64,000 nucleotides of DNA, taken from Kocuria sp. GTDB lineage: Bacteria > Actinomycetota > Actinomycetes > Actinomycetales > Micrococcaceae. The notes below the pieces were generated by a model. The model was given only the letters and a program-made list of their open reading frames with translations. It was not told where the DNA came from and made no database searches. A program made the translations under genes and the position numbers. Below are positions 1 through 64,000 of this stretch, piece by piece. Where the stretch lies: assembly GCA_030524035.1 (NCBI GenBank), contig JAUNHG010000003.1, positions 1 to 64,000 of the forward strand, given 5' to 3'. Position 1 is the first letter of the stretch. Each line of letters starts with the position of its first letter.

Positions 1-60
1 CAAATTTGGTATCAACAAACATGAAACACTATTGAGTTCTCAAACAACAGACCAGTAGAA
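1..60 (-). promoter_or_regulatory. rRNA operon leader with boxA antitermination site (16S gene outside window)
   Basis: Read on the minus strand, 49-35 gives TGTTGTTTGAGAACT, which matches the actinobacterial rrn boxA. It is followed by TCAATAGTGT and an AT-rich stretch, the arrangement found upstream of 16S rRNA in mycobacteria and relatives. This implies an rRNA operon running leftwards out of the window. The assignment rests on recalled leader sequences, and no rRNA gene sequence is present here. Confidence 0.6.
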
Positions 61-381
61 CCAGCACCCACCACATGACGAAGCACACAGAACCCCGGGA
101 AATTCACGCTACCCGCCTCAACGGGCTACGGCCGAAAAACACTACCCGATCCATCCTTGCCCTGCAACCGCACCCTGTACGAACACGGAGCTGCTCACAA
201 AATCGTGGAAGAGGTGTTTACCAACCGGCATGGCCGCCTATTCGCCGAGTTGCTCCATCAAGAAGCTCTCCAGCTCACGGCAACAGACGAACACACTACA
301 CACAACCCCACAGCACCGCAACCGATCGACGCGACTCAGCTAAACCTGGATCCACCGATCCACTGCCACCCGGAGGTTCTC
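61..381. other. no recognised gene between the rrn leader and the IS481 remnant
   Basis: Open frames of about 100 codons exist here, but none resembles a protein I recognise and they overlap one another. The stretch probably holds rrn promoter DNA and the outer end of the IS481 element. I could not identify an IS481 terminal repeat with confidence. Confidence 0.4.
139..167 (-). promoter_or_regulatory. candidate rrn promoter
   Basis: On the minus strand TTGCAG (167-162) and TAGTGT (144-139) are separated by 17 bases. This resembles a sigma-70/SigA-type promoter pointing towards the boxA leader. Both hexamers are imperfect, so this is only a candidate. Confidence 0.25.
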
Positions 382-1273
382 GTGTCCCACCGTAGTGCCC
401 GTCTGACCGTCCATAGCCGCCTGTTGATCGTCCAGCACCATCAGGGTGGCTGAAAACAGACCCACATCGCGGCAGCGATGGGTGTCTCACGTAAGTGCGT
501 GAAGTACTGGCTCGACCGTTATGAAGCCGAGGGCGAGCCGGGTCTGGAAACCCAGTCCTCGCGGCCGCGCTCGATGCCAACCAAGACCAGTCCTGAGGTC
601 GAAGAGAAGGTCCTCGCAGCACGCGTTGCATATCGCGACGGTCCTGATGTTTTAGCGCCCAAGGTCGGAGTGCCGGCCCGGACGATCTCGCGGATCCTGC
701 CCCGCCACGGCGTGCCCTACCTGCGCGAATGCGACCCGATCACCGGGGAGGTGATCCGATCCTCGAAGACCACCGCGGTGCGTTACGAACACGACCGGCC
801 CGGTGAGCTGGTACACATGGACGTGAAGAAGATCGACCGCATCCCCGATGGTGGCCGCTGGCGTGTCCATGGACGTGAGAACCGCGAAGCCACCAAAAGA
901 CCGCGCCAAGAAGATCGGATACGACTACATCCACTCGCTCGTCGACGACCATTCACGGCTGGCGTACTCAGAGGTCTTGCCCGACGAGAAAGGACCAACC
1001 TGCGCGGCGTTCCTCGAACGCGCCATCGACTACTTCGCTGCCCATGGCATCGCCCGGATCGAACGGTTGATGACCGACAACGCCTGGGCCTACCACTACC
1101 CGCTGCGCGAGATCTGCGCCGCCTACAGGATCCGGCAGATGTTCATCCGACCACACTGCCCATGGCAAAACGGCAAGGTCGAGCGCCTCAACCGCACGCT
1201 GGCCACCGAATAGGCCTACCGCCAGCCCTTCACCACCAACCAGGAGCGAGCAGCCGCCCTTGCGCCGTGGCTC
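382..1273 (+). pseudogene. IS481-family transposase, multiply disrupted and 3'-truncated
   Basis: A DDE transposase remnant of the IS481 family. The likely start is GTG at 382 after GGAGG. An in-frame TGA at 451-453 replaces an expected Trp codon. The helix-turn-helix part (MGVSRKCVKYWLDRY, from 478) and the first catalytic Asp (HMDVKK) are in that frame. At an A-run (895-898) an apparent one-base insertion moves the rest into the next frame, which carries DYIHSLVDDHSRLAYSE, the second Asp (MTDNAW) and the Glu (NGKVERLNRT). A TAG at 1211-1213 interrupts the C-terminal part, which is lost near 1273 where FkbM-like sequence begins. The element cannot make a functional transposase. Confidence 0.85.
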
Positions 1274-1852
1274 AAGTACGTTCCGAAGGTTGGTACAATT
1301 CTGGACCTCGGTGCCAATATTGGCCTCGCCTCGCTCAGTATGGCGGCCCGGTATCCAGACGCCAAGGTTGTGTGCATTGAACCGGTCGAGGAAAACGTAA
1401 ATATGCTCGAGATCAATCGTGCGCTTAATGGGTTTGACATGGAAATCACTCAGGCCGCCGTCGATGCCGCTTCTGGCGAGGTCGAGCTGTTCCCAAACGA
1501 ATGGTGGAGCTCTAGCACGATTATGGCCGAAATCGCGGGCGCCAGAGAGGGGAACCCAGGTCGGATGGAGCAGCCTCTGGCACTTAAGCCCCAACGGGTT
1601 CGTGCGGCGACCATTGATGAGCTTTCCGAGGAGCACGGGATTGACCGGATCGATGTAGTGAAAATGGACATTGAGGGCGCTGAAGCCGGGATAATGGCAG
1701 GTAACTTGGACTGGCTGGACCGGGTCGGTGTGCTAATCATCGAGATCCACCGCAAGTACGTGGAACCAGGGCCAATTTTTAAAGCCCTAGAATCCAAGGG
1801 TTTCACAGATGTGGATCACCACGGGCCGTGCAACGTCTTCGTGAGGCTGTGA
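1274..1852 (+). pseudogene. FkbM-family SAM-dependent methyltransferase, 5'-truncated
   Basis: The translated sequence carries the FkbM-type SAM-binding motif ILDLGANIGLASLS, followed by the acidic CIEPVEENV strand end and the family motif VVKMDIEGAE, so the catalytic core is present. The upstream part expected for the family is missing because the frame runs straight back into the IS481 remnant (junction about 1273). The first internal ATG, at 1340, lies after the SAM-binding glycines, so a protein begun there would lack motif I. These enzymes often O-methylate sugars or natural products. The substrate here is unknown. The stop is six bases upstream of the MFS gene, which suggests they were once an operon. 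Confidence 0.75.
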
Positions 1853-1857
1853 TCCAG

Positions 1858-3108
1858 ATGGCAACCGAACGGCCAGAATCGACAATGGGCCACTCTGACC
1901 CGATGGTGACTGCCCAACCCCTATGCCTGCGGACAAAAGCGCTGCTTTTACTTATTTTCGGAGCCATGGGCTTCCAGGTGGGAGCATGGGCGCTTTCACT
2001 CCCTGCGGTCGTGAGAGAACTCGGCATCGACGCCCAGCAGCTTGGCTTCACGCTATCCGGTATGGCCATTGCGGGCATCGCCGCGACGGTGTTCTCTGGG
2101 CGGATTGCTGAGCGCATCACCGTCCGGATAACCCTCACCGTCGCAGCTGCGGCCAGCGGTATCGGCTATCTCATAATGCCGTTACTAGACTCGTACATCA
2201 TCTTCACCATCGGTGCCATGGCGACTGGTGCCGGGCTCGGGATGTTCGACGTGGCTGCCAACGCGGCGGGAAGCCTAGAAGAGCGTAGGAGCGGCAGAAC
2301 ACTGCTGTCCACACTGCACGCGGTGTTTAGTTTCGCCGCCGCGGGCGCCGCTGTGCTGTCCTACGTACTCAACGGTGACTCCGGTTATGCGCCCGCGTTC
2401 TTCGCTGCGGGCGTGGTGTGCATCGTCGGCGCTGGCGCTGCACTGTTGCTGCCAAGCGGCAGCCCTGAACCAGGGGGTGGAGCCAAGGAAGAGAACACTG
2501 CCGATAGCCACAATCTAGCCCGGATATCTGCGGCAGCAGCCCTACTCGCGTTCGTCATCGTGTGCGGATCGTTTACCGTCGACGCAACGTTGGAGGGCTT
2601 CTCCGCGTTGTTCATTAGCCAACTGCCTGGCCAGGGTGCTGCGCAAAGCGCTTTCGGACTCGCGTCGTTGTACATTGCCTCCGCGCTCGGCCGAACGGTC
2701 TCCACAACGGTGATTAACCGATTCGGCGACTGGCGGACGTTGCTAATTGGTCTCTGCATCGTGGTTGCGGGCGTGGTCGTATTGATCTGGATCGAGGCAT
2801 CGTGGGCTAGCGCGGCAGGCATGCTTCTAATCGGATTTGGAATTGCCCCTGCGGCTCCGATCGGCTACTCGGTGATGGGGCGGAGCCGCGCCACCGGTGT
2901 GGAGCGGGCCACTGCAAGGCTCACGACTGCGGGCTATGGCGCATTCGTACTTGCACCAATGGTGATCGGCGTGGTCGGCAACGAGTCGCTGTCCGACGGA
3001 TTTCGTCTCTTACCTATCCTCCTTGCGGCGATGATATTGGTGACGGCATGGTTCGGTTACAGGCATAACAGGTTCACCCGAAAGCAAGCCAGACCAGACG
3101 TTTTTTAA
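1858..3108 (+). CDS. MFS transporter
   Basis: A 416-residue hydrophobic protein with about 12 predicted membrane segments and the MFS layout of two six-helix halves separated by a hydrophilic loop (around residues 200-220, acidic and Gly-rich). The ATG at 1858 lies five bases after the methyltransferase stop. An in-frame ATG at 1828 would overlap that gene and looks less likely. It is probably an inner-membrane efflux or uptake permease, but the sequence does not reveal the substrate. It sits in an IS-bounded islet with a methyltransferase and a HAD-hydrolase remnant, so it may be an exporter left from a small biosynthetic or resistance cassette. Confidence 0.8.
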   Translation: MATERPESTMGHSDPMVTAQPLCLRTKALLLLIFGAMGFQVGAWALSLPAVVRELGIDAQQLGFTLSGMAIAGIAATVFSGRIAERITVRITLTVAAAASGIGYLIMPLLDSYIIFTIGAMATGAGLGMFDVAANAAGSLEERRSGRTLLSTLHAVFSFAAAGAAVLSYVLNGDSGYAPAFFAAGVVCIVGAGAALLLPSGSPEPGGGAKEENTADSHNLARISAAAALLAFVIVCGSFTVDATLEGFSALFISQLPGQGAAQSAFGLASLYIASALGRTVSTTVINRFGDWRTLLIGLCIVVAGVVVLIWIEASWASAAGMLLIGFGIAPAAPIGYSVMGRSRATGVERATARLTTAGYGAFVLAPMVIGVVGNESLSDGFRLLPILLAAMILVTAWFGYRHNRFTRKQARPDVF

Positions 3109-3195
3109 TGCCTTCGTCAATCGCGGACGCTGCGTTGCGGCCGCCTGCAGCCGATGCTCCGAAAATTCGAAGGAGCGCTTGAAAGGTGGGGTGTC

Positions 3196-3339
3196 GTGAT
3201 CGAAGCGGTTCTGTTCGACGTAGGAGGGGTCCTCATTGGACCAAAGCCGAAGGCTGTGACTGACTTGCTCCAGAAATTCGCGGCAACGTGGGTGCCACCC
3301 GAGGTCGCAGCGCGTTCATTGGGACTGCTGCACGGATAG
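3196..3339 (+). pseudogene. HAD-family hydrolase, N-terminal fragment cut by the IS3 element
   Basis: GTG at 3196 follows a purine-rich AAGGTGGGG and begins VIEAVLFDVGGVL, the HAD motif I with the nucleophile Asp (LFDVGGVL). Only about 47 codons remain compared with 200 or more in the family. The reading frame enters the IS3 inverted repeat at 3321, which supplies the stop codon. The rest of the gene is not found on the far side of the element, so the fragment is non-functional. Confidence 0.75.
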
Positions 3340-4242
3340 GTGACAGTTCCTAGTCACGCCGCCAGTGCGACGGTCGTGTTCATGATGGTCTCGAACTCGA
3401 TGGGCGTCAAACGGCCCAGACGGGCTTGTCGGCGTCCGCCGGTGGTAGGTCCGCTCGATCCAGGTCACGATCGCGATGTGCAGCTGCTCGCGGGTGGTCC
3501 AGGAGCGGCGGTCGAGGACGTTGTTCTGCAGCAGAGCGAAGAAGCTTTCCATGGCGGCGTTGTCCCCGCTCGAGCCGACCCGGCCCATGGATCCGACCAG
3601 GCGATGACGGGCCAGCGCACACAGGAACTTCCGACTGCGAAATTGACTGCCCCTGTCGCTGTGGACCACGCAGCCGGCGACGTCGCCGCGCATCGCGACA
3701 GCGTTCTCGAGCGCCTGAACGGCCAGGCGGGACTTCATCCTCGAGTTGATCGAGTACCCCACGATCTTGCCGGAGCAAGCGTCTTTGATTGCGCAGCAGT
3801 AGAGCTTGCCTTCTACGGTCTTGTGCTCCGTGATGTCGACGAGCCAGAGCTGGTTCGGGGCGTCGGCGGCGAAGACGTGCCGGGCCCGGCCGTCCTCGTC
3901 GACGACCGCGCACAGGTCGTCGTGGACCGACAGGCCCGGCTTCTTACCGTTACGGCCCCGCTTCTTCCCGAACGCGGACCACCAGCCGTTGCCCGACGCG
4001 ATCCGCCACGCGGTCCGGTCTGACATCGCCTCACCCGCGTCGCGGGCCTCATCGGCGAGGAGCCGGTGCCCGAACTCGGGGTCATCTTTGTGGGCGTCGA
4101 ACAGCGCGTTCGCGCGATACGCCTCCACCACCTCGCTCGGGGTGATGGGGGCAGCCAGCCACCGGTAGTAGGGCTGGCGGGAGAGCTTGAGCACCCGGCA
4201 CGTCACCGTCACAGGGACACCTGCGGCGGCGAGCTCTGTCAC
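3316..4242 (-). pseudogene. IS3-family transposase OrfB, frameshifted near its C-terminus
   Basis: The catalytic rve-type integrase half of an IS3 transposase. The HTH_21-like N-terminal segment (SRQPYYRWL) is followed by the DDE core: Asp in LWLVDITEH, Asp in VVHSDRGSQ and Glu in NAAMESFFALL. The GTG start overlaps the orfA stop (GTGA). Near 3435, after TYHRR, the frame changes. Reading one frame over restores a typical ending (RLGRLTPIEFETIMNTT) with a TGA at 3356-3354. As it stands the protein reads through the terminal repeat into flanking DNA. All three catalytic residues precede the shift, so activity is uncertain rather than excluded. Confidence 0.8.
3321..3345. repeat. IS3 element terminal inverted repeat (orfB end)
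   Basis: Matches the reverse complement of 4590-4614 at 24 of 25 positions. It begins GGGACTGCTGCA and ends GGATAGGTGACA. Confidence 0.85.
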
Positions 4243-4547
4243 GAGCGGGTAGAACCTTTTGACGGCAGGTTCGCCTGCGACAGATACGCCGCCGCCCGCC
4301 GGAGGACCTCGTTCTCCTGCTCCAGGAGCCGGTTGCGCTTCTTCAGTTCACGGATCTCCGCGGCCTCGGTCCGGGTCTGGCCGGGCTTCGCGCCCTCGTC
4401 GATGTCGGCGCGACGCATCCACTTCTGCAGCGTCATCGGATGGACACCGAAGTCTTTCGCAATCTGCTCGATCGTCACTCCGGGCTCACGGTTGCGCGCG
4501 ACACGCACGACGTCGCCACGGAACTCGGACGGGTGGGGCTTGGGCAT
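4239..4547 (-). CDS. IS3-family transposase OrfA (HTH protein)
   Basis: About 102 residues starting MPKPHPSEFRGDVVRVAR. It has a transposase_8-type helix-turn-helix (VTIEQIAKDFGVHPMTLQKWMRRA) and a C-terminal leucine-zipper-like stretch (IRELKKRNRLLEQENEVLRR). The ATG at 4547 is preferred over an upstream in-frame ATG that would begin inside the terminal repeat. It ends TCA-AAA-GGT-TCT…TGA, overlapping OrfB in the -1 frame. The A-rich CAAAAGG could be the slippage site that makes an OrfAB fusion, as in other IS3 elements. Confidence 0.85.
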   Translation of the reverse strand: MPKPHPSEFRGDVVRVARNREPGVTIEQIAKDFGVHPMTLQKWMRRADIDEGAKPGQTRTEAAEIRELKKRNRLLEQENEVLRRAAAYLSQANLPSKGSTRS

Positions 4548-4589
4548 AGCAACATCCTTCCAGGCCGCCCATGGGCAAGCCAGATCAGA

Positions 4590-4614
4590 TGTCACCTATC
4601 CATGCAGCAGTCCC
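4590..4614. repeat. IS3 element terminal inverted repeat (orfA end)
   Basis: Begins TGTCACCTATCC and ends TGCAGCAGTCCC. It is the inverted partner of 3321-3345. Confidence 0.85.
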
Positions 4615-5088
4615 GGCGAACAGCTGGCCGCGTTGCGGCGGCAGCGCGATGAGATCGCCATCGAAGTCGAGAGGATCGTCGAGCACCACCCTCTTCAGCC
4701 GGTCCTGACGAGCATGCCCGGAGTCGGCATCAGGACCGCAGCCCGGCTCCTCACCGAAGTCACCACCAGGACCTTCCCCACACCCGGTCATCTCGCCTCC
4801 TACGCCGGCCTCGCACCCGTCACCAGGCGCTCCGGGAACTCGATCCGCGGCGAGCATCCCTCCCAGCGCGGGAACAAGATCCTCAAACGCACCCTGTTCC
4901 TCTCCGCGTTCGCCGCGCTCCGCGACCCCGAATCACGCGCCTACTACGACCGCAAGATCGCCCAGGGCGCCCGTCACAACCAGGCCCTCATCGCTCTCGC
5001 CCGACGCCGCTCCGACGTCCTGTTCGCCATGCTCCGCGACGGTACCCTCTACCAACCCAGACCAGTCGAACCTGCCCTCGCCGCTTGA
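4615..5088 (+). pseudogene. IS110/IS116/IS902-family transposase, C-terminal fragment
   Basis: The open frame entering from the IS3 repeat encodes the Transposase_20-type C-terminal domain. It contains SMPGVGIRTAARLLTE, FPTPGHLASYAGLAPV and the conserved NKILKRTLFLSAFAAL region with RDPESRAYYDRK. The N-terminal DEDD catalytic domain is absent, cut off exactly at the IS3 end at 4614, so the fragment is inactive. The open frame that extends upstream through the IS3 element is a chance reading. Confidence 0.85.
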
Positions 5089-5403
5089 CAGAAGACATAG
5101 AACACCCCCCACGACCAGTTCCTGGACCTCGTCCGCGCCAAGCACCAGCCCAACTGCCTACCCGTGAAGCCCCAGAACCCCACGCGAGCATCTTGACACA
5201 AAGCAACAGGCCGACAGAGCCCTTGCCAACCATGCCCTCCGTCACAGGCCCGCCCTGGAGCGGCTGTCCATGACAAGACGTCCGGCACCGCCGTGATTAC
5301 CCACCACAGATGGGTCACCACCGCCAAGGCCCGGGAGCGCAACGGTGCCGGGCCTTGGCGTCCGCAAGAGACTCTGCGTCCTACAGGCCCCCTCGGGCGA
5401 CGG
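5089..5403. other. intergenic, IS110 3' flank and tyrS terminator region
   Basis: No convincing coding frame. It probably contains the outer end of the IS110 element next to core chromosome, which resumes with tyrS. The one clear structure is the GC-rich hairpin at 5322-5360. Confidence 0.5.
5322..5360 (-). terminator. hairpin downstream of tyrS
   Basis: A perfect 13-bp stem (CGCCAAGGCCCGG with its complement at 5348-5360) and a 13-base loop, 44 bases beyond the tyrS stop. No T-run follows on either strand. Strong GC-rich stems without a U-tract are common at actinobacterial gene ends, so a terminator is likely but not proved. Confidence 0.5.
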
Positions 5404-6714
5404 TCATCCCGTCACGGTCACGATTGCCATGTTCTTCTTGCCTCGCTTGATCAGCGCGTACTTCCCCAAGAGGAGTTCCTCCGGGGACAGTTGGGCATCA
5501 GCACCAGAAACCTTGATGTTGTTCACGGACACCGCGCCCTCAGCCAGCATGCGCCGCGCCTCCGACTTGGACCCGGCCAACAGAGTCTCAACCAACACGT
5601 CCACCAGTCCCAGATGTTCAGGCGACACCTGCGCCGACGGCAGCTCCTTGGCAAGGTCGGCCAAGGTGGCTTCATCCAACCCGGCAAAGTCTCCCTTGCC
5701 GAACACCGCCTCAGATGCGGCAATCGCCTGCCGAGTCGCTGACTCACCATGGACCAAGGTGTTCACATCGGTGGCCAGCACCTTCTGGGCTTCACGCCGG
5801 AACGGCTCCTCCGCCACTTTGCGCTCCAGCTCAGCGATCTCACCCCGCGTACGGAAGGTGAAGACCTTGAGCCGATCGATCACGTCGGCATCTGCCGTGT
5901 TGAGCCAGAACTGGTAGAACGCATACGGGGTGGTCATCTCTGGATTCAGCCAGATCGCGTTACCTTCGGACTTGCCGAACTTGGTGCCGTCCGAGTTGGT
6001 GATCAGCGGCGTGCCGATGGCGTGAACATTGATCCCTTCTGTCTTTCGGATCAGTTCGGTACCTGCGGTCAAGTTGCCCCACTGGTCAGATCCGCCGGTC
6101 TGCAGAACGCAGTTGTAGTCCCGGTACAGGTTCAGGAAGTCGTTGCCCTGCAGTACCTGGTAGCTGAACTCGGCGTAGGAGATGCCCTCATCAGAGTTCA
6201 GGCGCTTGGCCACGATCTCCTTCTTGATCATGGTTCCCACGCGGAAGTTCTTGCCCACTTCACGCAGCAGGTCAATGGCGGAGAGCTTGGAGGTCCAGTC
6301 CAGGTTGTTGACCATCCGGGCGGCGTTGTCGCCGTCGAAGGACAGGAAACGTTCGATCTGCGCACGCAGCTTCTCCACCCATTCGGCCACGACCTCCCGG
6401 GAGTTCAGAACCCGTTCTGTGCTCTGGCGAGGATCGCCGATCAAACCCGTGGAACCGCCCACCAGACCCAGCGGCTTGTGACCGGCCAGCTGCAGACGCC
6501 GCAGGGTCAACAACTGGACCAGGTGGCCCAGGTGAAGGGAGGCAGCAGTGGGATCGAATCCGCAGTAATAAGTGATCGGATCGCCTGCCAGAGCTTCTTC
6601 CAACGCGGCTTCATCCGTGGAGACATGCACCAGACCGCGCCACTTGAGTTCCTGCCAGATGTTGGGGAAGGAGGGATCATTGTGCTGTTGATCGAAGTCA
6701 ATGCTTTCCGTCAC
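5404..6714 (-). CDS. tyrS: tyrosyl-tRNA synthetase
   Basis: A class I aminoacyl-tRNA synthetase that charges tRNA-Tyr in the cytoplasm. It is 436 residues, normal for the bacterial TyrS family. The HIGH-type signature is HLGHL at about 61-65, and the KMSKS equivalent is KFGKS at about 245-249. The tyrosine-pocket sequence YCGFDPTAASLH precedes HIGH, and QTGGSDQWGN is also present. The last 75 or so residues form the S4 RNA-binding domain (EARRMLAEGAVSVNN). It lies 77 bases downstream of the helicase gene on the same strand and may be cotranscribed. No T-box or other leader fits in that gap. Confidence 0.97.
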   Translation of the reverse strand: MTESIDFDQQHNDPSFPNIWQELKWRGLVHVSTDEAALEEALAGDPITYYCGFDPTAASLHLGHLVQLLTLRRLQLAGHKPLGLVGGSTGLIGDPRQSTERVLNSREVVAEWVEKLRAQIERFLSFDGDNAARMVNNLDWTSKLSAIDLLREVGKNFRVGTMIKKEIVAKRLNSDEGISYAEFSYQVLQGNDFLNLYRDYNCVLQTGGSDQWGNLTAGTELIRKTEGINVHAIGTPLITNSDGTKFGKSEGNAIWLNPEMTTPYAFYQFWLNTADADVIDRLKVFTFRTRGEIAELERKVAEEPFRREAQKVLATDVNTLVHGESATRQAIAASEAVFGKGDFAGLDEATLADLAKELPSAQVSPEHLGLVDVLVETLLAGSKSEARRMLAEGAVSVNNIKVSGADAQLSPEELLLGKYALIKRGKKNMAIVTVTG

Positions 6715-6791
6715 CCACGCAAATTTACCAGTCTCTGCGTGGCCGATTCACCGCGGGCCACTCGGCTGCACGCGCACCGCACACGGCTCCC

Positions 6792-9071
6792 CTACGACAC
6801 CGTCAGCCCGGCAGGCATGGCACCGGCACCAATGATCCTCAACCGCTGGGTGGGACGGGTCATGGCCACGTAGAGGGAACCCACGCCGTGGTACTCCTCC
6901 ACGATCTCCGAAGGTTCAACCAGCACTACGGAGTCGAACTCGAGGCCCTTGGCCTCCCACGTGGAGAGCACTACCACACTGTTATCCACGCGGCGTATGC
7001 CGGCCCCCACCTTCCCGGGCAGACGTCCGCTCAAGACTTCACCCAGGTACGTCACACGGTGCTCAGGGGCAATCACGGCCACCAAACCACCAGCCACAGC
7101 CTCAACTTCAGCCTCAGTCTGATCCGCGACCTCGACAGCCAGTGCGGCAGCGTCGGTGGTGGTGGGCAACTGGGTGAGCATCGGGGCCTGGCCCTCGCGG
7201 ACAGCCTTGGGAGCGGAGATCTTCAGACCTGCGGCACGAGCCACCGCCACTGCGGCATCCGCGATCGCAGCAGGCGTGCGGTAGTTGACGGTGAGCTCGT
7301 CCAGGACAAATCGCCCCACAAAGGGGTCCATCGCGGCGTCCCAGGAGGTGGCTGCCGATGCTGCACCCCCCTGGGCGATGTCCCCAACCACGGTGAAGGA
7401 CTTCATGGGGCAACGGCGCATGAGCACCCGCCACTGCATGGGAGTCAGTTCCTGGGCCTCGTCCACCACCACGTGCCCGTAAGCCCAAGTCCGGTCCGCG
7501 TGCGCTGCCTCGGCGGCCGTCATTCGGCACTCAGGTTCCTGGTTGAACGCGGTTAGATCCGCTGCTGTGACCACCCCGTCCACGCCCACGTCCTCCAAGG
7601 ACTGGTGCATGTTGTAGAGGGCCTTCTCCGCATTCTCCGTGGCCTTGGCACGCTCGGCCTCCGAAGTGTTGATCCGCACCCCAGAATCCTCCAGATCACC
7701 CAGAAGTTCTGCTGCTTCATCCAGCAGAGGGACGTCAGAAACAGTCAAGGGTGCCTCCGCACTCCGGGCCAGCAGGTCCCGTTGCGCTGCGGTGTGGTTC
7801 CGGAAAGCCGAATCCAGGTAGTGCCTCTTGGCGAAGACCTGCCGCACCAGCGTCTCCGGGGAGACCGGCAACCAACACAGGTTCAGCGCCTTGCGCACCT
7901 CCGGTGCCTGACGCAGGTCCTCCACCAGGTAGGAACGGTCAATGGCATTACCGGAACGCTTGTTCAAATCCTGGCCGAGCCGGTCCGCCAGTTCCCGCAG
8001 CACAATCTTCACGAATGTTGCCCGGGCCTGGTTGTGCGGCTTGCCCGTGGCCCGTGCCTTGTCCCTGGCGCGGCGCACCAGTTTTCGCGGCAACACCACC
8101 TGGTAGGAGTCCACACGCAACTTCTGGTCCGTGGCCGGTACCTTCTGTCGGTCGCGCACGGCCTGCCGAATCACATCGGCCATGTCCAGACCAGCCTTGA
8201 TCCGTGCCACCTCCTGGTTGCTCTCCGGCACACCGTGCACACCGGGATACAGGTCTGCCAGTGAGGACATCACCACACCCGTCTCCCCCAAGGAAGGCAG
8301 CACCCGGTCGATGTACCACAGGAACGACGACGACGGCCCAACAATCAGCACACCCGACTTCCTGAGTCGTTCACGGTGTTCGTACAGCAAATACGCAGCA
8401 CGATGCAGGGCCACAGCGGTCTTGCCCGTACCCGGGCCACCCTGCACCACGTGCACACCGGGCAGCGGAGCGCGGATGATGCGGTCCTGTTCGGCCTGGA
8501 TGGTGGAGACGATGTCCGTCATCCGCCCCGTCCGCTTGGAGTTCAGGGCAGCCAACAGGGCACCTTCGCCCTGGAGCACACCGTCCTCCCCCAACATCTG
8601 CGGATCCAGGACGTCGTCCTCAATGGCAGTCACGTCCCGGCCGTCCAGGATCAGATGCCGCCGTCTACGCACTCCCATGGGATGACGAGCTGTGGCCTGG
8701 TAGAACGCGGCAGCTTCACGCGCACGCCAGTCCACCATCAACCGCTGATGGTCCTCCGTGGCCAACCCGATCCGGCCGATGTAACGGGTGTGGGCACCGT
8801 CGTCATCAGTAGCATCCAAGCGACCGAACACCAAACGGTTGTCCACGGAATTCAGCTGAGCTAAACGGTCCTCGTAATACGTGGCAAAGGCATCACGTTC
8901 GGAGCGGCTCTGGTGGTTGCTGCCCATGTCCGTGCGGCGCACCCGGGCCAGTTCCTCCGTCTTCTCCTGACGCAGAGCGTCCAGGCGGGCGTAGAGAATC
9001 CGAACGTACTCGCGCTCCACGTCCAACTGGCGCTGCACCATCTGGGGCGTCTGAGTGGTGGCCTCGGTCAT
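6792..9071 (-). CDS. HelD-like RNA polymerase-associated helicase/ATPase
   Basis: A superfamily 1 UvrD-like ATPase of about 759 residues. The N-terminal portion is helical and charged (QRQLDVEREYVRILYARLDALRQ region), as in HelD proteins. Walker A is GGPGTGKT at about 211-218, the Walker B/DEAQ-like motif is VVVDEAQELT, and VNYRTP and a C-terminal STWEAKGLEFD motif follow. HelD-family proteins strip stalled or drug-bound RNA polymerase from DNA, and HelR members protect against rifampicin. Specific membership here is inference. The ATG at 9071 was chosen because MTEATTQ begins the conserved region. In-frame starts further upstream would run into apt. Confidence 0.8.
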   Translation of the reverse strand: MTEATTQTPQMVQRQLDVEREYVRILYARLDALRQEKTEELARVRRTDMGSNHQSRSERDAFATYYEDRLAQLNSVDNRLVFGRLDATDDDGAHTRYIGRIGLATEDHQRLMVDWRAREAAAFYQATARHPMGVRRRRHLILDGRDVTAIEDDVLDPQMLGEDGVLQGEGALLAALNSKRTGRMTDIVSTIQAEQDRIIRAPLPGVHVVQGGPGTGKTAVALHRAAYLLYEHRERLRKSGVLIVGPSSSFLWYIDRVLPSLGETGVVMSSLADLYPGVHGVPESNQEVARIKAGLDMADVIRQAVRDRQKVPATDQKLRVDSYQVVLPRKLVRRARDKARATGKPHNQARATFVKIVLRELADRLGQDLNKRSGNAIDRSYLVEDLRQAPEVRKALNLCWLPVSPETLVRQVFAKRHYLDSAFRNHTAAQRDLLARSAEAPLTVSDVPLLDEAAELLGDLEDSGVRINTSEAERAKATENAEKALYNMHQSLEDVGVDGVVTAADLTAFNQEPECRMTAAEAAHADRTWAYGHVVVDEAQELTPMQWRVLMRRCPMKSFTVVGDIAQGGAASAATSWDAAMDPFVGRFVLDELTVNYRTPAAIADAAVAVARAAGLKISAPKAVREGQAPMLTQLPTTTDAAALAVEVADQTEAEVEAVAGGLVAVIAPEHRVTYLGEVLSGRLPGKVGAGIRRVDNSVVVLSTWEAKGLEFDSVVLVEPSEIVEEYHGVGSLYVAMTRPTQRLRIIGAGAMPAGLTVS

Positions 9072-9156
9072 GCGATTGTTCTCCTCCGCTGAATACCGAC
9101 CCACCATGGTAGTGCCGGGATGCCTCCGGGGCAGGTGACTTCCGGTGGGGAAAACC

Positions 9157-9714
9157 TCAGACGCGGTAAAGGGCCCGCACGCGGTGACCACCCAACTTGG
9201 CGCAGCCACGCAGGTCAGTCAATTCCATAACCAGACCGAATCCTGCAATGTGAAGGCCCGCGCGTTGCAGCAGGTGACCCGTGGCTTCCAGGGTTCCGCC
9301 AGTTGCCAGGATGTCATCCACCACTAGGACGCGGGAGCCATGTGGAAGATCGTTCGTGTGAACCTCCAAGGTGGCCGAGCCGTATTCGAGTTGGTAACTC
9401 TGCGTGAACGTCTCCCGCGGAAGCTTGCCCTCCTTGCGGACAGGCAGCACACCACAACCAGCCATGTTGGCAACGGCACCAGCCAAGATGAACCCACGGG
9501 CCTCCACACCGGCCACGCAGTCAAACTGGCCGTCAAAGGCATCCGCAAGGGCATCCACGGTGCGTTTGAATCCGGGGCCGTCTGCAAACAGTGGTGTGAG
9601 ATCCCGGAAGAGCACCCCGGGTTGGGGGTAATCGGGGATTTTGGCGCACAGACGATCAATCATCTGCTCAACGGATTCGAACGGCTGCGCGGTCTGGTGG
9701 TTCACAGGCCACAT
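9157..9714 (-). CDS. apt: adenine phosphoribosyltransferase
   Basis: A salvage enzyme converting adenine and PRPP to AMP plus diphosphate. It is 185 residues, typical of the family. The PRPP-binding motif VLVVDDILATGGT lies at about 129-141. The substrate-loop sequence GVEARGFILAGAVA is at about 69-82 and KEGKLPRET at about 94-102. The start MWPVNHQTAQPF is the first ATG in frame. It lies between the DNA glycosylase and helicase genes on the same strand with short gaps, so it is probably part of one transcription unit starting at or before argG. Confidence 0.95.
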   Translation of the reverse strand: MWPVNHQTAQPFESVEQMIDRLCAKIPDYPQPGVLFRDLTPLFADGPGFKRTVDALADAFDGQFDCVAGVEARGFILAGAVANMAGCGVLPVRKEGKLPRETFTQSYQLEYGSATLEVHTNDLPHGSRVLVVDDILATGGTLEATGHLLQRAGLHIAGFGLVMELTDLRGCAKLGGHRVRALYRV

Positions 9715-9755
9715 GGTAACGGTTGCCCGCCGTCCGCGCCGCGGCGCAGTTCTCG

Positions 9756-10430
9756 TTAACGCCGTTTGCGCGGAGCGGCAGCTCGGTACGGGGAGACCGT
9801 GGGGTCCCCCGTCACCGCGAATCGCCAGGGGAAGGCCTCACCGTCGCCACCAGGTCCGGAAACCCCCGTACGTGCCGTGACCGTGACCGCCTCTACGGCC
9901 TCCCTCAGTTCCAGGTGAACCCCCGGTTCCTGGGGATTGGAAGTCAGCGGGGCGGCGTCGTGGTCCAGTGTCAGCCCCAGTGCTTGGGCAACATTGCCCG
10001 GTCCACGCCCCAAGGCCACGTCCGTGACGGCCGTAGAACGGCGAGCCGCACGACGACGCCGCGCCAGCTCCTGCCCGTGGATGACCTCACCGGCGCGGAT
10101 CAGGCAACCGCCTGCAGAACCCGCCGGGCGGCAGACCAGGTTCACGGCGTGGTGCATGCCGTAGGTGAAGTAGACATAGATGTGCCCGGGGGCGGCGAAC
10201 ATGGAGGAATTGCGCGCAGTCTTCCCGCAGTAGGTGTGGGCGCCGGGATCCGGCAGGTCGGAATCCGCGGGGCCACCGTAGGCCTCCACCTCAGTGATCC
10301 GCAGGGCCACGCGCCCCTCAGCACCGGTGGCGGAGAGCACCGCCCCCAGCAAACGAGGGGCAACCTGCGGCGCCGGGGCATTCAAGAGCTCCAGCACCGC
10401 AGGATCCAGCGTCCCGAGTTCTTCAGGCAT
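9756..10430 (-). CDS. 3-methyladenine DNA glycosylase (AAG/MPG type)
   Basis: A base-excision repair enzyme removing alkylated purines. It is 224 residues with the Pur_DNA_glyco fold signature: RITEVEAYGGPADSD with the catalytic-water Glu, then HTYCGKTARNSSMF, HIYVYFTYGMHHAVN with the intercalating Tyr region, and LGRGPGNVAQALGL. Its ATG follows the argH TGA directly with no gap, so translation is probably coupled. The family often occurs after argH in actinobacteria. Confidence 0.93.
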   Translation of the reverse strand: MPEELGTLDPAVLELLNAPAPQVAPRLLGAVLSATGAEGRVALRITEVEAYGGPADSDLPDPGAHTYCGKTARNSSMFAAPGHIYVYFTYGMHHAVNLVCRPAGSAGGCLIRAGEVIHGQELARRRRAARRSTAVTDVALGRGPGNVAQALGLTLDHDAAPLTSNPQEPGVHLELREAVEAVTVTARTGVSGPGGDGEAFPWRFAVTGDPTVSPYRAAAPRKRR

Positions 10431-13099
<2,669 letters not shown>

Positions 13100-13132
13100 G
13101 AAAGCTCTCCTCGATGTCGCACACTCAACGGT

Positions 13133-13170
13133 CATGCATGACTATACACAACTAAGTGTATTTATGCATC
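13133..13170 (-). promoter_or_regulatory. putative ArgR operator upstream of argG
   Basis: An AT-rich imperfect dyad whose ends both contain ATGCAT and which carries TGCATAAATACACT on the argG strand. It lies 34-71 bases before the argG GTG and overlaps the stop codon of the preceding ligase gene. The core resembles ARG-box halves (TGNATAAWW), and a related TGCATAAAT occurs before argC. Confidence 0.5.
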
Positions 13171-14679
13171 ACTGCCGGTTCGTATGGCATCATCACCAAC
13201 TTCCATGGAACGCTTCAAAATCTTGCCAGTAGGACCCTTGGGCAACGCCTCAGCAATCTGCCACACTCGCGGCACCTTGTAATTCGCCAGCTGAGAACGG
13301 ACGTGGTCATCTAGCTGCGCCACTATTGCCTGAACATCATCAGGGTGATTCACAAAGGTCACAATGGCCGCCACTTCCTGACCCAGACGCTCGTGTTCCA
13401 CACCGATCACAGCGCACTCGTTCACACCGTCAAACTCGAAGATCACTTCCTCGACCTCGCGGGGGTATACGTTGTAACCACCGCGAATAATCATGTCTTT
13501 CATGCGGTCCACAATGTAAAAAACGCCGTTTTCATCCCGGCGTCCGAGATCCCCAGAATGGAACCATCCATCACGAATGGCTTCAGCCGTTGCTTCTTCT
13601 TTACGCCAGTAACCAGCCATGACGTACTGGCCCGCAATCACGATTTCGCCGACTTCGCCAACGGGCACATCCGCGCCCGTCGCGTCAACCACCCGCAGCT
13701 GCGCTCCCTCCACCGCGGTCCCCACAGACCCTGCCACACGGGGTGTGTCAAACCGGTTGAAGCACACAACCGGGGAAGTTTCCGACAGTCCGTATCCTTC
13801 CAGCAAAGGGGCATCAAAAACCTTTTCCGCCCGTTTAAGAACTTCAATGGGCAGCGGCGAGCCACCAGAAACCAATCCTCGAATCAACGGGAATCCTTCA
13901 GCATTACGCTGCACAGCCTCCTGCACCATAGCGATATGCATAGACGGTACGGCAACCACTAAAGTAACGCCGTCACGCTCCAGAACATCCACGGCTTTCA
14001 CCGGGTGGAAACGCTCCAGGAGAGTTACGGAGGCTCCTGCGGCAATCACGGCGTTCATGGCCACGGTTTGTCCGAACACGTGAAAGAACGGCAGACCACC
14101 GAAAAGAACATCGCGTGCGGTCATTTCAAAAAGCTGAACTACCAATTCCGCATTAGTGCGCATATTGCGGTGGGTAAGCATAGCCCCCTTGGGACGTCCA
14201 GTTGTGCCCGAGGTGTACAGCAGAACAGCCGTGTCATCCTCCTCCTTAGGCATAACCCCGGCGTGAGGTTCTTCTGTGACGATATCTGCCAAAAACTGCG
14301 CATCAACGGTCATGACGGTACGTTCACCTGCCGCCTCCCGCGCAGTGTCAGCGATGGATTCCCAGGCCACCACCACTTTTGCTTGCGAGTCATCCAGGTG
14401 ATAAGCCACTTCCCGCACCGTAAGCAAAGGGTTAAGGGGAACAACAATGGCCCCCAGGCGAAGGATCGCGTTGTAAACCACCGGCACATGCGGAACATTC
14501 GGCAGGATGATCGCCACACGATCCCCATTAGAAACTCCAGAACGTGCCAACTTTCCGGCAAAACACGCACTGAGCTGGTCAACCTGCTCATAGGTTAGCT
14601 GGACGTCGTCGAGCTTAATCATCACATTCTGTGCATGCTCAGCGGCAGAAGTGGCCAGAAGAGCTGCCAAGTTAGTCAC
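13162..14679 (-). CDS. AMP-forming acyl-CoA ligase (FadD-like), copy 1
   Basis: An ANL-superfamily enzyme that activates a carboxylic acid as the acyl-adenylate and transfers it to CoA. About 505 residues. The P-loop is YTSGTTGRPKGAMLTH at about 155-170, then GYGLSETSPVVCFN, the hinge region YIVDRMKDMIIRGGYNVYPREVEE and the C-terminal catalytic Lys in PKGPTGKILKR. The GTG at 14679 follows GAGGAGG. It is clearly paralogous to the ligase at 15043-16539. The substrate is probably a medium- or long-chain fatty acid, but this is inference. It is unusual in standing between argR and argG. Confidence 0.9.
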   Translation of the reverse strand: MTNLAALLATSAAEHAQNVMIKLDDVQLTYEQVDQLSACFAGKLARSGVSNGDRVAIILPNVPHVPVVYNAILRLGAIVVPLNPLLTVREVAYHLDDSQAKVVVAWESIADTAREAAGERTVMTVDAQFLADIVTEEPHAGVMPKEEDDTAVLLYTSGTTGRPKGAMLTHRNMRTNAELVVQLFEMTARDVLFGGLPFFHVFGQTVAMNAVIAAGASVTLLERFHPVKAVDVLERDGVTLVVAVPSMHIAMVQEAVQRNAEGFPLIRGLVSGGSPLPIEVLKRAEKVFDAPLLEGYGLSETSPVVCFNRFDTPRVAGSVGTAVEGAQLRVVDATGADVPVGEVGEIVIAGQYVMAGYWRKEEATAEAIRDGWFHSGDLGRRDENGVFYIVDRMKDMIIRGGYNVYPREVEEVIFEFDGVNECAVIGVEHERLGQEVAAIVTFVNHPDDVQAIVAQLDDHVRSQLANYKVPRVWQIAEALPKGPTGKILKRSMEVGDDAIRTGSDA

Positions 14680-14769
14680 GGGATCCTCCTCAATATTATG
14701 TGGCTCACGCCACAGTCTATAAGGTGTGATCCAGGTCAGACACAACGGGGGCACTACCTACCCGCACGG

Positions 14770-14994
14770 TCATGGGGCAAAGACCAGCATTGCAAAGAAC
14801 AAGACAGCTATGACGGCTATGGAAATCACCATAGCAACGTAACGGCGAGACAGTCCCGCAGCAATGGCGCCCACCAAAGCCATCGGAGTAGACAACATCC
14901 ACCACGTGCTCTGGGCATAGAGTCCAACGACCAAAAGCAGAACAGCCGCAACAGAACAGACCCATGCCACATACGGGACAGTTTTATTCACCAA
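14770..14994 (-). CDS. small hydrophobic membrane protein
   Basis: 74 residues, nearly all hydrophobic. There are two or three membrane segments (about 6-26, 32-48 and 52-73) separated by a short SRRY basic loop. No family is recognised. It lies between the two paralogous acyl-CoA ligase genes on the same strand, 48 bases after the upstream ligase and 90 before the next, so cotranscription is likely. It could be a small DUF-type membrane protein of Micrococcales. The composition is plausible for a real gene, but translation is not proved. Confidence 0.55.
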   Translation of the reverse strand: MVNKTVPYVAWVCSVAAVLLLVVGLYAQSTWWMLSTPMALVGAIAAGLSRRYVAMVISIAVIAVLFFAMLVFAP

Positions 14995-15042
14995 TTTTTC
15001 GCCTCATAACAAACTGGCAAACTGACGGTGGGCAGCTCTCGG

Positions 15043-16539
15043 TCAGTCCAGTATGATTTCCCGCTTGAGAATCTTACCGGTAGACCCCTTGGGGAGAGCG
15101 TCCATGATCCGGTAATGCTTAGGGCGTTTATAGACAGCAAGATTTTCGCGAGCAGCCTGCCGCAGCTCAGCCACCACGATGTCGGCATCGGCACCGTCAT
15201 GAAGCACCACGCAAGCCACCACATCCTGGCCCGCTGTGATGTGCCCACGCCCCACCACAGCGGCTTCATGCACTGCGGGATTTTCGTAGAGTAATTCTTC
15301 AATTTCACGCGGATACACGTTGTACCCGTTACGCAGAATCATGTCCTTTTTGCGGTCCACAATGAAGAAGCGCCCTGTTGTATCTTGCCTACCGACGTCA
15401 CCTGTACGAAAGAAATCACCAGAAAATGCCCTAGCAGTGGCATCAGGTTGCTTCCAGTACCCGGCCATCACGTAGCGTCCACGCACCGCAAGCTCTCCAA
15501 CCTCCCCGCGCGGAACCTCAACACCAGAGTCGTCAATCACTCGAACATCCGCGCCATCACAGGCCGTGCCGATGGAACCGGGGACCCGCTCATCCACTGG
15601 ATGGTTAAAACACACCACAGGCGAAGTTTCAGACAACCCATACCCCTCATAAAGCATCACACCAAAGAGAGATTCAAAATCCTTAAGAACCTCTACAGGA
15701 ATTGATGCCCCACCAGAAATAGCGTTAACCAATAAAGGGTACTCAACGCGGTTCACACGCTGAATACTGTTAACCGCCACAAACATAGAGGGCACGCCCA
15801 CAAAACGCGTCACACCATGGTCCTTAAGCTGTGTCAGTACAGCTCGGGGTTGAAAAACAGCTACCGCGCTCACGCAGGCACCTGCCGCAATCACCGCATT
15901 GAGGACCACTGTCTGCCCGAACACATGGAAAAACGGCAAGGCACCCAAGAAGACGTCCTCAGAACGATAACCAAACATACGTGTTGTCATCCACGCGTTG
16001 GAGACCAAATTATGGTGCGTCAACATCGCACCTTTGGGAGTTCCCGTGGTGCCAGAGGTATACAGCAACACCGCGAGGTCATCGTCGGCACGCTGCACCA
16101 TCTCCTGAGCTTCACCAAGCTCAGCCTCATCCGCTACCGGGGCGTCAGCATCCAGTGCGAGCACCGGAATACCTCCCCCCAAGCCCTCAACCACAGAACG
16201 AACATGATCGGCTACACCCTGGACCACCACCACCGCACTAATCTCCGCATCCCGAAACATTGCTTCCAGCTCACGCTCTGTCAGCAAAGGATTCAATGGG
16301 ACCACCACGGCACCAGAACTGAGAATGCCGTAGTAAGCCACAGGCATCGCTGGAACATTTGGCGAAATCACGGCCACACGGTCCCCAGGAACGACCCCAA
16401 GATCGCATAACTTTCGATGCATAAGAGCAGCGAGACGGTGGAGTTCCCGGTAGGTCATGGAAACAGAGCCCGAACGGATAGCAATATTCTGGGGGTATCG
16501 CTGCGCTGAGTCAGAAAGCAACGTCGCTAAATTCGTCAC
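15043..16539 (-). CDS. AMP-forming acyl-CoA ligase (FadD-like), copy 2
   Basis: 498 residues of the ANL superfamily, a close relative of copy 1 along its full length (both begin VTNLA and share GYGLSETSPVVCFN). The P-loop YTSGTTGTPKGAMLTH is at about 160-175. It also has YRDRK-type hinge equivalents (FIVDRKKDMILRNGYNVYPREIEE) and the C-terminal Lys in PKGSTGKILKR. It starts at GTG 16539. All catalytic motifs are present. The pair probably arose by tandem duplication. Acyl substrate is not deducible. It is the first gene after argR in the direction of transcription. Confidence 0.9.
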   Translation of the reverse strand: MTNLATLLSDSAQRYPQNIAIRSGSVSMTYRELHRLAALMHRKLCDLGVVPGDRVAVISPNVPAMPVAYYGILSSGAVVVPLNPLLTERELEAMFRDAEISAVVVVQGVADHVRSVVEGLGGGIPVLALDADAPVADEAELGEAQEMVQRADDDLAVLLYTSGTTGTPKGAMLTHHNLVSNAWMTTRMFGYRSEDVFLGALPFFHVFGQTVVLNAVIAAGACVSAVAVFQPRAVLTQLKDHGVTRFVGVPSMFVAVNSIQRVNRVEYPLLVNAISGGASIPVEVLKDFESLFGVMLYEGYGLSETSPVVCFNHPVDERVPGSIGTACDGADVRVIDDSGVEVPRGEVGELAVRGRYVMAGYWKQPDATARAFSGDFFRTGDVGRQDTTGRFFIVDRKKDMILRNGYNVYPREIEELLYENPAVHEAAVVGRGHITAGQDVVACVVLHDGADADIVVAELRQAARENLAVYKRPKHYRIMDALPKGSTGKILKREIILD

Positions 16540-16667
16540 AGAAAGTCCTTATTTTTCAGATCAATGAAGTGCGCAGATCCGGGGAGGGCCACGCCGTAGC
16601 GCCCCTATATCCCCGGCCCCATTGGATCACACCCGTACCGCTAGCGCGCACACGCCTCAACACTCGA

Positions 16668-17168
16668 TCAGTCACGCGACGTGAGGGCCAGGAAATATTC
16701 CGCCACGCCCTCTCCCCCGTCAGGTTCGCGGGTGATAACTACGACGGTGTCATCCCCGGCGATCGTCCCCAGTATGTGATGCAGCGTGGACTGGTCAATC
16801 ACGGAGGCAAAATATTGGGCTGCTCCCGGAGGGGTACGTAACACCACCAAATTGGCGGATGCTTCAGCTGTCACCAATAATTCTTTACATAATGAGGCAA
16901 GCCGCCCATCAACCGTCTCCGCACTCCTTTCACCACCCGAGATATCACCAGATCCCAGCTGCGGTAAGGCATACACCAAATTTCCACGGCCATTACGTAT
17001 CCGCACTGCACCCAGTTCCACCAAATCACGTGAAAGTGTGGCTTGCGTGACGTACAAACCGTCCCGCTTCAACAAATCCGCCAGCTCTGCTTGGGAGCGC
17101 ACAGAGCCCGTATTCACCAGTGCCGTGACACGCGCTTGCCGCGCCGTTTTCGTGGCTGGAATTGTCAT
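16668..17168 (-). CDS. argR: arginine repressor
   Basis: A hexameric regulator that represses arginine genes when bound to arginine. It is 166 residues. The N-terminal winged helix includes VRSQAELADLLKRDGLYVTQATLSRDLVELGAVRI. The C-terminal oligomerisation/arginine-binding core has TPPGAAQYFASVIDQ and the GDDTVVVITR strand typical of the family. The ATG overlaps the argF stop by four bases (ATGA), so the two are translationally coupled. Putative operators before argC and argG are its likely targets. Confidence 0.95.
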   Translation of the reverse strand: MTIPATKTARQARVTALVNTGSVRSQAELADLLKRDGLYVTQATLSRDLVELGAVRIRNGRGNLVYALPQLGSGDISGGERSAETVDGRLASLCKELLVTAEASANLVVLRTPPGAAQYFASVIDQSTLHHILGTIAGDDTVVVITREPDGGEGVAEYFLALTSRD

Positions 17169-18124
17169 CGGTTCACCACTTTCGAGTTGAGGTCATACCA
17201 GCCGGCTTGCGCTAATAACCAGACCATGAGGGCTTTCTGCGCATGCAGCCTGTTCTCCGCTTCATCAAAGACCACGGACTGCGGCCCATCAATCACCTCA
17301 GAACTGACCTCTACCCCTCTCGATGCGGGCAAGCAGTGCAGGAAGATCGCGTCATCAGCGGCCTGTGCCATAGCGTCACGGTCCACCCTGTACGGAGCGC
17401 ATAAGGCCATACGCTCCGCCGCATGGCCTTCCTGCCCCATGGACACCCAGGTATCGGTGCACACCACATCCGCACCGGCCAATACTTCTGTGGGATCCGT
17501 GCTAATCAAAATCTGCGCTCCGGTTTGTTGCGCGCGTTGCTCAGCTGCCGCCACTACCGTCGGATCCGGCAAGTGACCCTCGGGGCCGGCTATACGGACA
17601 TTGATCCCCGCCGTTGTCATACCTAACAAATAGGAGTTAGCCATGTTGTTGGCAGCGTCCCCCATGTATGCAAAGGTTAATCCTTGCGTGTTCCCCTTGT
17701 ATTCCCGGATGGTTTGTAAATCTGCTAAGACTTGGCATGGGTGGTAATCATCGGAAAGGGCGTTAATCACTGGAACAGCGGCGTATTCTGCCATTTCTTC
17801 CACTCCCGCCTGAGCAAAAGTGCGCCATATAATCAACGACACCATCCGAGAAAGCACCTGAGCCGTGTCCGCAATCGACTCTTTACCACCCATCTGAGCT
17901 TCACCCGGGTTCACGATCAGTGGCTGACCTCCCATGTCCGCAATCCCCGCAGCAAAGGAAAACCGGGTGCGGGTGGATGTTTTATCAAAAATAACCGTGG
18001 CAGTCTGTGGTCCAGCTAAGGGCTGATGCAACCAGCGATCAGCTTTAACCTGCGCTGCCAAGTCAAGAACCTCTGATTGCTCAGACGGCGTGAGATCGGT
18101 ATCTCGAAGAAAATGCCGCAACAT
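17165..18124 (-). CDS. argF: ornithine carbamoyltransferase
   Basis: Converts ornithine and carbamoyl phosphate to citrulline. 319 residues from the ATG at 18124 (MLRHFLRDTDL). The carbamoyl-phosphate loop is STRTRF and the catalytic Cys motif is HCLPASRG. SMGQE matches the SMG ornithine-binding motif. Upstream in-frame codons extend into the argD stop region and lack homology. The 56-base gap to argD contains an AT-rich ATAAAATTTCAC, possibly a further weak ArgR half-site. Confidence 0.96.
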   Translation of the reverse strand: MLRHFLRDTDLTPSEQSEVLDLAAQVKADRWLHQPLAGPQTATVIFDKTSTRTRFSFAAGIADMGGQPLIVNPGEAQMGGKESIADTAQVLSRMVSLIIWRTFAQAGVEEMAEYAAVPVINALSDDYHPCQVLADLQTIREYKGNTQGLTFAYMGDAANNMANSYLLGMTTAGINVRIAGPEGHLPDPTVVAAAEQRAQQTGAQILISTDPTEVLAGADVVCTDTWVSMGQEGHAAERMALCAPYRVDRDAMAQAADDAIFLHCLPASRGVEVSSEVIDGPQSVVFDEAENRLHAQKALMVWLLAQAGWYDLNSKVVNR

Positions 18125-18180
18125 TATCGGCCTCCTACCCATAAGAACAGAATAGTGTGAAATTTTATGGAATCCCAAAA

Positions 18181-19452
18181 TCAATCGCTATTAACTACAA
18201 ACCGAGCCTGCGCAATAACCTCAGGAAGTGACCTCAGGAACATCTCAGCCTGATCACAGGAAAGAATCAACGGGGGGGCTAATCGTACGGTATTTCCCCC
18301 CGTACTATTCACAATAAACCCCTGGGCGTGAGCCGCCGCAACCACCGCAGCCCCCAACGGAGCGTTGAGCTGTTCTTGCGCATCACGCGTATCGACAAGA
18401 TCAAAACCAATTAAAAATCCGTGAGAACGAACCGAACTAACATCCTGGAGCGATGTCAGCCCATCAGCAAATACCTGCGAAACGGTACGTACGTTGGCCA
18501 TGAGGTCATCATCGTGAATAACTCGCAAGGTAGCCAAACCTGCCGCAGTGGCTATGGGATTACCGCCAAAGGTAGTGCCGTGCTGTCCAGCACGCAAAAG
18601 ATCGGAAACCTGCTGCCCCATAGTGATCATGGCACCGATGGGAAACCCCGAGCCCAACCCTTTGGCCACAGTAATAACGTCCGGCAGCTGCCCGGATTCT
18701 AGTTGAGCGGAACCAGCAAACCATTGCCCTGTACGACCAATACCCGTTTGAACTTCATCGAGAATCAATAATGCCCCGTATTCATGGGTCAATTCGCGCG
18801 CTTTCTGAAGCCATCCTTGCGGTAGGGAATAGACACCCTGTTCACCCCGGATTGGTTCCACAATCACCGCGCTCACCGTAGAATCCATAACGTCTTCTAT
18901 AGCTTCGAGCGTGGGGTCAATATGAACTACACCGCCGGGAAGTGGTTCAAATGGTTCCCGATATACCTTTTTGCCAGTTAATGCTAAAGACCCCATAGTG
19001 CGGCCGTGAAAAGCACCATTAACAGCCACAATTTTGTTCCGTGGAACGCCATGGTCAGAACTCTGCTGCCCATGGCGGCGCGCCACCTTAAAAGCTGCCT
19101 CATTAGCCTCCGCGCCAGAATTCACGAAGAAGACCCGTGATCCCTCCGGCGCCTGCGAAATCTTCAGCAACTCATCCGCAAGGTCAATCTGTTGTGGCGA
19201 GGTAAAAAAATTAGAAATATGCCCCAACCTATTGGCCTGCTCCGTAACAGCCTGGACCCAGGCCGGGTGAGCATGGCCCAACACGTTAACGGCAATCCCG
19301 CCCAGGAGATCCAGGAACTGTCGTCCGTCGGCATCCCACACCATGGCACCATCACCGCGCACCAGAACCGCCTGAGGAGTGCCAAAAACGCCGAGAAGAT
19401 GCTGCTGGTAGCGCTCCAGTAGATCGGACTGCGCACCATAGAACTCAGTCAT
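18181..19452 (-). CDS. argD: acetylornithine aminotransferase
   Basis: A class III PLP aminotransferase, about 423 residues, that converts N-acetylglutamate semialdehyde to N-acetylornithine. The PLP Lys lies in [14 protein letters not shown], and the cofactor motifs [29 protein letters not shown] and HGTTFGGNP are complete. It starts at ATG 19452 (MTEFYG), overlapping the argB end by eight bases, consistent with coupled translation in the argCJBDFR unit. Confidence 0.96.
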
Positions 19453-20476
19453 GATGATGTTCCTCTGCACCAGAGACACCCACCCGGGATGCCCATCCAT
19501 CGGACGCCCTCAAAGCATGGGGAGCATCGGGGAGAACCCGCGTGCCACTGTCCGTAAAAATTTCCTGCAACACGGCATGGGGTTCCCGACCATCCACCAC
19601 AGCAGCCTGCCCCACACCGCCGTTAACAGCGGCCAAAGCGGCCTCCATCTTGGGAATCATCCCAGACTCCAGGCCTGGTAAGAGTTTTCGTAGCTCGGAG
19701 GCAGTCACACAATCTATCAAGCTGTCACGCTGTGGCCAATCGGCATAGAGCCCTTCCACATCGGTCAACATCACAAGTTTCTGCGCCTTGAGTGCAACGG
19801 CCACAGACGCCGCTGCGGCGTCGGCATTAACGTTGAGTATTTCCCCCGTGGGCTGAGATTGATGATCCACTTCCGGAGCAATCGACGACACCACAGGAAT
19901 CATGCCGTCGGCAATCAGCCTGTGTAACGGGGCCGGATTCACAGAGACCACCTCCCCCACATGGCCCAAGTCAATATCCCGGCCATCCACCACGGTGCCC
20001 CGACGCACCGCTGCAAGTAATGCAGCGTCTTCCCCCGATAACCCCATGGCGTACGGTCCGGTGGCATTCATCAGCCCCACCAAATCACGTTGAACCTGCC
20101 CCGTGAGCACCATACGGATGACCTCGACAGCTTCCGGGGACGTCACCCGCAAGCCACCCTGGAACTGGGATTCAATGCCCATCCGGTCCAGCATGGTGTT
20201 GATCTGGGGTCCCCCACCGTGTACTACAACGGGGTGGATACCCACATGCCGTAAAAACACCATGTCTGCAGCAAAAGCCCTCTGCAGTTCGTCTGAGACC
20301 ATAGCGTTGCCGCCATACTTAAATACCATGGTGCTACCAGAAAATCGGGTGATCCAAGGCAAAGCTTCTATGAGAACATCGGCTTTGGCCGTGGCGGCCC
20401 CTAACCGGTTCGTAGCAGATACCACGGGGGCCTCCACATCTGCGCTCACATTCGCGGGTTCAGGTTGAGTAAGCAC
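19445..20476 (-). CDS. argB: acetylglutamate kinase
   Basis: Phosphorylates N-acetylglutamate, usually the feedback-controlled step. About 343 residues. The amino-acid-kinase motifs [15 protein letters not shown] and [12 protein letters not shown] are present. GTG at 20476 was chosen because GGAGG lies just upstream. The argJ stop is 17 bases inside this gene. The N-terminal extension of about 50 residues before the kinase core fits the N-helix of arginine-sensitive hexameric enzymes. Confidence 0.96.
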
Positions 20477-21680
20477 TGTTTTCCTCCACATAGTCATGCG
20501 TAAGGTCATTGGTCCACACCGTGGCTTCCTGCGCCCCCACCTTAAGGTTGATCAGCACCTCAACCTCCCGCTTTGCAGCAAGATCAACTGCATCTCGTGG
20601 ATCCCCAATCATGCCGTCGCGGCACACAGTCACACCATTGATCGTCACATCCAACTCATCCGGATCGAACACCGCACGGGTGGTGCCCACCGCAGAAATG
20701 ACGCGCCCCCAGTTGGGGTCATTGCCATAGATGGCCGTCTTGAACAGATTGGATCGTGCCACCGCACGCGATACCTCGTGAGCATCCTCCTCACTTACCG
20801 CGTTAAACGTCGTGACAACAATGTCGTGGCTAGCACCCTCAGCATCCCGGATGAGCTGGGTAGCCAAGCTGTGACACACCGCTGTGAGCACCTGCGAGAA
20901 CTCCGGTTCATCCGCCGCAACGCCGGAGGCCCCCGATGCCATGAGCACCACGGTGTCGTTGGTGGACATACAACCGTCTGAATCGGTGCGGTCAAAAGTC
21001 TGCGCACACGACTCTTCCAGGCAACGCTGCAACACGGTGGGAGCCACGTGAGCATCGGTGGTTAGCACCACCAACATGGTGGCCAGTCCGGGGGCCAACA
21101 TACCTGCTCCTTTAGCCATACCACCTAGACTCCACCCTTCCGGGCTGCGGTAGGCGGCCTGTTTGGGAACGACGTCCGTGGTCATAATGGCCGTGGCAGC
21201 TGCTAACCCTGCAGCATCTGTGGGGGCTAACTCATGCACCAATGGCTGGATTCCACGACGCACAACATCCAGGGGAAGCTGCTGCCCAATCAACCCTGTA
21301 GAACACACGACCACGTCTCCCGCGCTTATTCCCAGACCGCGACCCATAAGTTCTGCTGTCAGATGTGAGGCTTGAAACCCTTGGGGGCCCGTGCAGGCGT
21401 TAGCACCTCCGGAATTGAGCACCACCGCCCGGGCGGTGTGATCAGCGACGACTTGCCGGGACCAATGCACCGGCGCAGCCGCTACGCGGTTAGCGGTAAA
21501 CACAGCTGCCACCGCGGCATCCGGACCATCATTGACCACCACCGCGAAATCCGGTTGGCCAGATGTCTTAAAGCCTGCGGAGATCCCAGCAGCACGGAAA
21601 CCTGTGGCCACAGTAACGCCACGGTCCACCATCACCGGCACACCAGCTCCTGGACTCTGGGAAGGATGATGTGCGGTCAT
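20460..21680 (-). CDS. argJ: glutamate N-acetyltransferase / amino-acid acetyltransferase
   Basis: Recycles the acetyl group between acetylornithine and glutamate. It is 406 residues. Self-cleavage is expected between Ala and Thr in [13 protein letters not shown], which follows the conserved KGAG. The N-terminal half has [14 protein letters not shown] and the C-terminal half has GNDPNWGRV and the IYGNDPN strand. Its stop lies within argB, and its start is four bases inside the argC stop region, so the operon is tightly packed. Confidence 0.96.
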
Positions 21681-22729
21681 GGCGCTACCCCCTGGTGCGT
21701 CAATCCAGTCTGTTCCGGTAACCCTAAGGCAAGGTTCATAGCCTGTATGGCTCCCCCGGCGGTGCCTTTGGTCAAATTATCCAGGGCAGCCACCACGATG
21801 AGTCGCCCCACTCGGTGATCGGTGACCACCTGCACGTGAACGTGATTAGAGCCCAACACCGCTTGAGTTGTGGGCATCTGTCCCTCCGGCAACAGGTGAA
21901 CAAAAGGTTCGTCCCGATAGGCATCCTCATAAAGCTGTCTGATAGATCCAGGGGAAACGTGCCCCGTCAGTCGAGCTGTTGCAGTGGTCAAAATACCGCG
22001 GGGCATGGGAGCCAACGTGGGGGTAAAAGACACCGTCACCCCGTGACCGCCAGAGGCCCACCGCAGCCCCTGCTCAATCTCTGGGACGTGCCGATGCACA
22101 CCACCCACGCCATAGGCGGTCATGCTGCCCATAACCTCAGCACCTAACAAATGGGGTTTAAGCGCTTTGCCCGCACCCGAAACCCCCGAGGCAGCCACAA
22201 TGACCACATCCGTGGCCTCCACAGCCCCTGCAGCAACCGCAGGCGTCAAAGCCAACTGCGAACCCGTGGGATAACACCCTGGGACGGCAATTCTTGTGCT
22301 GGATCTCAACCGTTCACGTTGCTTAGTACCACGGGGATCCACGATCATCTCCGGAAGCCCATACGGCCACGCCCCAGCATGCGGGGAGCCGTAGAACTGT
22401 TCCCAATCCTGCGCAGATTCCAACCGATGATCAGCGGCAGCATCGATCACTACCGTGCCCTGTGGCATACCAGCGGCAATCTGCCCTGAAAGTCCATGAG
22501 GAAGGGCAAGAAAAACGACGTCATGCCCCGCCAGAGAATCCACGGTTGAATCAACAAGAACACGATCCGCGAACGCGGAAAGGTGCAATTGAATGTCTCC
22601 CAGTCTGTGGCCCGCATGGGAGTGGGCAGCTACTGCGCCTACCTGCACCTCGGGGTGATGGGCCAGTAGCCGGAGGACCTCCCCCCCGGCATATCCGGTG
22701 GCGCCGGAGACAGCTACGGAAAACGTCAT
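21677..22729 (-). CDS. argC: N-acetyl-gamma-glutamyl-phosphate reductase
   Basis: NADPH-dependent reduction of acetylglutamyl phosphate. About 350 residues from ATG 22729. The NADP motif GATGYAGGEVLRLL is at the N-terminus and the catalytic Cys is in VPGCYPTGSQLAL. No strong Shine-Dalgarno sequence precedes this ATG. A GTG four codons earlier is an alternative. It is the first gene of argCJBDFR, and an AT-rich ArgR-like site lies immediately upstream. Confidence 0.95.
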   Translation of the reverse strand: MTFSVAVSGATGYAGGEVLRLLAHHPEVQVGAVAAHSHAGHRLGDIQLHLSAFADRVLVDSTVDSLAGHDVVFLALPHGLSGQIAAGMPQGTVVIDAAADHRLESAQDWEQFYGSPHAGAWPYGLPEMIVDPRGTKQRERLRSSTRIAVPGCYPTGSQLALTPAVAAGAVEATDVVIVAASGVSGAGKALKPHLLGAEVMGSMTAYGVGGVHRHVPEIEQGLRWASGGHGVTVSFTPTLAPMPRGILTTATARLTGHVSPGSIRQLYEDAYRDEPFVHLLPEGQMPTTQAVLGSNHVHVQVVTDHRVGRLIVVAALDNLTKGTAGGAIQAMNLALGLPEQTGLTHQGVAP

Positions 22730-22744
22730 GCCCACCACCATACG

Positions 22745-22781
22745 AAAATTTATGCAGGTATGTCTATATTTATACAAATAT
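22745..22781 (-). promoter_or_regulatory. putative tandem ArgR boxes before argC
   Basis: An AT-rich stretch 15-50 bases before the argC ATG. On the argC strand it contains TTTGTATAAATAT and, further along, CTGCATAAATTTT. The spacing and the shared TGCATAAAT with the argG upstream site suggest paired ARG boxes. It lies in the divergent region shared with the quinone oxidoreductase gene. Confidence 0.5.
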
Positions 22782-22873
22782 CTGGCGGATAGTCTCTCCC
22801 GATAAGCTCACGTCACAACCATCCAGTCATCACGCCAAAAGAATGACCGATACACCGGAAGGACCTCACACCA

Positions 22874-23833
22874 ATGCGCGCCATCCGACTCCACAGCCAC
22901 GGCGGCCCAGAAGCCCTGGCCGTGGACGACATCCACCCGCCCCAACCAGGACCAGGCCAGGTTTTGGTCTCCACCGCACGGACGGGGGTGAATTTCATTG
23001 AAATCTACCAACGCGAAGGTATCTACAACGTCGACCTGCCTTTTCTACTAGGCACCGAAGGAGCTGGTGTCGTGGAAGCCCTAGGAGACGGTGTTGAAGG
23101 ACTTTCCATAGGGCAACGCATTATGACCGCGCAGGGCATCGGAACCTACGCTCAAAAATTCCTGGTCAAGGCGGAACACGCGGTGGTCATACCAGATTCC
23201 ATCGATGACCATACCGCCGGAGCGCTCCCCCTACAGGGGCTCACTACGCACTATCTCACCCGTTCCACCTACCCTGTGGGACCAACGACGACCGCTGTGA
23301 TCACTGCCGCCGCCGGTGGAGTAGGGGGGCTAGCGGTTCAGTACATGAAGCAGTTAGGGGCCACCGTGATTGCCGTGACATCCGACCCCCATAAAGCGCG
23401 GACCGCCAGCTCATTGGGAGCCGACCATGTTCTACCTTATGAAAACTTCGGCGACGCCGTCCGCGATCTCACCCAAGGTGCCGGTGCGGATGTGGTGTAT
23501 GACTCCGTTGGCCAAAGCACATTCGAACAGTCCTTGGCTGCCACTGCCGTACGGGGCACCGTTGTGTTGTTTGGGGCTGCGTCTGGGAAAGTCCCACCGT
23601 TTGACTTACAACGACTCAATACGATGGGCTCCCTTTACATCACCCGTCCATCTTTAAACGCCCACTTGCTTACCCCGGAGGAATTACAGTGGCGCGCTGA
23701 CGAGCTATTCCAAGCCATCAACTCTGGTATGCGTATCAGAATCAATAGTAGCTACGCCTTGGAGGATGCCGCCACCGCACATACCGATCTGGCATCACGC
23801 GCCACTCAAGGCAAGTTACTGCTTTATCCCTAA
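22874..23833 (+). CDS. quinone oxidoreductase (zeta-crystallin type)
   Basis: A medium-chain dehydrogenase/reductase of the NADPH:quinone reductase group, 319 residues. The GroES-like N-terminal domain has RTGVNFIEIYQREG, LGTEGAGVVEALG and PLQGLTTHYL. The Rossmann domain has AAAGGVGGLAVQYMKQLGA. The zinc-binding Cys/His residues of alcohol dehydrogenases are absent, as expected for this group. It is divergent from argC. AAGGACC precedes the ATG. Natural substrate unknown. Confidence 0.9.
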   Translation: MRAIRLHSHGGPEALAVDDIHPPQPGPGQVLVSTARTGVNFIEIYQREGIYNVDLPFLLGTEGAGVVEALGDGVEGLSIGQRIMTAQGIGTYAQKFLVKAEHAVVIPDSIDDHTAGALPLQGLTTHYLTRSTYPVGPTTTAVITAAAGGVGGLAVQYMKQLGATVIAVTSDPHKARTASSLGADHVLPYENFGDAVRDLTQGAGADVVYDSVGQSTFEQSLAATAVRGTVVLFGAASGKVPPFDLQRLNTMGSLYITRPSLNAHLLTPEELQWRADELFQAINSGMRIRINSSYALEDAATAHTDLASRATQGKLLLYP

Positions 23834-23871
23834 CAATCCGGGGACAAATGCCCCTGGGGGCGGCAAAACCG

Positions 23872-24519
23872 TCACAGCCGATCACGACGACGCAACCACA
23901 TAGCCCCCACAACACCGATGGCCAAAGCGATCAGAGAACCTGCAGCCAGTAGCCACCCTTTCACCTGCTGTTGGCTCACGCTACGGTCAGTCACCGCACC
24001 ATCTAGACTGTCCTGTTTTTCGGTGTCTAACACCTGCAACATGCCGTCTTCCACGCCCAGGACAACATCAACGCTTTGTTCAAAGTCATCTGCAGCGCTC
24101 CCAACGTCTGTCCCCCGCACTTCAACGGCTTGCCCCGGCGCCGGGGAAATGGGGTCGCCCATACCCGAATTAAACTGTTGATCGGAGATCTCCGGGTCCT
24201 GTGGCAACGTCACCTTGTACATCGGGTTGAACGCGGTGCTTTCCAATGCGTTGGTCATATTGGAGTAGTCCCCACTGACCACCCATGTGTCATTAGCCCA
24301 CTCCCGCAACTGATCCGCCCGCTGAAATGAGCTATAAGACAACGCCAGCAGCAATACCGCCACCAGCAGCCCCACAATCCCCACTCCCACCGACGGCCAC
24401 GTCACCGAGGAGTCGCTGGCGGTTTCTGCGTCGAGGCGTGTGAACCCCTGTAACGGGTCGCCCCCTTCTTCGTGAAGGTCGGGTTCTTCGCCGTCGTCGA
24501 AGATCTCGTGCTTCTGCAT
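23872..24519 (-). CDS. two-TM membrane protein of unknown function
   Basis: About 215 residues from ATG 24519, chosen for its GGCAGGAG ribosome site. The layout is an acidic cytoplasmic N-terminus (DDGEEPDLHEEGGD), a first membrane segment at about 44-64, an extracytoplasmic domain of about 115 residues rich in Asp, and a second segment near the C-terminus ending in RRRDRL. No catalytic motif or family is recognised. It follows pheST on the same strand but a hairpin lies between, and it is convergent with the quinone oxidoreductase gene. Confidence 0.7.
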   Translation of the reverse strand: MQKHEIFDDGEEPDLHEEGGDPLQGFTRLDAETASDSSVTWPSVGVGIVGLLVAVLLLALSYSSFQRADQLREWANDTWVVSGDYSNMTNALESTAFNPMYKVTLPQDPEISDQQFNSGMGDPISPAPGQAVEVRGTDVGSAADDFEQSVDVVLGVEDGMLQVLDTEKQDSLDGAVTDRSVSQQQVKGWLLAAGSLIALAIGVVGAMWLRRRDRL

Positions 24520-24543
24520 CTCATACTCCTGCCGGGCTCTCGG

Positions 24544-24575
24544 TGGCTTGTCAGCATCCACCATGCGACAAGCCA
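24544..24575 (-). terminator. possible terminator after pheT
   Basis: A 9-bp stem TGGCTTGTC/GACAAGCCA with a 14-base loop, 69 bases after the pheT stop. No T-run follows, so the call is weak. Confidence 0.35.
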
Positions 24576-24643
24576 ATCCACGGTCGGGTGGTCTCCCTAG
24601 ATTGTTCTGGCCCCACGCTATCGTTTGTGCGGCTTCTGCGGGT

Positions 24644-27214
24644 TCAACCGCGCAGGACAGCCCCGTGCCTCTCTGCCGCTAAAGCTACCGCCGCGTCACG
24701 TGAAGCCGATGCTTCCTCCGACGTCAGAGTCCGATCTGGGGCGCGGAAACGCATGGCCACCGCCACAGATTTTTTACCTTCCGGCAAGTGCTCGCCATAG
24801 TAGAGATCGAAAACTCTGGCTTCTTCCAGAAGATCGCCAGCACCTTCACGCAGGGTCTGCACCAACGTCCCAGCGGGGAGCGTGGTCTCCACCAACAACG
24901 CCACGTCCTGAGTGGCTGCCGTATGCGTGGACAGCTCCTGCGCCTGGACTTCCCGTGGACGGGCAGCCATCACGGCACTGAGGTCCAACTCCATGGCGCA
25001 ACTGCGTTCTGGCAGGTTAGATAACCCCACCACCTGGGGGTGTAATTCACCGGCCCACCCCACGAACGTCCCATCAACAGTACTGAAACGCGCGGTGCGG
25101 CCCGGATGGAATCCTTGGTGTGTTCCCTGGGTGATCTCCAGTTCCACCCCCAAGACATCACCAACCATCAGGGCATAGTCCACAGCATCTTGCCAATCCA
25201 CCCGGCGAGGAGTCAGCCCAGGCGATGGCGCAACATCCTGCCCCGCGAGCACTGCGGCCACTCGCCAAGGTTGTTGCGGAATACCGGCGTTAAGCTCAGT
25301 AAGGACATCCGCCGGTAGCTTCACGCCACCAGCGGGTAGTTGTGAGCCCCCCATACGCTGACCGGGCAAAAAGACCATACCCACCTGGAACAAGGCGACG
25401 TCGCGAAAACCCCGCGAGTAATTACGCTGCACCGTTTCCAACATGGTGGGAATCAACGAAACCCGTAGGAAACTCCTGGCTTCAGCAATGGGGTTAGACA
25501 ACTTAATGCCTGGGATTGTGGCGTCCGGTTCGGCAGAACCCCACAGGTTGTTTTGTTCCTGGGACACAAACGGATAGTCCAAAATTTCGGTCAGACCGGC
25601 AGCAGCCAATACGTTCATCACACGACGACGCCCAGCCTGCTCATCGGTGAGACCGCGCCCAGGGGGTGCAACCGGTAAACGCGAAGGAATCTTGTGGTAG
25701 CCATCCAACCGAGCAACTTCCTCCGCAAGGTCTTCTTCTGCCACCAGATCCGGACGCCACGATGGCGGAGTCACGTCCCATGCATCAGGAGCTTCAGGAA
25801 CAACCTCCAGGTGACAGCCAGTCATGGCCAGTAACTGTTCGATCTGCTCCGGCGTGTAGTCCACGCCCACGCGATCTACGGGATAAGACGCACGAAGTCG
25901 TACCACCTGCGGTTCAGGGCGGGGCTGAGCCAGAACTTCCCCAGCATCTGGGCGCGCCTGGCCACCAGCTAGCTGTTCCAAAAGATCAACCGCGCGCTGA
26001 GCTGCGGCGGCCTGGATCTGGGGATCCACAAAACGTTCAAATCGTTTGGAGGCCTCCGAAGACAGTCGATGGCGTCGAGCAGAGCGAGCGACCGTTATGG
26101 GATCAAAATGCGCAGACTCCACCACGATGTCGGTCGTTTCCGCCGTGACTTCTGTGGAAGAGCCACCCATAAGACCCGCAAGCCCAATGGGACCAGAAGC
26201 ATCCGCGATCACTAAGTCTTCAGGGTCAAGATCACGCTGCTTATGGTCCAAAGTGCGCAGGGTTTCTCCCGGAGCGGCTCGACGCACCGTAAATCCATTG
26301 TGGACCCGTGTTGCGTCATAGAAATGCAGTGGTTGACCGTACTCCAACATGACGTAGTTGGAGATATCAACAGGCAAACTCAAACTACGAATCCCCGCCA
26401 ATCGCAAGCGTGAAGCCATCCACATAGGGGTTGGCGCACTGGGATTCACACCGGTGACGACCCGGGTGACGAAGCGGTCACACCCAGGCACTCCATTGAT
26501 AGGGCTGTGGTCGGCCAATGTCACCGGTACAGCATCATTCACTGTGCCTTGCGGCGCCCGCGCAGCAGCTTCTAGGACAAAATCATGGAACGGCCGGTCC
26601 ACCGCATGGCAGTATTCACGGGCCACCCCCCGAAGGGACAACGCATATCCGCGATCCGGAGTGACGTTAATTTCGGCGGCTTCATCATCAAGCCCCAGCA
26701 ATCCTAAGGCATCCGAACCGACTTCCGGGTCCAGGCCAATCCGTGAAAGCACCAGGATGCCGTCATGGTCATCACCAATTCCGAGCTCCCGGACAGAGGC
26801 GATCATTCCGGCGGAAACATGTCCGTAAGTACGGCGCGGGGTGATCCGAAAATCCCCAGGCAGCACGGCACCGGGTAGAGTCACGACCACTTTGTCACCG
26901 ACATCAAAATTATGGGCACCGCACACAATGCCCTGGATGCCGGAAGGCTCGATGCCATCGCCGCTCAAGCGTTGCTCCTGGCCTTCCGGGACAACCCTGA
27001 CCTGACACCAGTTCACCGTCTTACCGTTGGAGTGTTCTTCTGGTTCCCGTGACAACACCTGACCCACCACAATGGGCCCCTGAATCTCATTTTGAGGACG
27101 GTGAACATCTTCTTCCTCAAACCCCACTGACACCAAGGTTTCTAAAACCTGTTCGGCCGTGGCATCTTCCGGGACGGGTGCGTATTCCCGCAACCATGAC
27201 AAAGGAACTCGCAT
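24644..27214 (-). CDS. pheT: phenylalanyl-tRNA synthetase beta subunit
   Basis: 856 residues. Partner of PheS in the alpha2-beta2 enzyme. An N-terminal tRNA-binding OB domain (about 40-160, IVCGAHNFDVGDKV) is followed by the B3/B4 editing region, the B5 domain and the catalytic-like core. A C-terminal FDX-ACB anticodon-binding domain ends in RAPDRTLTSEEASAS. The length is normal for actinobacteria. It starts one base after the pheS stop, so the subunits are translated together. Confidence 0.97.
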   Translation of the reverse strand: MRVPLSWLREYAPVPEDATAEQVLETLVSVGFEEEDVHRPQNEIQGPIVVGQVLSREPEEHSNGKTVNWCQVRVVPEGQEQRLSGDGIEPSGIQGIVCGAHNFDVGDKVVVTLPGAVLPGDFRITPRRTYGHVSAGMIASVRELGIGDDHDGILVLSRIGLDPEVGSDALGLLGLDDEAAEINVTPDRGYALSLRGVAREYCHAVDRPFHDFVLEAAARAPQGTVNDAVPVTLADHSPINGVPGCDRFVTRVVTGVNPSAPTPMWMASRLRLAGIRSLSLPVDISNYVMLEYGQPLHFYDATRVHNGFTVRRAAPGETLRTLDHKQRDLDPEDLVIADASGPIGLAGLMGGSSTEVTAETTDIVVESAHFDPITVARSARRHRLSSEASKRFERFVDPQIQAAAAQRAVDLLEQLAGGQARPDAGEVLAQPRPEPQVVRLRASYPVDRVGVDYTPEQIEQLLAMTGCHLEVVPEAPDAWDVTPPSWRPDLVAEEDLAEEVARLDGYHKIPSRLPVAPPGRGLTDEQAGRRRVMNVLAAAGLTEILDYPFVSQEQNNLWGSAEPDATIPGIKLSNPIAEARSFLRVSLIPTMLETVQRNYSRGFRDVALFQVGMVFLPGQRMGGSQLPAGGVKLPADVLTELNAGIPQQPWRVAAVLAGQDVAPSPGLTPRRVDWQDAVDYALMVGDVLGVELEITQGTHQGFHPGRTARFSTVDGTFVGWAGELHPQVVGLSNLPERSCAMELDLSAVMAARPREVQAQELSTHTAATQDVALLVETTLPAGTLVQTLREGAGDLLEEARVFDLYYGEHLPEGKKSVAVAMRFRAPDRTLTSEEASASRDAAVALAAERHGAVLRG

Positions 27215-27215
27215 C

Positions 27216-28337
27216 TTAGACCTCCAACCCGAAGTGCTGAGTAAAGCGGATATCGCCTTCTACTATGTCGTGCATATCCGGCACGTTGTTGCGGAACATC
27301 AACGTGCGGTCGATTCCCATACCAAAAGCGAATCCGGAGTAGACCTCCGGGTCCACCCCGGCGGAGCGGAGGACATTGGGATGCACCATGCCACACCCCC
27401 CCCATTCAATCCACCGAGGTCCCCCTTTGGCGTTTGGATGCCATACATCCAGTTCAGCGGAAGGCTCCGTGAATGGAAAGAAGTTAGGACGCAACCGGAT
27501 TTTAGCTTCAGATCCCAGCATCTGCCGGGCAAAGTGTTCCAACGTGCCTTTGAGATCAGACATTGCTAATCCACGGTCCACAGCCAACCCTTCAATTTGA
27601 TGGAACACCGGAGTGTGTGTGGCATCCAGTTCATCGGTGCGGAATACACGCCCCGGGGCTACCACATACACCGGCAGATCACGGGTCAGTAAGGAACGCA
27701 TCTGCACCGGAGAAGTATGGGTACGTAAAACCAAGTGAGAATCCACCGGGTCCACAAAAAAAGTATCCACTAATTGTCGAGCCGGGTGATCAGGGGCAAA
27801 ATTCAAAGAATCAAAGTTGTACCACTCAGATTCAATTTCTGGGCCTTCTGCAACTTCCCAACCCATACCAATAAAAATATCGGAAGCCCGTTCCATAAGC
27901 GCACTAATCGGGTGACGCCCGCCAATACGCCGACGACGCCCGGCAGCCGTGACATCTACTGCCTCTTCGACCAGGATGCGCTGCGCATGTTCCGCCTCCA
28001 GGGTTTCCTGACGTTGGGCGATAGCACGGTTAACCCGACCACGGGCCTGTCCCATAAGTTTGCCCGCCACAGATTTCTGCTCTTTGGGCAAGGTCCCAAT
28101 CATGCGGTTACCCAGCACCAAAGGGGATTTTTCACCGGTATGTGCCAAACGCGCCAGTTTCAGCTGCTCCACATCGCTGGCGGCCTCAATCTGCTCAAGA
28201 GCAGTCTGTACCGCAGCATCAACAGCCTGTTCATCCGTAGGGTCCACCGCGACACCCGGCGTAGGTGCTTTTTTACCGTCATCGTGAAGGTTGGCAGGGT
28301 GTGATTGCGGCATTTCTGTGGGTGTGCTCTCGGGCAT
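27216..28337 (-). CDS. pheS: phenylalanyl-tRNA synthetase alpha subunit
   Basis: A class II synthetase, 373 residues. The N-terminal coiled coil is followed by motif 1 ([17 protein letters not shown]), the motif 2 region ([19 protein letters not shown]) and motif 3 ([14 protein letters not shown]). The N-terminus carries about 35 poorly conserved polar residues, and later in-frame starts are possible. Its nearest upstream neighbour is the GntR regulator gene, 123 bases away on the same strand. No leader peptide or T-box is visible. Confidence 0.96.
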
Positions 28338-28460
28338 GTAATTCCTTGACGCTCTACATGTTCGGTGACGTATTCCCGCACAAGGCCTGTGGCGCGCGTC
28401 GGGCAGGACCCAGTCTAGCGAGCACCGAAAGTAGCACGTACCATCAGCAACCCGACTGCT

Positions 28461-29180
28461 TCAATCCAGGAAACCACGCAACAAAAATTCCGTACCTCGT
28501 ATATGGCTCACCATCAGCTCACGGGCACGGTCGGACTCCCCGCGTTCAATCGCCATGGTGATCTCGCGGTGCTGTTGATGTGAATGCTCCACATTCGTTG
28601 CCATCACGGGAATCTCGTCCAACAAGGCGTTAATAGTGGCTCTGTTGTCTGCCACCGCAGCCACAAGCGACGCTGATCCGGCCAGTTCAGCGATGGCGAT
28701 ATGAAACCTGGAATCTAGAGGGCGGTAAGTATCTTCGGTCGCCGAACAGGCATCATCAAGGCAAGAACGCAGATAATCCCGGGCAGCTACAGGAAGTTCT
28801 GCTTCTGCGGCCATCGCGGCTGCTGCCGGCTCAACAACTGCTCGGAATCGCAAAGCATCAATCCGCTGGCGGGCTGGTACAGCGTGAGGCTGTCCACTGG
28901 CTGTGCCACCTGCGGAACGTACGTAAGTTCCGCCGTAACGGCCACGCTGAACGTCAATCACCCCGACCCGCTGCATATCAGCTAAAGCATCCCGTAACGT
29001 CGCGCGCGAAACACCCAGGTGTTCGGCAAGTTCCCGTTCAGGCGGCAGTTTTTCTCCTACGGGGAAAACACCAATCTTGATGGCCCGCAGGAGGTGCTCA
29101 ATAGTTTCCTCATACGCATTGCCAGATCTCACAGGTTGTAACACCGCGTAGGGGTCCCCGAATTCTGCTTCTGCCGCCAT
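28461..29180 (-). CDS. GntR/FadR-family transcriptional regulator
   Basis: 239 residues. The N-terminal winged HTH is GVFPVGEKLPPERELAEHLGVSRATLRDALADMQRVGVIDVQRGRYGG (about 37-85). An FCD ligand-binding domain follows, with the family's metal/ligand positions suggested by DSRFHIAIAELAGS and HQQHREITMAIERGE. It is transcribed divergently from the permease that begins the amine-catabolic operon, so it is the likely local regulator, responding to ethanolamine or a glutamylated intermediate (inference). The 34-bp near-palindrome between them is a plausible binding site. Confidence 0.92.
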   Translation of the reverse strand: MAAEAEFGDPYAVLQPVRSGNAYEETIEHLLRAIKIGVFPVGEKLPPERELAEHLGVSRATLRDALADMQRVGVIDVQRGRYGGTYVRSAGGTASGQPHAVPARQRIDALRFRAVVEPAAAAMAAEAELPVAARDYLRSCLDDACSATEDTYRPLDSRFHIAIAELAGSASLVAAVADNRATINALLDEIPVMATNVEHSHQQHREITMAIERGESDRARELMVSHIRGTEFLLRGFLD

Positions 29181-29253
29181 GGCGTTGACTCACCTCAACT
29201 TGCTCGTACTTCACCTATTGACGCATTGCCGTGATGCATGCCACACTCCTGCG

Positions 29254-29287
29254 CATCACAAAGGACTGATTTTAGTCCATTGTGATG
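29254..29287. promoter_or_regulatory. 34-bp near-palindrome, candidate GntR operator
   Basis: Arms CATCACAA-A-GGACT and AGTCC-A-TTGTGATG surround a 6-base centre (GATTTT). Thirteen of fourteen arm positions pair. It lies in the divergent promoter, 74 bases from the regulator start and 30 from the permease start. Confidence 0.6.
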
Positions 29288-29316
29288 AAAAAGCATCAAT
29301 GATCAGGAGTGACGCC

Positions 29317-30750
29317 GTGCATGAACGTGTCAACGCGGAACCAGTCACCGACTCCGACTACTTCAAAAACCGCCGCCTCAAAGCTGGTGCAGCCGGTTGG
29401 GTGTTATTAGCCGGGCTCGGCGTTTCTTATGTGATCTCCGGCGACTTCTCTGGGTGGAACATCGGCTTGTCGCAGGGGGGTTGGGGTGGACTATTGATCG
29501 CCTTCCTCCTCATGGGGTTGATGTACACCTGCATGGTCTTTGGCTTGGCCGAACTGGCTTCCACCCTACCCACCGCCGGGGCAGGATACGGATTCGCTCG
29601 TCGCGCACTAGGACCCTTGGGCGGTTTTGCCACTGGCATGGCGGTGTTAATCGAATACGCAGTTGCACCGGCAGCTATTGCCACATTCATTGGTGGCTAC
29701 ATCGAAGCCCTCGGGCTATTCGGCATCACAAACTCATGGCCCGTCTACTTAGTGACCTACATCGTTTTTGTCAGCATCCACGCGTACGGGGTGGGTGAAG
29801 CACTTAAACTCATGTTCGGCATTACTGTGGTGGCCGTCATCGCTTTGGTGATCACCGCAATCACCCTTCTACCGCACGTCACGGTGGACAATCTCTTCGA
29901 TATCGTCCCGCATGACGCCGTGGGGGCCAGCAGGTTCCTGCCTATGGGATATGCAGGCGCTTTAGCTGCCCTGGTATACGGCATCTGGTTTTTCCTTGCC
30001 ATAGAAGGGGTGCCATTAGCTGCTGAGGAAACAGCTAATCCACGTCGGGATATGCCCCGGGGAATCATCGTCGCCATGATCTTCTTGCTTTTTTCGGGTG
30101 CCGTGATGCTAGTTGTGGTCCCCGGAGCTGCGGGAGCAGAAGCCATGAGCACCTCAGATAACCCATTACCGCAGGCAATACGTGCCATCAGTTCCCCGAA
30201 TAGCGTTGTAGCAAATATCGTGAATTATGCGGGACTGGCCGGGCTGGTGGCCAGCTTTTTCTCGATCATGTACGCCTACTCCCGGCAATTATTCGCGCTC
30301 TCACGCGCCGGGTACCTACCTCGATGGTTGTCATTAACCGGTACTCGAAAGACCCCATGGGTAGCTTTGATTGTACCGGGCACCATTGGTTTTATATTGG
30401 CGGCAGCCACCGGTGACGGTGGCTTACTAATCAATATCGCAGTATTCGGTGCCACTGTCTCGTACGTACTACTGAATTTGTCTCACATCGTATTGCGAAT
30501 TAAGGAACCTCATCTTCCTCGCGGGTACCGCACCCCCGGCGGGATTATTACCACCGGAATTGCCCTCGTGTTAGCCGTGGTGGCGGTCGTCGCCACCTTT
30601 TTAGTGGATGTGTATGCCGCAAGTATTACCGCTGGAGTTTTTGCCATTTCACTGGGGTATTTCTGGTTCTACAGTCGTCATCATCTCGTCACCAACGCAC
30701 CAGAAGAAGAATTCGCCCAGCTTCAATCAGCGGAATCCCAATTGAAATGA
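29317..30750 (+). CDS. APC-family permease, ethanolamine permease type
   Basis: About 477 residues with 12 predicted membrane segments. The sequence has features I associate with ethanolamine permeases of the APC superfamily: VSYVISGDFSGWNIGL near TM1, LPTAGAGYGFARRALGPLGGF, and AIEGVPLAAEETANPRRDMPRG around TM6-7. GTG at 29317 is chosen because AGGAG lies seven bases upstream. An in-frame ATG at 29299 is possible. It is the first gene of a five-gene operon and probably imports the amine used by the downstream glutamylating enzyme. Confidence 0.85.
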   Translation: MHERVNAEPVTDSDYFKNRRLKAGAAGWVLLAGLGVSYVISGDFSGWNIGLSQGGWGGLLIAFLLMGLMYTCMVFGLAELASTLPTAGAGYGFARRALGPLGGFATGMAVLIEYAVAPAAIATFIGGYIEALGLFGITNSWPVYLVTYIVFVSIHAYGVGEALKLMFGITVVAVIALVITAITLLPHVTVDNLFDIVPHDAVGASRFLPMGYAGALAALVYGIWFFLAIEGVPLAAEETANPRRDMPRGIIVAMIFLLFSGAVMLVVVPGAAGAEAMSTSDNPLPQAIRAISSPNSVVANIVNYAGLAGLVASFFSIMYAYSRQLFALSRAGYLPRWLSLTGTRKTPWVALIVPGTIGFILAAATGDGGLLINIAVFGATVSYVLLNLSHIVLRIKEPHLPRGYRTPGGIITTGIALVLAVVAVVATFLVDVYAASITAGVFAISLGYFWFYSRHHLVTNAPEEEFAQLQSAESQLK

Positions 30751-30799
30751 TCACATATGGATCACGCGACCGTCCACACCTGCAGCAGAAGGGAAATCC

Positions 30800-32182
30800 A
30801 TGAACACCCTTGAAAAACACCCACGAAATCAGCGGATGTTAACTCCTGAAAAACTACGAGCCCTCATCGACGAAGGGACGATTGACACGGTCGTCCTAGC
30901 ATTCACTGACATGCAGGGACGCCTCCAGGGCAAGCTGTGTCACGCACAATTTTTTCTTGACTCTGTTCTGGAAGAAGGTGCTGAAGGTTGTAACTACCTT
31001 CTAGCTGTAGATACAGAGATGAATACGGTGGAAGGATACGCCATCACCAGTTGGGAGTCAGGTTATGGAGATATGGCTTTCCGCATGGACCTAGATACCA
31101 TCCGGCTGATGCCCCATAACCCCGGCCAGGTCATGATCCAGTGTGACCTTACTGATCACGCGGGCAACCTTATTCCCATGTCACCACGCTCTATGCTGCG
31201 CAAACAGCTCGATATCGCCCACCGCATGGGATTCACCGTGCTCACAGGCACCGAGCTGGAATTCTGCGTATACAACACCAGTTATGAAGATGCCTGGGAT
31301 TCTAACTACCAAAACCTCACTCCAGCCAATGGTTACAACGTGGATTACAATATACTGGGTTCTCAACGGGTAGAGCCTCTGCTCCGCGAAATCCGCAACG
31401 CTATGTATGGCGCGGGAATGACCGTAGAATCCGCCAAAGGCGAATGTAACTTAGGTCAACATGAAATTGCTTTTCGGTACAGCGACGGAATGGTAACGGC
31501 TGATAACCACGTAGTGTACAAGCTATCGTCTAAACAAATTGCACATCAGCAGGGAAAATCCATAACCTTCATGGCAAAACCCAACCATCGCGAAGGCAGC
31601 TCATGCCATATTCATATGTCGCTGCGTGGCACGGACGGAGAACTCGCGTTCTGGAACCGTGACAATGACGAACGCACCGAGCTCTACGATCATTTCATTG
31701 CCGGAGTGCTTCACGGCATGCGAGACCTAACGCTATTTTACGCACCTAATATCAATTCCTATAAACGATTCGCTCGCGGCAGTTTTGCTCCCACAACAGT
31801 CGCCTGGGGCCTTGATAATCGATCATGTGCGGTCCGCTTAGTGGGCTCCGGACACTCCGCCCGTATGGAGAACCGCCTTCCTGGTGGGGACGTCAACCCA
31901 TATTTAGCATTATCGGCCATGTTGGCATCAGGCCTGTACGGCATTGAACACAAACTGCCCTTGGAACCAATGACCATGGGAAACGCTTACGAGTCACAGG
32001 CACCCACAGTGCCCCGCACCATGCGTGAAGCCCGCGACCTCCTCAACGGCTCCTCGCTGGCACGCGAGCTATTCGGCGATGACGTCATAGACCACTACGT
32101 TCATTACGCTGATGTTGAACTGGATGCTTTTGAATCAGCCGTCACTGATTGGGAGTTGCGCCGTGGCTTTGAACGACTCTAA
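30800..32182 (+). CDS. glutamine synthetase-like enzyme, GlnA4-type gamma-glutamylethanolamide synthetase
   Basis: 460 residues of the type I GS fold. The N-terminal beta-grasp has FTDMQGRLQGKLCHAQFF. The catalytic barrel has the metal Glu in GTELEFCVY and ESAKGECNLGQHEIAFRYSD, plus the ATP/metal motif KPNHREGSSCHIHMSL and the Arg-containing VRLVGSG and MENRLPGGDVNPYLA. The adenylylation-loop Tyr signature of true GlnA is not seen. Together with the ethanolamine-type permease this points to the GlnA4-like group known from Streptomyces. Polyamine-specific GlnA3 is the main alternative. Confidence 0.85.
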   Translation: MNTLEKHPRNQRMLTPEKLRALIDEGTIDTVVLAFTDMQGRLQGKLCHAQFFLDSVLEEGAEGCNYLLAVDTEMNTVEGYAITSWESGYGDMAFRMDLDTIRLMPHNPGQVMIQCDLTDHAGNLIPMSPRSMLRKQLDIAHRMGFTVLTGTELEFCVYNTSYEDAWDSNYQNLTPANGYNVDYNILGSQRVEPLLREIRNAMYGAGMTVESAKGECNLGQHEIAFRYSDGMVTADNHVVYKLSSKQIAHQQGKSITFMAKPNHREGSSCHIHMSLRGTDGELAFWNRDNDERTELYDHFIAGVLHGMRDLTLFYAPNINSYKRFARGSFAPTTVAWGLDNRSCAVRLVGSGHSARMENRLPGGDVNPYLALSAMLASGLYGIEHKLPLEPMTMGNAYESQAPTVPRTMREARDLLNGSSLARELFGDDVIDHYVHYADVELDAFESAVTDWELRRGFERL

Positions 32183-32918
32183 CCGTACATCTCACAACCG
32201 ACCGCGGATCGGGGTGACTACGTATTACGAGGAAGGTTCCTGGGGCACGTGGACAACCGTCGGAGCCATCGTGCCGGGTAGTTACGTGGAATCGGTAGTA
32301 TCCGCTGGCGGTACTCCCCTATTGCTGCCACCGGTAGCCACTGACGTCAGTGTTCTTGACGTTCTGGATGGCTTGATCGTCATCGGGGGGTGCGATGTTG
32401 ATCCCCAAACGTATCGGGCAGATCCCCACCCCGCCACCAGCTCCCAACCACAGCGCGATCACCATGATCTGACACTCACCACAGAAGCGTTACGGCGGGA
32501 CATACCGTTATTTGCGATTTGCCGTGGGGCGCAGATCCTCAACGTGGCACTAGGCGGTACGTTGATTCAACACCTGCCTGATGTTAACGACAATGCAGCG
32601 GCCCATCGCCCAGGTGATGGGCTCTACGGAACCATGAAGTACCACACAACACCAGGCAGCATCGCGCACAGCCTTGTGGGGCCACAAGCAACCGGCCCCT
32701 GCCACCATCACCAGGCATTGGACACGCTGGGGCATGGCTTGGAAGTCACCGCTCGTGCTGCTGACGGAACCATTGAAGCGATTGAATATCCCACCGCCAC
32801 ATGGTTGCTGGGGGTGCAATTTCATCCCGAAGAAAACCACGAAGATCCCCGATTGTTCGAAGGATTCATTAACGCCGCGCGCGAAAGAGGACAGCATGGC
32901 AGAAACGCAGATCATTAA
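32163..32918 (+). CDS. gamma-glutamyl amide hydrolase, peptidase C26 / PuuD-like
   Basis: A class I glutamine-amidotransferase-like hydrolase of about 251 residues. The nucleophile is Cys in PLFAICRGAQILNVALGG, and the His/Glu of the triad lie in VQFHPEENHEDP. GTG at 32163 is chosen. It overlaps the GS gene by 20 bases and gives the family's usual start before RIGVTTYYEE. PuuD homologues cleave gamma-glutamyl-GABA. Here the expected substrate is gamma-glutamylglycine, releasing glutamate and glycine (inference from the operon). Confidence 0.88.
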   Translation: MALNDSNRTSHNRPRIGVTTYYEEGSWGTWTTVGAIVPGSYVESVVSAGGTPLLLPPVATDVSVLDVLDGLIVIGGCDVDPQTYRADPHPATSSQPQRDHHDLTLTTEALRRDIPLFAICRGAQILNVALGGTLIQHLPDVNDNAAAHRPGDGLYGTMKYHTTPGSIAHSLVGPQATGPCHHHQALDTLGHGLEVTARAADGTIEAIEYPTATWLLGVQFHPEENHEDPRLFEGFINAARERGQHGRNADH

Positions 32919-34251
32919 CCCATCCACAGCCGAGATTCTTCGCACTGTTCACGCAGCAGATCTTGGTGAGACGGACCTTGCTATTGAACGTGCTCAACGC
33001 GCTTACGAAATGTGGCGTGAGGTCGCACCGGGCGACCGCGCACGGTTATTGCGCCAATTTGCAGAAGCAGTGGACGCCGACCTAGACAATCTCGCTGCTT
33101 TGGAAGTGAAAAACTCCGGGCACACCATCGGTAATGCACAGGCAGAAGCCGCCAATGTTCGTGATGTTTTGACTTATTATTCCGGGACCCCGGAAACTTT
33201 GCTCGGGCGCCAGATCCCCGTTCCCGGGGGAATCGACGTGACGTTCCACGAACCTTTGGGGGTTGTGGGAGTGATCGTGCCATGGAACTTCCCGATGCCC
33301 ATTGCCGGGTGGGGGTTTGCACCCGCGCTCGCGGCAGGAAACACCGTGGTACTTAAACCAGCGGAACTCACTCCTCTCACGGCCATCCGTTTAGGGGAAC
33401 TCGCGCTGGAAGCCGGACTACCTGAAGGTGTCCTCACCGTTATTCCGGGCAAGGGCTCCGTAGTGGGTGAACGATTCGTCACCCACCCCATGGTCCGCAA
33501 AGTGGTTTTCACCGGTTCCACTGACGTCGGACGTCGCATCATGGCAGGATGTTCAGATCAGATTAAAAGAGTCACCCTTGAATTAGGCGGAAAAAACTCA
33601 AATATCGTGTTTGCTGACGCTGATGTGGAACAAGCGGCAGCAGCGGCACCAGCAGGTGCCTTTGATAACGCGGGGCAAGACTGCTGTTCGCGATCACGTG
33701 TCTTGGTGCAACGCAGTGTGTTGGACACGTTCCTGGAGCATCTAGAACCCGCTATACAAGCCTTCACATGTGCCGATCCACAATTAAGCACCACTCAAAT
33801 GGGTCCCCTGATCTCCCAAAATCACTGGGACAGCGTGTCGTCTTATCTGGACGGGGCTCCGGTGGCTTTCCGTGGCAGCGCCCCCCATGGACCAGGATTC
33901 TGGTTCGCCCCCACCGTGGTGACCCCCGACCTTGATTCCCGGCTATTCACGGAAGAGATCTTCGGTCCAATTCTTTCGGTAGTGGCTTTTGATGATGAAG
34001 CTGAAGCCATCCAACTAGCTAACAACACCGAATACGGACTATCCGGTTCTATCTGGACCCGGGACGTCGGCCGTGCGTTGCGCGTGTGCCGTGGAGTGGA
34101 GGCAGGAAACCTTTCGGTGAACTCCCACTCTTCCGTGCGCTACTGGACCCCTTTTGGTGGCTTCAAACAGTCTGGGCTTGGCCGCGAACTCGGCCCGGAC
34201 GCTCCCCTGGCTTTCACGGAAACCAAAAACGTGTTCATCGCATCCACCTAA
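32896..34251 (+). CDS. aldehyde dehydrogenase
   Basis: About 451 residues of the NAD(P)-dependent ALDH superfamily. The catalytic Glu lies in VTLELGGKNSNIVF and the catalytic Cys in NAGQDCCSRSRVLVQ. The cofactor region has VPWNFPMPIAGWGFAPALAAGN and FTGSTDVGRRI, and the C-terminal motif is FGGFKQSGLGRELG. The ATG at 32896 follows AAGAGG and overlaps the amidase gene by 23 bases. In the operon it would oxidise a gamma-glutamylated aldehyde to the acid, as PuuC does in putrescine breakdown. Confidence 0.92.
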   Translation: MAETQIINPSTAEILRTVHAADLGETDLAIERAQRAYEMWREVAPGDRARLLRQFAEAVDADLDNLAALEVKNSGHTIGNAQAEAANVRDVLTYYSGTPETLLGRQIPVPGGIDVTFHEPLGVVGVIVPWNFPMPIAGWGFAPALAAGNTVVLKPAELTPLTAIRLGELALEAGLPEGVLTVIPGKGSVVGERFVTHPMVRKVVFTGSTDVGRRIMAGCSDQIKRVTLELGGKNSNIVFADADVEQAAAAAPAGAFDNAGQDCCSRSRVLVQRSVLDTFLEHLEPAIQAFTCADPQLSTTQMGPLISQNHWDSVSSYLDGAPVAFRGSAPHGPGFWFAPTVVTPDLDSRLFTEEIFGPILSVVAFDDEAEAIQLANNTEYGLSGSIWTRDVGRALRVCRGVEAGNLSVNSHSSVRYWTPFGGFKQSGLGRELGPDAPLAFTETKNVFIAST

Positions 34252-34312
34252 GTGTGTGATTTCGCTCCCACTATAACGAGAATCACCACATATCCATAAG
34301 GAGGAAGAATTC

Positions 34313-35089
34313 ATGGAAACTATCGCTCGCCGCTTGATCGACCGCACCGCAATCATTACGGGTGGTGCCAGTGGTATTGGGTTAGCCACAGCCAAGCGTA
34401 TGGCTGCTGAAGGCGCAAACGTTGTTGTGGCAGATATTGATCCAGGCTCCGGCCAAGAAGCCGCCGAGACCGTGGGCGGCCTTTTTGTGCAGGTTGATGT
34501 TACTGATCAAGATAACGTGAAAGAACTTTTTTCCATCGCACATAAAACTTACGGCAGCGTGGATATTGCGTTTAACAACGCCGGAATTTCCCCTGCCAAC
34601 GATGCATCCATCTTAGATACGGACATTGATGCCTGGCGCACAGTTCAGGAAGTCAACCTGACCAGTGTCTACTACTGTTGCAAAGCAGCTTTACCCTATA
34701 TGCAGGAACAGGGCAAAGGTTCGATCATCAACACGGCATCGTTTGTTGCAGTCATGGGGGCTGCCACATCGCAGATTTCCTACAGCGCATCTAAGGGGGC
34801 AGTACTATCCATGACCCGGGAATTGGGGGTGGAATTTGCTCGGCAAGGAATTCGAGTGAATGCGTTATGCCCAGGGCCAGTAAACACTGAGTTGTTGAAA
34901 GAGCTTTTCGCAAAGGACCCGGAACAGGCTGCGCGCCGTCTCGTCCACGTCCCTATGGGGCGCTTCGCTGAGCCGGAAGAGTTAGCCGCAGCAGTAGCTT
35001 TCTTAGCCAGCGACGATGCCTCCTTCATCACTGCATCCACCTTCCTGGTGGATGGTGGCATTTCTAGCGCCTATGTCACTCCCCTCTAA
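34313..35089 (+). CDS. short-chain dehydrogenase/reductase
   Basis: 258 residues, classical SDR. The NAD motif TGGASGIGLA is at about 17-26, then NNAG, an upstream Ser and the catalytic YSASK. The asparagine region and a C-terminal VDGGISSAY follow. A strong AAGGAGGA ribosome site precedes the ATG. Generic annotation would be 3-oxoacyl-ACP reductase. In this operon, oxidation of the alcohol of gamma-glutamylethanolamide to the aldehyde is more likely, because ethanolamine needs that extra step compared with putrescine. Confidence 0.9.
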   Translation: METIARRLIDRTAIITGGASGIGLATAKRMAAEGANVVVADIDPGSGQEAAETVGGLFVQVDVTDQDNVKELFSIAHKTYGSVDIAFNNAGISPANDASILDTDIDAWRTVQEVNLTSVYYCCKAALPYMQEQGKGSIINTASFVAVMGAATSQISYSASKGAVLSMTRELGVEFARQGIRVNALCPGPVNTELLKELFAKDPEQAARRLVHVPMGRFAEPEELAAAVAFLASDDASFITASTFLVDGGISSAYVTPL

Positions 35090-35121
35090 GCGCCAGTTGC
35101 GTCATGGACCGACCCTGTACG

Positions 35122-35622
35122 TCACCACACCAGTGGCCCACGTTCCAGACGACGCAACAGGGCTTCGACGATCGGACGATCAGCAGGGATCCATTCGAGG
35201 GTGCGAGCTGCGTCACCATCTAAAGGAATCCAACGCAGCTCTAGGTGATCAGAGCCATCAAACTGACGTCCTATGAGGAGTTCACCGTCCGTTACGAAAG
35301 CGGTCCACACACGCATGGCTGCAGAATCTTTCAACGGCCACCCTTGGGGATGCGGTCCGGGGATTTCGTGAAGAAGTTCGAGCTCAACATCAAGTTCTTC
35401 GCGACATTCCCGGATCAACGCTTCTTCGCACGATGGGTCCTCTGGCTCCACCTTGCCACCGGGAAATTCCCACATACCCCGTAAGGTTTCAGGATAGGCC
35501 CGCTGAGCGACCAAAAAGTGTGTGGGGTTATGGGGGTCGTCCACCACTGCTGCACCCACGACTTGGACACGGAATTCATGGTCGAGCGGGTATGGTCCGG
35601 GACTGTCGGTATCGGCGGTCAC
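35122..35622 (-). CDS. Nudix hydrolase, MutT/8-oxo-dGTP diphosphatase-like
   Basis: About 166 residues from GTG 35622. The Nudix box is GGKVEPEDPSCEEALIRECR followed by EELDV, a good match to GX5EX7REUXEEXGU except that the final Gly region is diverged. The N-terminal strand VQVVGAAVVDDP and a LVAQRAYPETLRGMWEFPGGK loop resemble MutT. It probably cleans oxidised nucleotides, though Nudix substrates vary widely. An upstream ATG would lie inside the neighbouring methyltransferase gene and is rejected. Confidence 0.85.
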   Translation of the reverse strand: MTADTDSPGPYPLDHEFRVQVVGAAVVDDPHNPTHFLVAQRAYPETLRGMWEFPGGKVEPEDPSCEEALIRECREELDVELELLHEIPGPHPQGWPLKDSAAMRVWTAFVTDGELLIGRQFDGSDHLELRWIPLDGDAARTLEWIPADRPIVEALLRRLERGPLVW

Positions 35623-35686
35623 GCCCCCAGGGTAGCGAAAATATTTACCATCGGAGCCAGCCCCCACGGGCAATCCAGAGAAAGCT

Positions 35687-36619
35687 TCAAGACAGCACTC
35701 GACGTTGCGCCCGCGCTGAGGCATAAAGGCATAATGCTGCGGCGGTTGCAACGTTCAACGATTCAGCCTGACCGTAGAGCGGTACCGCAATCCGCTGTGT
35801 CACAGACTTTTCCTGCTCGGAAAGCCCCTGGGCTTCGTGGCCAAATAACCAAGCGGTTGGAGCTGTGAGGTCACATGGAGCGGACTTACCCATGGCAACG
35901 GAATCCTGTAAAACATCCAAGTCCAGTTCGGCGTATCCGTCTGCACCCAGCCGCTGGATACCTGTAACTTCTGTGGCATTCACCAATTCCGAGAAGTCTG
36001 CGTGAGTTACAACCGGCAGGTGAAACAGGGAACCCGCCGTGGACCGCACAGTTTTGGGGTTATACACATCCACCGACCCGTGGGTGAGCACCACAGCATC
36101 AGCTCCTGCTGCATCCGCAGCACGGATTATTGCACCAGCATTACCAGGGTCCTGGAGTCGGCACAGTATGGCTATGAGGCGGGCAGGTTCGGTGGGACCA
36201 GAGTCTTCAACGCGCCGCAAGGCAGCATCCACGGTTGGGGAGGCGATGGTGCATACCGCCACCGCCCCCTGGGGGTTCTGGGTGGCGCACATAGCTTGCA
36301 GAACATCGTCAGTGACCATACGAAGAAATACGCGAGGCAACTGCGAATCCGCTTCCAGAACTGCTTCTACAAGCTTAGCGATGTCTGGGTGGCGTTCCAT
36401 GCAGGAGGGCGTCACATACACGGCGTTAAGCTGCGGAATCGAATCAGCACCGCTGCGCCCATGAGCCATCAATGCTTCACGGACGTTTTGTGGTCCTTCT
36501 GCCAGGAAAAGTCCCCGTGCTGTTCGTGCAGAGCGCCTCGCCAAACCCGCTACTGCCTTAACCCGATCAGCACGGGGGTTGGACAGCAGGGAGTGAGCGA
36601 GGCGTTCCGAAACGTTCAC
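35687..36619 (-). CDS. SpoU/TrmH-family RNA 2'-O-methyltransferase
   Basis: 310 residues. An N-terminal RNA-binding substrate domain (RGLFLAEGPQNVREAL) is followed by a SPOUT knot with the three family motifs: motif 1 RLQDPGNAGAIIRAADAAGA, motif 2 WLFGHEAQGLS and motif 3 VPLYGQAESLNVATAAALCLY. These enzymes methylate rRNA or tRNA ribose with SAM. RlmB- and TsnR-like members share this form, so the target is unresolved. It lies 18 bases downstream of rplT, an arrangement found in many actinobacteria. Confidence 0.92.
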   Translation of the reverse strand: MNVSERLAHSLLSNPRADRVKAVAGLARRSARTARGLFLAEGPQNVREALMAHGRSGADSIPQLNAVYVTPSCMERHPDIAKLVEAVLEADSQLPRVFLRMVTDDVLQAMCATQNPQGAVAVCTIASPTVDAALRRVEDSGPTEPARLIAILCRLQDPGNAGAIIRAADAAGADAVVLTHGSVDVYNPKTVRSTAGSLFHLPVVTHADFSELVNATEVTGIQRLGADGYAELDLDVLQDSVAMGKSAPCDLTAPTAWLFGHEAQGLSEQEKSVTQRIAVPLYGQAESLNVATAAALCLYASARAQRRVLS

Positions 36620-36637
36620 GTTGCGTATGAAAGCAAC

Positions 36638-37024
36638 TCAGGCAGCGTCACGCGGAGCGGAAGTATCCGCCGGCAGTGCCTTTTTAGCGACCTCAACCAA
36701 TGCCACAAAAGCAGCGTTATCGTTAACGGCTAGTTCCGCCAGCATACGACGATCAACCTCAACTTCCGCCAGGCGTAAACCCTGGATAAAGCGGTTGTAT
36801 GTCAGACCGTTAGCACGAGCAGCAGCATTGATTCGCTGAATCCACAAACGCCGAAAGTCACCCTTGCGGGCACGACGGTGGTCGTAGTTGTAAACGTACG
36901 AGTGAATGACCTGTTCTTTGGCCTTACGGTACAGCCGCGAGCGCTGCCCTCGATAGCCGGAAGCAGCTTCCAGAGTGGTCCGACGCTTTTTATGGGCGTT
37001 AACCGCCCGCTTCACACGTGCCAC
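36638..37024 (-). CDS. rplT: 50S ribosomal protein L20
   Basis: 128 residues. It begins [19 protein letters not shown] at a GTG and contains [17 protein letters not shown] and [16 protein letters not shown], diagnostic for L20, with a short Ala-rich C-terminal extension. It is part of infC-rpmI-rplT. Confidence 0.97.
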
Positions 37025-37125
37025 GTGTGTACTCCTTTGATCATGTCACCGCGTACAACCACGGTGACGGCTGGCAAGTTTAGGGCGCGAACACGAGTGG
37101 TTCGCAGATGCTCGACGAATCGAGG

Positions 37126-37320
37126 TCACCGACCAAGCATCTTCTTGACGACTTTGGCCTCGCCGGGGGTGACGATCTTGTCGCCAGCCAAGCGCCGGGT
37201 TAGCCGGGAAGATTTGTGTTCCAAGTAGTGGCGGCGGTTGGCCTGCTGACGCTTGACCTTGCCAGAACCCGTGATCTTGAAGCGCTTCTTAGCGCCCGAA
37301 TGGGTCTTCATTTTCGGCAT
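37126..37320 (-). CDS. rpmI: 50S ribosomal protein L35
   Basis: 64 residues: [20 protein letters not shown] followed by an Arg/Lys-rich [11 protein letters not shown]-type core and a KKMLGR end. The ATG at 37320 is chosen by family length. An upstream in-frame codon adds 12 unrelated residues. Confidence 0.97.
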
Positions 37321-37484
37321 CTCGGCCGTCTCCTCGTTATCTCTCACCGTACTCACGGTGCGTCACCTATACAGTGACCTTGGCTTTGAGGTATGCCTTG
37401 CTGTGTGGCAACACGGCACAACCCCACGGGTGCTTCATCTGCCGCTTCCGTCAACACTCGGAACCAGACAGGTGAGTTTAGGGA

Positions 37485-38594
37485 TCAGCCCTTACCCGGT
37501 CCTGGCTTAGGGCCGGGTTTGGGGGCGGCGCCGGGTTTTGGCGCAGGACCTGCAGAACTCGCTGGCTGCGAGGCACTTCCTGGTGCAGGTGTCGTGGCGG
37601 GACGCACCGCATTCGAACGGTCGGGCGCGCCGCTACGGGGCGTAGAAGTTGAGGTGGGGCGGGAAGTTACGGGGCGCCCCCCACCAGCTGGACGGCTTGC
37701 TGGGCGTCCTGCGCTGCGTTCGCCGCTACGGTCAGCTCCACGGGAGGCTCCGTTGCGTTCCGCGCTCCGACCGCGACCGCCACTGCCTGCACGGTCACGA
37801 CGCTCCTCTTTGGGGGCCATGACCGGCGGCTGATCTTCCGATACTTTCAGGGGCGGCGCGCCTTCGGGCACCTCAAACTTCTGTTCAGCCATTTTGCGCA
37901 ACTCTTCAGGGATAGCTTCACCGATGCTATTGCCCCCTACTGGAAGCGCCGACGATGTATCAATGACACCGGCAGCACGGGCTTCACGCTCGCGGTCACG
38001 ACGCGACGACTTAGTTTTGTGTGGCAGGCGGTCTTCACTGCTGCCCGTTTCCTTGGCGCGGCGAGCTGCAGCACGAGCCTCGGACTTGTTTTTTAACGGC
38101 CCCAAAACCATGACCATGTTGCGGCCATCCTGTCGGGGACTGGATTCCACCTGACCAAATTCCTCCAGGTCTTCAGCCAGCTTCTGCAACAGACGCACAC
38201 CCATTTCGGGGCGGGACTGTTCACGGCCACGGAACTGGATCATGGCTTTGACTTTGTCCCCATCTCCCAGGAAACGGCGGGCGTGACCAACTTTCGTTTC
38301 ATAGTCATGGTCATCAATCTTGAGGCGAAAACGCACCTCTTTAAGGTGAGTGTTCGTTTGGTTCTTGCGAGACTCACGGGCCTTCACAGCGGCTTCGTAT
38401 TTGTACTTGCCGAAGTCCATGAGCTTGGCCACAGGCGGCTTAGCGTTGGGTGCCACCTCGACCAAATCCAAGTCCGATTCGCGGGCAAGCCGCATGGCGT
38501 CCTCAACACGGACGATGCCCACCTGCTCACCACCGGGGCCCACTAAACGGACCTCGGGGACACGGATTCTGTCGTTAATGCGTGGATCGCTGAT
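37485..38594 (-). CDS. infC: translation initiation factor IF-3 with long disordered C-terminal tail
   Basis: About 369 residues starting at ATC 38594, the classic rare infC start codon, with CAGGAG six bases upstream. The protein begins [19 protein letters not shown]. The IF3-N domain runs to about residue 75 and IF3-C to about 175 ([30 protein letters not shown]). The remaining 190 residues are low-complexity, first charged and then rich in Ser/Arg/Gly and finally Pro/Gly/Ala/Lys. An ATG at 38636 is in frame but lacks a ribosome site. ATC starts let IF-3 repress its own translation. Confidence 0.93.
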
Positions 38595-38662
38595 GCTCGA
38601 CTCCTGATCTAGTGCCAGGTTCCAGCCTGGCGACATGGTGCTCTTCGAGTGCCAATAGCAAC

Positions 38663-38697
38663 AAAAAACCTCCGCTGCCACAAGGAACAAGCGGAGG
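38663..38697 (-). terminator. infC leader attenuator hairpin
   Basis: On the minus strand an 8-bp stem (CCTCCGCT/AGCGGAGG, 38697-38669) with a 13-base loop is followed directly by six T residues (38668-38663). It lies about 70 bases before the infC start. An intrinsic terminator here fits attenuation of the infC-rpmI-rplT operon, as seen in other phyla. Confidence 0.6.
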
Positions 38698-38955
38698 ATA
38701 GACACCCATAGAACATGCGACCCTTGCCCGCTCCACAGCGGGCGCTGAGCCACTCGCTCATTTTACGGATTATCACCGTTATGACCCGGAGGATTTCAAA
38801 GGAACCCAACCAATCCTGTCCCATGATCCACACAGGTGGGAGTTATCTCCACTTGCGCACTGCCAGACATCATACACACTATGACGGATTTTCCGGCAGC
38901 CCGCATTCATATATGGCAGCCATGGGACGTCAAGACACCGCGTAGTCTTAGAACT
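38698..38955. other. divergent intergenic region between infC leader and DUF1844 gene
   Basis: About 260 bases without a convincing gene. It must hold the infC operon promoter (minus) and the promoter of the DUF1844 gene (plus). TAGTCT at 38943-38948 is a candidate -10 for the latter, placing transcription start at or next to the ATG. Confidence 0.4.
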
Positions 38956-39399
38956 ATGACTTCCGAAGACGTTTTTCGTTTCGATGAACACAACATGGGC
39001 GACGACGTCGTCTCGGACTCCGCCCATCTGGTCACAGAGGGAAGCAGTGATGACACCGCAGCGGCCCTGGGGGAGCACATACGCGACATCGCAGAAGTCC
39101 CAGCCGTGGAAATCATCAACACCTCTGCGGTGCATCTGATGTCCGCCGCGGCGGTGAAATGCGGTCTGGCTGATGGCCCACACGCCGATGACTTCAAAGA
39201 CCTAGACGAGGCTCGCAAACTCATTACAGCACTAGCCGGGTTCATCACGGCCGCCGCCCCAGAAGTTGGCCCCCAGCATGCCGCACCCTTGCGGGATGGC
39301 CTGCGAACTCTACAGCTAGCTTTCCGGGAAGCATCCCCCTACCCCGACGCCCCGGGGCAAGGCCCCGGCGAAAAGTTTACGGGCAGGGTTTCACCCTGA
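38956..39399 (+). CDS. DUF1844 domain protein
   Basis: About 147 residues from ATG 38956. The core VPAVEIINTSAVHLMSAAAVKCGL, DEARKLITALAGFITAAAPE and PLRDGLRTLQLAFREAS is the DUF1844 family, mostly helical and of unknown function. In many actinobacteria it lies beside infC and sseB-priA, as here. The start codon sits about eight bases after a possible -10 hexamer, so the mRNA may be leaderless. The N-terminal 40 residues are acidic and poorly conserved. Confidence 0.85.
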   Translation: MTSEDVFRFDEHNMGDDVVSDSAHLVTEGSSDDTAAALGEHIRDIAEVPAVEIINTSAVHLMSAAAVKCGLADGPHADDFKDLDEARKLITALAGFITAAAPEVGPQHAAPLRDGLRTLQLAFREASPYPDAPGQGPGEKFTGRVSP

Positions 39400-39455
39400 T
39401 TTCTTTGCCTTGAGGTGTACCGGCCTGAGACAGCATTCAGACCAGAAGGTATGGA

Positions 39456-40313
39456 TTACACCATCTGGACAGATATCTCTAACGAGTCCACTAGCTGGGC
39501 TATTGCCTCCTGTGCTGCCAGTCCAGCCTGAAACTTACCAAGCACACGCTCAAGCTGTTCACGGCTCATGCCCGCTGCCAACTGAAGCACAATGGTCAGC
39601 TCTGGCCCCAGCCCACCACCCCGCAAAGCTGTTCCATGTGCCGCTTCAACACCGCGTCCACGCCGAATATGTGCCCCCACCACACCATCGAGTCCTAAGC
39701 CTGCATTGAGCACGGCGTGGGATACCTGCTGCGAACCATAAGAAGGCTCCCATTCCTGGCCCTTGGCTAATGCCCATAGCGCGGGCCGCCGCACCACAAA
39801 CGGCGCACCAGAACCAGGGTTCAGCACCAGAAGCTCTGTGTTGTCCTTGACCGCCGCAAGCGTGATTTTGCGGACGTGTGCCGCCACTGGACGTGCCTGC
39901 GAGTGCCACTGAGTCACCAATTGGTCTGTGGTGAATACTGGTTGTGCCTGACGACCGTCAGCAGCCTGTAGGGTCACCAACAACATATCGGCTTCTTTAT
40001 CCGCGACCAACCCATCAGAGGTGATCTGGGATCTGGCGACTTCTGCCATGACCGGAACAAATAGCCGAGTGTCAGCCAATGCCGCCACCACAGCATTTTC
40101 ATCCACAGCTGCTCGCTGCCAAGCCTCTAAAACGCAGGCCAATTGCGTGTCGGGGGCACCTTGGTCATCAGCGAATTGTTGATGGTGCCCCCGTGATAAA
40201 TCACGGCCAGCCCACGGTTGTCCTCCCGTATCAGTCGCGCCGCCAGCGCTACGCAGCTGTGCCGCTATGTGTTCAGGCAGAGGACGATGCCCTGAGGAGC
40301 GTGGGGGCGTCAC
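39456..40313 (-). CDS. SseB-family protein
   Basis: 285 residues. The N-terminal SseB domain includes [14 protein letters not shown] and [30 protein letters not shown] second related C-terminal region includes [25 protein letters not shown]. The name comes from enterobacterial SseB, but the function in actinobacteria is unknown. It overlaps priA by four bases, a conserved pairing in Micrococcales. Its 3' end is convergent with the DUF1844 gene. Confidence 0.85.
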
Positions 40314-41098
40314 AGGGATGGACGACCAGCGATATCAAGGGCCTGTTCCAGCGTAAAACGGCCAGCGTATAGTGCTTTGCCCATAATGGCGCCTTCCACA
40401 CCGGAATCGACCAATCGGCGCAACGCAGCGATGTCTTCCACGGTGGCGATACCACCAGAGGCGACCACCGGCTTTTGGGTACGCTGGGCTACTTCCTGGA
40501 GCAGTTCCAGATTGGGGCCCATTAGGGTGCCGTCCTTAGTGACATCGGTGACCACGTAACGCGCGCAACCATCCGCTTCCAGGCGCTGCAGAACATCCCA
40601 CAAGTTTCCGCCGTCCTGAGTCCAGCCGCGAGCCGCCAGGGTAGTGCCCCGGACATCCAACCCCACCGCGATTTTCTCCCCATGTTCTTCGATCACACGA
40701 CGAGTCCATTGTGGGTTTTCTAGGGCAGCAGTTCCCAGGTTCACGCGGGCTGGTTCCAGAGATAAGGCGCGTTCCAAGGACTGATCATCACGGATACCAC
40801 CGGAGATTTCGACCTTCAAGTCCACAGCGCGTACCACACGAGTCAACACCTCGATGTTATCTCCGGTACCAAAAGCGGCGTCTAAATCCACCAAGTGCAA
40901 CCATTGCGCGCCGCAAGCTTGCCAAGCCAGGGCAGCATCGACCGGATCGCCGTAGTCAGTTTCGGAACCGGACTCTCCCTGAACGAGTCGGACTGCTTGA
41001 CCATCACGAACGTCAACAGCAGGCAGTAATTCCAGGTGAGGCAGCCCTGTCAGGGCAGCCGTCAATTCGATCACAGTGTTGTTCAAGTCGTTAGTCAT
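40310..41098 (-). CDS. priA: phosphoribosyl isomerase A (HisA/TrpF bifunctional)
   Basis: A TIM-barrel isomerase of 262 residues acting on ProFAR in histidine synthesis and, in actinobacteria, on PRA in tryptophan synthesis. The N-terminal catalytic Asp lies in [15 protein letters not shown], and the second Asp lies in [15 protein letters not shown]. The phosphate loops are ISGGIRDD and [12 protein letters not shown]. The dual role is inferred from taxon; no separate trpF is in the window. It overlaps the hisH stop by four bases. Confidence 0.95.
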
Positions 41099-41868
41099 GA
41101 GTCCCTCGTCAATGATGGGTTAGGTGGATCCAAACGGCCGGTTGTTGGCAACGTAGCAATCCAGTTTCGTAAAAGCTGCAATCCGGCTTCCCCAGATTTT
41201 TCTGGATGAAACTGGGTGGCACATAGTGCTCCGTTTTCCACTGCAGCGATAAACCTACTCCCATGCTCCGACCAGGCGATCTGCGGTGGGAGCATGTGTT
41301 CACTGGCCACGGGGAAATCCCATTCCTGGACAGCATACGAGTGCACAAAATAGAACCGCTGATCTTCAATACCCCGAAACAGCTGTGTTTCAGCAGGTGG
41401 TTGGACTGTGCTCCATCCCATATGTGGAACAACGGGTGCTTTTAAGCGCTCCACCACACCGGGCCATTGCCCCAGACCTTCACTCTGCTCACCATGCTCT
41501 ACGCCACGGTCGAAGAGCACCTGCAACCCAACGCAGATCCCTAGAACTGGTCGGCCTCCCATAAGTCGCCGCTCTATCAGGGGTATTGCACCAACCGCGC
41601 ACAAACCGTCCATAACAGCTTGAAAAGCACCTACCCCAGGAACCACCAACCCATCAGCGTCTAAGACCGCATCTTTTTCATGGGTCAACACAACCCGAGC
41701 TCCAGCAGCTTCCAGGGCACGCGAGACAGAACGCACATTGCCAGCGCCATAATCCAAAACCACAACCACTGGATCACCAGTCACAGGCCCCTCAGGGCAA
41801 TCCCCCACTGTCTCGGGTGCGGGCACTGTCACACCCCGGGGATCTACTCCTTCTTCTGGTGAGCGCAT
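41095..41868 (-). CDS. hisH: imidazole glycerol phosphate synthase subunit HisH
   Basis: Glutamine amidotransferase subunit, about 257 residues. It has the oxyanion/nucleophile motif [15 protein letters not shown] and the triad His/Glu in [12 protein letters not shown]. The family start is near [15 protein letters not shown]. The preceding 32 residues are extra, so a later start (for example the GTG before VVVVLDYG) is possible. Its ATG shares one base with the hisB stop. The HisF partner is not in the window. Confidence 0.94.
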
Positions 41869-42515
41869 CAGAGTGATCCCTTGGTGGAGGGGATTCCCGT
41901 CACCCGGGGATCGGGTTCAATGGCCATACGCAATGCACGCGCCAATGCTTTGAATTGTGCTTCCGCAATATGGTGGGGATCCCTGCCACGGATGAGTTCC
42001 ATATGTAGGCACATACGGGCATGGAAGGTCAAAGACTCAAAAACATGCTGCACCATGGAGCCAGTAAAGTGCCCTCCGATCAGGTGGTACTGCTGCCCCT
42101 CTGGTTCCCCTAAATGCACACAATATGGACGTCCTGAAACGTCTACCACAGCACGAGCAAGGGCTTCATCTAAAGGCACGGTAGCTTCACCAAATCGCCG
42201 GATGCCCCGTTTATCCCCCAACGCCTGCCTCATGGCTTCACCCATCACAATTGCGGTGTCTTCAACCACGTGATGAACATCAATGTGAGTGTCACCCGTT
42301 GCTTGAACCGTGAGATCAATCAATGAGTGTTTGGATAATGCGGTCAACATATGGTCATAAAAAGGCACGGTGGTGGAAATGTTGTGCTTTCCCGTACCGT
42401 CCAGGGCGAGTTCCACCATGATCTGAGACTCGCTCGTGGTCCGCTCCACACGGGCACGACGCCCCCCGCCCTGTTCAATGGACTGCTGACTTGAATTATT
42501 CACAATATTCTCCAC
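41868..42515 (-). CDS. hisB: imidazoleglycerol-phosphate dehydratase
   Basis: 215 residues, the monofunctional IGPD form. The two metal-binding motifs are [15 protein letters not shown] and [22 protein letters not shown] family signature [13 protein letters not shown] lies near residue 55. The N-terminus carries about 20 polar residues of uncertain extent. It sits between hisC and hisH in the same transcription unit. Confidence 0.95.
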
Positions 42516-42533
42516 GGTTACAGTTCAGGAAGC

Positions 42534-43643
42534 TTATGCCAGGCATGCTTGCATGGCGCGAAGAAAAGCAGTGGTTTCCTGCTCAGTACCCGCCGTGACA
42601 CGCAGGTGACCTTGGACACCAACGTCCCGAATCAAGACTCCATGATCCAGGAGTTTCTGCCACATCACCGGGGCCTCAAAATCTCCGCCAAAAAACACAA
42701 AATTTGCGTCTGAAACAGCTGGCTTAAGCCCCATGTTGCGAAGCTCGTCCACTATGCGATCACGCTGTTTTTTGATTTCTTCCACGCCCGCCAACAAGCT
42801 GGCACGATTGCGTAGCGCAGCCAAAGCTGTCGCTTGGGATACCGCAGACAGGTGGTAGGGCAACCGCACCAAACGAATAGCATCGGTCACTTCGGGAGCA
42901 GCCGCAAAATATCCGATACGCGCTCCGGCCAAAGAAAAAGCTTTGGACATGGTGCGTGTAACCACAAGCCGGGGCCGATCGGCCAATAAATTCAGCGCCG
43001 TGGAAGCGGGATCCCTGGAGAACTCGGCATAGGCTTCGTCAACGACCACCATGGCGTTAAAAGCAGCACTGGCTTGGTATACGGCGTCGATGACTTCCGG
43101 CCCCAGAGCCGTGCCCGTGGGATTATTCGGAGAGCACAGAATCACAAGATTCGGCCGGTGTTCCTCCACCTGCGCAGCAGCAAGTGCTGGACTCAAGGTG
43201 AAGTCTTCGGCACGCTGGCCCGCGATAAATTCAGAACCCGTTGCATTGGCCAAGACGGGGTACATGGAGTACGTGGGGATGAACGATAGAACGGTGCGCC
43301 CTGAGCCAGCAAATACCTGCATGAGCTGCTGCAAAATTTCATTAGAACCGTTAGCCGCCCAGACATTGTCAGCACTCAGACCATGGCCCAAGTACTCCGC
43401 GAACCCCTCCCGCAGCTGAACAAATTCCCGATCTGGGTAACGATTGATACCGACTGCGGCGTGAGCCACCTCATCTGCAATAGCTTTTTGCACATCGGCC
43501 GGAACTGGGTGGGTGTTTTCATTAGTGTTCAAAGCAACCGGAACATCTATCTGGGGCGCGCCATACGGAACCTTGCCCCGGAGATTGTCACGCACAGGCA
43601 GCGCAGTTAGCAGATCAGAACGTTCATTGGTCACAGTCACCAC
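42534..43643 (-). CDS. hisC: histidinol-phosphate aminotransferase
   Basis: A class I/II PLP aminotransferase, 369 residues. The PLP Lys lies in TRTMSKAFSLAGARIGYF, with the cofactor-contact Asp/Tyr in VVVDEAYAEFS and the N-terminal LNTNENTHPVP. Several GTG and ATG codons cluster at the start (VVTVTNERS), so the exact start is uncertain by a few codons. It is the first gene of hisC-hisB-hisH-priA-sseB. The upstream 58 bases show no clear attenuator. Confidence 0.95.
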   Translation of the reverse strand: MVTVTNERSDLLTALPVRDNLRGKVPYGAPQIDVPVALNTNENTHPVPADVQKAIADEVAHAAVGINRYPDREFVQLREGFAEYLGHGLSADNVWAANGSNEILQQLMQVFAGSGRTVLSFIPTYSMYPVLANATGSEFIAGQRAEDFTLSPALAAAQVEEHRPNLVILCSPNNPTGTALGPEVIDAVYQASAAFNAMVVVDEAYAEFSRDPASTALNLLADRPRLVVTRTMSKAFSLAGARIGYFAAAPEVTDAIRLVRLPYHLSAVSQATALAALRNRASLLAGVEEIKKQRDRIVDELRNMGLKPAVSDANFVFFGGDFEAPVMWQKLLDHGVLIRDVGVQGHLRVTAGTEQETTAFLRAMQACLA

Positions 43644-43701
43644 GCCAGTTTACGACCGGCTCTAGTAGATCCCACAGATCCAGCCTGAAATGACCACAGA
43701 T

Positions 43702-44142
43702 TCACGCTCCCGGGACTTCAAGCTGTTGCCCCGCCTCCACCGACTGGCTGGTGAGGTCGTTAAGCTCCATAATTTCAGCAATCACTGCACGGGTATCCCG
43801 ATCCGGATCTGCCGCATATGCCACATCCCATAAACTTTGCCCCGCGGAGACGGTGACCACCTCTGTGCCACTGCCTGACACGGAGTCTGTACTGGCAGCC
43901 ACCGTTGCAGGAGCAATCAACACCAACAAAGTCATGAGAGCTACAGCAGTGACCACCAACACCGGTAGACCCACCAGAAACAATCTTCCACGCTGGGTAA
44001 GACGCAGACGCTGAGCAGAATTATCCGCACACGGTGATAAAGAGACCTGGGAAGCCTCATGGTCCGAACGAACAACAGATAACCGTGCAGACCTATGGGC
44101 AGCGCGATTCGTAGCGCTTGACACAATGCTGATGGCTGACAT
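43702..44142 (-). CDS. LysM-domain membrane-anchored protein
   Basis: About 146 residues from ATG 44142, chosen for AAGGAG nine bases upstream. A charged N-terminus is followed by one membrane segment (LFLVGLPVLVVTAVALMTLLV) and a short Ser/Thr linker. A C-terminal LysM domain follows (VVTVSAGQSLWDVAYAAD, ending LEVPGA), which binds peptidoglycan. It is divergent from lexA with SOS boxes in the shared region. This fits SOS-induced cell-division inhibitors such as B. subtilis YneA or mycobacterial ChiZ in layout, although I infer that role from context. Confidence 0.8.
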   Translation of the reverse strand: MSAISIVSSATNRAAHRSARLSVVRSDHEASQVSLSPCADNSAQRLRLTQRGRLFLVGLPVLVVTAVALMTLLVLIAPATVAASTDSVSGSGTEVVTVSAGQSLWDVAYAADPDRDTRAVIAEIMELNDLTSQSVEAGQQLEVPGA

Positions 44143-44197
44143 CGGAAAGAACTCCTTGCTGACGGGGATGGCCATCACGACACCACCCCATAGCGAC

Positions 44198-44213
44198 TCG
44201 AATAGATGTTCGA
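44198..44213. promoter_or_regulatory. LexA (SOS) box 1
   Basis: TCGAATAGATGTTCGA differs at one core position from the actinobacterial SOS consensus CGAAC-N4-GTTCG. It lies 56 bases before the LysM gene start. Confidence 0.75.
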
Positions 44214-44263
44214 TTCTTGTTCGAACATTTTTAGCACATATATACGGATGGTGCGACACATCG

Positions 44264-44279
44264 TCGAATATATGTTTGG
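44264..44279. promoter_or_regulatory. LexA (SOS) box 2
   Basis: TCGAATATATGTTTGG matches the SOS consensus with a T in the fifth position and a permitted T in the right arm. It lies in the lexA upstream region. Confidence 0.65.
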
Positions 44280-44441
44280 TTACGCTGCGTGCCCCCTATG
44301 CTGAGAGGGAAGTCATCGATTGATTGGCCACATGCCAACCTCAACGACGTGACAACCAGTGCACCGTGGAATCAGTTAACAGCCGGGTTCCGACAACATA
44401 AGAACGTGCCTGCTACGGACGGCATAAAGGACAGATGAGAT

Positions 44442-45233
44442 ATGGCATATCAAGACACTCCCCCGTCATCGAGTAAGTCACGGGTGTCTACAGAACAGAG
44501 TCTTTTATCAGCGCGGCAACAGAAGATTTTGGATGTGATCCGCAGTTCAATCGCTGAACACGGTTACCCGCCGTCCATGCGCGAAATTGGTGATCGAGCA
44601 GGGCTGGCTTCTCTATCAAGCGTCACGCACCAACTGAATCAATTGGAACGCTTAGGACACATCCGCCGGGACCCTAAGCGGCCGCGAGCCATGGAAGTGT
44701 TGGAAAATACTCACACTCACGCAGCGGAACGCCGTGTACCGGGACAACAACACGCGGAATCTTTCAGTGACACATCGACCACCTCAGTCCCGGATAACGT
44801 GACCCGGCTACGGCCACGGTCCACCCCTGCGCCGGCCGAGGACTTCACGGAAGCCCCTGACGTCACGATAGTTCCGCTGGTGGGCCATATTGCCGCCGGA
44901 GTGCCCATTACTGCCGATCAACAGGTTGAAGACACCTTCGCATTACCCCGCCAGCTAACAGGCCACGGCCACCTGTTCATGCTGAAAGTCCGTGGGGACT
45001 CCATGGTTGATGCAGCCATCTGTGACGGTGACTGGGTGGTAATCCGTCAGCAAAACACTGCTAATAACGGCGATATAGTGGCCGCGCTGCTCGATGGCGA
45101 AGCCACGGTTAAAACGTTCCGTCAGCGCGACGGTCATACGTGGTTACTCCCCCAAAACACCATGTACGAGCCCATTCTGGGGGACCACGCTACGGTGATG
45201 GGGAAAGTGGTCTCCGTCTTACGCAGTCTGTAG
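44442..45233 (+). CDS. lexA: LexA repressor
   Basis: The SOS master repressor. 263 residues, longer than usual because of a linker of about 50 polar residues (about 88-138) between domains. The winged HTH is at about 25-85 ([20 protein letters not shown]). The self-cleavage site is Ala152-Gly153 in GHIAAGVP. The catalytic dyad is Ser187 (RGDSMVDA) and Lys224 (GEATVKTF). It starts at ATG 44442. SOS boxes upstream indicate autoregulation. RecA, encoded in this window, would trigger cleavage. Confidence 0.96.
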
Positions 45234-45273
45234 CCCCGCCACCGCCACAGTCACGCATCCCAGGTGGGCATCA

Positions 45274-47340
45274 TCAAGCCCCTGCATGAAGCCGCCGTAA
45301 TGCTTCCCGCACCACAGACGCCTCAGTCGTGGTCCACAGCGGAGGCAAACTGGCGCGTAAAAATGTGCCGTACCGTGCAGTAGCTATCCGTGAATCTAAA
45401 ATCGCAACCACGCCGCGATCAGTAGAGGAGCGAATCAAACGCCCAGCTCCTTGAGCTAATCGCACAGCGGCGTGAGTAGCGGAAACCGCCATAAAACCAT
45501 TTCCACCCGCTTCCGCCACAGCTCGGGTGCGAGCAGTTGACAAGGGGTCATCGGGGCGCGGAAAAGGAATCCGGTCAATTAATACCAAACGACACGAGTC
45601 GCCTGGCACATCCACCCCCTGCCATAAACCCATGGTTCCAAACAAGCAGGTGGAAGGCTCCTCCGTAAATTGCTTCACCAAGGAATTCAGCGAAGCATCC
45701 CCCTGGCACAAAATCGGAACCGCTGTCCGTTCCCGCAGGTAGGTGGCTGCTTCCTCAGCAGCACGACGGGAAGAAAATAATCCCAATGCCCCACCGGCTG
45801 ATGCTTCTACTAACTCCAGGATTTCGTCCAGAACTGCAGCGGATAGTTCCCGCCCCGGCTTTTCCAGGTGGGCAGCCACATACAAAATACCTTGACGTGA
45901 GTACTCAAAAGGACTGCCCACATCGACAGCTTCCCACCGAGGAGCTCCTGCACCGTGAAGCCCAAGATCGCCGGCAACAGAGTCAAAAGACTCCCCCACA
46001 GAAAGCGTCGCCGATGTCATCACCACGGTCCGATCCTTAAATAATCCTTCCCTCAACTGACCGGCCACAGATAACGGTGCAACATGCAACGACGCAGGGG
46101 CGTCGTCCTGAGCCGCTAAGTACCCATGTCCGGGTTCCCATGTGCCGGGCCGCGAAAGCCACAGCACCTCACGACGCTCCTCAGCTTCCACCATGCGCTG
46201 ACATAGCTCCAGAATCTCCATCACTTTTGACCGTGCCAGGTGTCGCCCGCCGTCGGAATCAGTATCTGGGCTTAGCTCACTTTTATCGGTGGTGGAATCA
46301 GTCAGAACTTGTCTGGCAGCGTCACGAATATGCCCTACGGCAGCCGCCATGGCATCACTTAACCCACGTGGTAGAAGTTCCGCAGCAACTCCAACCATCG
46401 AACGCTCTAATGCGTCAGCGGCGGTGTGAAGATTTTCCGCCGACGTTGAGGCATACTGCCGGATCAGCGACGCTGCCGAGCGCACCGTTGCGCCTGACAG
46501 GACGCCTGTCACGGTTACTGTCACGCGGTCACGCAGTTCATGAGCTTCATCAATAATCACCACATCGTGTTCTGGTAGCACCTGCACATCCTCGAAGGCA
46601 TTGATAGCCAACAGCGCATGATTGGTGATCACCACATCCGCTTCGGCGGCACGTGCTTTAGCTTGTTCCGCAAAACATTCCTCCACAAAAGGACATGAGC
46701 GCCCTAAACATTCTGTGGCACTCACGGATACCTGACGCCAAGCCGCATCCGTGACTCCTGGTAGAATATCGTCACGGTCACCGGTATCGGTGTGTTGTGC
46801 CCATTCCCTCAGACGCTGAACCTCCTGCCCCAGAGAAGACACAGGTGCTGTCTCAGGCCCAGGGGAACTACCGGCGGCGGTAAACAGAGCAGCGTCTTCC
46901 TCCTGCGGGTAACCACCATGTAGCTTGTGTAAACATGCGTAGTTACTTCGACCTTTGAGTAGCGCCACGTCCATAGCATCAGGCAATTCGCTCTCTAGCG
47001 CTGTCAAAACTCTGGGGACATCACGGCCTACCACCTGGGACTGCAAAGCCAACGTGGCCGTAGCAATCACCACCGGGGTGGACCCTGCGCCCCGCCTCTG
47101 AGCGGCATGGTGCAGTGCGGGAACCAGATACGCCAAAGATTTACCCGTGCCCGTTCCGGCTTGAACCAACACATGCCGACGCACTTCCAAGGCTTCAGCC
47201 ACTTTGGCAGCCATGAATCGTTGCCCTTCACGACGCTGCCCGCCCAACGCTTCCACCGCTGTGTCCAGTAAGCGAAGGACATCCGCTGCACCCGGTAAGG
47301 TTTCAGGGCGCTCATGTACAGCGGGGAACTTATTGGGCAT
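45274..47340 (-). CDS. dinG: DinG/XPD-type ATP-dependent DNA helicase
   Basis: About 688 residues of superfamily 2. Walker A is VQAGTGTGKSLAYLVPAL and the DEAH box is VVIIDEAHEL. Four Cys that could hold a 4Fe-4S cluster appear in YACLHK and CLGRSCPFVEECF, with HELICc motifs near the C-terminus (GLWQGVDVPGD, QGAGRLIRS). The family acts on recombination intermediates and R-loops. The ATG at 47340 overlaps the hflX end by 11 bases, so the two are coupled. It is convergent with lexA. Confidence 0.9.
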   Translation of the reverse strand: MPNKFPAVHERPETLPGAADVLRLLDTAVEALGGQRREGQRFMAAKVAEALEVRRHVLVQAGTGTGKSLAYLVPALHHAAQRRGAGSTPVVIATATLALQSQVVGRDVPRVLTALESELPDAMDVALLKGRSNYACLHKLHGGYPQEEDAALFTAAGSSPGPETAPVSSLGQEVQRLREWAQHTDTGDRDDILPGVTDAAWRQVSVSATECLGRSCPFVEECFAEQAKARAAEADVVITNHALLAINAFEDVQVLPEHDVVIIDEAHELRDRVTVTVTGVLSGATVRSAASLIRQYASTSAENLHTAADALERSMVGVAAELLPRGLSDAMAAAVGHIRDAARQVLTDSTTDKSELSPDTDSDGGRHLARSKVMEILELCQRMVEAEERREVLWLSRPGTWEPGHGYLAAQDDAPASLHVAPLSVAGQLREGLFKDRTVVMTSATLSVGESFDSVAGDLGLHGAGAPRWEAVDVGSPFEYSRQGILYVAAHLEKPGRELSAAVLDEILELVEASAGGALGLFSSRRAAEEAATYLRERTAVPILCQGDASLNSLVKQFTEEPSTCLFGTMGLWQGVDVPGDSCRLVLIDRIPFPRPDDPLSTARTRAVAEAGGNGFMAVSATHAAVRLAQGAGRLIRSSTDRGVVAILDSRIATARYGTFLRASLPPLWTTTEASVVREALRRLHAGA

Positions 47341-48943
47341 CCTCGACCTTCTGTGCTTGCCCACCCAGCTGTTCACGAGAAAATTCAGGGGGGCGTTCTG
47401 GTACGTACCGAGCCAGTTCCCCCGCAAGATCTTCCCGCACCTTGACCAACAAATGCGTACCTTCCGCCAAGTATTCAGTCCGCAGAATCTCCACGTCCCA
47501 GTCGTGTAAGCGGGAGACAACATCACCGTCACTGTATGGCACCACAAGGTCTAACACGTGGTCAGGACGTGGGATCGACCGCGAAATTAATTCCTTGAGC
47601 TCGTCAATTCCTTCACCGGTATGCGCCGAGACCACAACGACATCGTGGTACGTGTTGCGCAACCGCTCCAGCACGTAAGGATCAGCGGCATCAGCTTTGT
47701 TCACCACCATGATTTCCGGCAATGTCGTTGCCTGAATGTCTGCTAGCACTTCGCGCACAGCACGAATTTGCCCCTCCGGATCAGGATGAGCGCCATCAAC
47801 CACGTGCAAAATCACGTCTGCGTCCGCGACTTCCTCTAGCGTGGAGCGGAAGGCTTCCACTAATTGGGTGGGTAGGGAACGCACAAATCCCACAGTGTCA
47901 GAAAGCGTGTACCCAATACCGTCCGGGGTTGTCGCTTTGCGCACCGTGGGGTCAAGCGTGGCGAACAGAGCGTTTTCCACCAACACCCCAGCGTCGGTCA
48001 AACGATTCAAGAGGGAAGACTTGCCGGCGTTGGTGTACCCCGCGATAGCCACAGATGGCACAGAACGACGGCGGCGATTACTCCGTTTAGCCTCACGCGC
48101 CGGTTTCATATTCGCAATTTCGCGGCGTAATTTTGCCATGCGGGCGCGGATGCGCCGGCGATCTAGTTCAATCTTGGTTTCGCCGGGTCCACGAGACCCA
48201 ATACCCTCACCAGCAGCGGCCCGACCACCCGCTTGCCGGGACAGATTCCCGCCCCAGCCACGCAACCTGGGCAGCATGTACTCCAATTGCGCTAGTTCTA
48301 CCTGAGCTTTACCTTCTTTAGACTTCGCGTGCTGGGCAAAAATATCCAGAATCAAACCAGTACGGTCGATGACTTTGACCTTCACGACATCTTCCAGAGC
48401 GCGGCGCTGAGACGGTGCTAGCTCCTCATCCACAATGACAGTATCCGCCCCTGCGGCCATCACCACGTCTTTAAGCTCTAAAGCTTTACCTGACCCCAAG
48501 TAGGTAGCCGGATCAGGTGTGCTCCGACGTTGAATCACGCCATCGAGCACTTCCGAACCTGCGGTTTCAGCTAACGCAGCCAGTTCCCGTAGGGAATTTT
48601 CGGCGTCCTCCGCCCTCCCGGTCGTCCACAGGCCCGCGAGCACCACTTTTTCCAGACGCAGCTCGCGGTACTCAACCTCAGTGACGTCTTCAAGTTCAGT
48701 GGAGAGATTGGCCACGCGGCGTAGAGACTGCCGTGCGACGAGATCGTACTGATCACCATCAGATCCTGTGTGCACCGTCTCATCGGCTAGTTCTCGTGCT
48801 CGTCCGCCCAGAACACGGGTGGTTTCTTGGCGTGCCCGTGACAGGACCCGCTCTACTACACCTTCTAACTCCTCAGCGGAGGGCTCGCGGCCCGAAACCG
48901 CTCCGGAGGCGTCCCGGTCTGAATCGGTGGGCGTGTTGGTCAT
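47330..48943 (-). CDS. hflX: ribosome-associated GTPase HflX
   Basis: 537 residues. The N-terminal HflX domain includes YLGSGKALELKDVVMAAGADTVIVDEEL, followed by a Gly-rich linker GRAAAGEGIGSRGPGETKIE. The G domain has G1 GYTNAGKSSLLN, G3 DTVGFVRSLP and G4 VNKADAAD. It rescues or splits stalled 70S ribosomes. About 60 extra N-terminal residues are acidic and poorly conserved. Its upstream neighbour is the divergent methyltransferase gene. Confidence 0.95.
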   Translation of the reverse strand: MTNTPTDSDRDASGAVSGREPSAEELEGVVERVLSRARQETTRVLGGRARELADETVHTGSDGDQYDLVARQSLRRVANLSTELEDVTEVEYRELRLEKVVLAGLWTTGRAEDAENSLRELAALAETAGSEVLDGVIQRRSTPDPATYLGSGKALELKDVVMAAGADTVIVDEELAPSQRRALEDVVKVKVIDRTGLILDIFAQHAKSKEGKAQVELAQLEYMLPRLRGWGGNLSRQAGGRAAAGEGIGSRGPGETKIELDRRRIRARMAKLRREIANMKPAREAKRSNRRRRSVPSVAIAGYTNAGKSSLLNRLTDAGVLVENALFATLDPTVRKATTPDGIGYTLSDTVGFVRSLPTQLVEAFRSTLEEVADADVILHVVDGAHPDPEGQIRAVREVLADIQATTLPEIMVVNKADAADPYVLERLRNTYHDVVVVSAHTGEGIDELKELISRSIPRPDHVLDLVVPYSDGDVVSRLHDWDVEILRTEYLAEGTHLLVKVREDLAGELARYVPERPPEFSREQLGGQAQKVEDAQ

Positions 48944-48996
48944 AAATCCCTTGATCGCTCTGTGTGCCGACTGTTCTCAGGTCTAGGCTAGCGGGC

Positions 48997-49632
48997 ATGA
49001 CCGAACACTACTTCACCACACCCCACGGCCAGGAGAACCGTTCGGAAATTCATGTCCCGTTACAAGGACGCACCGTGCGGGTGGCCACGGCGTCCGGGGT
49101 GTTCTCTCCCAAGGCGTTGGACAAAGGCACCGCTGTTCTGCTGGACACCGTGCCGCCACCCCAGGGAACGCAGTTGCTGGATATAGGCTGCGGCTGGGGA
49201 CCCCTCACGTTAGCACTGGGGTGGGGAGCCCAGGAATCAGCACAAGACGGCGTATGCGTCACCGCCATTGACATCAACGAACGATCCCTAGCACTCACAC
49301 GGGATAACGCCGTAACCCACGGGTTAGGGGCTGTGGTGGAAACGTATCGCCCGGAGCAGGTCCCGAAGGACCGGCAATTCGACACGATATGGTCCAATCC
49401 ACCTATACGAATCGGGAAACAGGCGTTGCATGACCTGCTGTTGTACTGGCTAGCCCGCCTGTCTCCATCGGGCACAGCGTGGTTAGTGGTGCAGAAAAAC
49501 CTTGGGGCTGACTCATTACAGAAATGGTTAGCCCACGCTTTAGTTCAGCACACAAACGAACCCTGGCAGGTGGAGCGTGTGGCAACCTCACGGGGTTTTC
49601 GGGTGCTATCGGTTACCCGAAAACCCCGCTAG
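48997..49632 (+). CDS. RsmC-like class I methyltransferase
   Basis: About 211 residues from ATG 48997. SAM motif I is LLDIGCGWGPLTLAL, motif II is VTAIDINERSLALT, and the catalytic NPP-type motif is IWSNPPIRIG, matching RsmC/RlmG N2-guanine rRNA methyltransferases. It lacks the long N-terminal half of E. coli RsmC, so it is a single-domain form. TAGGCT (48984-48989) lies just before the ATG, suggesting a leaderless transcript. Its last 20 bases overlap the convergent dapF end. Confidence 0.85.
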   Translation: MTEHYFTTPHGQENRSEIHVPLQGRTVRVATASGVFSPKALDKGTAVLLDTVPPPQGTQLLDIGCGWGPLTLALGWGAQESAQDGVCVTAIDINERSLALTRDNAVTHGLGAVVETYRPEQVPKDRQFDTIWSNPPIRIGKQALHDLLLYWLARLSPSGTAWLVVQKNLGADSLQKWLAHALVQHTNEPWQVERVATSRGFRVLSVTRKPR

Positions 49633-50596
49633 CCACAACAACGGCAGGGCCCGCCAATACAACGTGTTCCGCACCATGGGGGCCATCAACAAAAGTGGCG
49701 GTTACGGTGCCACCGGGCACTTCAACGCACCATTCATCGGGAGCGTGTTCTCCAGCCCAGAATCGGGTAGCGGCCGCAGCTGCGCAAGCGCCGGTGCCAC
49801 AGGACTGTGTTTCACCCACGCCACGTTCGTAAACACGCATACGGATTCGCCCTACGTCTTCGGTCGTTCCGCTGTCTTCATCTAGAGGCACCACAAACTC
49901 CACATTGGTGCCGTCCGGGGGTGCGGGACGCACGTCAGGTTGGGTGTGTAGCTGTAGAGAGTCAAGTTTTTCGCCTTCTGCCAAGGCCACCACCGTATGG
50001 GGGTTACCCATCGTGATGGACACCGCCGGACGTGGAACCCGCAGTCCAGCCCCCATCACCACCGCATCCGACCCCCTGCGACGCGCGATGTCACCGTCAA
50101 TGAACCCCCACGGGCCCATATCGACGGCGTACCCATTGTGTGTTCGGGCAACGGTACGTACTCCCGCTCGGGTTCCAACGCTGATGACTTGGTCTTCAGG
50201 CAACTCCGCGAGGCCCTGCTGCACCAACACGTGAACGAACACTCGCACACCGTTACCGCACATCTCCGCGATGGAACCATCAGCGTTGCGGTAGTCCATG
50301 AACCATTCTGCCGATGCGTCTTCTTCACACAGCGCACGACCTTCGGGCAAGGCTGCGCTACGGGCAATCCTGATAAACCCATCAGCACCAATACCTTGGT
50401 GACGGTCGCAGGCTAGGCGAACGGTGTCATCGGCTAAAAGAAGTGTGGCGTCGGGGTCCACGACCACCACAAAGTCGTTGCCCGTCCCATGGGCTTTGAA
50501 GAATGAAAAACCCGTAAGTTCTCCCAGTACTTCATCGACGCCACTGGCCTGGATGGTCTGTACGGAGGTCTGGGGATCCTGATCCGAAATGCTCAC
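49613..50596 (-). CDS. dapF: diaminopimelate epimerase
   Basis: Converts LL-DAP to meso-DAP for lysine and peptidoglycan. 327 residues. The two catalytic Cys lie in AEMCGNGVRVF and TQSCGTGACAAA, and the N-terminal motif is FFKAHGTGNDFVV. About 30 residues precede the conserved start, so a later start is possible. It follows miaA by 10 bases on the same strand. The 3' end overlaps the RsmC-like gene. Confidence 0.95.
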   Translation of the reverse strand: MSISDQDPQTSVQTIQASGVDEVLGELTGFSFFKAHGTGNDFVVVVDPDATLLLADDTVRLACDRHQGIGADGFIRIARSAALPEGRALCEEDASAEWFMDYRNADGSIAEMCGNGVRVFVHVLVQQGLAELPEDQVISVGTRAGVRTVARTHNGYAVDMGPWGFIDGDIARRRGSDAVVMGAGLRVPRPAVSITMGNPHTVVALAEGEKLDSLQLHTQPDVRPAPPDGTNVEFVVPLDEDSGTTEDVGRIRMRVYERGVGETQSCGTGACAAAAATRFWAGEHAPDEWCVEVPGGTVTATFVDGPHGAEHVVLAGPAVVVASGVFG

Positions 50597-50606
50597 TCAA
50601 CCCATG

Positions 50607-51590
50607 CTAATCTGCAGGATTCGTTCGGCGAATACGCTCTATGGCGGACTTCACCAACAGCGGATCATCACCAGCTACCCAATGCACACGGGGGTCAGCA
50701 CGGAACCAGGTCAGTTGTCTTTTGGCGAATTGGCGGGTGGCGGTCACTGTTGACGCCACGGCCTCATCCCGCGTCATGGTGCCGTCTATCACCGCCAGTA
50801 ACTGGCTGTAGCCAATGGCCCGGGACGCCGTAGGGCTGGTGCGCAACCCGGCAACTGCTAGGGATCGAACTTCCTGCTCCCACCCGTTGTCCACCATGGA
50901 ATGGACCCGCTGTTCCAGTCGTCGATACAGGAGCTGACGGTCTACGTTCACAGCGATCTGCACAGTCGGCTCGCTGTAAGTACGTGTAGGCATGAAAGCA
51001 GTGAAAGGCCGCCCAGTGAGCTCGTATACCTCTATAGCACGGACCAACCGACGATTGTCGTGGATCCGGGAGGCAGATTCAGGGTCCACACGCCGCAGGC
51101 GATCGCGCAAAAACTCCGGACCGTGTTGTTCAAGGTCATGTTCCACACGCCGACGTACCTCCGGGTCCGTGCCCGGGAAATCTATCTGGTCTAAGGCAGC
51201 ACGAACGTAAAGTCCGGACCCCCCCACCAGAATGGGCACGCGGCTTCGTTGACGAATTTGAGCAAAACATTCACGGGCCTGCTGTTGGAACTGCACCACC
51301 GAGGCTTCCTGGGAAAGATCCATGATGTCCAGCAGGTGATGAGGGACCTCCTGCCGCTGCTGCACGGTGGCTTTGGCCGTACCAATATCCATCCCCCGGT
51401 AAAACTGGAAAGCATCAGCGTTGACCACTTCACCGTCCAGCTCACGGGCTAGTTCCATGCTTAGTGCGGTTTTCCCGGTTCCCGTGGGCCCAATAACAGC
51501 AACCACGGGAAAACGGAAGGCTGGCTGCGCATCAAGCACCGGGTGCAGCCGACGCAGGAAGCGGAATGGTGGGCATTCCCAGACTGACAT
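50607..51590 (-). CDS. miaA: tRNA dimethylallyltransferase
   Basis: Adds dimethylallyl to A37 of UNN-decoding tRNAs. About 327 residues. The P-loop is [17 protein letters not shown] and further motifs are [28 protein letters not shown] and [16 protein letters not shown] 51590 gives a 59-base overlap with miaB and has a weak ribosome site. GTG 51539, closer to the P-loop, is an alternative. The family partner miaB precedes it. Confidence 0.94.
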
Positions 51591-53139
51591 TGCCCGGCTT
51601 GGTGGTTGATGACGAACCCACACCGCAGGATTCTGCTTGTTCTCGTTCCCACGCGTCGCCGCCACGAGAACGACGCAGGACGTACTGATCCGGTGCTGGA
51701 TCAGCGACAAGGTGGTAAGCAGCTGCTTGCGTGACCGGGACGGTCACAAAATCTCCTGGGCGTGGCGCCTGAGCTCCGTCCGGCACCGAAAAATGCACCA
51801 GACGTTGGTCCTGCGCTCGCCCCGAAAGACGCCGGGTTTGCTCACTTTTCTTCCCAGAATCTGCTGTGACCAGCACTTCGACGCTTCGACCCACAATCGC
51901 TGCGTTCTCTTCCGCCGCAATACGGTCTTGCAGCGCGACCAAACGCTCAAAGCGTTCCTGCACCACGGCTTTGGGAATCTGATCGTCACGTTCCCCCGCA
52001 GGAGTTCCGGGCCGAACTGAGTACTGAAACGTGAATGCCGAAGAAAACCTTGAGGCTTCAACGACTCGCATGGTGTCTTCAAAGTCTTGGTCGGTCTCGC
52101 CCGGGAAGCCCACAATGATGTCCGTGGTAATCGCTGCATTCGGAATGCGTTCGCGCACCTTATCCAAGATGGTCAGAAATTTCGTAGAGCGGTAGGACCG
52201 GCGCATTTCACGCAGTACTTTGTCACTGCCTGATTGCAGCGGCATGTGTAACTGCGGCATCACATTGGGTGTTTCCGCCATGGCGTCAATCACATCATCG
52301 GTGAAAGCCGCTGGGTGGGGGGAGGTAAAACGGACGCGCTCGAGTCCATCAATTTGCCCGCATGCCCGCAACAATTTGGAAAAGGCCTGACGGTCCCCAA
52401 AAGACACCCCATAAGAGTTCACATTTTGGCCCAACAGGGTTACTTCCACCGCGCCTTGATCCACGAGTGCCTGTACCTCAGCCAAGATGTCTCCGGGGCG
52501 GCGGTCTTCTTCCTTGCCGCGCAAGGAAGGCACGATGCAGAACGTGCAGGTGTTGTTGCATCCCACGGAGATGGATACCCACCCGGCGTAGGCCTGATCT
52601 CGTTTGGTGGGCAATGCCGACGGGAAGGTTTCCAGAGATTCGAGAATTTCAATCTCAGCATGTTCGTTATGCCGCGCCCGCTCCAACAGAACCGGTAAAG
52701 AACCGATGTTGTGGGTACCAAAGACTACGTCCACCACAGGAGATTTCTTGAGGATCGTGTCCTGGTCTTTCTGTGCCAAGCATCCACCGACCGCAACTTG
52801 GAAGTCCTTGTTCTTGTGCTTGTGTGGAACCAGTTGAGAAAGGTGACCGTAGAGTTTGTTATCTGCGTTTTCGCGAACTGCGCAGGTATTAAATACCACA
52901 AGGTCAGGGTCTTCCCCGTCGCGCACCGGGACGTAGCCTGCGGTTTCTAGCAGCCCGTTGATTCGTTCGGAATCGTGCACGTTCATTTGACAACCAAAAG
53001 TACGCACTTCGAAGGACCGTGGGGTGTCAAGAACCGGGACCTCCGGGGCCTGTGTGGATGGGCCGTTAGAGGCCTCAGAGGCTTTTGGTGCACGGGCACG
53101 AACAGCAGTTGCCTGGGCGTTAGCGTCGGTCTTACTCAC
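51532..53139 (-). CDS. miaB: tRNA-2-methylthio-N6-dimethylallyladenosine synthase
   Basis: A radical-SAM methylthiotransferase acting after MiaA on tRNA A37. 535 residues. The N-terminal UPF0004 domain has three cluster Cys (about 50, 86 and 120). The radical [11 protein letters not shown] motif is at about 194-201. The C-terminal TRAM domain starts near 415 ([13 protein letters not shown]). A 40-residue polar N-terminal extension and a 60-residue tail are poorly conserved. Confidence 0.96.
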
Positions 53140-53555
53140 CCCATAAGAATAGAGGCCTCGTCAACTCAGCTGCAGCACACCAGGGGTCTGTGCTCACTCC
53201 GCCAGGTTGTTGCGCTCAAGTTCTCTGCAGGTGATCACTAAGTTCTTTCACGCATCCATGGTAGTTACGGCTACCAAGTTGGATTGCAGTAGCGTCATGA
53301 GAGCTTGTGCACTTGTTCCGCTGGGATGGAATCCGCTTGGTTTGGATAGGTTGATAGCACCAGTGGCATCCAACAAAAACGCTGCACAGTGATCAGCGAG
53401 ATGCCAGAGGCTTCAGCAGCGCTCAGGGCTTGAGCGATCCGGCCCAAAGAGTCTTAAACATAGTGGGTACTGAGCAGGCGGTACGCCATCGAAAATACTC
53501 CTGCTAAACATCAACACCTATGAGAGCTCATTCCAGTGCGAACACGGTTCATTCC
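53140..53555. other. 416-base intergenic region between miaB and recX
   Basis: No intact gene recognised. On the minus strand an AGGAG precedes ATG at about 53489 that opens only 11 codons (MAYRLLSTHYV) before TAA. The frame then continues open for about 50 codons (LGRIAQALSAAEASGISLITVQ). This looks like a decayed gene or an upstream peptide. I do not recognise the family. Confidence 0.4.
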
Positions 53556-54185
53556 TCACATTCGCTCTTCAGTATTTTCATTCAGCACCTGCTTCACTGC
53601 ATCGTACGCAGCTCCTGGCGCGTATCCTTTACGCGCCAACATGGACACTAGACGCCGGGTAAGCCTGTCGCGCTGCGCTCTCTGCGTTAACTGCTGACTC
53701 AGGTATGGCTCTGTCGGCATTTTGCGCCGGACCAATGTCAAGGCATCCTGACGTTCCTCATCATCCGTTCGTTGCTCTAGAGCCTGCTCAATCAAATCTG
53801 GGGCAATACCTTTGGCCTGAAGGTCTCGACGTAGCGCTGGTCGGGCCACCATCCGAGTTTCAGACCGGGACCGCACGAACGCCTGGGCAAAAGCAGCATC
53901 GTCCACCAACCCCACCTGTTCGAAACGATCAAGAACGGCCACGGACACAGTTTCCGGAATATTGCAATCAGCAAGTTTGTCCTCTAGCTGTCGCCGGGAC
54001 TTCGCAGAAGCCGTGAGCTGACGCAGCACAATCTGACGCGCCGCTTCGTACGTTTCCTCATCGCTCTGTTGCCCTGCCCCCGAGGAGTGCCCATTCGGCT
54101 GATATTTGCCCGGGAACCGTTGTTGCGCCCTCTGACGACGACGTTCGTAAGATGCTTGTGTCATGGTGTGTTTCACGTAGTCCAT
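53556..54185 (-). CDS. recX: regulatory protein RecX
   Basis: Modulates RecA filament activity. 209 residues. A basic polar N-terminus is followed by the three-helix RecX repeats: RQIVLRQLTASAKSRRQLEDKL, VSVAVLDRFEQVGLVDDAAFAQAFV, and LARKGYAPGAAYDAVKQVL. It lies 52 bases downstream of recA on the same strand. The start could be ATG 54185 or ATG 54164, neither with a strong ribosome site. Confidence 0.93.
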   Translation of the reverse strand: MDYVKHTMTQASYERRRQRAQQRFPGKYQPNGHSSGAGQQSDEETYEAARQIVLRQLTASAKSRRQLEDKLADCNIPETVSVAVLDRFEQVGLVDDAAFAQAFVRSRSETRMVARPALRRDLQAKGIAPDLIEQALEQRTDDEERQDALTLVRRKMPTEPYLSQQLTQRAQRDRLTRRLVSMLARKGYAPGAAYDAVKQVLNENTEERM

Positions 54186-54237
54186 AGCCCACCAAGGAAT
54201 TTTTCACTTGTGGTGCCAATCCGGTCACAGGGCCACT

Positions 54238-55335
54238 TTAAAAAGCTGCCTTGGCTCCTTGATCCTTCGCCGCAAAATCGGCCACCACGCCGTCCTCATC
54301 CACGGATGGTGCATCGTCGTCCACGATGCCGAGTTTGGTCAGAATCTTATGTTCGATCTCCACTGCCATCTCAGGGTTATCTTGCAAGAAACGCCGAGCA
54401 TTCTCTTTACCCTGCCCTAATTGGTCACCTTCATAGGTAAACCAAGCACCGGATTTCTTGACAATGCCTTGCTCCACTCCAAGGTCTATTAAGCCACCTT
54501 CTGTGGAAATTCCCTGGCCATAGAGAATGTCGAATTCAGCTTGCTTAAACGGTGGAGCCATCTTGTTCTTCACGATCTTGGCGCGGGTACGGTTACCCAC
54601 CGGGTTAGCGCCATCTTTGAGCGTTTCAATCCGGCGGATGTCCACACGTACGGAGGCATAGAACTTTAGCGCCTTACCACCAGTAGTGGTTTCCGGAGAT
54701 CCGAAGAACACACCAATTTTTTCACGGAGCTGGTTAATAAAAATCGCGGTGGTCTGCGAATGAGACAGGCGGCCAGTAATTTTACGCAACGCCTGGGACA
54801 TCAAACGGGCTTGAAGACCCACGTGTGAGTCACCCATTTCACCCTCAATTTCCGCTTTTGGAACCAACGCGGCCACAGAGTCAACCACGACAATATCAAT
54901 GGAACCAGAACCCACCAGCATGTCCATGATTTCCAGAGCTTGCTCACCTGTATCTGGCTGTGACACCAAAAGGTTGTCGATATCCACGCCTAATTTCTGA
55001 GCGTATACAGGGTCCAAAGCATGCTCAGCATCAATGAAAGCAGCAATGCCGCCGGCTTTCTGTACGTTGGCCACAACATGCAACGCCACAGTGGTTTTAC
55101 CAGACGATTCCGGCCCGTAAATTTCCACCACACGCCCACGCGGCAGGCCCCCAGTACCCAAAGCAACATCCAGGGCGATCGAACCCGTCGGAATAACTTC
55201 TATTTTCTGCGCTGGACGCTCCCCCAACCGCATCACGGAGCCCTTGCCGTAGTTCTTATCAATTTGGGCTAGGACGGTTTCGAGTGCTTTTTCGCGGTCC
55301 GAACCGGGATTCGCCGTGCCGTTCTTGGTGGCCAT
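54238..55335 (-). CDS. recA: recombinase RecA
   Basis: 365 residues. Walker A is GPESSGKTT, followed by the DNA-binding L1/L2 region ([32 protein letters not shown]) and the C-terminal helix-rich domain. It promotes strand exchange and LexA cleavage. No intein is present. A ribosome site (GAGGTGAACC) precedes the ATG. A perfect SOS box lies 244 bases upstream, so SOS induction is expected. Confidence 0.98.
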
Positions 55336-55624
55336 GGTTCACCTCGTTTGTGATCGTGGTGCGACCCCTCAGGCCGCAGTATGAGAGCAGAACACTTGGG
55401 TGCCTGAGCTGCCCTGTGTTCTACGGAATCTGTACCTGGATAACGCTAGACAGACACTCTGACAACACAAGAGCGAGAAGACGAGCTTCCCGGGAAAACC
55501 CCAGCTGAGCCCGCACGAGCAAACCCTTGTGGAGTCTCATATGCTTGCCTCAAGCACAATTGAGACTCTACACGCCTTTCGAACACATGTTCGGATGATG
55601 TAACGGCGGGCGTGTCCTCATGCG
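55336..55624. other. recA upstream region
   Basis: 289 bases without a gene. It contains the LexA box at 55579-55594 and presumably the recA promoter. The long leader between box and start suggests transcription may start well upstream of recA. Confidence 0.5.
55579..55594. promoter_or_regulatory. LexA (SOS) box upstream of recA
   Basis: TCGAACACATGTTCGG contains a perfect CGAAC-N4-GTTCG core. It lies between the DUF3046 gene and recA. Confidence 0.85.
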
Positions 55625-55846
55625 CTAATACTTGGGGGCCATGTCAGGCCCCCACCAGCGTTCTTTCGGCACATCCTGGTTCTTACACAACGCGAACCAG
55701 ACACTTTTGGGATCCTCACCATCGCGCAAGGCTTCCTCTGCTGTTCTGTGACCTAAATCCGCTAGCACTGTCTGCTCAGCCAACATACGCCCCTGTGCTG
55801 CCCCGAACTCACGGACAAGCATCTCCTGGAACCGGCTTAACCTCAC
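55625..55846 (-). CDS. DUF3046 protein
   Basis: 73 residues from GTG 55846 with AAGGAG upstream. The sequence MRLSRFQEMLVREFG, LGHRTAEEALRDGEDPKSVWFALC and VPKERWWGPD is the DUF3046 family. It is an actinobacterial protein of unknown function characteristically placed between clgR and recA. Confidence 0.9.
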   Translation of the reverse strand: MRLSRFQEMLVREFGAAQGRMLAEQTVLADLGHRTAEEALRDGEDPKSVWFALCKNQDVPKERWWGPDMAPKY

Positions 55847-55892
55847 CCTGACTCCTTGCTAACTACTCAAGCCGTTACACCTTGTCTCACAC

Positions 55893-55936
55893 AAAACGGC
55901 GGAACCCGGACACAATGTGGCCCGTGGATTCCGCCG
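55893..55936 (-). terminator. terminator after the clgR-like gene
   Basis: An 8-bp stem CGGCGGAA/TTCCGCCG (55897-55936) with further inner GC pairing, followed on the minus strand by a short TTTT at 55896-55893. It lies 48 bases after the clgR-like stop. Confidence 0.5.
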
Positions 55937-55983
55937 CCAGCTAGGACTGCACAGTAAGCACGTGCGAACTGTGCCGAACAAGA

Positions 55984-56424
55984 TCAGTGGGTGTGAACAC
56001 CGAATTCGTGTTGGTACTGTTCACGCAATTCAGCGGGAACGGTATCGGGTGCCAGGTTGCCTTCGGCCTCTGCCACACGATCAGCAACTTCACGCAACAT
56101 CGCCGAGACCGGGACATCCAGTGCGGCACAAATAGATGCCAGTAACTCTGACGATGCTTCCTTCTGACCACGCTCTACTTCACTGAGGTAGCCCAACGAA
56201 ACACGCGCGGAGTGTGATACTTCACGCAAGGTACGGCCTTGGCGTTGACGCACGGACCGCAACACCTCACCGATTTCTTGACGCAGCACAACTGGCTTGG
56301 GATCTGCGGGGGTGGAATCACTGACGTTAGGGGTTTCGACGTCCCTCCAGCGGATGACGCCGTTGACTGACACAGGGGTCTTGGTCGTCGTAATGATGTG
56401 CTCCTCAATCGTGCGGAAATCCAT
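55984..56424 (-). CDS. clgR: XRE-family regulator, ClgR-like
   Basis: Up to 146 residues. The HTH core [57 protein letters not shown] is typical of ClgR, the activator of clp protease genes and, in corynebacteria, of recA. The N-terminal 45 residues are not conserved, so the true start may be a later codon. Position between cinA and DUF3046-recA supports the call. Confidence 0.85.
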
Positions 56425-56537
56425 TCCGCGTGGCCCGGGACGTCACCGCTCAGTTCCGTCCCGGATGGCCCACTCTTGGGCCGCTGACGGATACAACCAT
56501 CAGATAATGCTTTATTGTTCCCCAGTAATGCCCAGAT

Positions 56538-57056
56538 TTACTGGGAGTAGTCTGAGAACCGACAGTATGCTGCAAGTTCCCGTAAAGCTGCTTCCGTACT
56601 TGCCGCGCGAATCTCAGACCGCGTTCCGCTCAAGTTCAGTTGTACCGACGTGGTACCAGCAGGGCCGGAAAGCCCCACAAAAACCGCCCCCACAGGCATA
56701 CCATCATGCGATTGCGGCCCGGCAACTCCGGTCGTCGATACGGCAACATCCACCCCCAACGCTTGCCGAGCCCCATCCGCCATGGCTTCGGCCACCCGTG
56801 CGTCCACCGCCCCTCGCTGCTCCAGGAGGCCAGGTGCGACCCCCAGCACCGCACGTTTAACCGAATGCGAGTAGGCGACAACTGAACCCTCAAACACCGC
56901 AGACGCTCCCGGCACGGACACCATGGCGGCAGCCACACTTCCCCCCGTCAAAGATTCAGCGGTGGCAATGCTCAGTCCCTTGTCAAAGGCGCAACGAATC
57001 GCATACGCGGCTGCCTGCTCCACAGAATCCTGCTGGCTTGGGTGATCGCCACACAC
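56538..57056 (-). CDS. CinA C-terminal domain protein (nicotinamide-nucleotide amidase)
   Basis: 172 residues of the CinA/PncC amidase domain only: TAESLTGGSVAAAMVSVPGASAVFEGSVVAYSHSVKRAVLGV, VSTTGVAGPQSHDGMPVGAVFVGL and a C-terminal helix. It hydrolyses NMN to NaMN. The N-terminal molybdopterin-like domain of full CinA is absent, normal for actinobacteria. It starts at GTG 57056, 15 bases after pgsA. Confidence 0.92.
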   Translation of the reverse strand: MCGDHPSQQDSVEQAAAYAIRCAFDKGLSIATAESLTGGSVAAAMVSVPGASAVFEGSVVAYSHSVKRAVLGVAPGLLEQRGAVDARVAEAMADGARQALGVDVAVSTTGVAGPQSHDGMPVGAVFVGLSGPAGTTSVQLNLSGTRSEIRAASTEAALRELAAYCRFSDYSQ

Positions 57057-57071
57057 AACAATCCCGCTTTC

Positions 57072-57698
57072 TTAGCTGTTATCCACAGGGCGCCCGGCAG
57101 CTAGGGCATCGCGGCGCAGCTGCCACGCCTTCACCACGTAATCCACTCCAGTGACCACCGTGGAAATCAATGCCAGTGCCATCAAGAACCAGCCCAGCCA
57201 AGCCCACCAAAGACCCACGACCGACACCAGCGGAAGGATCATGATCAACAGAGCAATGGTTTGCAGCACAGTTTTCAGCTTGCCGCCTCTACCCGCTGCC
57301 ATCACGCCATAGCGAATCACCGCAAACCGCATCAACGTGATCCCCCATTCGCGCACCAGGATCACAATGGTCACCCACCACCACAACTCCCCCAGAATTG
57401 AAAGCACCACAAACGCAGCCCCGGTGAGCAGTTTGTCCGCTATAGGATCGGCGATCTTGCCGAATGATGTGATCAGGCCCCGCGCGCGAGCAATGTCTCC
57501 GTCAAGCTTGTCCGTGATCATCGCCACGGCAAACACCCCAAAGGCTGCCCAGCGCATGGCGATCGAACTCTGTCCTAAAGGTCCACCAGCCATTAAGAAC
57601 CACACAAAAAACGGAACCAGCACAATCCGTACTGCCGTAAGCGCGTTCGGCAGGTTCCAATTAGATGCCTGCGGTTGTTGGACATCAGTTTGTTCCAT
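57072..57698 (-). CDS. pgsA: CDP-diacylglycerol-glycerol-3-phosphate 3-phosphatidyltransferase
   Basis: 208 residues, integral membrane, first step of phosphatidylglycerol synthesis. The CDP-alcohol phosphotransferase motif DG-x2-AR-x8-G-x3-D-x3-D is complete in LDGDIARARGLITSFGKIAD followed by PIAD. About five membrane segments. It starts six bases after the ftsK stop. Distinction from PIP synthase rests on length and the pgsA-cinA context. Confidence 0.92.
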   Translation of the reverse strand: MEQTDVQQPQASNWNLPNALTAVRIVLVPFFVWFLMAGGPLGQSSIAMRWAAFGVFAVAMITDKLDGDIARARGLITSFGKIADPIADKLLTGAAFVVLSILGELWWWVTIVILVREWGITLMRFAVIRYGVMAAGRGGKLKTVLQTIALLIMILPLVSVVGLWWAWLGWFLMALALISTVVTGVDYVVKAWQLRRDALAAGRPVDNS

Positions 57699-57704
57699 GG
57701 CGGT

Positions 57705-60614
57705 TTACCGTCCTGTTAGCTGCCAAGCGTCGTCAGATCCAGGGTCCTCGGCGCTGTCGTGATAGTCGGTGGCATGAACAGCTGTGGCGTGTTCCAGGGG
57801 GTCACCCGCAGCATCCGCAGAAGACCCACCAGTACCGGCGTGTTCTTGTGCACCAGCGACCACGGCAGTGGGTGGGTCCTCACCACGGATCACCGCCAAC
57901 GTAGCGGCAAGATCATCGGGGCGAACCAAAACATCACGTGCTTTGGATCCTTCCGATGGTCCCACCACGCCACGGGATTCCATCAAATCCATCAAACGGC
58001 CTGCCTTCGCAAAGCCCACGCGTAGTTTGCGCTGCAACATGGAGGTCGAACCAAACTGTGTGGTCACAACCAGTTCCACGGCCTGCAGTAGCACATCAAG
58101 ATCGTCCCCAATATCTTCATCAATTTCTTTCTTGGGGACCTCCTGAACCACATCTTCGCGGTAATGAACCGCCATTTGTGACTTGACGTGTTCCACAACA
58201 TCATGAATTTCAGATTCAGCCACCCACGCGCCCTGAACACGCATGGGTTTGGACGCCCCCATCGGCAGGAACAATGCGTCACCCTGACCGATGAGTTTTT
58301 CCGCACCCGGCTGATCTAGGACCACACGGGAGTCCGTGACAGACGAGGTAGCAAAAGCCATCCTTGACGGCACATTGGCCTTAATCAGACCAGTCACCAC
58401 GTCCACTGAAGGCCGCTGGGTGGCCAAGACCAAATGGATGCCAGCGGCACGGGCCAACTGCGTGATGCGCACGATGGCATCTTCCACATCACGTGGGGCC
58501 ACCATCATGAGGTCCGCGAGCTCGTCCACAATCACCAGTAGGTATGGGTAGGGCTTTATGGCTCGTTGAGAGCCAGGCTCCGGCTGCACCTTGCCGCTGC
58601 GCACACCTTTGTTGAAGTCATCAATGTGTTTGTATCCGTAATGGGAAAGATCGTCATACCGGGCGTCCATTTCCCGCACCACCCACTGCAAAGCTTCAGC
58701 AGCTTTTTTGGGGTTGGTGATGATGGGGGTGATCAGATGCGGAACACCTTCATACGCCGTGAGCTCCACCCGTTTGGGATCCACCATCACCATACGCACC
58801 TCGTCAGGTGTGGCCCGCATGAGGAGGGAGACGATCATGGAGTTCACAAACGATGACTTACCGGCACCGGTGGCACCAGCGACCAACATGTGAGGCATCT
58901 TGGCCAGATTGGCAACGACGTAACCACCTTCGACGTCTTTGCCGACACCCATGACCATGGGGTGGTCGTTCTTCCGTGCAGCTTGGGACCGCAGCACGTC
59001 CCCCAGTACCACGGTTTCGCGGTCTGTATTGGGAATCTCAATACCTATAGCGGACTTGCCCGGAATGGGTGACAAGATGCGAACATCCGATGACGCCACA
59101 GCATAGGAAATGTTTTTGGACAACGCGGTGACTTTCTCCACCTTGGTGCCCGGGGCTAATTCGATTTCGTATCGAGTAACCGTCGGACCCCGAGAGAAGC
59201 CCGTGACTTCGGCATCAACTTTGAACTGTTGCAGGGTCTCAGTCAGGGCACGTACAACTGCGTCGTTGGCCTCTGACCGCTCTTTCGCCGGGGGCCCCTG
59301 AATCAACGCAGAGGACGAAGGCAACGAATACGCCACATCTCCGTCTAGCTGCAACTGTTCTGAACGCTGCGGGATCGGAGTGCTGTGCACAGCAACCGGA
59401 GCATGCGTAGCCGTGGTTTCACCGTCGGCAGCAACTAAAGCGTCAGCAGAAGATCCTGCTGCAGTGTCCTCAGCACCACCCACTGTTGGTTCGAGTCCTT
59501 GTTCACGCCGCAGCTCTTGTGCTGCCAACTGGTCACGTGTGAGACGTTTTTGCCCGGGACGCAGTCCCTGCCGGTCAGCGCCTGTGGTCTGAGGCTGATC
59601 AGGAGTGGATTCTAAGTCAAACACTGCCCCCTGAGAACCACGGTGACCACGTGGTGCCTGACCAACTACTGGAACCTGATCTGTTGCATCACCAACAACG
59701 GCGGTCTCAAACGCCTCATCGCCGTGATAAGCATCCAACCGCTCACGCTCCGCGGCTTCTCGACGCTGTTGTTTCGCTTTTTTCCGTGCTGCCCGGCGTG
59801 AAGCACGGTCATTGCTGTGCCTAGCATCCTGGTCGTCGAGGTACGACCGGTCATGCTCGGGCTCACCAGAACTATCGACACCTTGCCCAGAACCAACCAT
59901 AGAATCCCAAGCCTGCGCCAAACGGGGGCCAATCTGAGCAAATGGTGTTCCTGTGATCACCAAAAGGGACAGGGCGAGGGCTAGCACACAGATCACGGCA
60001 GCACCCATGGGGGTAAGAACAGCCCCCAATGGACCTGCCACCAAGTATCCAAAAGCACCACCTGCACGCAGGCGTGCGTCAAAACTTTCTGTGACGGCAG
60101 GAGAGCCGCCCACCACATGGGCTATACCGGATCCCGCCAGGACAGCAATAGTCAGGCCCACGGCGATACGGTTATTGGCTGAGGTGGGTACGGGCCTACG
60201 AAACACGTGCACAGCAAAGCCAATCAAAGCGAGAGGCAACACCAATGCTGCCCACCCGATAAGCCCGGCCACTAACCAATGCACCCCAAAAGCCACGGTG
60301 GAAATGCTCTGCAGACCAGCGGCGTGCAACCCCCACCACTCCACCATGGCGGTGACCACGCCGATGACCAAAAGCACCAGCGCACCGCCGTCGCGTCGGT
60401 CTGAATGCTCAACATCGGTACGCAGGGTGCCGATACGCCGAATCGCGCCACCAATCAGGTGGGCACACGACAGCCATGCACCAACTACAGCGTCAACCAC
60501 GCGCTCGCCAAAACCAGGTTCTGGGGTGCTCGAAGAACGCTTTTTGCCCTTCGAGTTGGCAGATCCGCGCGAGCTCGAAGCACCTTTGCGGGCGGGGGAA
60601 GTACGAGTCGCCAT
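57705..60614 (-). CDS. ftsK: DNA translocase FtsK/SpoIIIE
   Basis: About 969 residues from ATG 60614 (GGAAGG upstream). An N-terminal basic stretch is followed by four or five membrane helices (to about residue 225) and a long polar linker rich in charged residues. The alpha/beta motor has Walker A VAGATGAGKSSFVNSM and VIVDELADLMM, with LVLATQRPSVDVVTGLIKANVP. A C-terminal gamma winged helix is present (TSMLQRKLRVGFAKAGRLMDLMESRGVVG) and a short acidic tail. It clears chromosomal DNA at the septum. Confidence 0.97.
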   Translation of the reverse strand: MATRTSPARKGASSSRGSANSKGKKRSSSTPEPGFGERVVDAVVGAWLSCAHLIGGAIRRIGTLRTDVEHSDRRDGGALVLLVIGVVTAMVEWWGLHAAGLQSISTVAFGVHWLVAGLIGWAALVLPLALIGFAVHVFRRPVPTSANNRIAVGLTIAVLAGSGIAHVVGGSPAVTESFDARLRAGGAFGYLVAGPLGAVLTPMGAAVICVLALALSLLVITGTPFAQIGPRLAQAWDSMVGSGQGVDSSGEPEHDRSYLDDQDARHSNDRASRRAARKKAKQQRREAAERERLDAYHGDEAFETAVVGDATDQVPVVGQAPRGHRGSQGAVFDLESTPDQPQTTGADRQGLRPGQKRLTRDQLAAQELRREQGLEPTVGGAEDTAAGSSADALVAADGETTATHAPVAVHSTPIPQRSEQLQLDGDVAYSLPSSSALIQGPPAKERSEANDAVVRALTETLQQFKVDAEVTGFSRGPTVTRYEIELAPGTKVEKVTALSKNISYAVASSDVRILSPIPGKSAIGIEIPNTDRETVVLGDVLRSQAARKNDHPMVMGVGKDVEGGYVVANLAKMPHMLVAGATGAGKSSFVNSMIVSLLMRATPDEVRMVMVDPKRVELTAYEGVPHLITPIITNPKKAAEALQWVVREMDARYDDLSHYGYKHIDDFNKGVRSGKVQPEPGSQRAIKPYPYLLVIVDELADLMMVAPRDVEDAIVRITQLARAAGIHLVLATQRPSVDVVTGLIKANVPSRMAFATSSVTDSRVVLDQPGAEKLIGQGDALFLPMGASKPMRVQGAWVAESEIHDVVEHVKSQMAVHYREDVVQEVPKKEIDEDIGDDLDVLLQAVELVVTTQFGSTSMLQRKLRVGFAKAGRLMDLMESRGVVGPSEGSKARDVLVRPDDLAATLAVIRGEDPPTAVVAGAQEHAGTGGSSADAAGDPLEHATAVHATDYHDSAEDPGSDDAWQLTGR

Positions 60615-60754
60615 ACCTTCCAGGGTAAACGACGACGCAAAACATGCTTGCAACGGCGCACCCCAACCCCAGTACTTCACGCCCCACATGCCCAACGTGG
60701 AGTTGATCCATTCAAAGTGAGGGGCTAACCAACCACAATCCCGAGGCGCAAAGG

Positions 60755-62455
60755 TTATTTTTTACTGTCTGCCTCGATCACCACAGGAACAATCATGGGC
60801 TTCCGACGCAACTTACGGCCTACCCATGGACCAATAGTACGCCGCACGACCTGTTGCAACTGGTGTGTGGTGTGCTCCTTAGGCTCATAGAGGGCGTCTT
60901 CCAAAGCTGACGTGATCTTGGGGACGATGTCATCAAAAACTCGATCGTCTTCCGCAACACCACGCGCATGAACATCCGGGCCGTTCACCACACGTTTCTG
61001 CTGACGGTCAATCACCGTTACCACAGACACAAAACCCTCTTCGCCCAACACAATACGGTCACGTAAATCGTCTTCGGTAATCTCACCAACGGACGAACCA
61101 TCCACGTAAACAAATTTGATCTCATAAGCACCCACAATCCGGGCCTTATGATTCTTCATGTCCACGCACGTGCCGTTTTCCGTTAACAACACATTTTCAG
61201 GCGGAACACCGGTAGCTTCAGCTAATTCACCATTAGCCATCAAGTGCCGCACCTCGCCGTGCACTGGCATAACGTGTTCGGGCTCCACAATGTTGTAGCA
61301 ATACAACAGTTCCCCTGCGGATGCATGGCCAGAAACGTGGACCTTAGCGTTAGACTTATGCACCACATGCGCGCCCAATCGCATCAGCCCGTTAATGATA
61401 CGAAACACAGAATTCTCATTACCGGGAATCAAAGAGGACGCCAAAATCACGGTGTCACCCTCACGAACCTGCACGCGGTGGTCGCCACGAGCCATCCGAG
61501 ATAACGCCGCCATAGGTTCACCTTGAGAGCCCGTGCACATAATCACCAGTTCATGGTCGCGGAACTGTTCCACCTTGCGCTGATCCACCAGCACGCCTTC
61601 TGGGACGTCCAAATACCCCAGTTCCGCCGCAATTCCCATATTGCGCTCCATAGAGCGGCCCATCAGCGCCACTTTACGCCCCGACGCCACAGCGGCGTCC
61701 AACACCTGCTGCACACGGTGTACGTGGGATGAGAAGGAAGCCACCACCACCTTCTGAGTGGATTTTTGGATCACATCCGCCAGCACTGCACCAATGTCTT
61801 TTTCCGTCGGTGTGAACCCTGGGACCTCCGCATTAGTTGAGTCGGTGAGGAACAAGTCAACACCTTCTTCACCTAACCGGGCAAAATGCCGCAAATCTGT
61901 GATCCGCCCGTCTAAGGGCAGTTGATCCATTTTAAAATCGCCGGTATGCAGAACGGTCCCAGCTTTAGTCCGCATAAATACAGCTAAAGCATCCGGAATC
62001 GAGTGGTTTACGGCTACAAATTCGCATTCAAATTCGCCAAGCTTCTCCACTTGACCCTCACGAACCGTAAGCATGTACGGCTTAATGCGATGTTCCCGCA
62101 GCTTCGCTTCTACCAATGCTAGCGTCAATTGTGACCCCAGAATGGGAATATCGGCCCGGCGCTTCAGCAAATAAGGCACCGCACCAATGTGATCTTCATG
62201 GCCGTGTGTCAGCACAATTGCCACAATGTCATCTAAACGATCTTCGATATGGGAAATGTCTGGCAAGATCAGGTCAACACCCGGCTGGTTTTCCTCTGGG
62301 AAAAGCACACCACAATCAACAACCAACAACTGACCGTTAATTTCAAACACGGTCATGTTGCGACCGACTTCCCCCAGGCCACCCAGCGGAGTAATCCGCA
62401 GAGTGTCCTGACCGAGAGCAGAGGGCTCACTTAAATTTTCCAACCAACGGGTCAT
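60755..62455 (-). CDS. rnj: ribonuclease J
   Basis: 566 residues. The metallo-beta-lactamase core has HGHEDHIG, the beta-CASP domain has TDSTNAEVPGFT and VSGHASAGE, and the C-terminal domain ends with KLRRKPMIVPVV. It combines 5'-3' exo- and endoribonuclease action in RNA decay and rRNA processing. AAAGGGG precedes the ATG. It follows dapA by 42 bases on the same strand, the usual dapA-rnj order. Confidence 0.97.
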   Translation of the reverse strand: MTRWLENLSEPSALGQDTLRITPLGGLGEVGRNMTVFEINGQLLVVDCGVLFPEENQPGVDLILPDISHIEDRLDDIVAIVLTHGHEDHIGAVPYLLKRRADIPILGSQLTLALVEAKLREHRIKPYMLTVREGQVEKLGEFECEFVAVNHSIPDALAVFMRTKAGTVLHTGDFKMDQLPLDGRITDLRHFARLGEEGVDLFLTDSTNAEVPGFTPTEKDIGAVLADVIQKSTQKVVVASFSSHVHRVQQVLDAAVASGRKVALMGRSMERNMGIAAELGYLDVPEGVLVDQRKVEQFRDHELVIMCTGSQGEPMAALSRMARGDHRVQVREGDTVILASSLIPGNENSVFRIINGLMRLGAHVVHKSNAKVHVSGHASAGELLYCYNIVEPEHVMPVHGEVRHLMANGELAEATGVPPENVLLTENGTCVDMKNHKARIVGAYEIKFVYVDGSSVGEITEDDLRDRIVLGEEGFVSVVTVIDRQQKRVVNGPDVHARGVAEDDRVFDDIVPKITSALEDALYEPKEHTTHQLQQVVRRTIGPWVGRKLRRKPMIVPVVIEADSKK

Positions 62456-62497
62456 ACGACCCCTTTCTCATGTCGTTGCTCTCCTTCAGAGCATTCC

Positions 62498-63412
62498 TCA
62501 AAAATTCAGGGTATCCGCCAGCACGGACCTCACAAGATCAGCTTTCATCGCAGCCAACTCGGCGTCGGTGGCATCCGCATACGGAAGGCGCACACGATGG
62601 TTCGATAACACTGATTGCCAATGCAGAATCTGTTTCGCCGCAACAGCCCCCGGAACATGAGTCATCGTTGCCCTCACCACGGGCTCCAACTCATGGGCAA
62701 TCGTCAAAGCATCCTGAAGATTATCCGCCCGGACTGCATCAATCAGACGACGAAAACGGGCGGTGTCCACGTGAGTAGTCACACCAACAAGCCCCACCGC
62801 CCCGATCGACATCCACGGGAGAACCAGACCGTCGTCACCGGAGTAATACAGAAGGTCTGTTTCCGCAATAACCCTCATGCCACCCACCAAATCTGCCTTA
62901 GCGTCTTTGACGGCGACAATCTTGGGGTGCTCTGCCAATCTCAGCAAAGTATCAGCAGATAACGGGATACCCGTGCGGCCCGGAATGTCGTAGAGCATGA
63001 TGGGTAACTCCACAGCATCCGCCACAGTTTCAAAATGCGCCACCACCCCTGTTTGTGTGGGCTTGTTGTAATAGGGGGTCACGATCAGCAGACCGTCCAT
63101 CCCGGCTTTCTGTGCTTGACCAGATAGGTGCAGAGTGTGATGGGTGTCGTTAGAACCCGCGCCAGCCACCAACGCTACCTTGTCCCCCACGGCATCACGC
63201 ACAGTGCTGAACACCGCAAAATGTTCATCGTCGGTCATGGTGGAATACTCACCGGTTGTCCCGCCAACCACCAGACCATCGCAGCCCTGCTCCACCAGAC
63301 GAATAGCCAAAGCCTCTGTGGCAGCCAAATCCACGGAACCATCATCTTTAAACGGCGTGACCATGGCAGTAAGCAAAGTTCCAAATAACGGCCGATCCTG
63401 GTGCACAGTCAT
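62498..63412 (-). CDS. dapA: 4-hydroxy-tetrahydrodipicolinate synthase
   Basis: A class I aldolase-type TIM barrel, 304 residues, condensing pyruvate and aspartate semialdehyde. The pyruvate motif is VVGGTTGEYST, the Tyr is in VTPYYNKPTQ, and the Schiff-base Lys is in IVAVKDAKAD. The ATG at 63412 (MTVHQDRPLFG) matches the family start. The frame stays open upstream through the next gene, which is rejected as coding. Confidence 0.95.
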   Translation of the reverse strand: MTVHQDRPLFGTLLTAMVTPFKDDGSVDLAATEALAIRLVEQGCDGLVVGGTTGEYSTMTDDEHFAVFSTVRDAVGDKVALVAGAGSNDTHHTLHLSGQAQKAGMDGLLIVTPYYNKPTQTGVVAHFETVADAVELPIMLYDIPGRTGIPLSADTLLRLAEHPKIVAVKDAKADLVGGMRVIAETDLLYYSGDDGLVLPWMSIGAVGLVGVTTHVDTARFRRLIDAVRADNLQDALTIAHELEPVVRATMTHVPGAVAAKQILHWQSVLSNHRVRLPYADATDAELAAMKADLVRSVLADTLNF

Positions 63413-63422
63413 GGCATACACC

Positions 63423-63995
63423 CTAACTTGCCCGGCCTGTTGACCGCTGCCCTGGACCGGATTGATCACGAGAAAGTCGAACAGCCTGCCGCATGGCTGC
63501 CCGTGCTCGCTTGGAGTCTCCAGAGGCGCTGTATGCCAAGGACAACCGATACCACGTCCGCCACTGGTCAGGGGCAGCTTCCACATCAGTTTGCCACCGG
63601 GGAAAATCAGCATCCGCAGCTTCACGGACAATTCGTCCCGACGGTAAACGGGGCAACGTATCTTCCGGTAGTCCGCCTTCAGCGGCCAACTGCCGTCCTA
63701 ACTGTTCAATCCGAATGCCAAATATAAGCTCACGAACCAACGCCCACACACCCACTACAGGAATCAGCACCAAAGCCGCTCCCATGACACGGCTGGCCAA
63801 CGCATCAGACGTCATCAGAATCCATGCCCGTTGCAGGGACAAGGCGAGGTAAAACACCAACAACGCCGCCATAGTTGCCGCCAGGGCTTTGCCGCGGTTG
63901 GTGGATTCCAACAAGGTAAAAACCCCCGCGAAAGCACCAATAACCAGCACAGTGACTTTCGCCGTGCTGGGAATCGGCAGCAGCCACAAAGTCAA
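63423..63995 (-). CDS. membrane protein with C-terminal TPR-like repeat (possibly continuing past the window)
   Basis: At least 190 residues. Two or three membrane helices lie in the first 90 residues (LVFYLALSLQRAW, ALVLIPVVGVWALVREL). The C-terminal soluble part has DQWRTWYRLSLAYSASGDSKRARAAMRQAVRLSR, one tetratricopeptide-like unit. The leftmost codon listed is TTG at the window edge, so the true start may lie within or outside the window. It is upstream of dapA on the same strand, with a 10-base gap. Function unknown. Confidence 0.7.
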   Translation of the reverse strand: MTLWLLPIPSTAKVTVLVIGAFAGVFTLLESTNRGKALAATMAALLVFYLALSLQRAWILMTSDALASRVMGAALVLIPVVGVWALVRELIFGIRIEQLGRQLAAEGGLPEDTLPRLPSGRIVREAADADFPRWQTDVEAAPDQWRTWYRLSLAYSASGDSKRARAAMRQAVRLSRDQSGPGQRSTGRAS

Positions 63996-64000
63996 CGCAG

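Follow-up and report, generated by a model that had tools for sequence, protein, structure and literature searches.

The best-described counterpart of the locus studied here is the glnA4/epuRI cluster of Streptomyces (Krysenko et al., 2019; PMC6529630), for which that paper proposed the short-chain dehydrogenase (SDR), aldehyde dehydrogenase (ALDH) and amidase steps of ethanolamine breakdown. According to the same paper, GlnA4 of S. coelicolor has a proven ligase reaction and its gene is needed for growth on ethanolamine, and EpuRI of S. coelicolor acts as a negative regulator. The set in its Figure 2 comprises an SDR, an ALDH, GlnA4, a regulator, a putative ethanolamine/amino acid permease and a glutamine-amidotransferase-like gene, plus a membrane protein, orf1; the cluster of S. 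coelicolor itself is presented there without a permease gene. A related pathway is described for Chromohalobacter salexigens and Phaeobacter (Csal_0678-0679 region), with a TRAP transporter, an iron-dependent dehydrogenase (PF00465) and a PF05013 amidohydrolase (PMC9397018; PMC10132767). In Mycobacterium smegmatis, msmeg_0779 (an SDR) and msmeg_0781 (a permease) rise about 35-fold on nitrogen starvation, and growth on ethanolamine is reported to depend on GlnR (PMC4222082); we do not count these two genes towards a GlnA4 cluster, since the neighbours listed in that paper are a regulator and a phosphotransferase.

Within the window (the whole stretch of 64,000 nucleotides of Kocuria sp. DNA that was analysed), six intact genes lie at 28461-35089, inserted between a NUDIX gene and pheS: a divergent FadR-type GntR regulator gene (28461-29180, minus strand) and a tight five-gene run on the plus strand, encoding an APC-type permease (29299-30750), a glutamine-synthetase-like ligase (30800-32182), a C26 amidase (32163-32918), an ALDH (32896-34251), and an SDR (34313-35089). 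The open reading frames and the Pfam families of the six products (GntR with FCD, AA_permease, Gln-synt_C, Peptidase_C26, Aldedh, and adh_short) confirm the gene set that the original prediction had read from the sequence, with its overlaps and short gaps. The permease more likely starts at a GTG at 29317, which has AGGAG upstream, than at 29299; the amidase starts at the GTG at 32163, giving a 20-base overlap with the ligase gene, and the amidase and ALDH genes share 23 bases.

With orf1 left out of the comparison, all six functions of the published Figure 2 set for the Streptomyces cluster (SCO1610-SCO1615 and permease-bearing versions; PMC6529630) stand side by side in the window. We compared the window proteins with four Streptomyces loci (L084-L086 and L091): the ligases share 60-61% identity, the ALDHs 63-65%, the SDRs 73-76%, and the amidases 41-44%; the regulator is 44-45% identical in three of the four and was not found in L091, while the permease is 58% identical in L085, the sole locus showing one. 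The arrangement differs, however: permease, ligase, amidase, ALDH and SDR form one run in the window, with the regulator divergent, whereas each of the four Streptomyces loci carries the amidase (with the regulator and permease, where found) on the strand opposite to ligase, ALDH, and SDR. The proposed chemistry is also that of Chromohalobacter and Phaeobacter, with a homologous ligase (PDB 5DM3, 41% identity) and an ALDH of the same Pfam family, going by the table in PMC9397018, but an APC permease, an SDR and a C26 amidase take the places of their transporter, dehydrogenase and amidohydrolase. The E. coli Puu pathway resembles the window in its gamma-glutamyl tagging, ALDH, C26 hydrolase, and APC-type permease, but has the oxidase PuuB where the window has the SDR; PuuB uses FAD, and PuuR belongs to a regulator family other than that of the window regulator. 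The eut pathway (EutBC ethanolamine ammonia-lyase) has its substrate in common with the window route, from which its cobalamin step is absent.

The ligase is well supported as a predicted GlnA4-type gamma-glutamylethanolamide synthetase. In the phylogenetic tree, which took GlnA1, GlnA2 and E. coli PuuA as references, the window ligase and Streptomyces GlnA4 fall on one branch of 31 rows with support of 100/100, apart from all three references; these 31 rows were delimited once a first tree (FastTree) had been seen, and the final tree superseded that one, in which rerooting had left an oddly low support value. The long branches of the final tree (PuuA, L107, L112-L115, L117, and L118) are not reliably placed, and L110, which matches weakly and in part, is not in it. 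Three of the four Streptomyces loci (L084-L086) were linked to glnA4 through published primers, and the tree contains L084 and L085 without L086; in L091, two of the six primers match well. The metal, glutamate and ATP residues are kept (E152, E154, E215, E222, H270, E357, G266, R323, R359, H272, and R346). Where glutamine synthetase has E327 and N264, the window ligase has F329 and E265, both as in GlnA4 (E327 to F, N264 to E; PMC6529630). A replacement of Y179 is also published for GlnA4, from structural models (PMC6529630). Y183 of the window ligase aligns with glutamine synthetase Y179, and the Streptomyces GlnA4 row also has tyrosine there; this comparison is a sequence alignment, and the published replacement is model-dependent.

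By sequence, the nearest solved structure is 5DM3 (Csal_0679), which the ligase matches with 402.7 bits, against 68.7 bits for PauA7 (4HPP); a literature search on 5DM3 returned unrelated papers only. A structure model of the ligase (mean pLDDT 83.6, low at residues 69-89 and at the C-terminus) served solely to name the nearest solved structures, and the ranking depends on the program: Foldseek puts 11ZS ahead of 5DM3, and VIA-align puts 5DM3 ahead of 11ZS. A true glutamine synthetase was rejected, with scores of 220.2 and 222.3 bits against the type I and type III cut-offs of 429.15 and 469.6, and with the tree also against it. The clustering with glutamine or polyamine enzymes that would count against an ethanolamine ligase was not seen in comparison with GlnA1, GlnA2, PuuA and PauA7, named GlnA3 not being among them.

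The permease exceeds the equivalog cut-off of the ethanolamine permease model TIGR00908 (496.7 against 381.75 bits). The ALDH (Aldedh, 506 bits) carries GQDC and LELGGK motifs and is the counterpart of SCO1612, judged by where the published primers land in the Streptomyces loci. The amidase (Peptidase_C26, 186 bits) contains CRGAQ and QFHPEE, which we take to be the catalytic motifs of a C26 amidase. Neither of these two reaches a specific curated cut-off among the matches listed. The SDR passes NF004713 (PRK06057; 486.3 bits, cut-off 404), a model named 3-oxoacyl-ACP reductase, and its closest solved structure by sequence is 4WEC (395.5 bits, gapless over residues 4-258); we found no paper naming both 4WEC and a short chain dehydrogenase. 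The substrates given here for the SDR, ALDH and amidase are predicted ones, as they are for actinobacteria generally, Streptomyces included.

The six genes recur, in unchanged order, in all seven other ligase-bearing genomes of the genus, and ALDH, SDR and C26 genes are all within 6 kb of the ligase in 75 of 80 named loci, which lean towards near relatives because they are the best 80 of at least 586 candidates. Given these two observations, the grouping of the genes is not chance. Ligase, SDR and permease are present in the same 8 of 27 genomes of the genus. In the order (159 genomes), ligase and SDR are found in 33 genomes each and together in 31; in two genomes the ligase has no SDR beside it, and in two others, which are 73% and 62% complete, the SDR is present and the ligase is not. 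The p value for this co-occurrence takes no account of how the genomes are related. EutB was found neither in the organism's own genome nor in the 27 genomes of the genus, with a positive E. coli control; a eut-type pathway was set aside on this ground, and the result agrees with the earlier proposal that cobalamin-dependent ethanolamine ammonia-lyase is bypassed.

We infer that the locus is, with high probability, an operon for ethanolamine catabolism that carries its own regulator and belongs to the GlnA4 type of actinobacteria, and that its six genes very probably serve to take up ethanolamine, tag it with glutamate, and oxidise it to glycine in a small-genome actinobacterium. The permease equivalog, the GlnA4 grouping and residues, and the SDR-ligase co-occurrence all support the gamma-glutamylation of ethanolamine originally read from the sequence. 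A putrescine pathway like Puu would share the succession of ligase, ALDH, then C26 hydrolase seen in PuuA-PuuC-PuuD, and the ALDH and hydrolase are indeed 37% and 32% identical to PuuC and PuuD, but both miss the curated equivalog cut-offs (328.7 against 850 bits, and 90.2 against 266 bits). The ligase is only 27% identical to PuuA and scores 185.3 bits against the gamma-glutamylputrescine synthetase cut-off of 650; no PuuB-type FAD oxidase was found among the six cluster proteins, where the SDR stands in its place; and the permease, which passes the ethanolamine model, is 21% identical to PuuP. We therefore set this extremely improbable polyamine reading aside, as ligase, permease and curated cut-offs do not fit it. 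The same chemistry might instead serve a different small primary amino alcohol, such as alaninol, serinol or 3-aminopropanol, with ethanolamine at most a side substrate of the operon; protein families cannot discriminate here, since the four enzymes of the route (ligase, alcohol dehydrogenase, ALDH, amidase) would suit any primary amino alcohol, but the permease result and the reported specificity of the GlnA4 homologue for ethanolamine among the compounds tested (PMC6529630) make this very unlikely.

Another reading keeps the glutamylation of ethanolamine but has the SDR serve elsewhere, for example in another carbonyl reduction, while the aldehyde comes from some other alcohol dehydrogenase. 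Secondary alcohols are frequent substrates of SDRs, and the curated label of this one is 3-oxoacyl-ACP reductase; in Chromohalobacter, moreover, the step is assigned to the iron-dependent PF00465 enzyme (PMC9397018). Yet the SDR accompanies the ligase in 31 of the 33 ligase-bearing genomes of the order (8 of 8 in the genus), it is the sole alcohol-dehydrogenase-type gene among the six, and Krysenko et al. assigned this role to the dehydrogenase of the Streptomyces cluster (PMC6529630), so that we consider a function elsewhere very unlikely. The NF004713 name is an annotation rather than a tested function, and the genome context argues against it here, suggesting that the curated database name for this SDR is wrong. 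The NF004713 family is probably the actinobacterial gamma-glutamylethanolamide dehydrogenase, in a mosaic pathway that joins a ligase and ALDH of the Chromohalobacter families to unrelated transporter, alcohol dehydrogenase and amidase families.

In the preferred ethanolamine route, the permease would bring ethanolamine into the cell, and the ligase would join it to glutamate at the expense of ATP, giving gamma-glutamylethanolamide. The SDR would oxidise the primary alcohol of this compound to the aldehyde, the ALDH would convert the gamma-glutamyl aldehyde to gamma-glutamylglycine, and the C26 amidase would split that into glycine and glutamate. Since the amidase would release glutamate, the latter would be recycled, for a net gain of one glycine (nitrogen and two carbons); owing to the glutamyl tag, free acetaldehyde or glycolaldehyde would not be made, and neither a cobalamin enzyme nor a microcompartment would be needed. 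The original prediction had proposed this sequence of steps, and the steps tested support it, but it is not new: cluster and steps were already proposed for Streptomyces in 2019. The Kocuria cluster is a further case of that published route and not a new pathway, a sound but ordinary result. Through it, a largely untested route reaches the genus of Kocuria varians as well as related actinobacteria, and the SDR step gains strong co-occurrence evidence; by itself the locus opens no long-standing question. Because ethanolamine derives from phosphatidylethanolamine, the route concerns cobalamin-free scavenging of nitrogen from dead-cell lipids.

The regulator (GntR, 56.8 bits; FCD, 57.8 bits) is the counterpart of EpuRI (SCO1614), being 44-45% identical to the gene matched by the published SCO1614 primers in L084-L086. 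It would repress the operon, probably by binding a palindrome that closely follows the permease promoter, and would let go in the presence of ethanolamine or a product. The predicted promoter (TTGACG) and the candidate operator together span 29218-29278 on the plus strand; the palindrome, GGACT-N6-AGTCC, lies 45 bases downstream of TTGACG and was also put through a shuffle test. A related palindrome, imperfect in some copies, stands 43-49 bases past TTGAC in all 11 divergent regions compared, which points to a putative operator of this regulator that is conserved among relatives.

The cluster comprises six intact genes, as the original prediction had it in both gene content and position. A regulator gene on the minus strand (28461-29180; Pfam GntR and FCD) is divergent from a five-gene run on the plus strand, which encodes a permease (29299-30750; AA_permease), a GlnA4-type glutamine-synthetase-like ligase (30800-32182; Gln-synt_C), an amidase with a GTG start (32163-32918; Peptidase_C26), an aldehyde dehydrogenase (ALDH, 32896-34251; Aldedh), and a short-chain dehydrogenase (SDR, 34313-35089; adh_short). 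The amidase gene overlaps the ligase gene by 20 bases and the ALDH gene by 23 bases. The amidase carries CRGAQ and QFHPEE, the ALDH carries GQDC and LELGGK, and the SDR carries SYSASK, all of them motifs expected of these enzymes, to which we ascribe catalytic roles. The assembly holding the window is 2.3 Mb in 7 contigs.

Most likely, the cluster works by importing ethanolamine, which the ligase would join to glutamate; the SDR would then oxidise the alcohol group of the product, and a second oxidation, by the ALDH, would give gamma-glutamylglycine, which the amidase would cleave to glycine and glutamate. The permease scored 496.7 bits against the ethanolamine permease model TIGR00908 (cut-off 381.75); this sequence match is evidence on the predicted substrate that is independent of the ligase. 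EutB was found neither in this genome nor in any of the 27 genus genomes searched, and the known cobalamin ethanolamine route is therefore not available. Overall, the gamma-glutamylation reading stands and is well supported, and the cluster is a sound example of an already published ethanolamine operon type, not a novel one. As described in PMC6529630, S. coelicolor GlnA4 was shown to form gamma-glutamylethanolamide and reported to be ethanolamine-specific, a glnA4 mutant did not grow on ethanolamine, and EpuRI, the counterpart of the regulator, was reported to be a negative regulator; the later steps, assigned to SCO1611 (dehydrogenase), SCO1612 (aldehyde dehydrogenase), and SCO1615 (amidohydrolase), were proposed only.

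The SDR passes the curated model NF004713, which is named 3-oxoacyl-ACP reductase, but its gene neighbourhood and distribution suggest a role in ethanolamine catabolism instead. The ligase, SDR, and permease each occur in 8 of the 27 genus genomes (E <= 1e-60), in the identical eight, including the window's own. At the order level (159 genomes including its own; E <= 1e-140 for the ligase and E <= 1e-95 for the SDR, the latter scored on at most 16 candidates per genome, so that misses are possible), each was found in 33 genomes and both in 31 (Fisher p 2.9e-28, kinship among genomes ignored). Two genomes have the ligase without the SDR (G064 and G180), and two the SDR without the ligase (G071, 73% complete, and G087, 62% complete). 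Of the 31 shared genomes, 30 have both gene starts on one contig and less than 5 kb apart (at most 3,610 bases); the sole exception is G128, where the genes are on separate contigs. Both SDR copies in a Mycolicibacterium genome (G028, source of locus L081) adjoin its two GlnA4-type ligases, one beside each; this genome has 12 glutamine-synthetase-like matches in all.

Among the 80 named loci (the best 80 of at least 586 ligase candidates), ALDH, SDR, and Peptidase_C26 genes lie within 6 kb in 75; three exceptions are short or edge pieces (L019, L031, and L066), and in the other two (L080 and L090) no ALDH was detected at threshold. The regulator (at least 35%) is present in 68 of these best 80 and the permease (at least 55%) in 17. 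According to the Figure 2 legend of PMC6529630, the Streptomyces cluster has the same gene set as the cluster described here, apart from the Streptomyces orf1 membrane protein, and the discussion of that paper gives the same route as the original prediction. The gene order differs, and a permease gene is part of the operon in the window but missing in S. coelicolor. PMC10132767, crediting Vetting et al., states that in C. salexigens and in Agrobacterium tumefaciens related genes have been demonstrated to work as a pathway for ethanolamine. A table in a 2022 review (PMC9397018) sets the C. salexigens PF00465 (alcohol step) and PF05013 (amidase) families beside SCO1611 and SCO1615. In the matching Streptomyces loci, however, the genes encode homologues of the SDR and the C26 amidase in the window; therefore, going by the families that these papers give for C. 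salexigens, the two pathways have the ligase and ALDH families in common, and the other enzymes and the transporter differ.

The cluster is flanked by a NUDIX gene and pheS. The operon sits within a trmH-NUDIX-pheS-pheT block (24644-36619). In 13 of the 26 other genus genomes, NUDIX was detected 0.1-1.2 kb upstream of pheS, with both genes pointing the same way, and 10 of these 13 also have trmH; in the other 13, neither NUDIX nor trmH was seen within a flank of at most 1.5 kb. None of the 26 showed the regulator, the permease, or the ligase at this site, and the ligase is missing from the four genomes closest to the window's by PheS (G004, G018, G020, and G022). The operon likely arrived by transfer, or by movement within the genome plus losses elsewhere. 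Another genome in the genus, G026, shares an identical ligase with Kocuria varians NBRC 15358 (L005 and L012 in the tree), which marks the genus as the one to which Kocuria varians belongs.

Between the regulator and permease genes lies a palindrome, GGACTGATTTTAGTCC (29263-29278), 45 bases after TTGACG. All 11 divergent regions that were compared (those of the window, of seven other genus genomes [L092-L098], and of L013, L014, and L020) have a palindrome of this kind (GGACTG-N4-CAGTCC or GTCTG-N4-CAGAC), imperfect in some copies, that starts 43-49 bases after TTGAC. The best GACTG-N4-CAGTC match was rare (<1%) in seven of the 11 regions against 500 single-base shuffles per region, with a consensus drawn from the same sequences; in two of these seven (L096 and L097), as in L093 and L095, the score came from a site other than the aligned one, and the value was 0.13 for both L098 and L020. 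We regard the conserved palindrome as a candidate operator, as a lead only. At locus L016, GGTCTGAAGTCAGACC precedes a permease-like ORF by about 50 bases; this ORF does not match the window's permease.

PDB entry 11ZS, deposited as a Brucella melitensis glutamine synthetase, scored 377.7 bits against the window's ligase, ranking beside 5DM3; the next entry scored about half (176.1). The name glutamine synthetase may not reflect the substrate of 11ZS.
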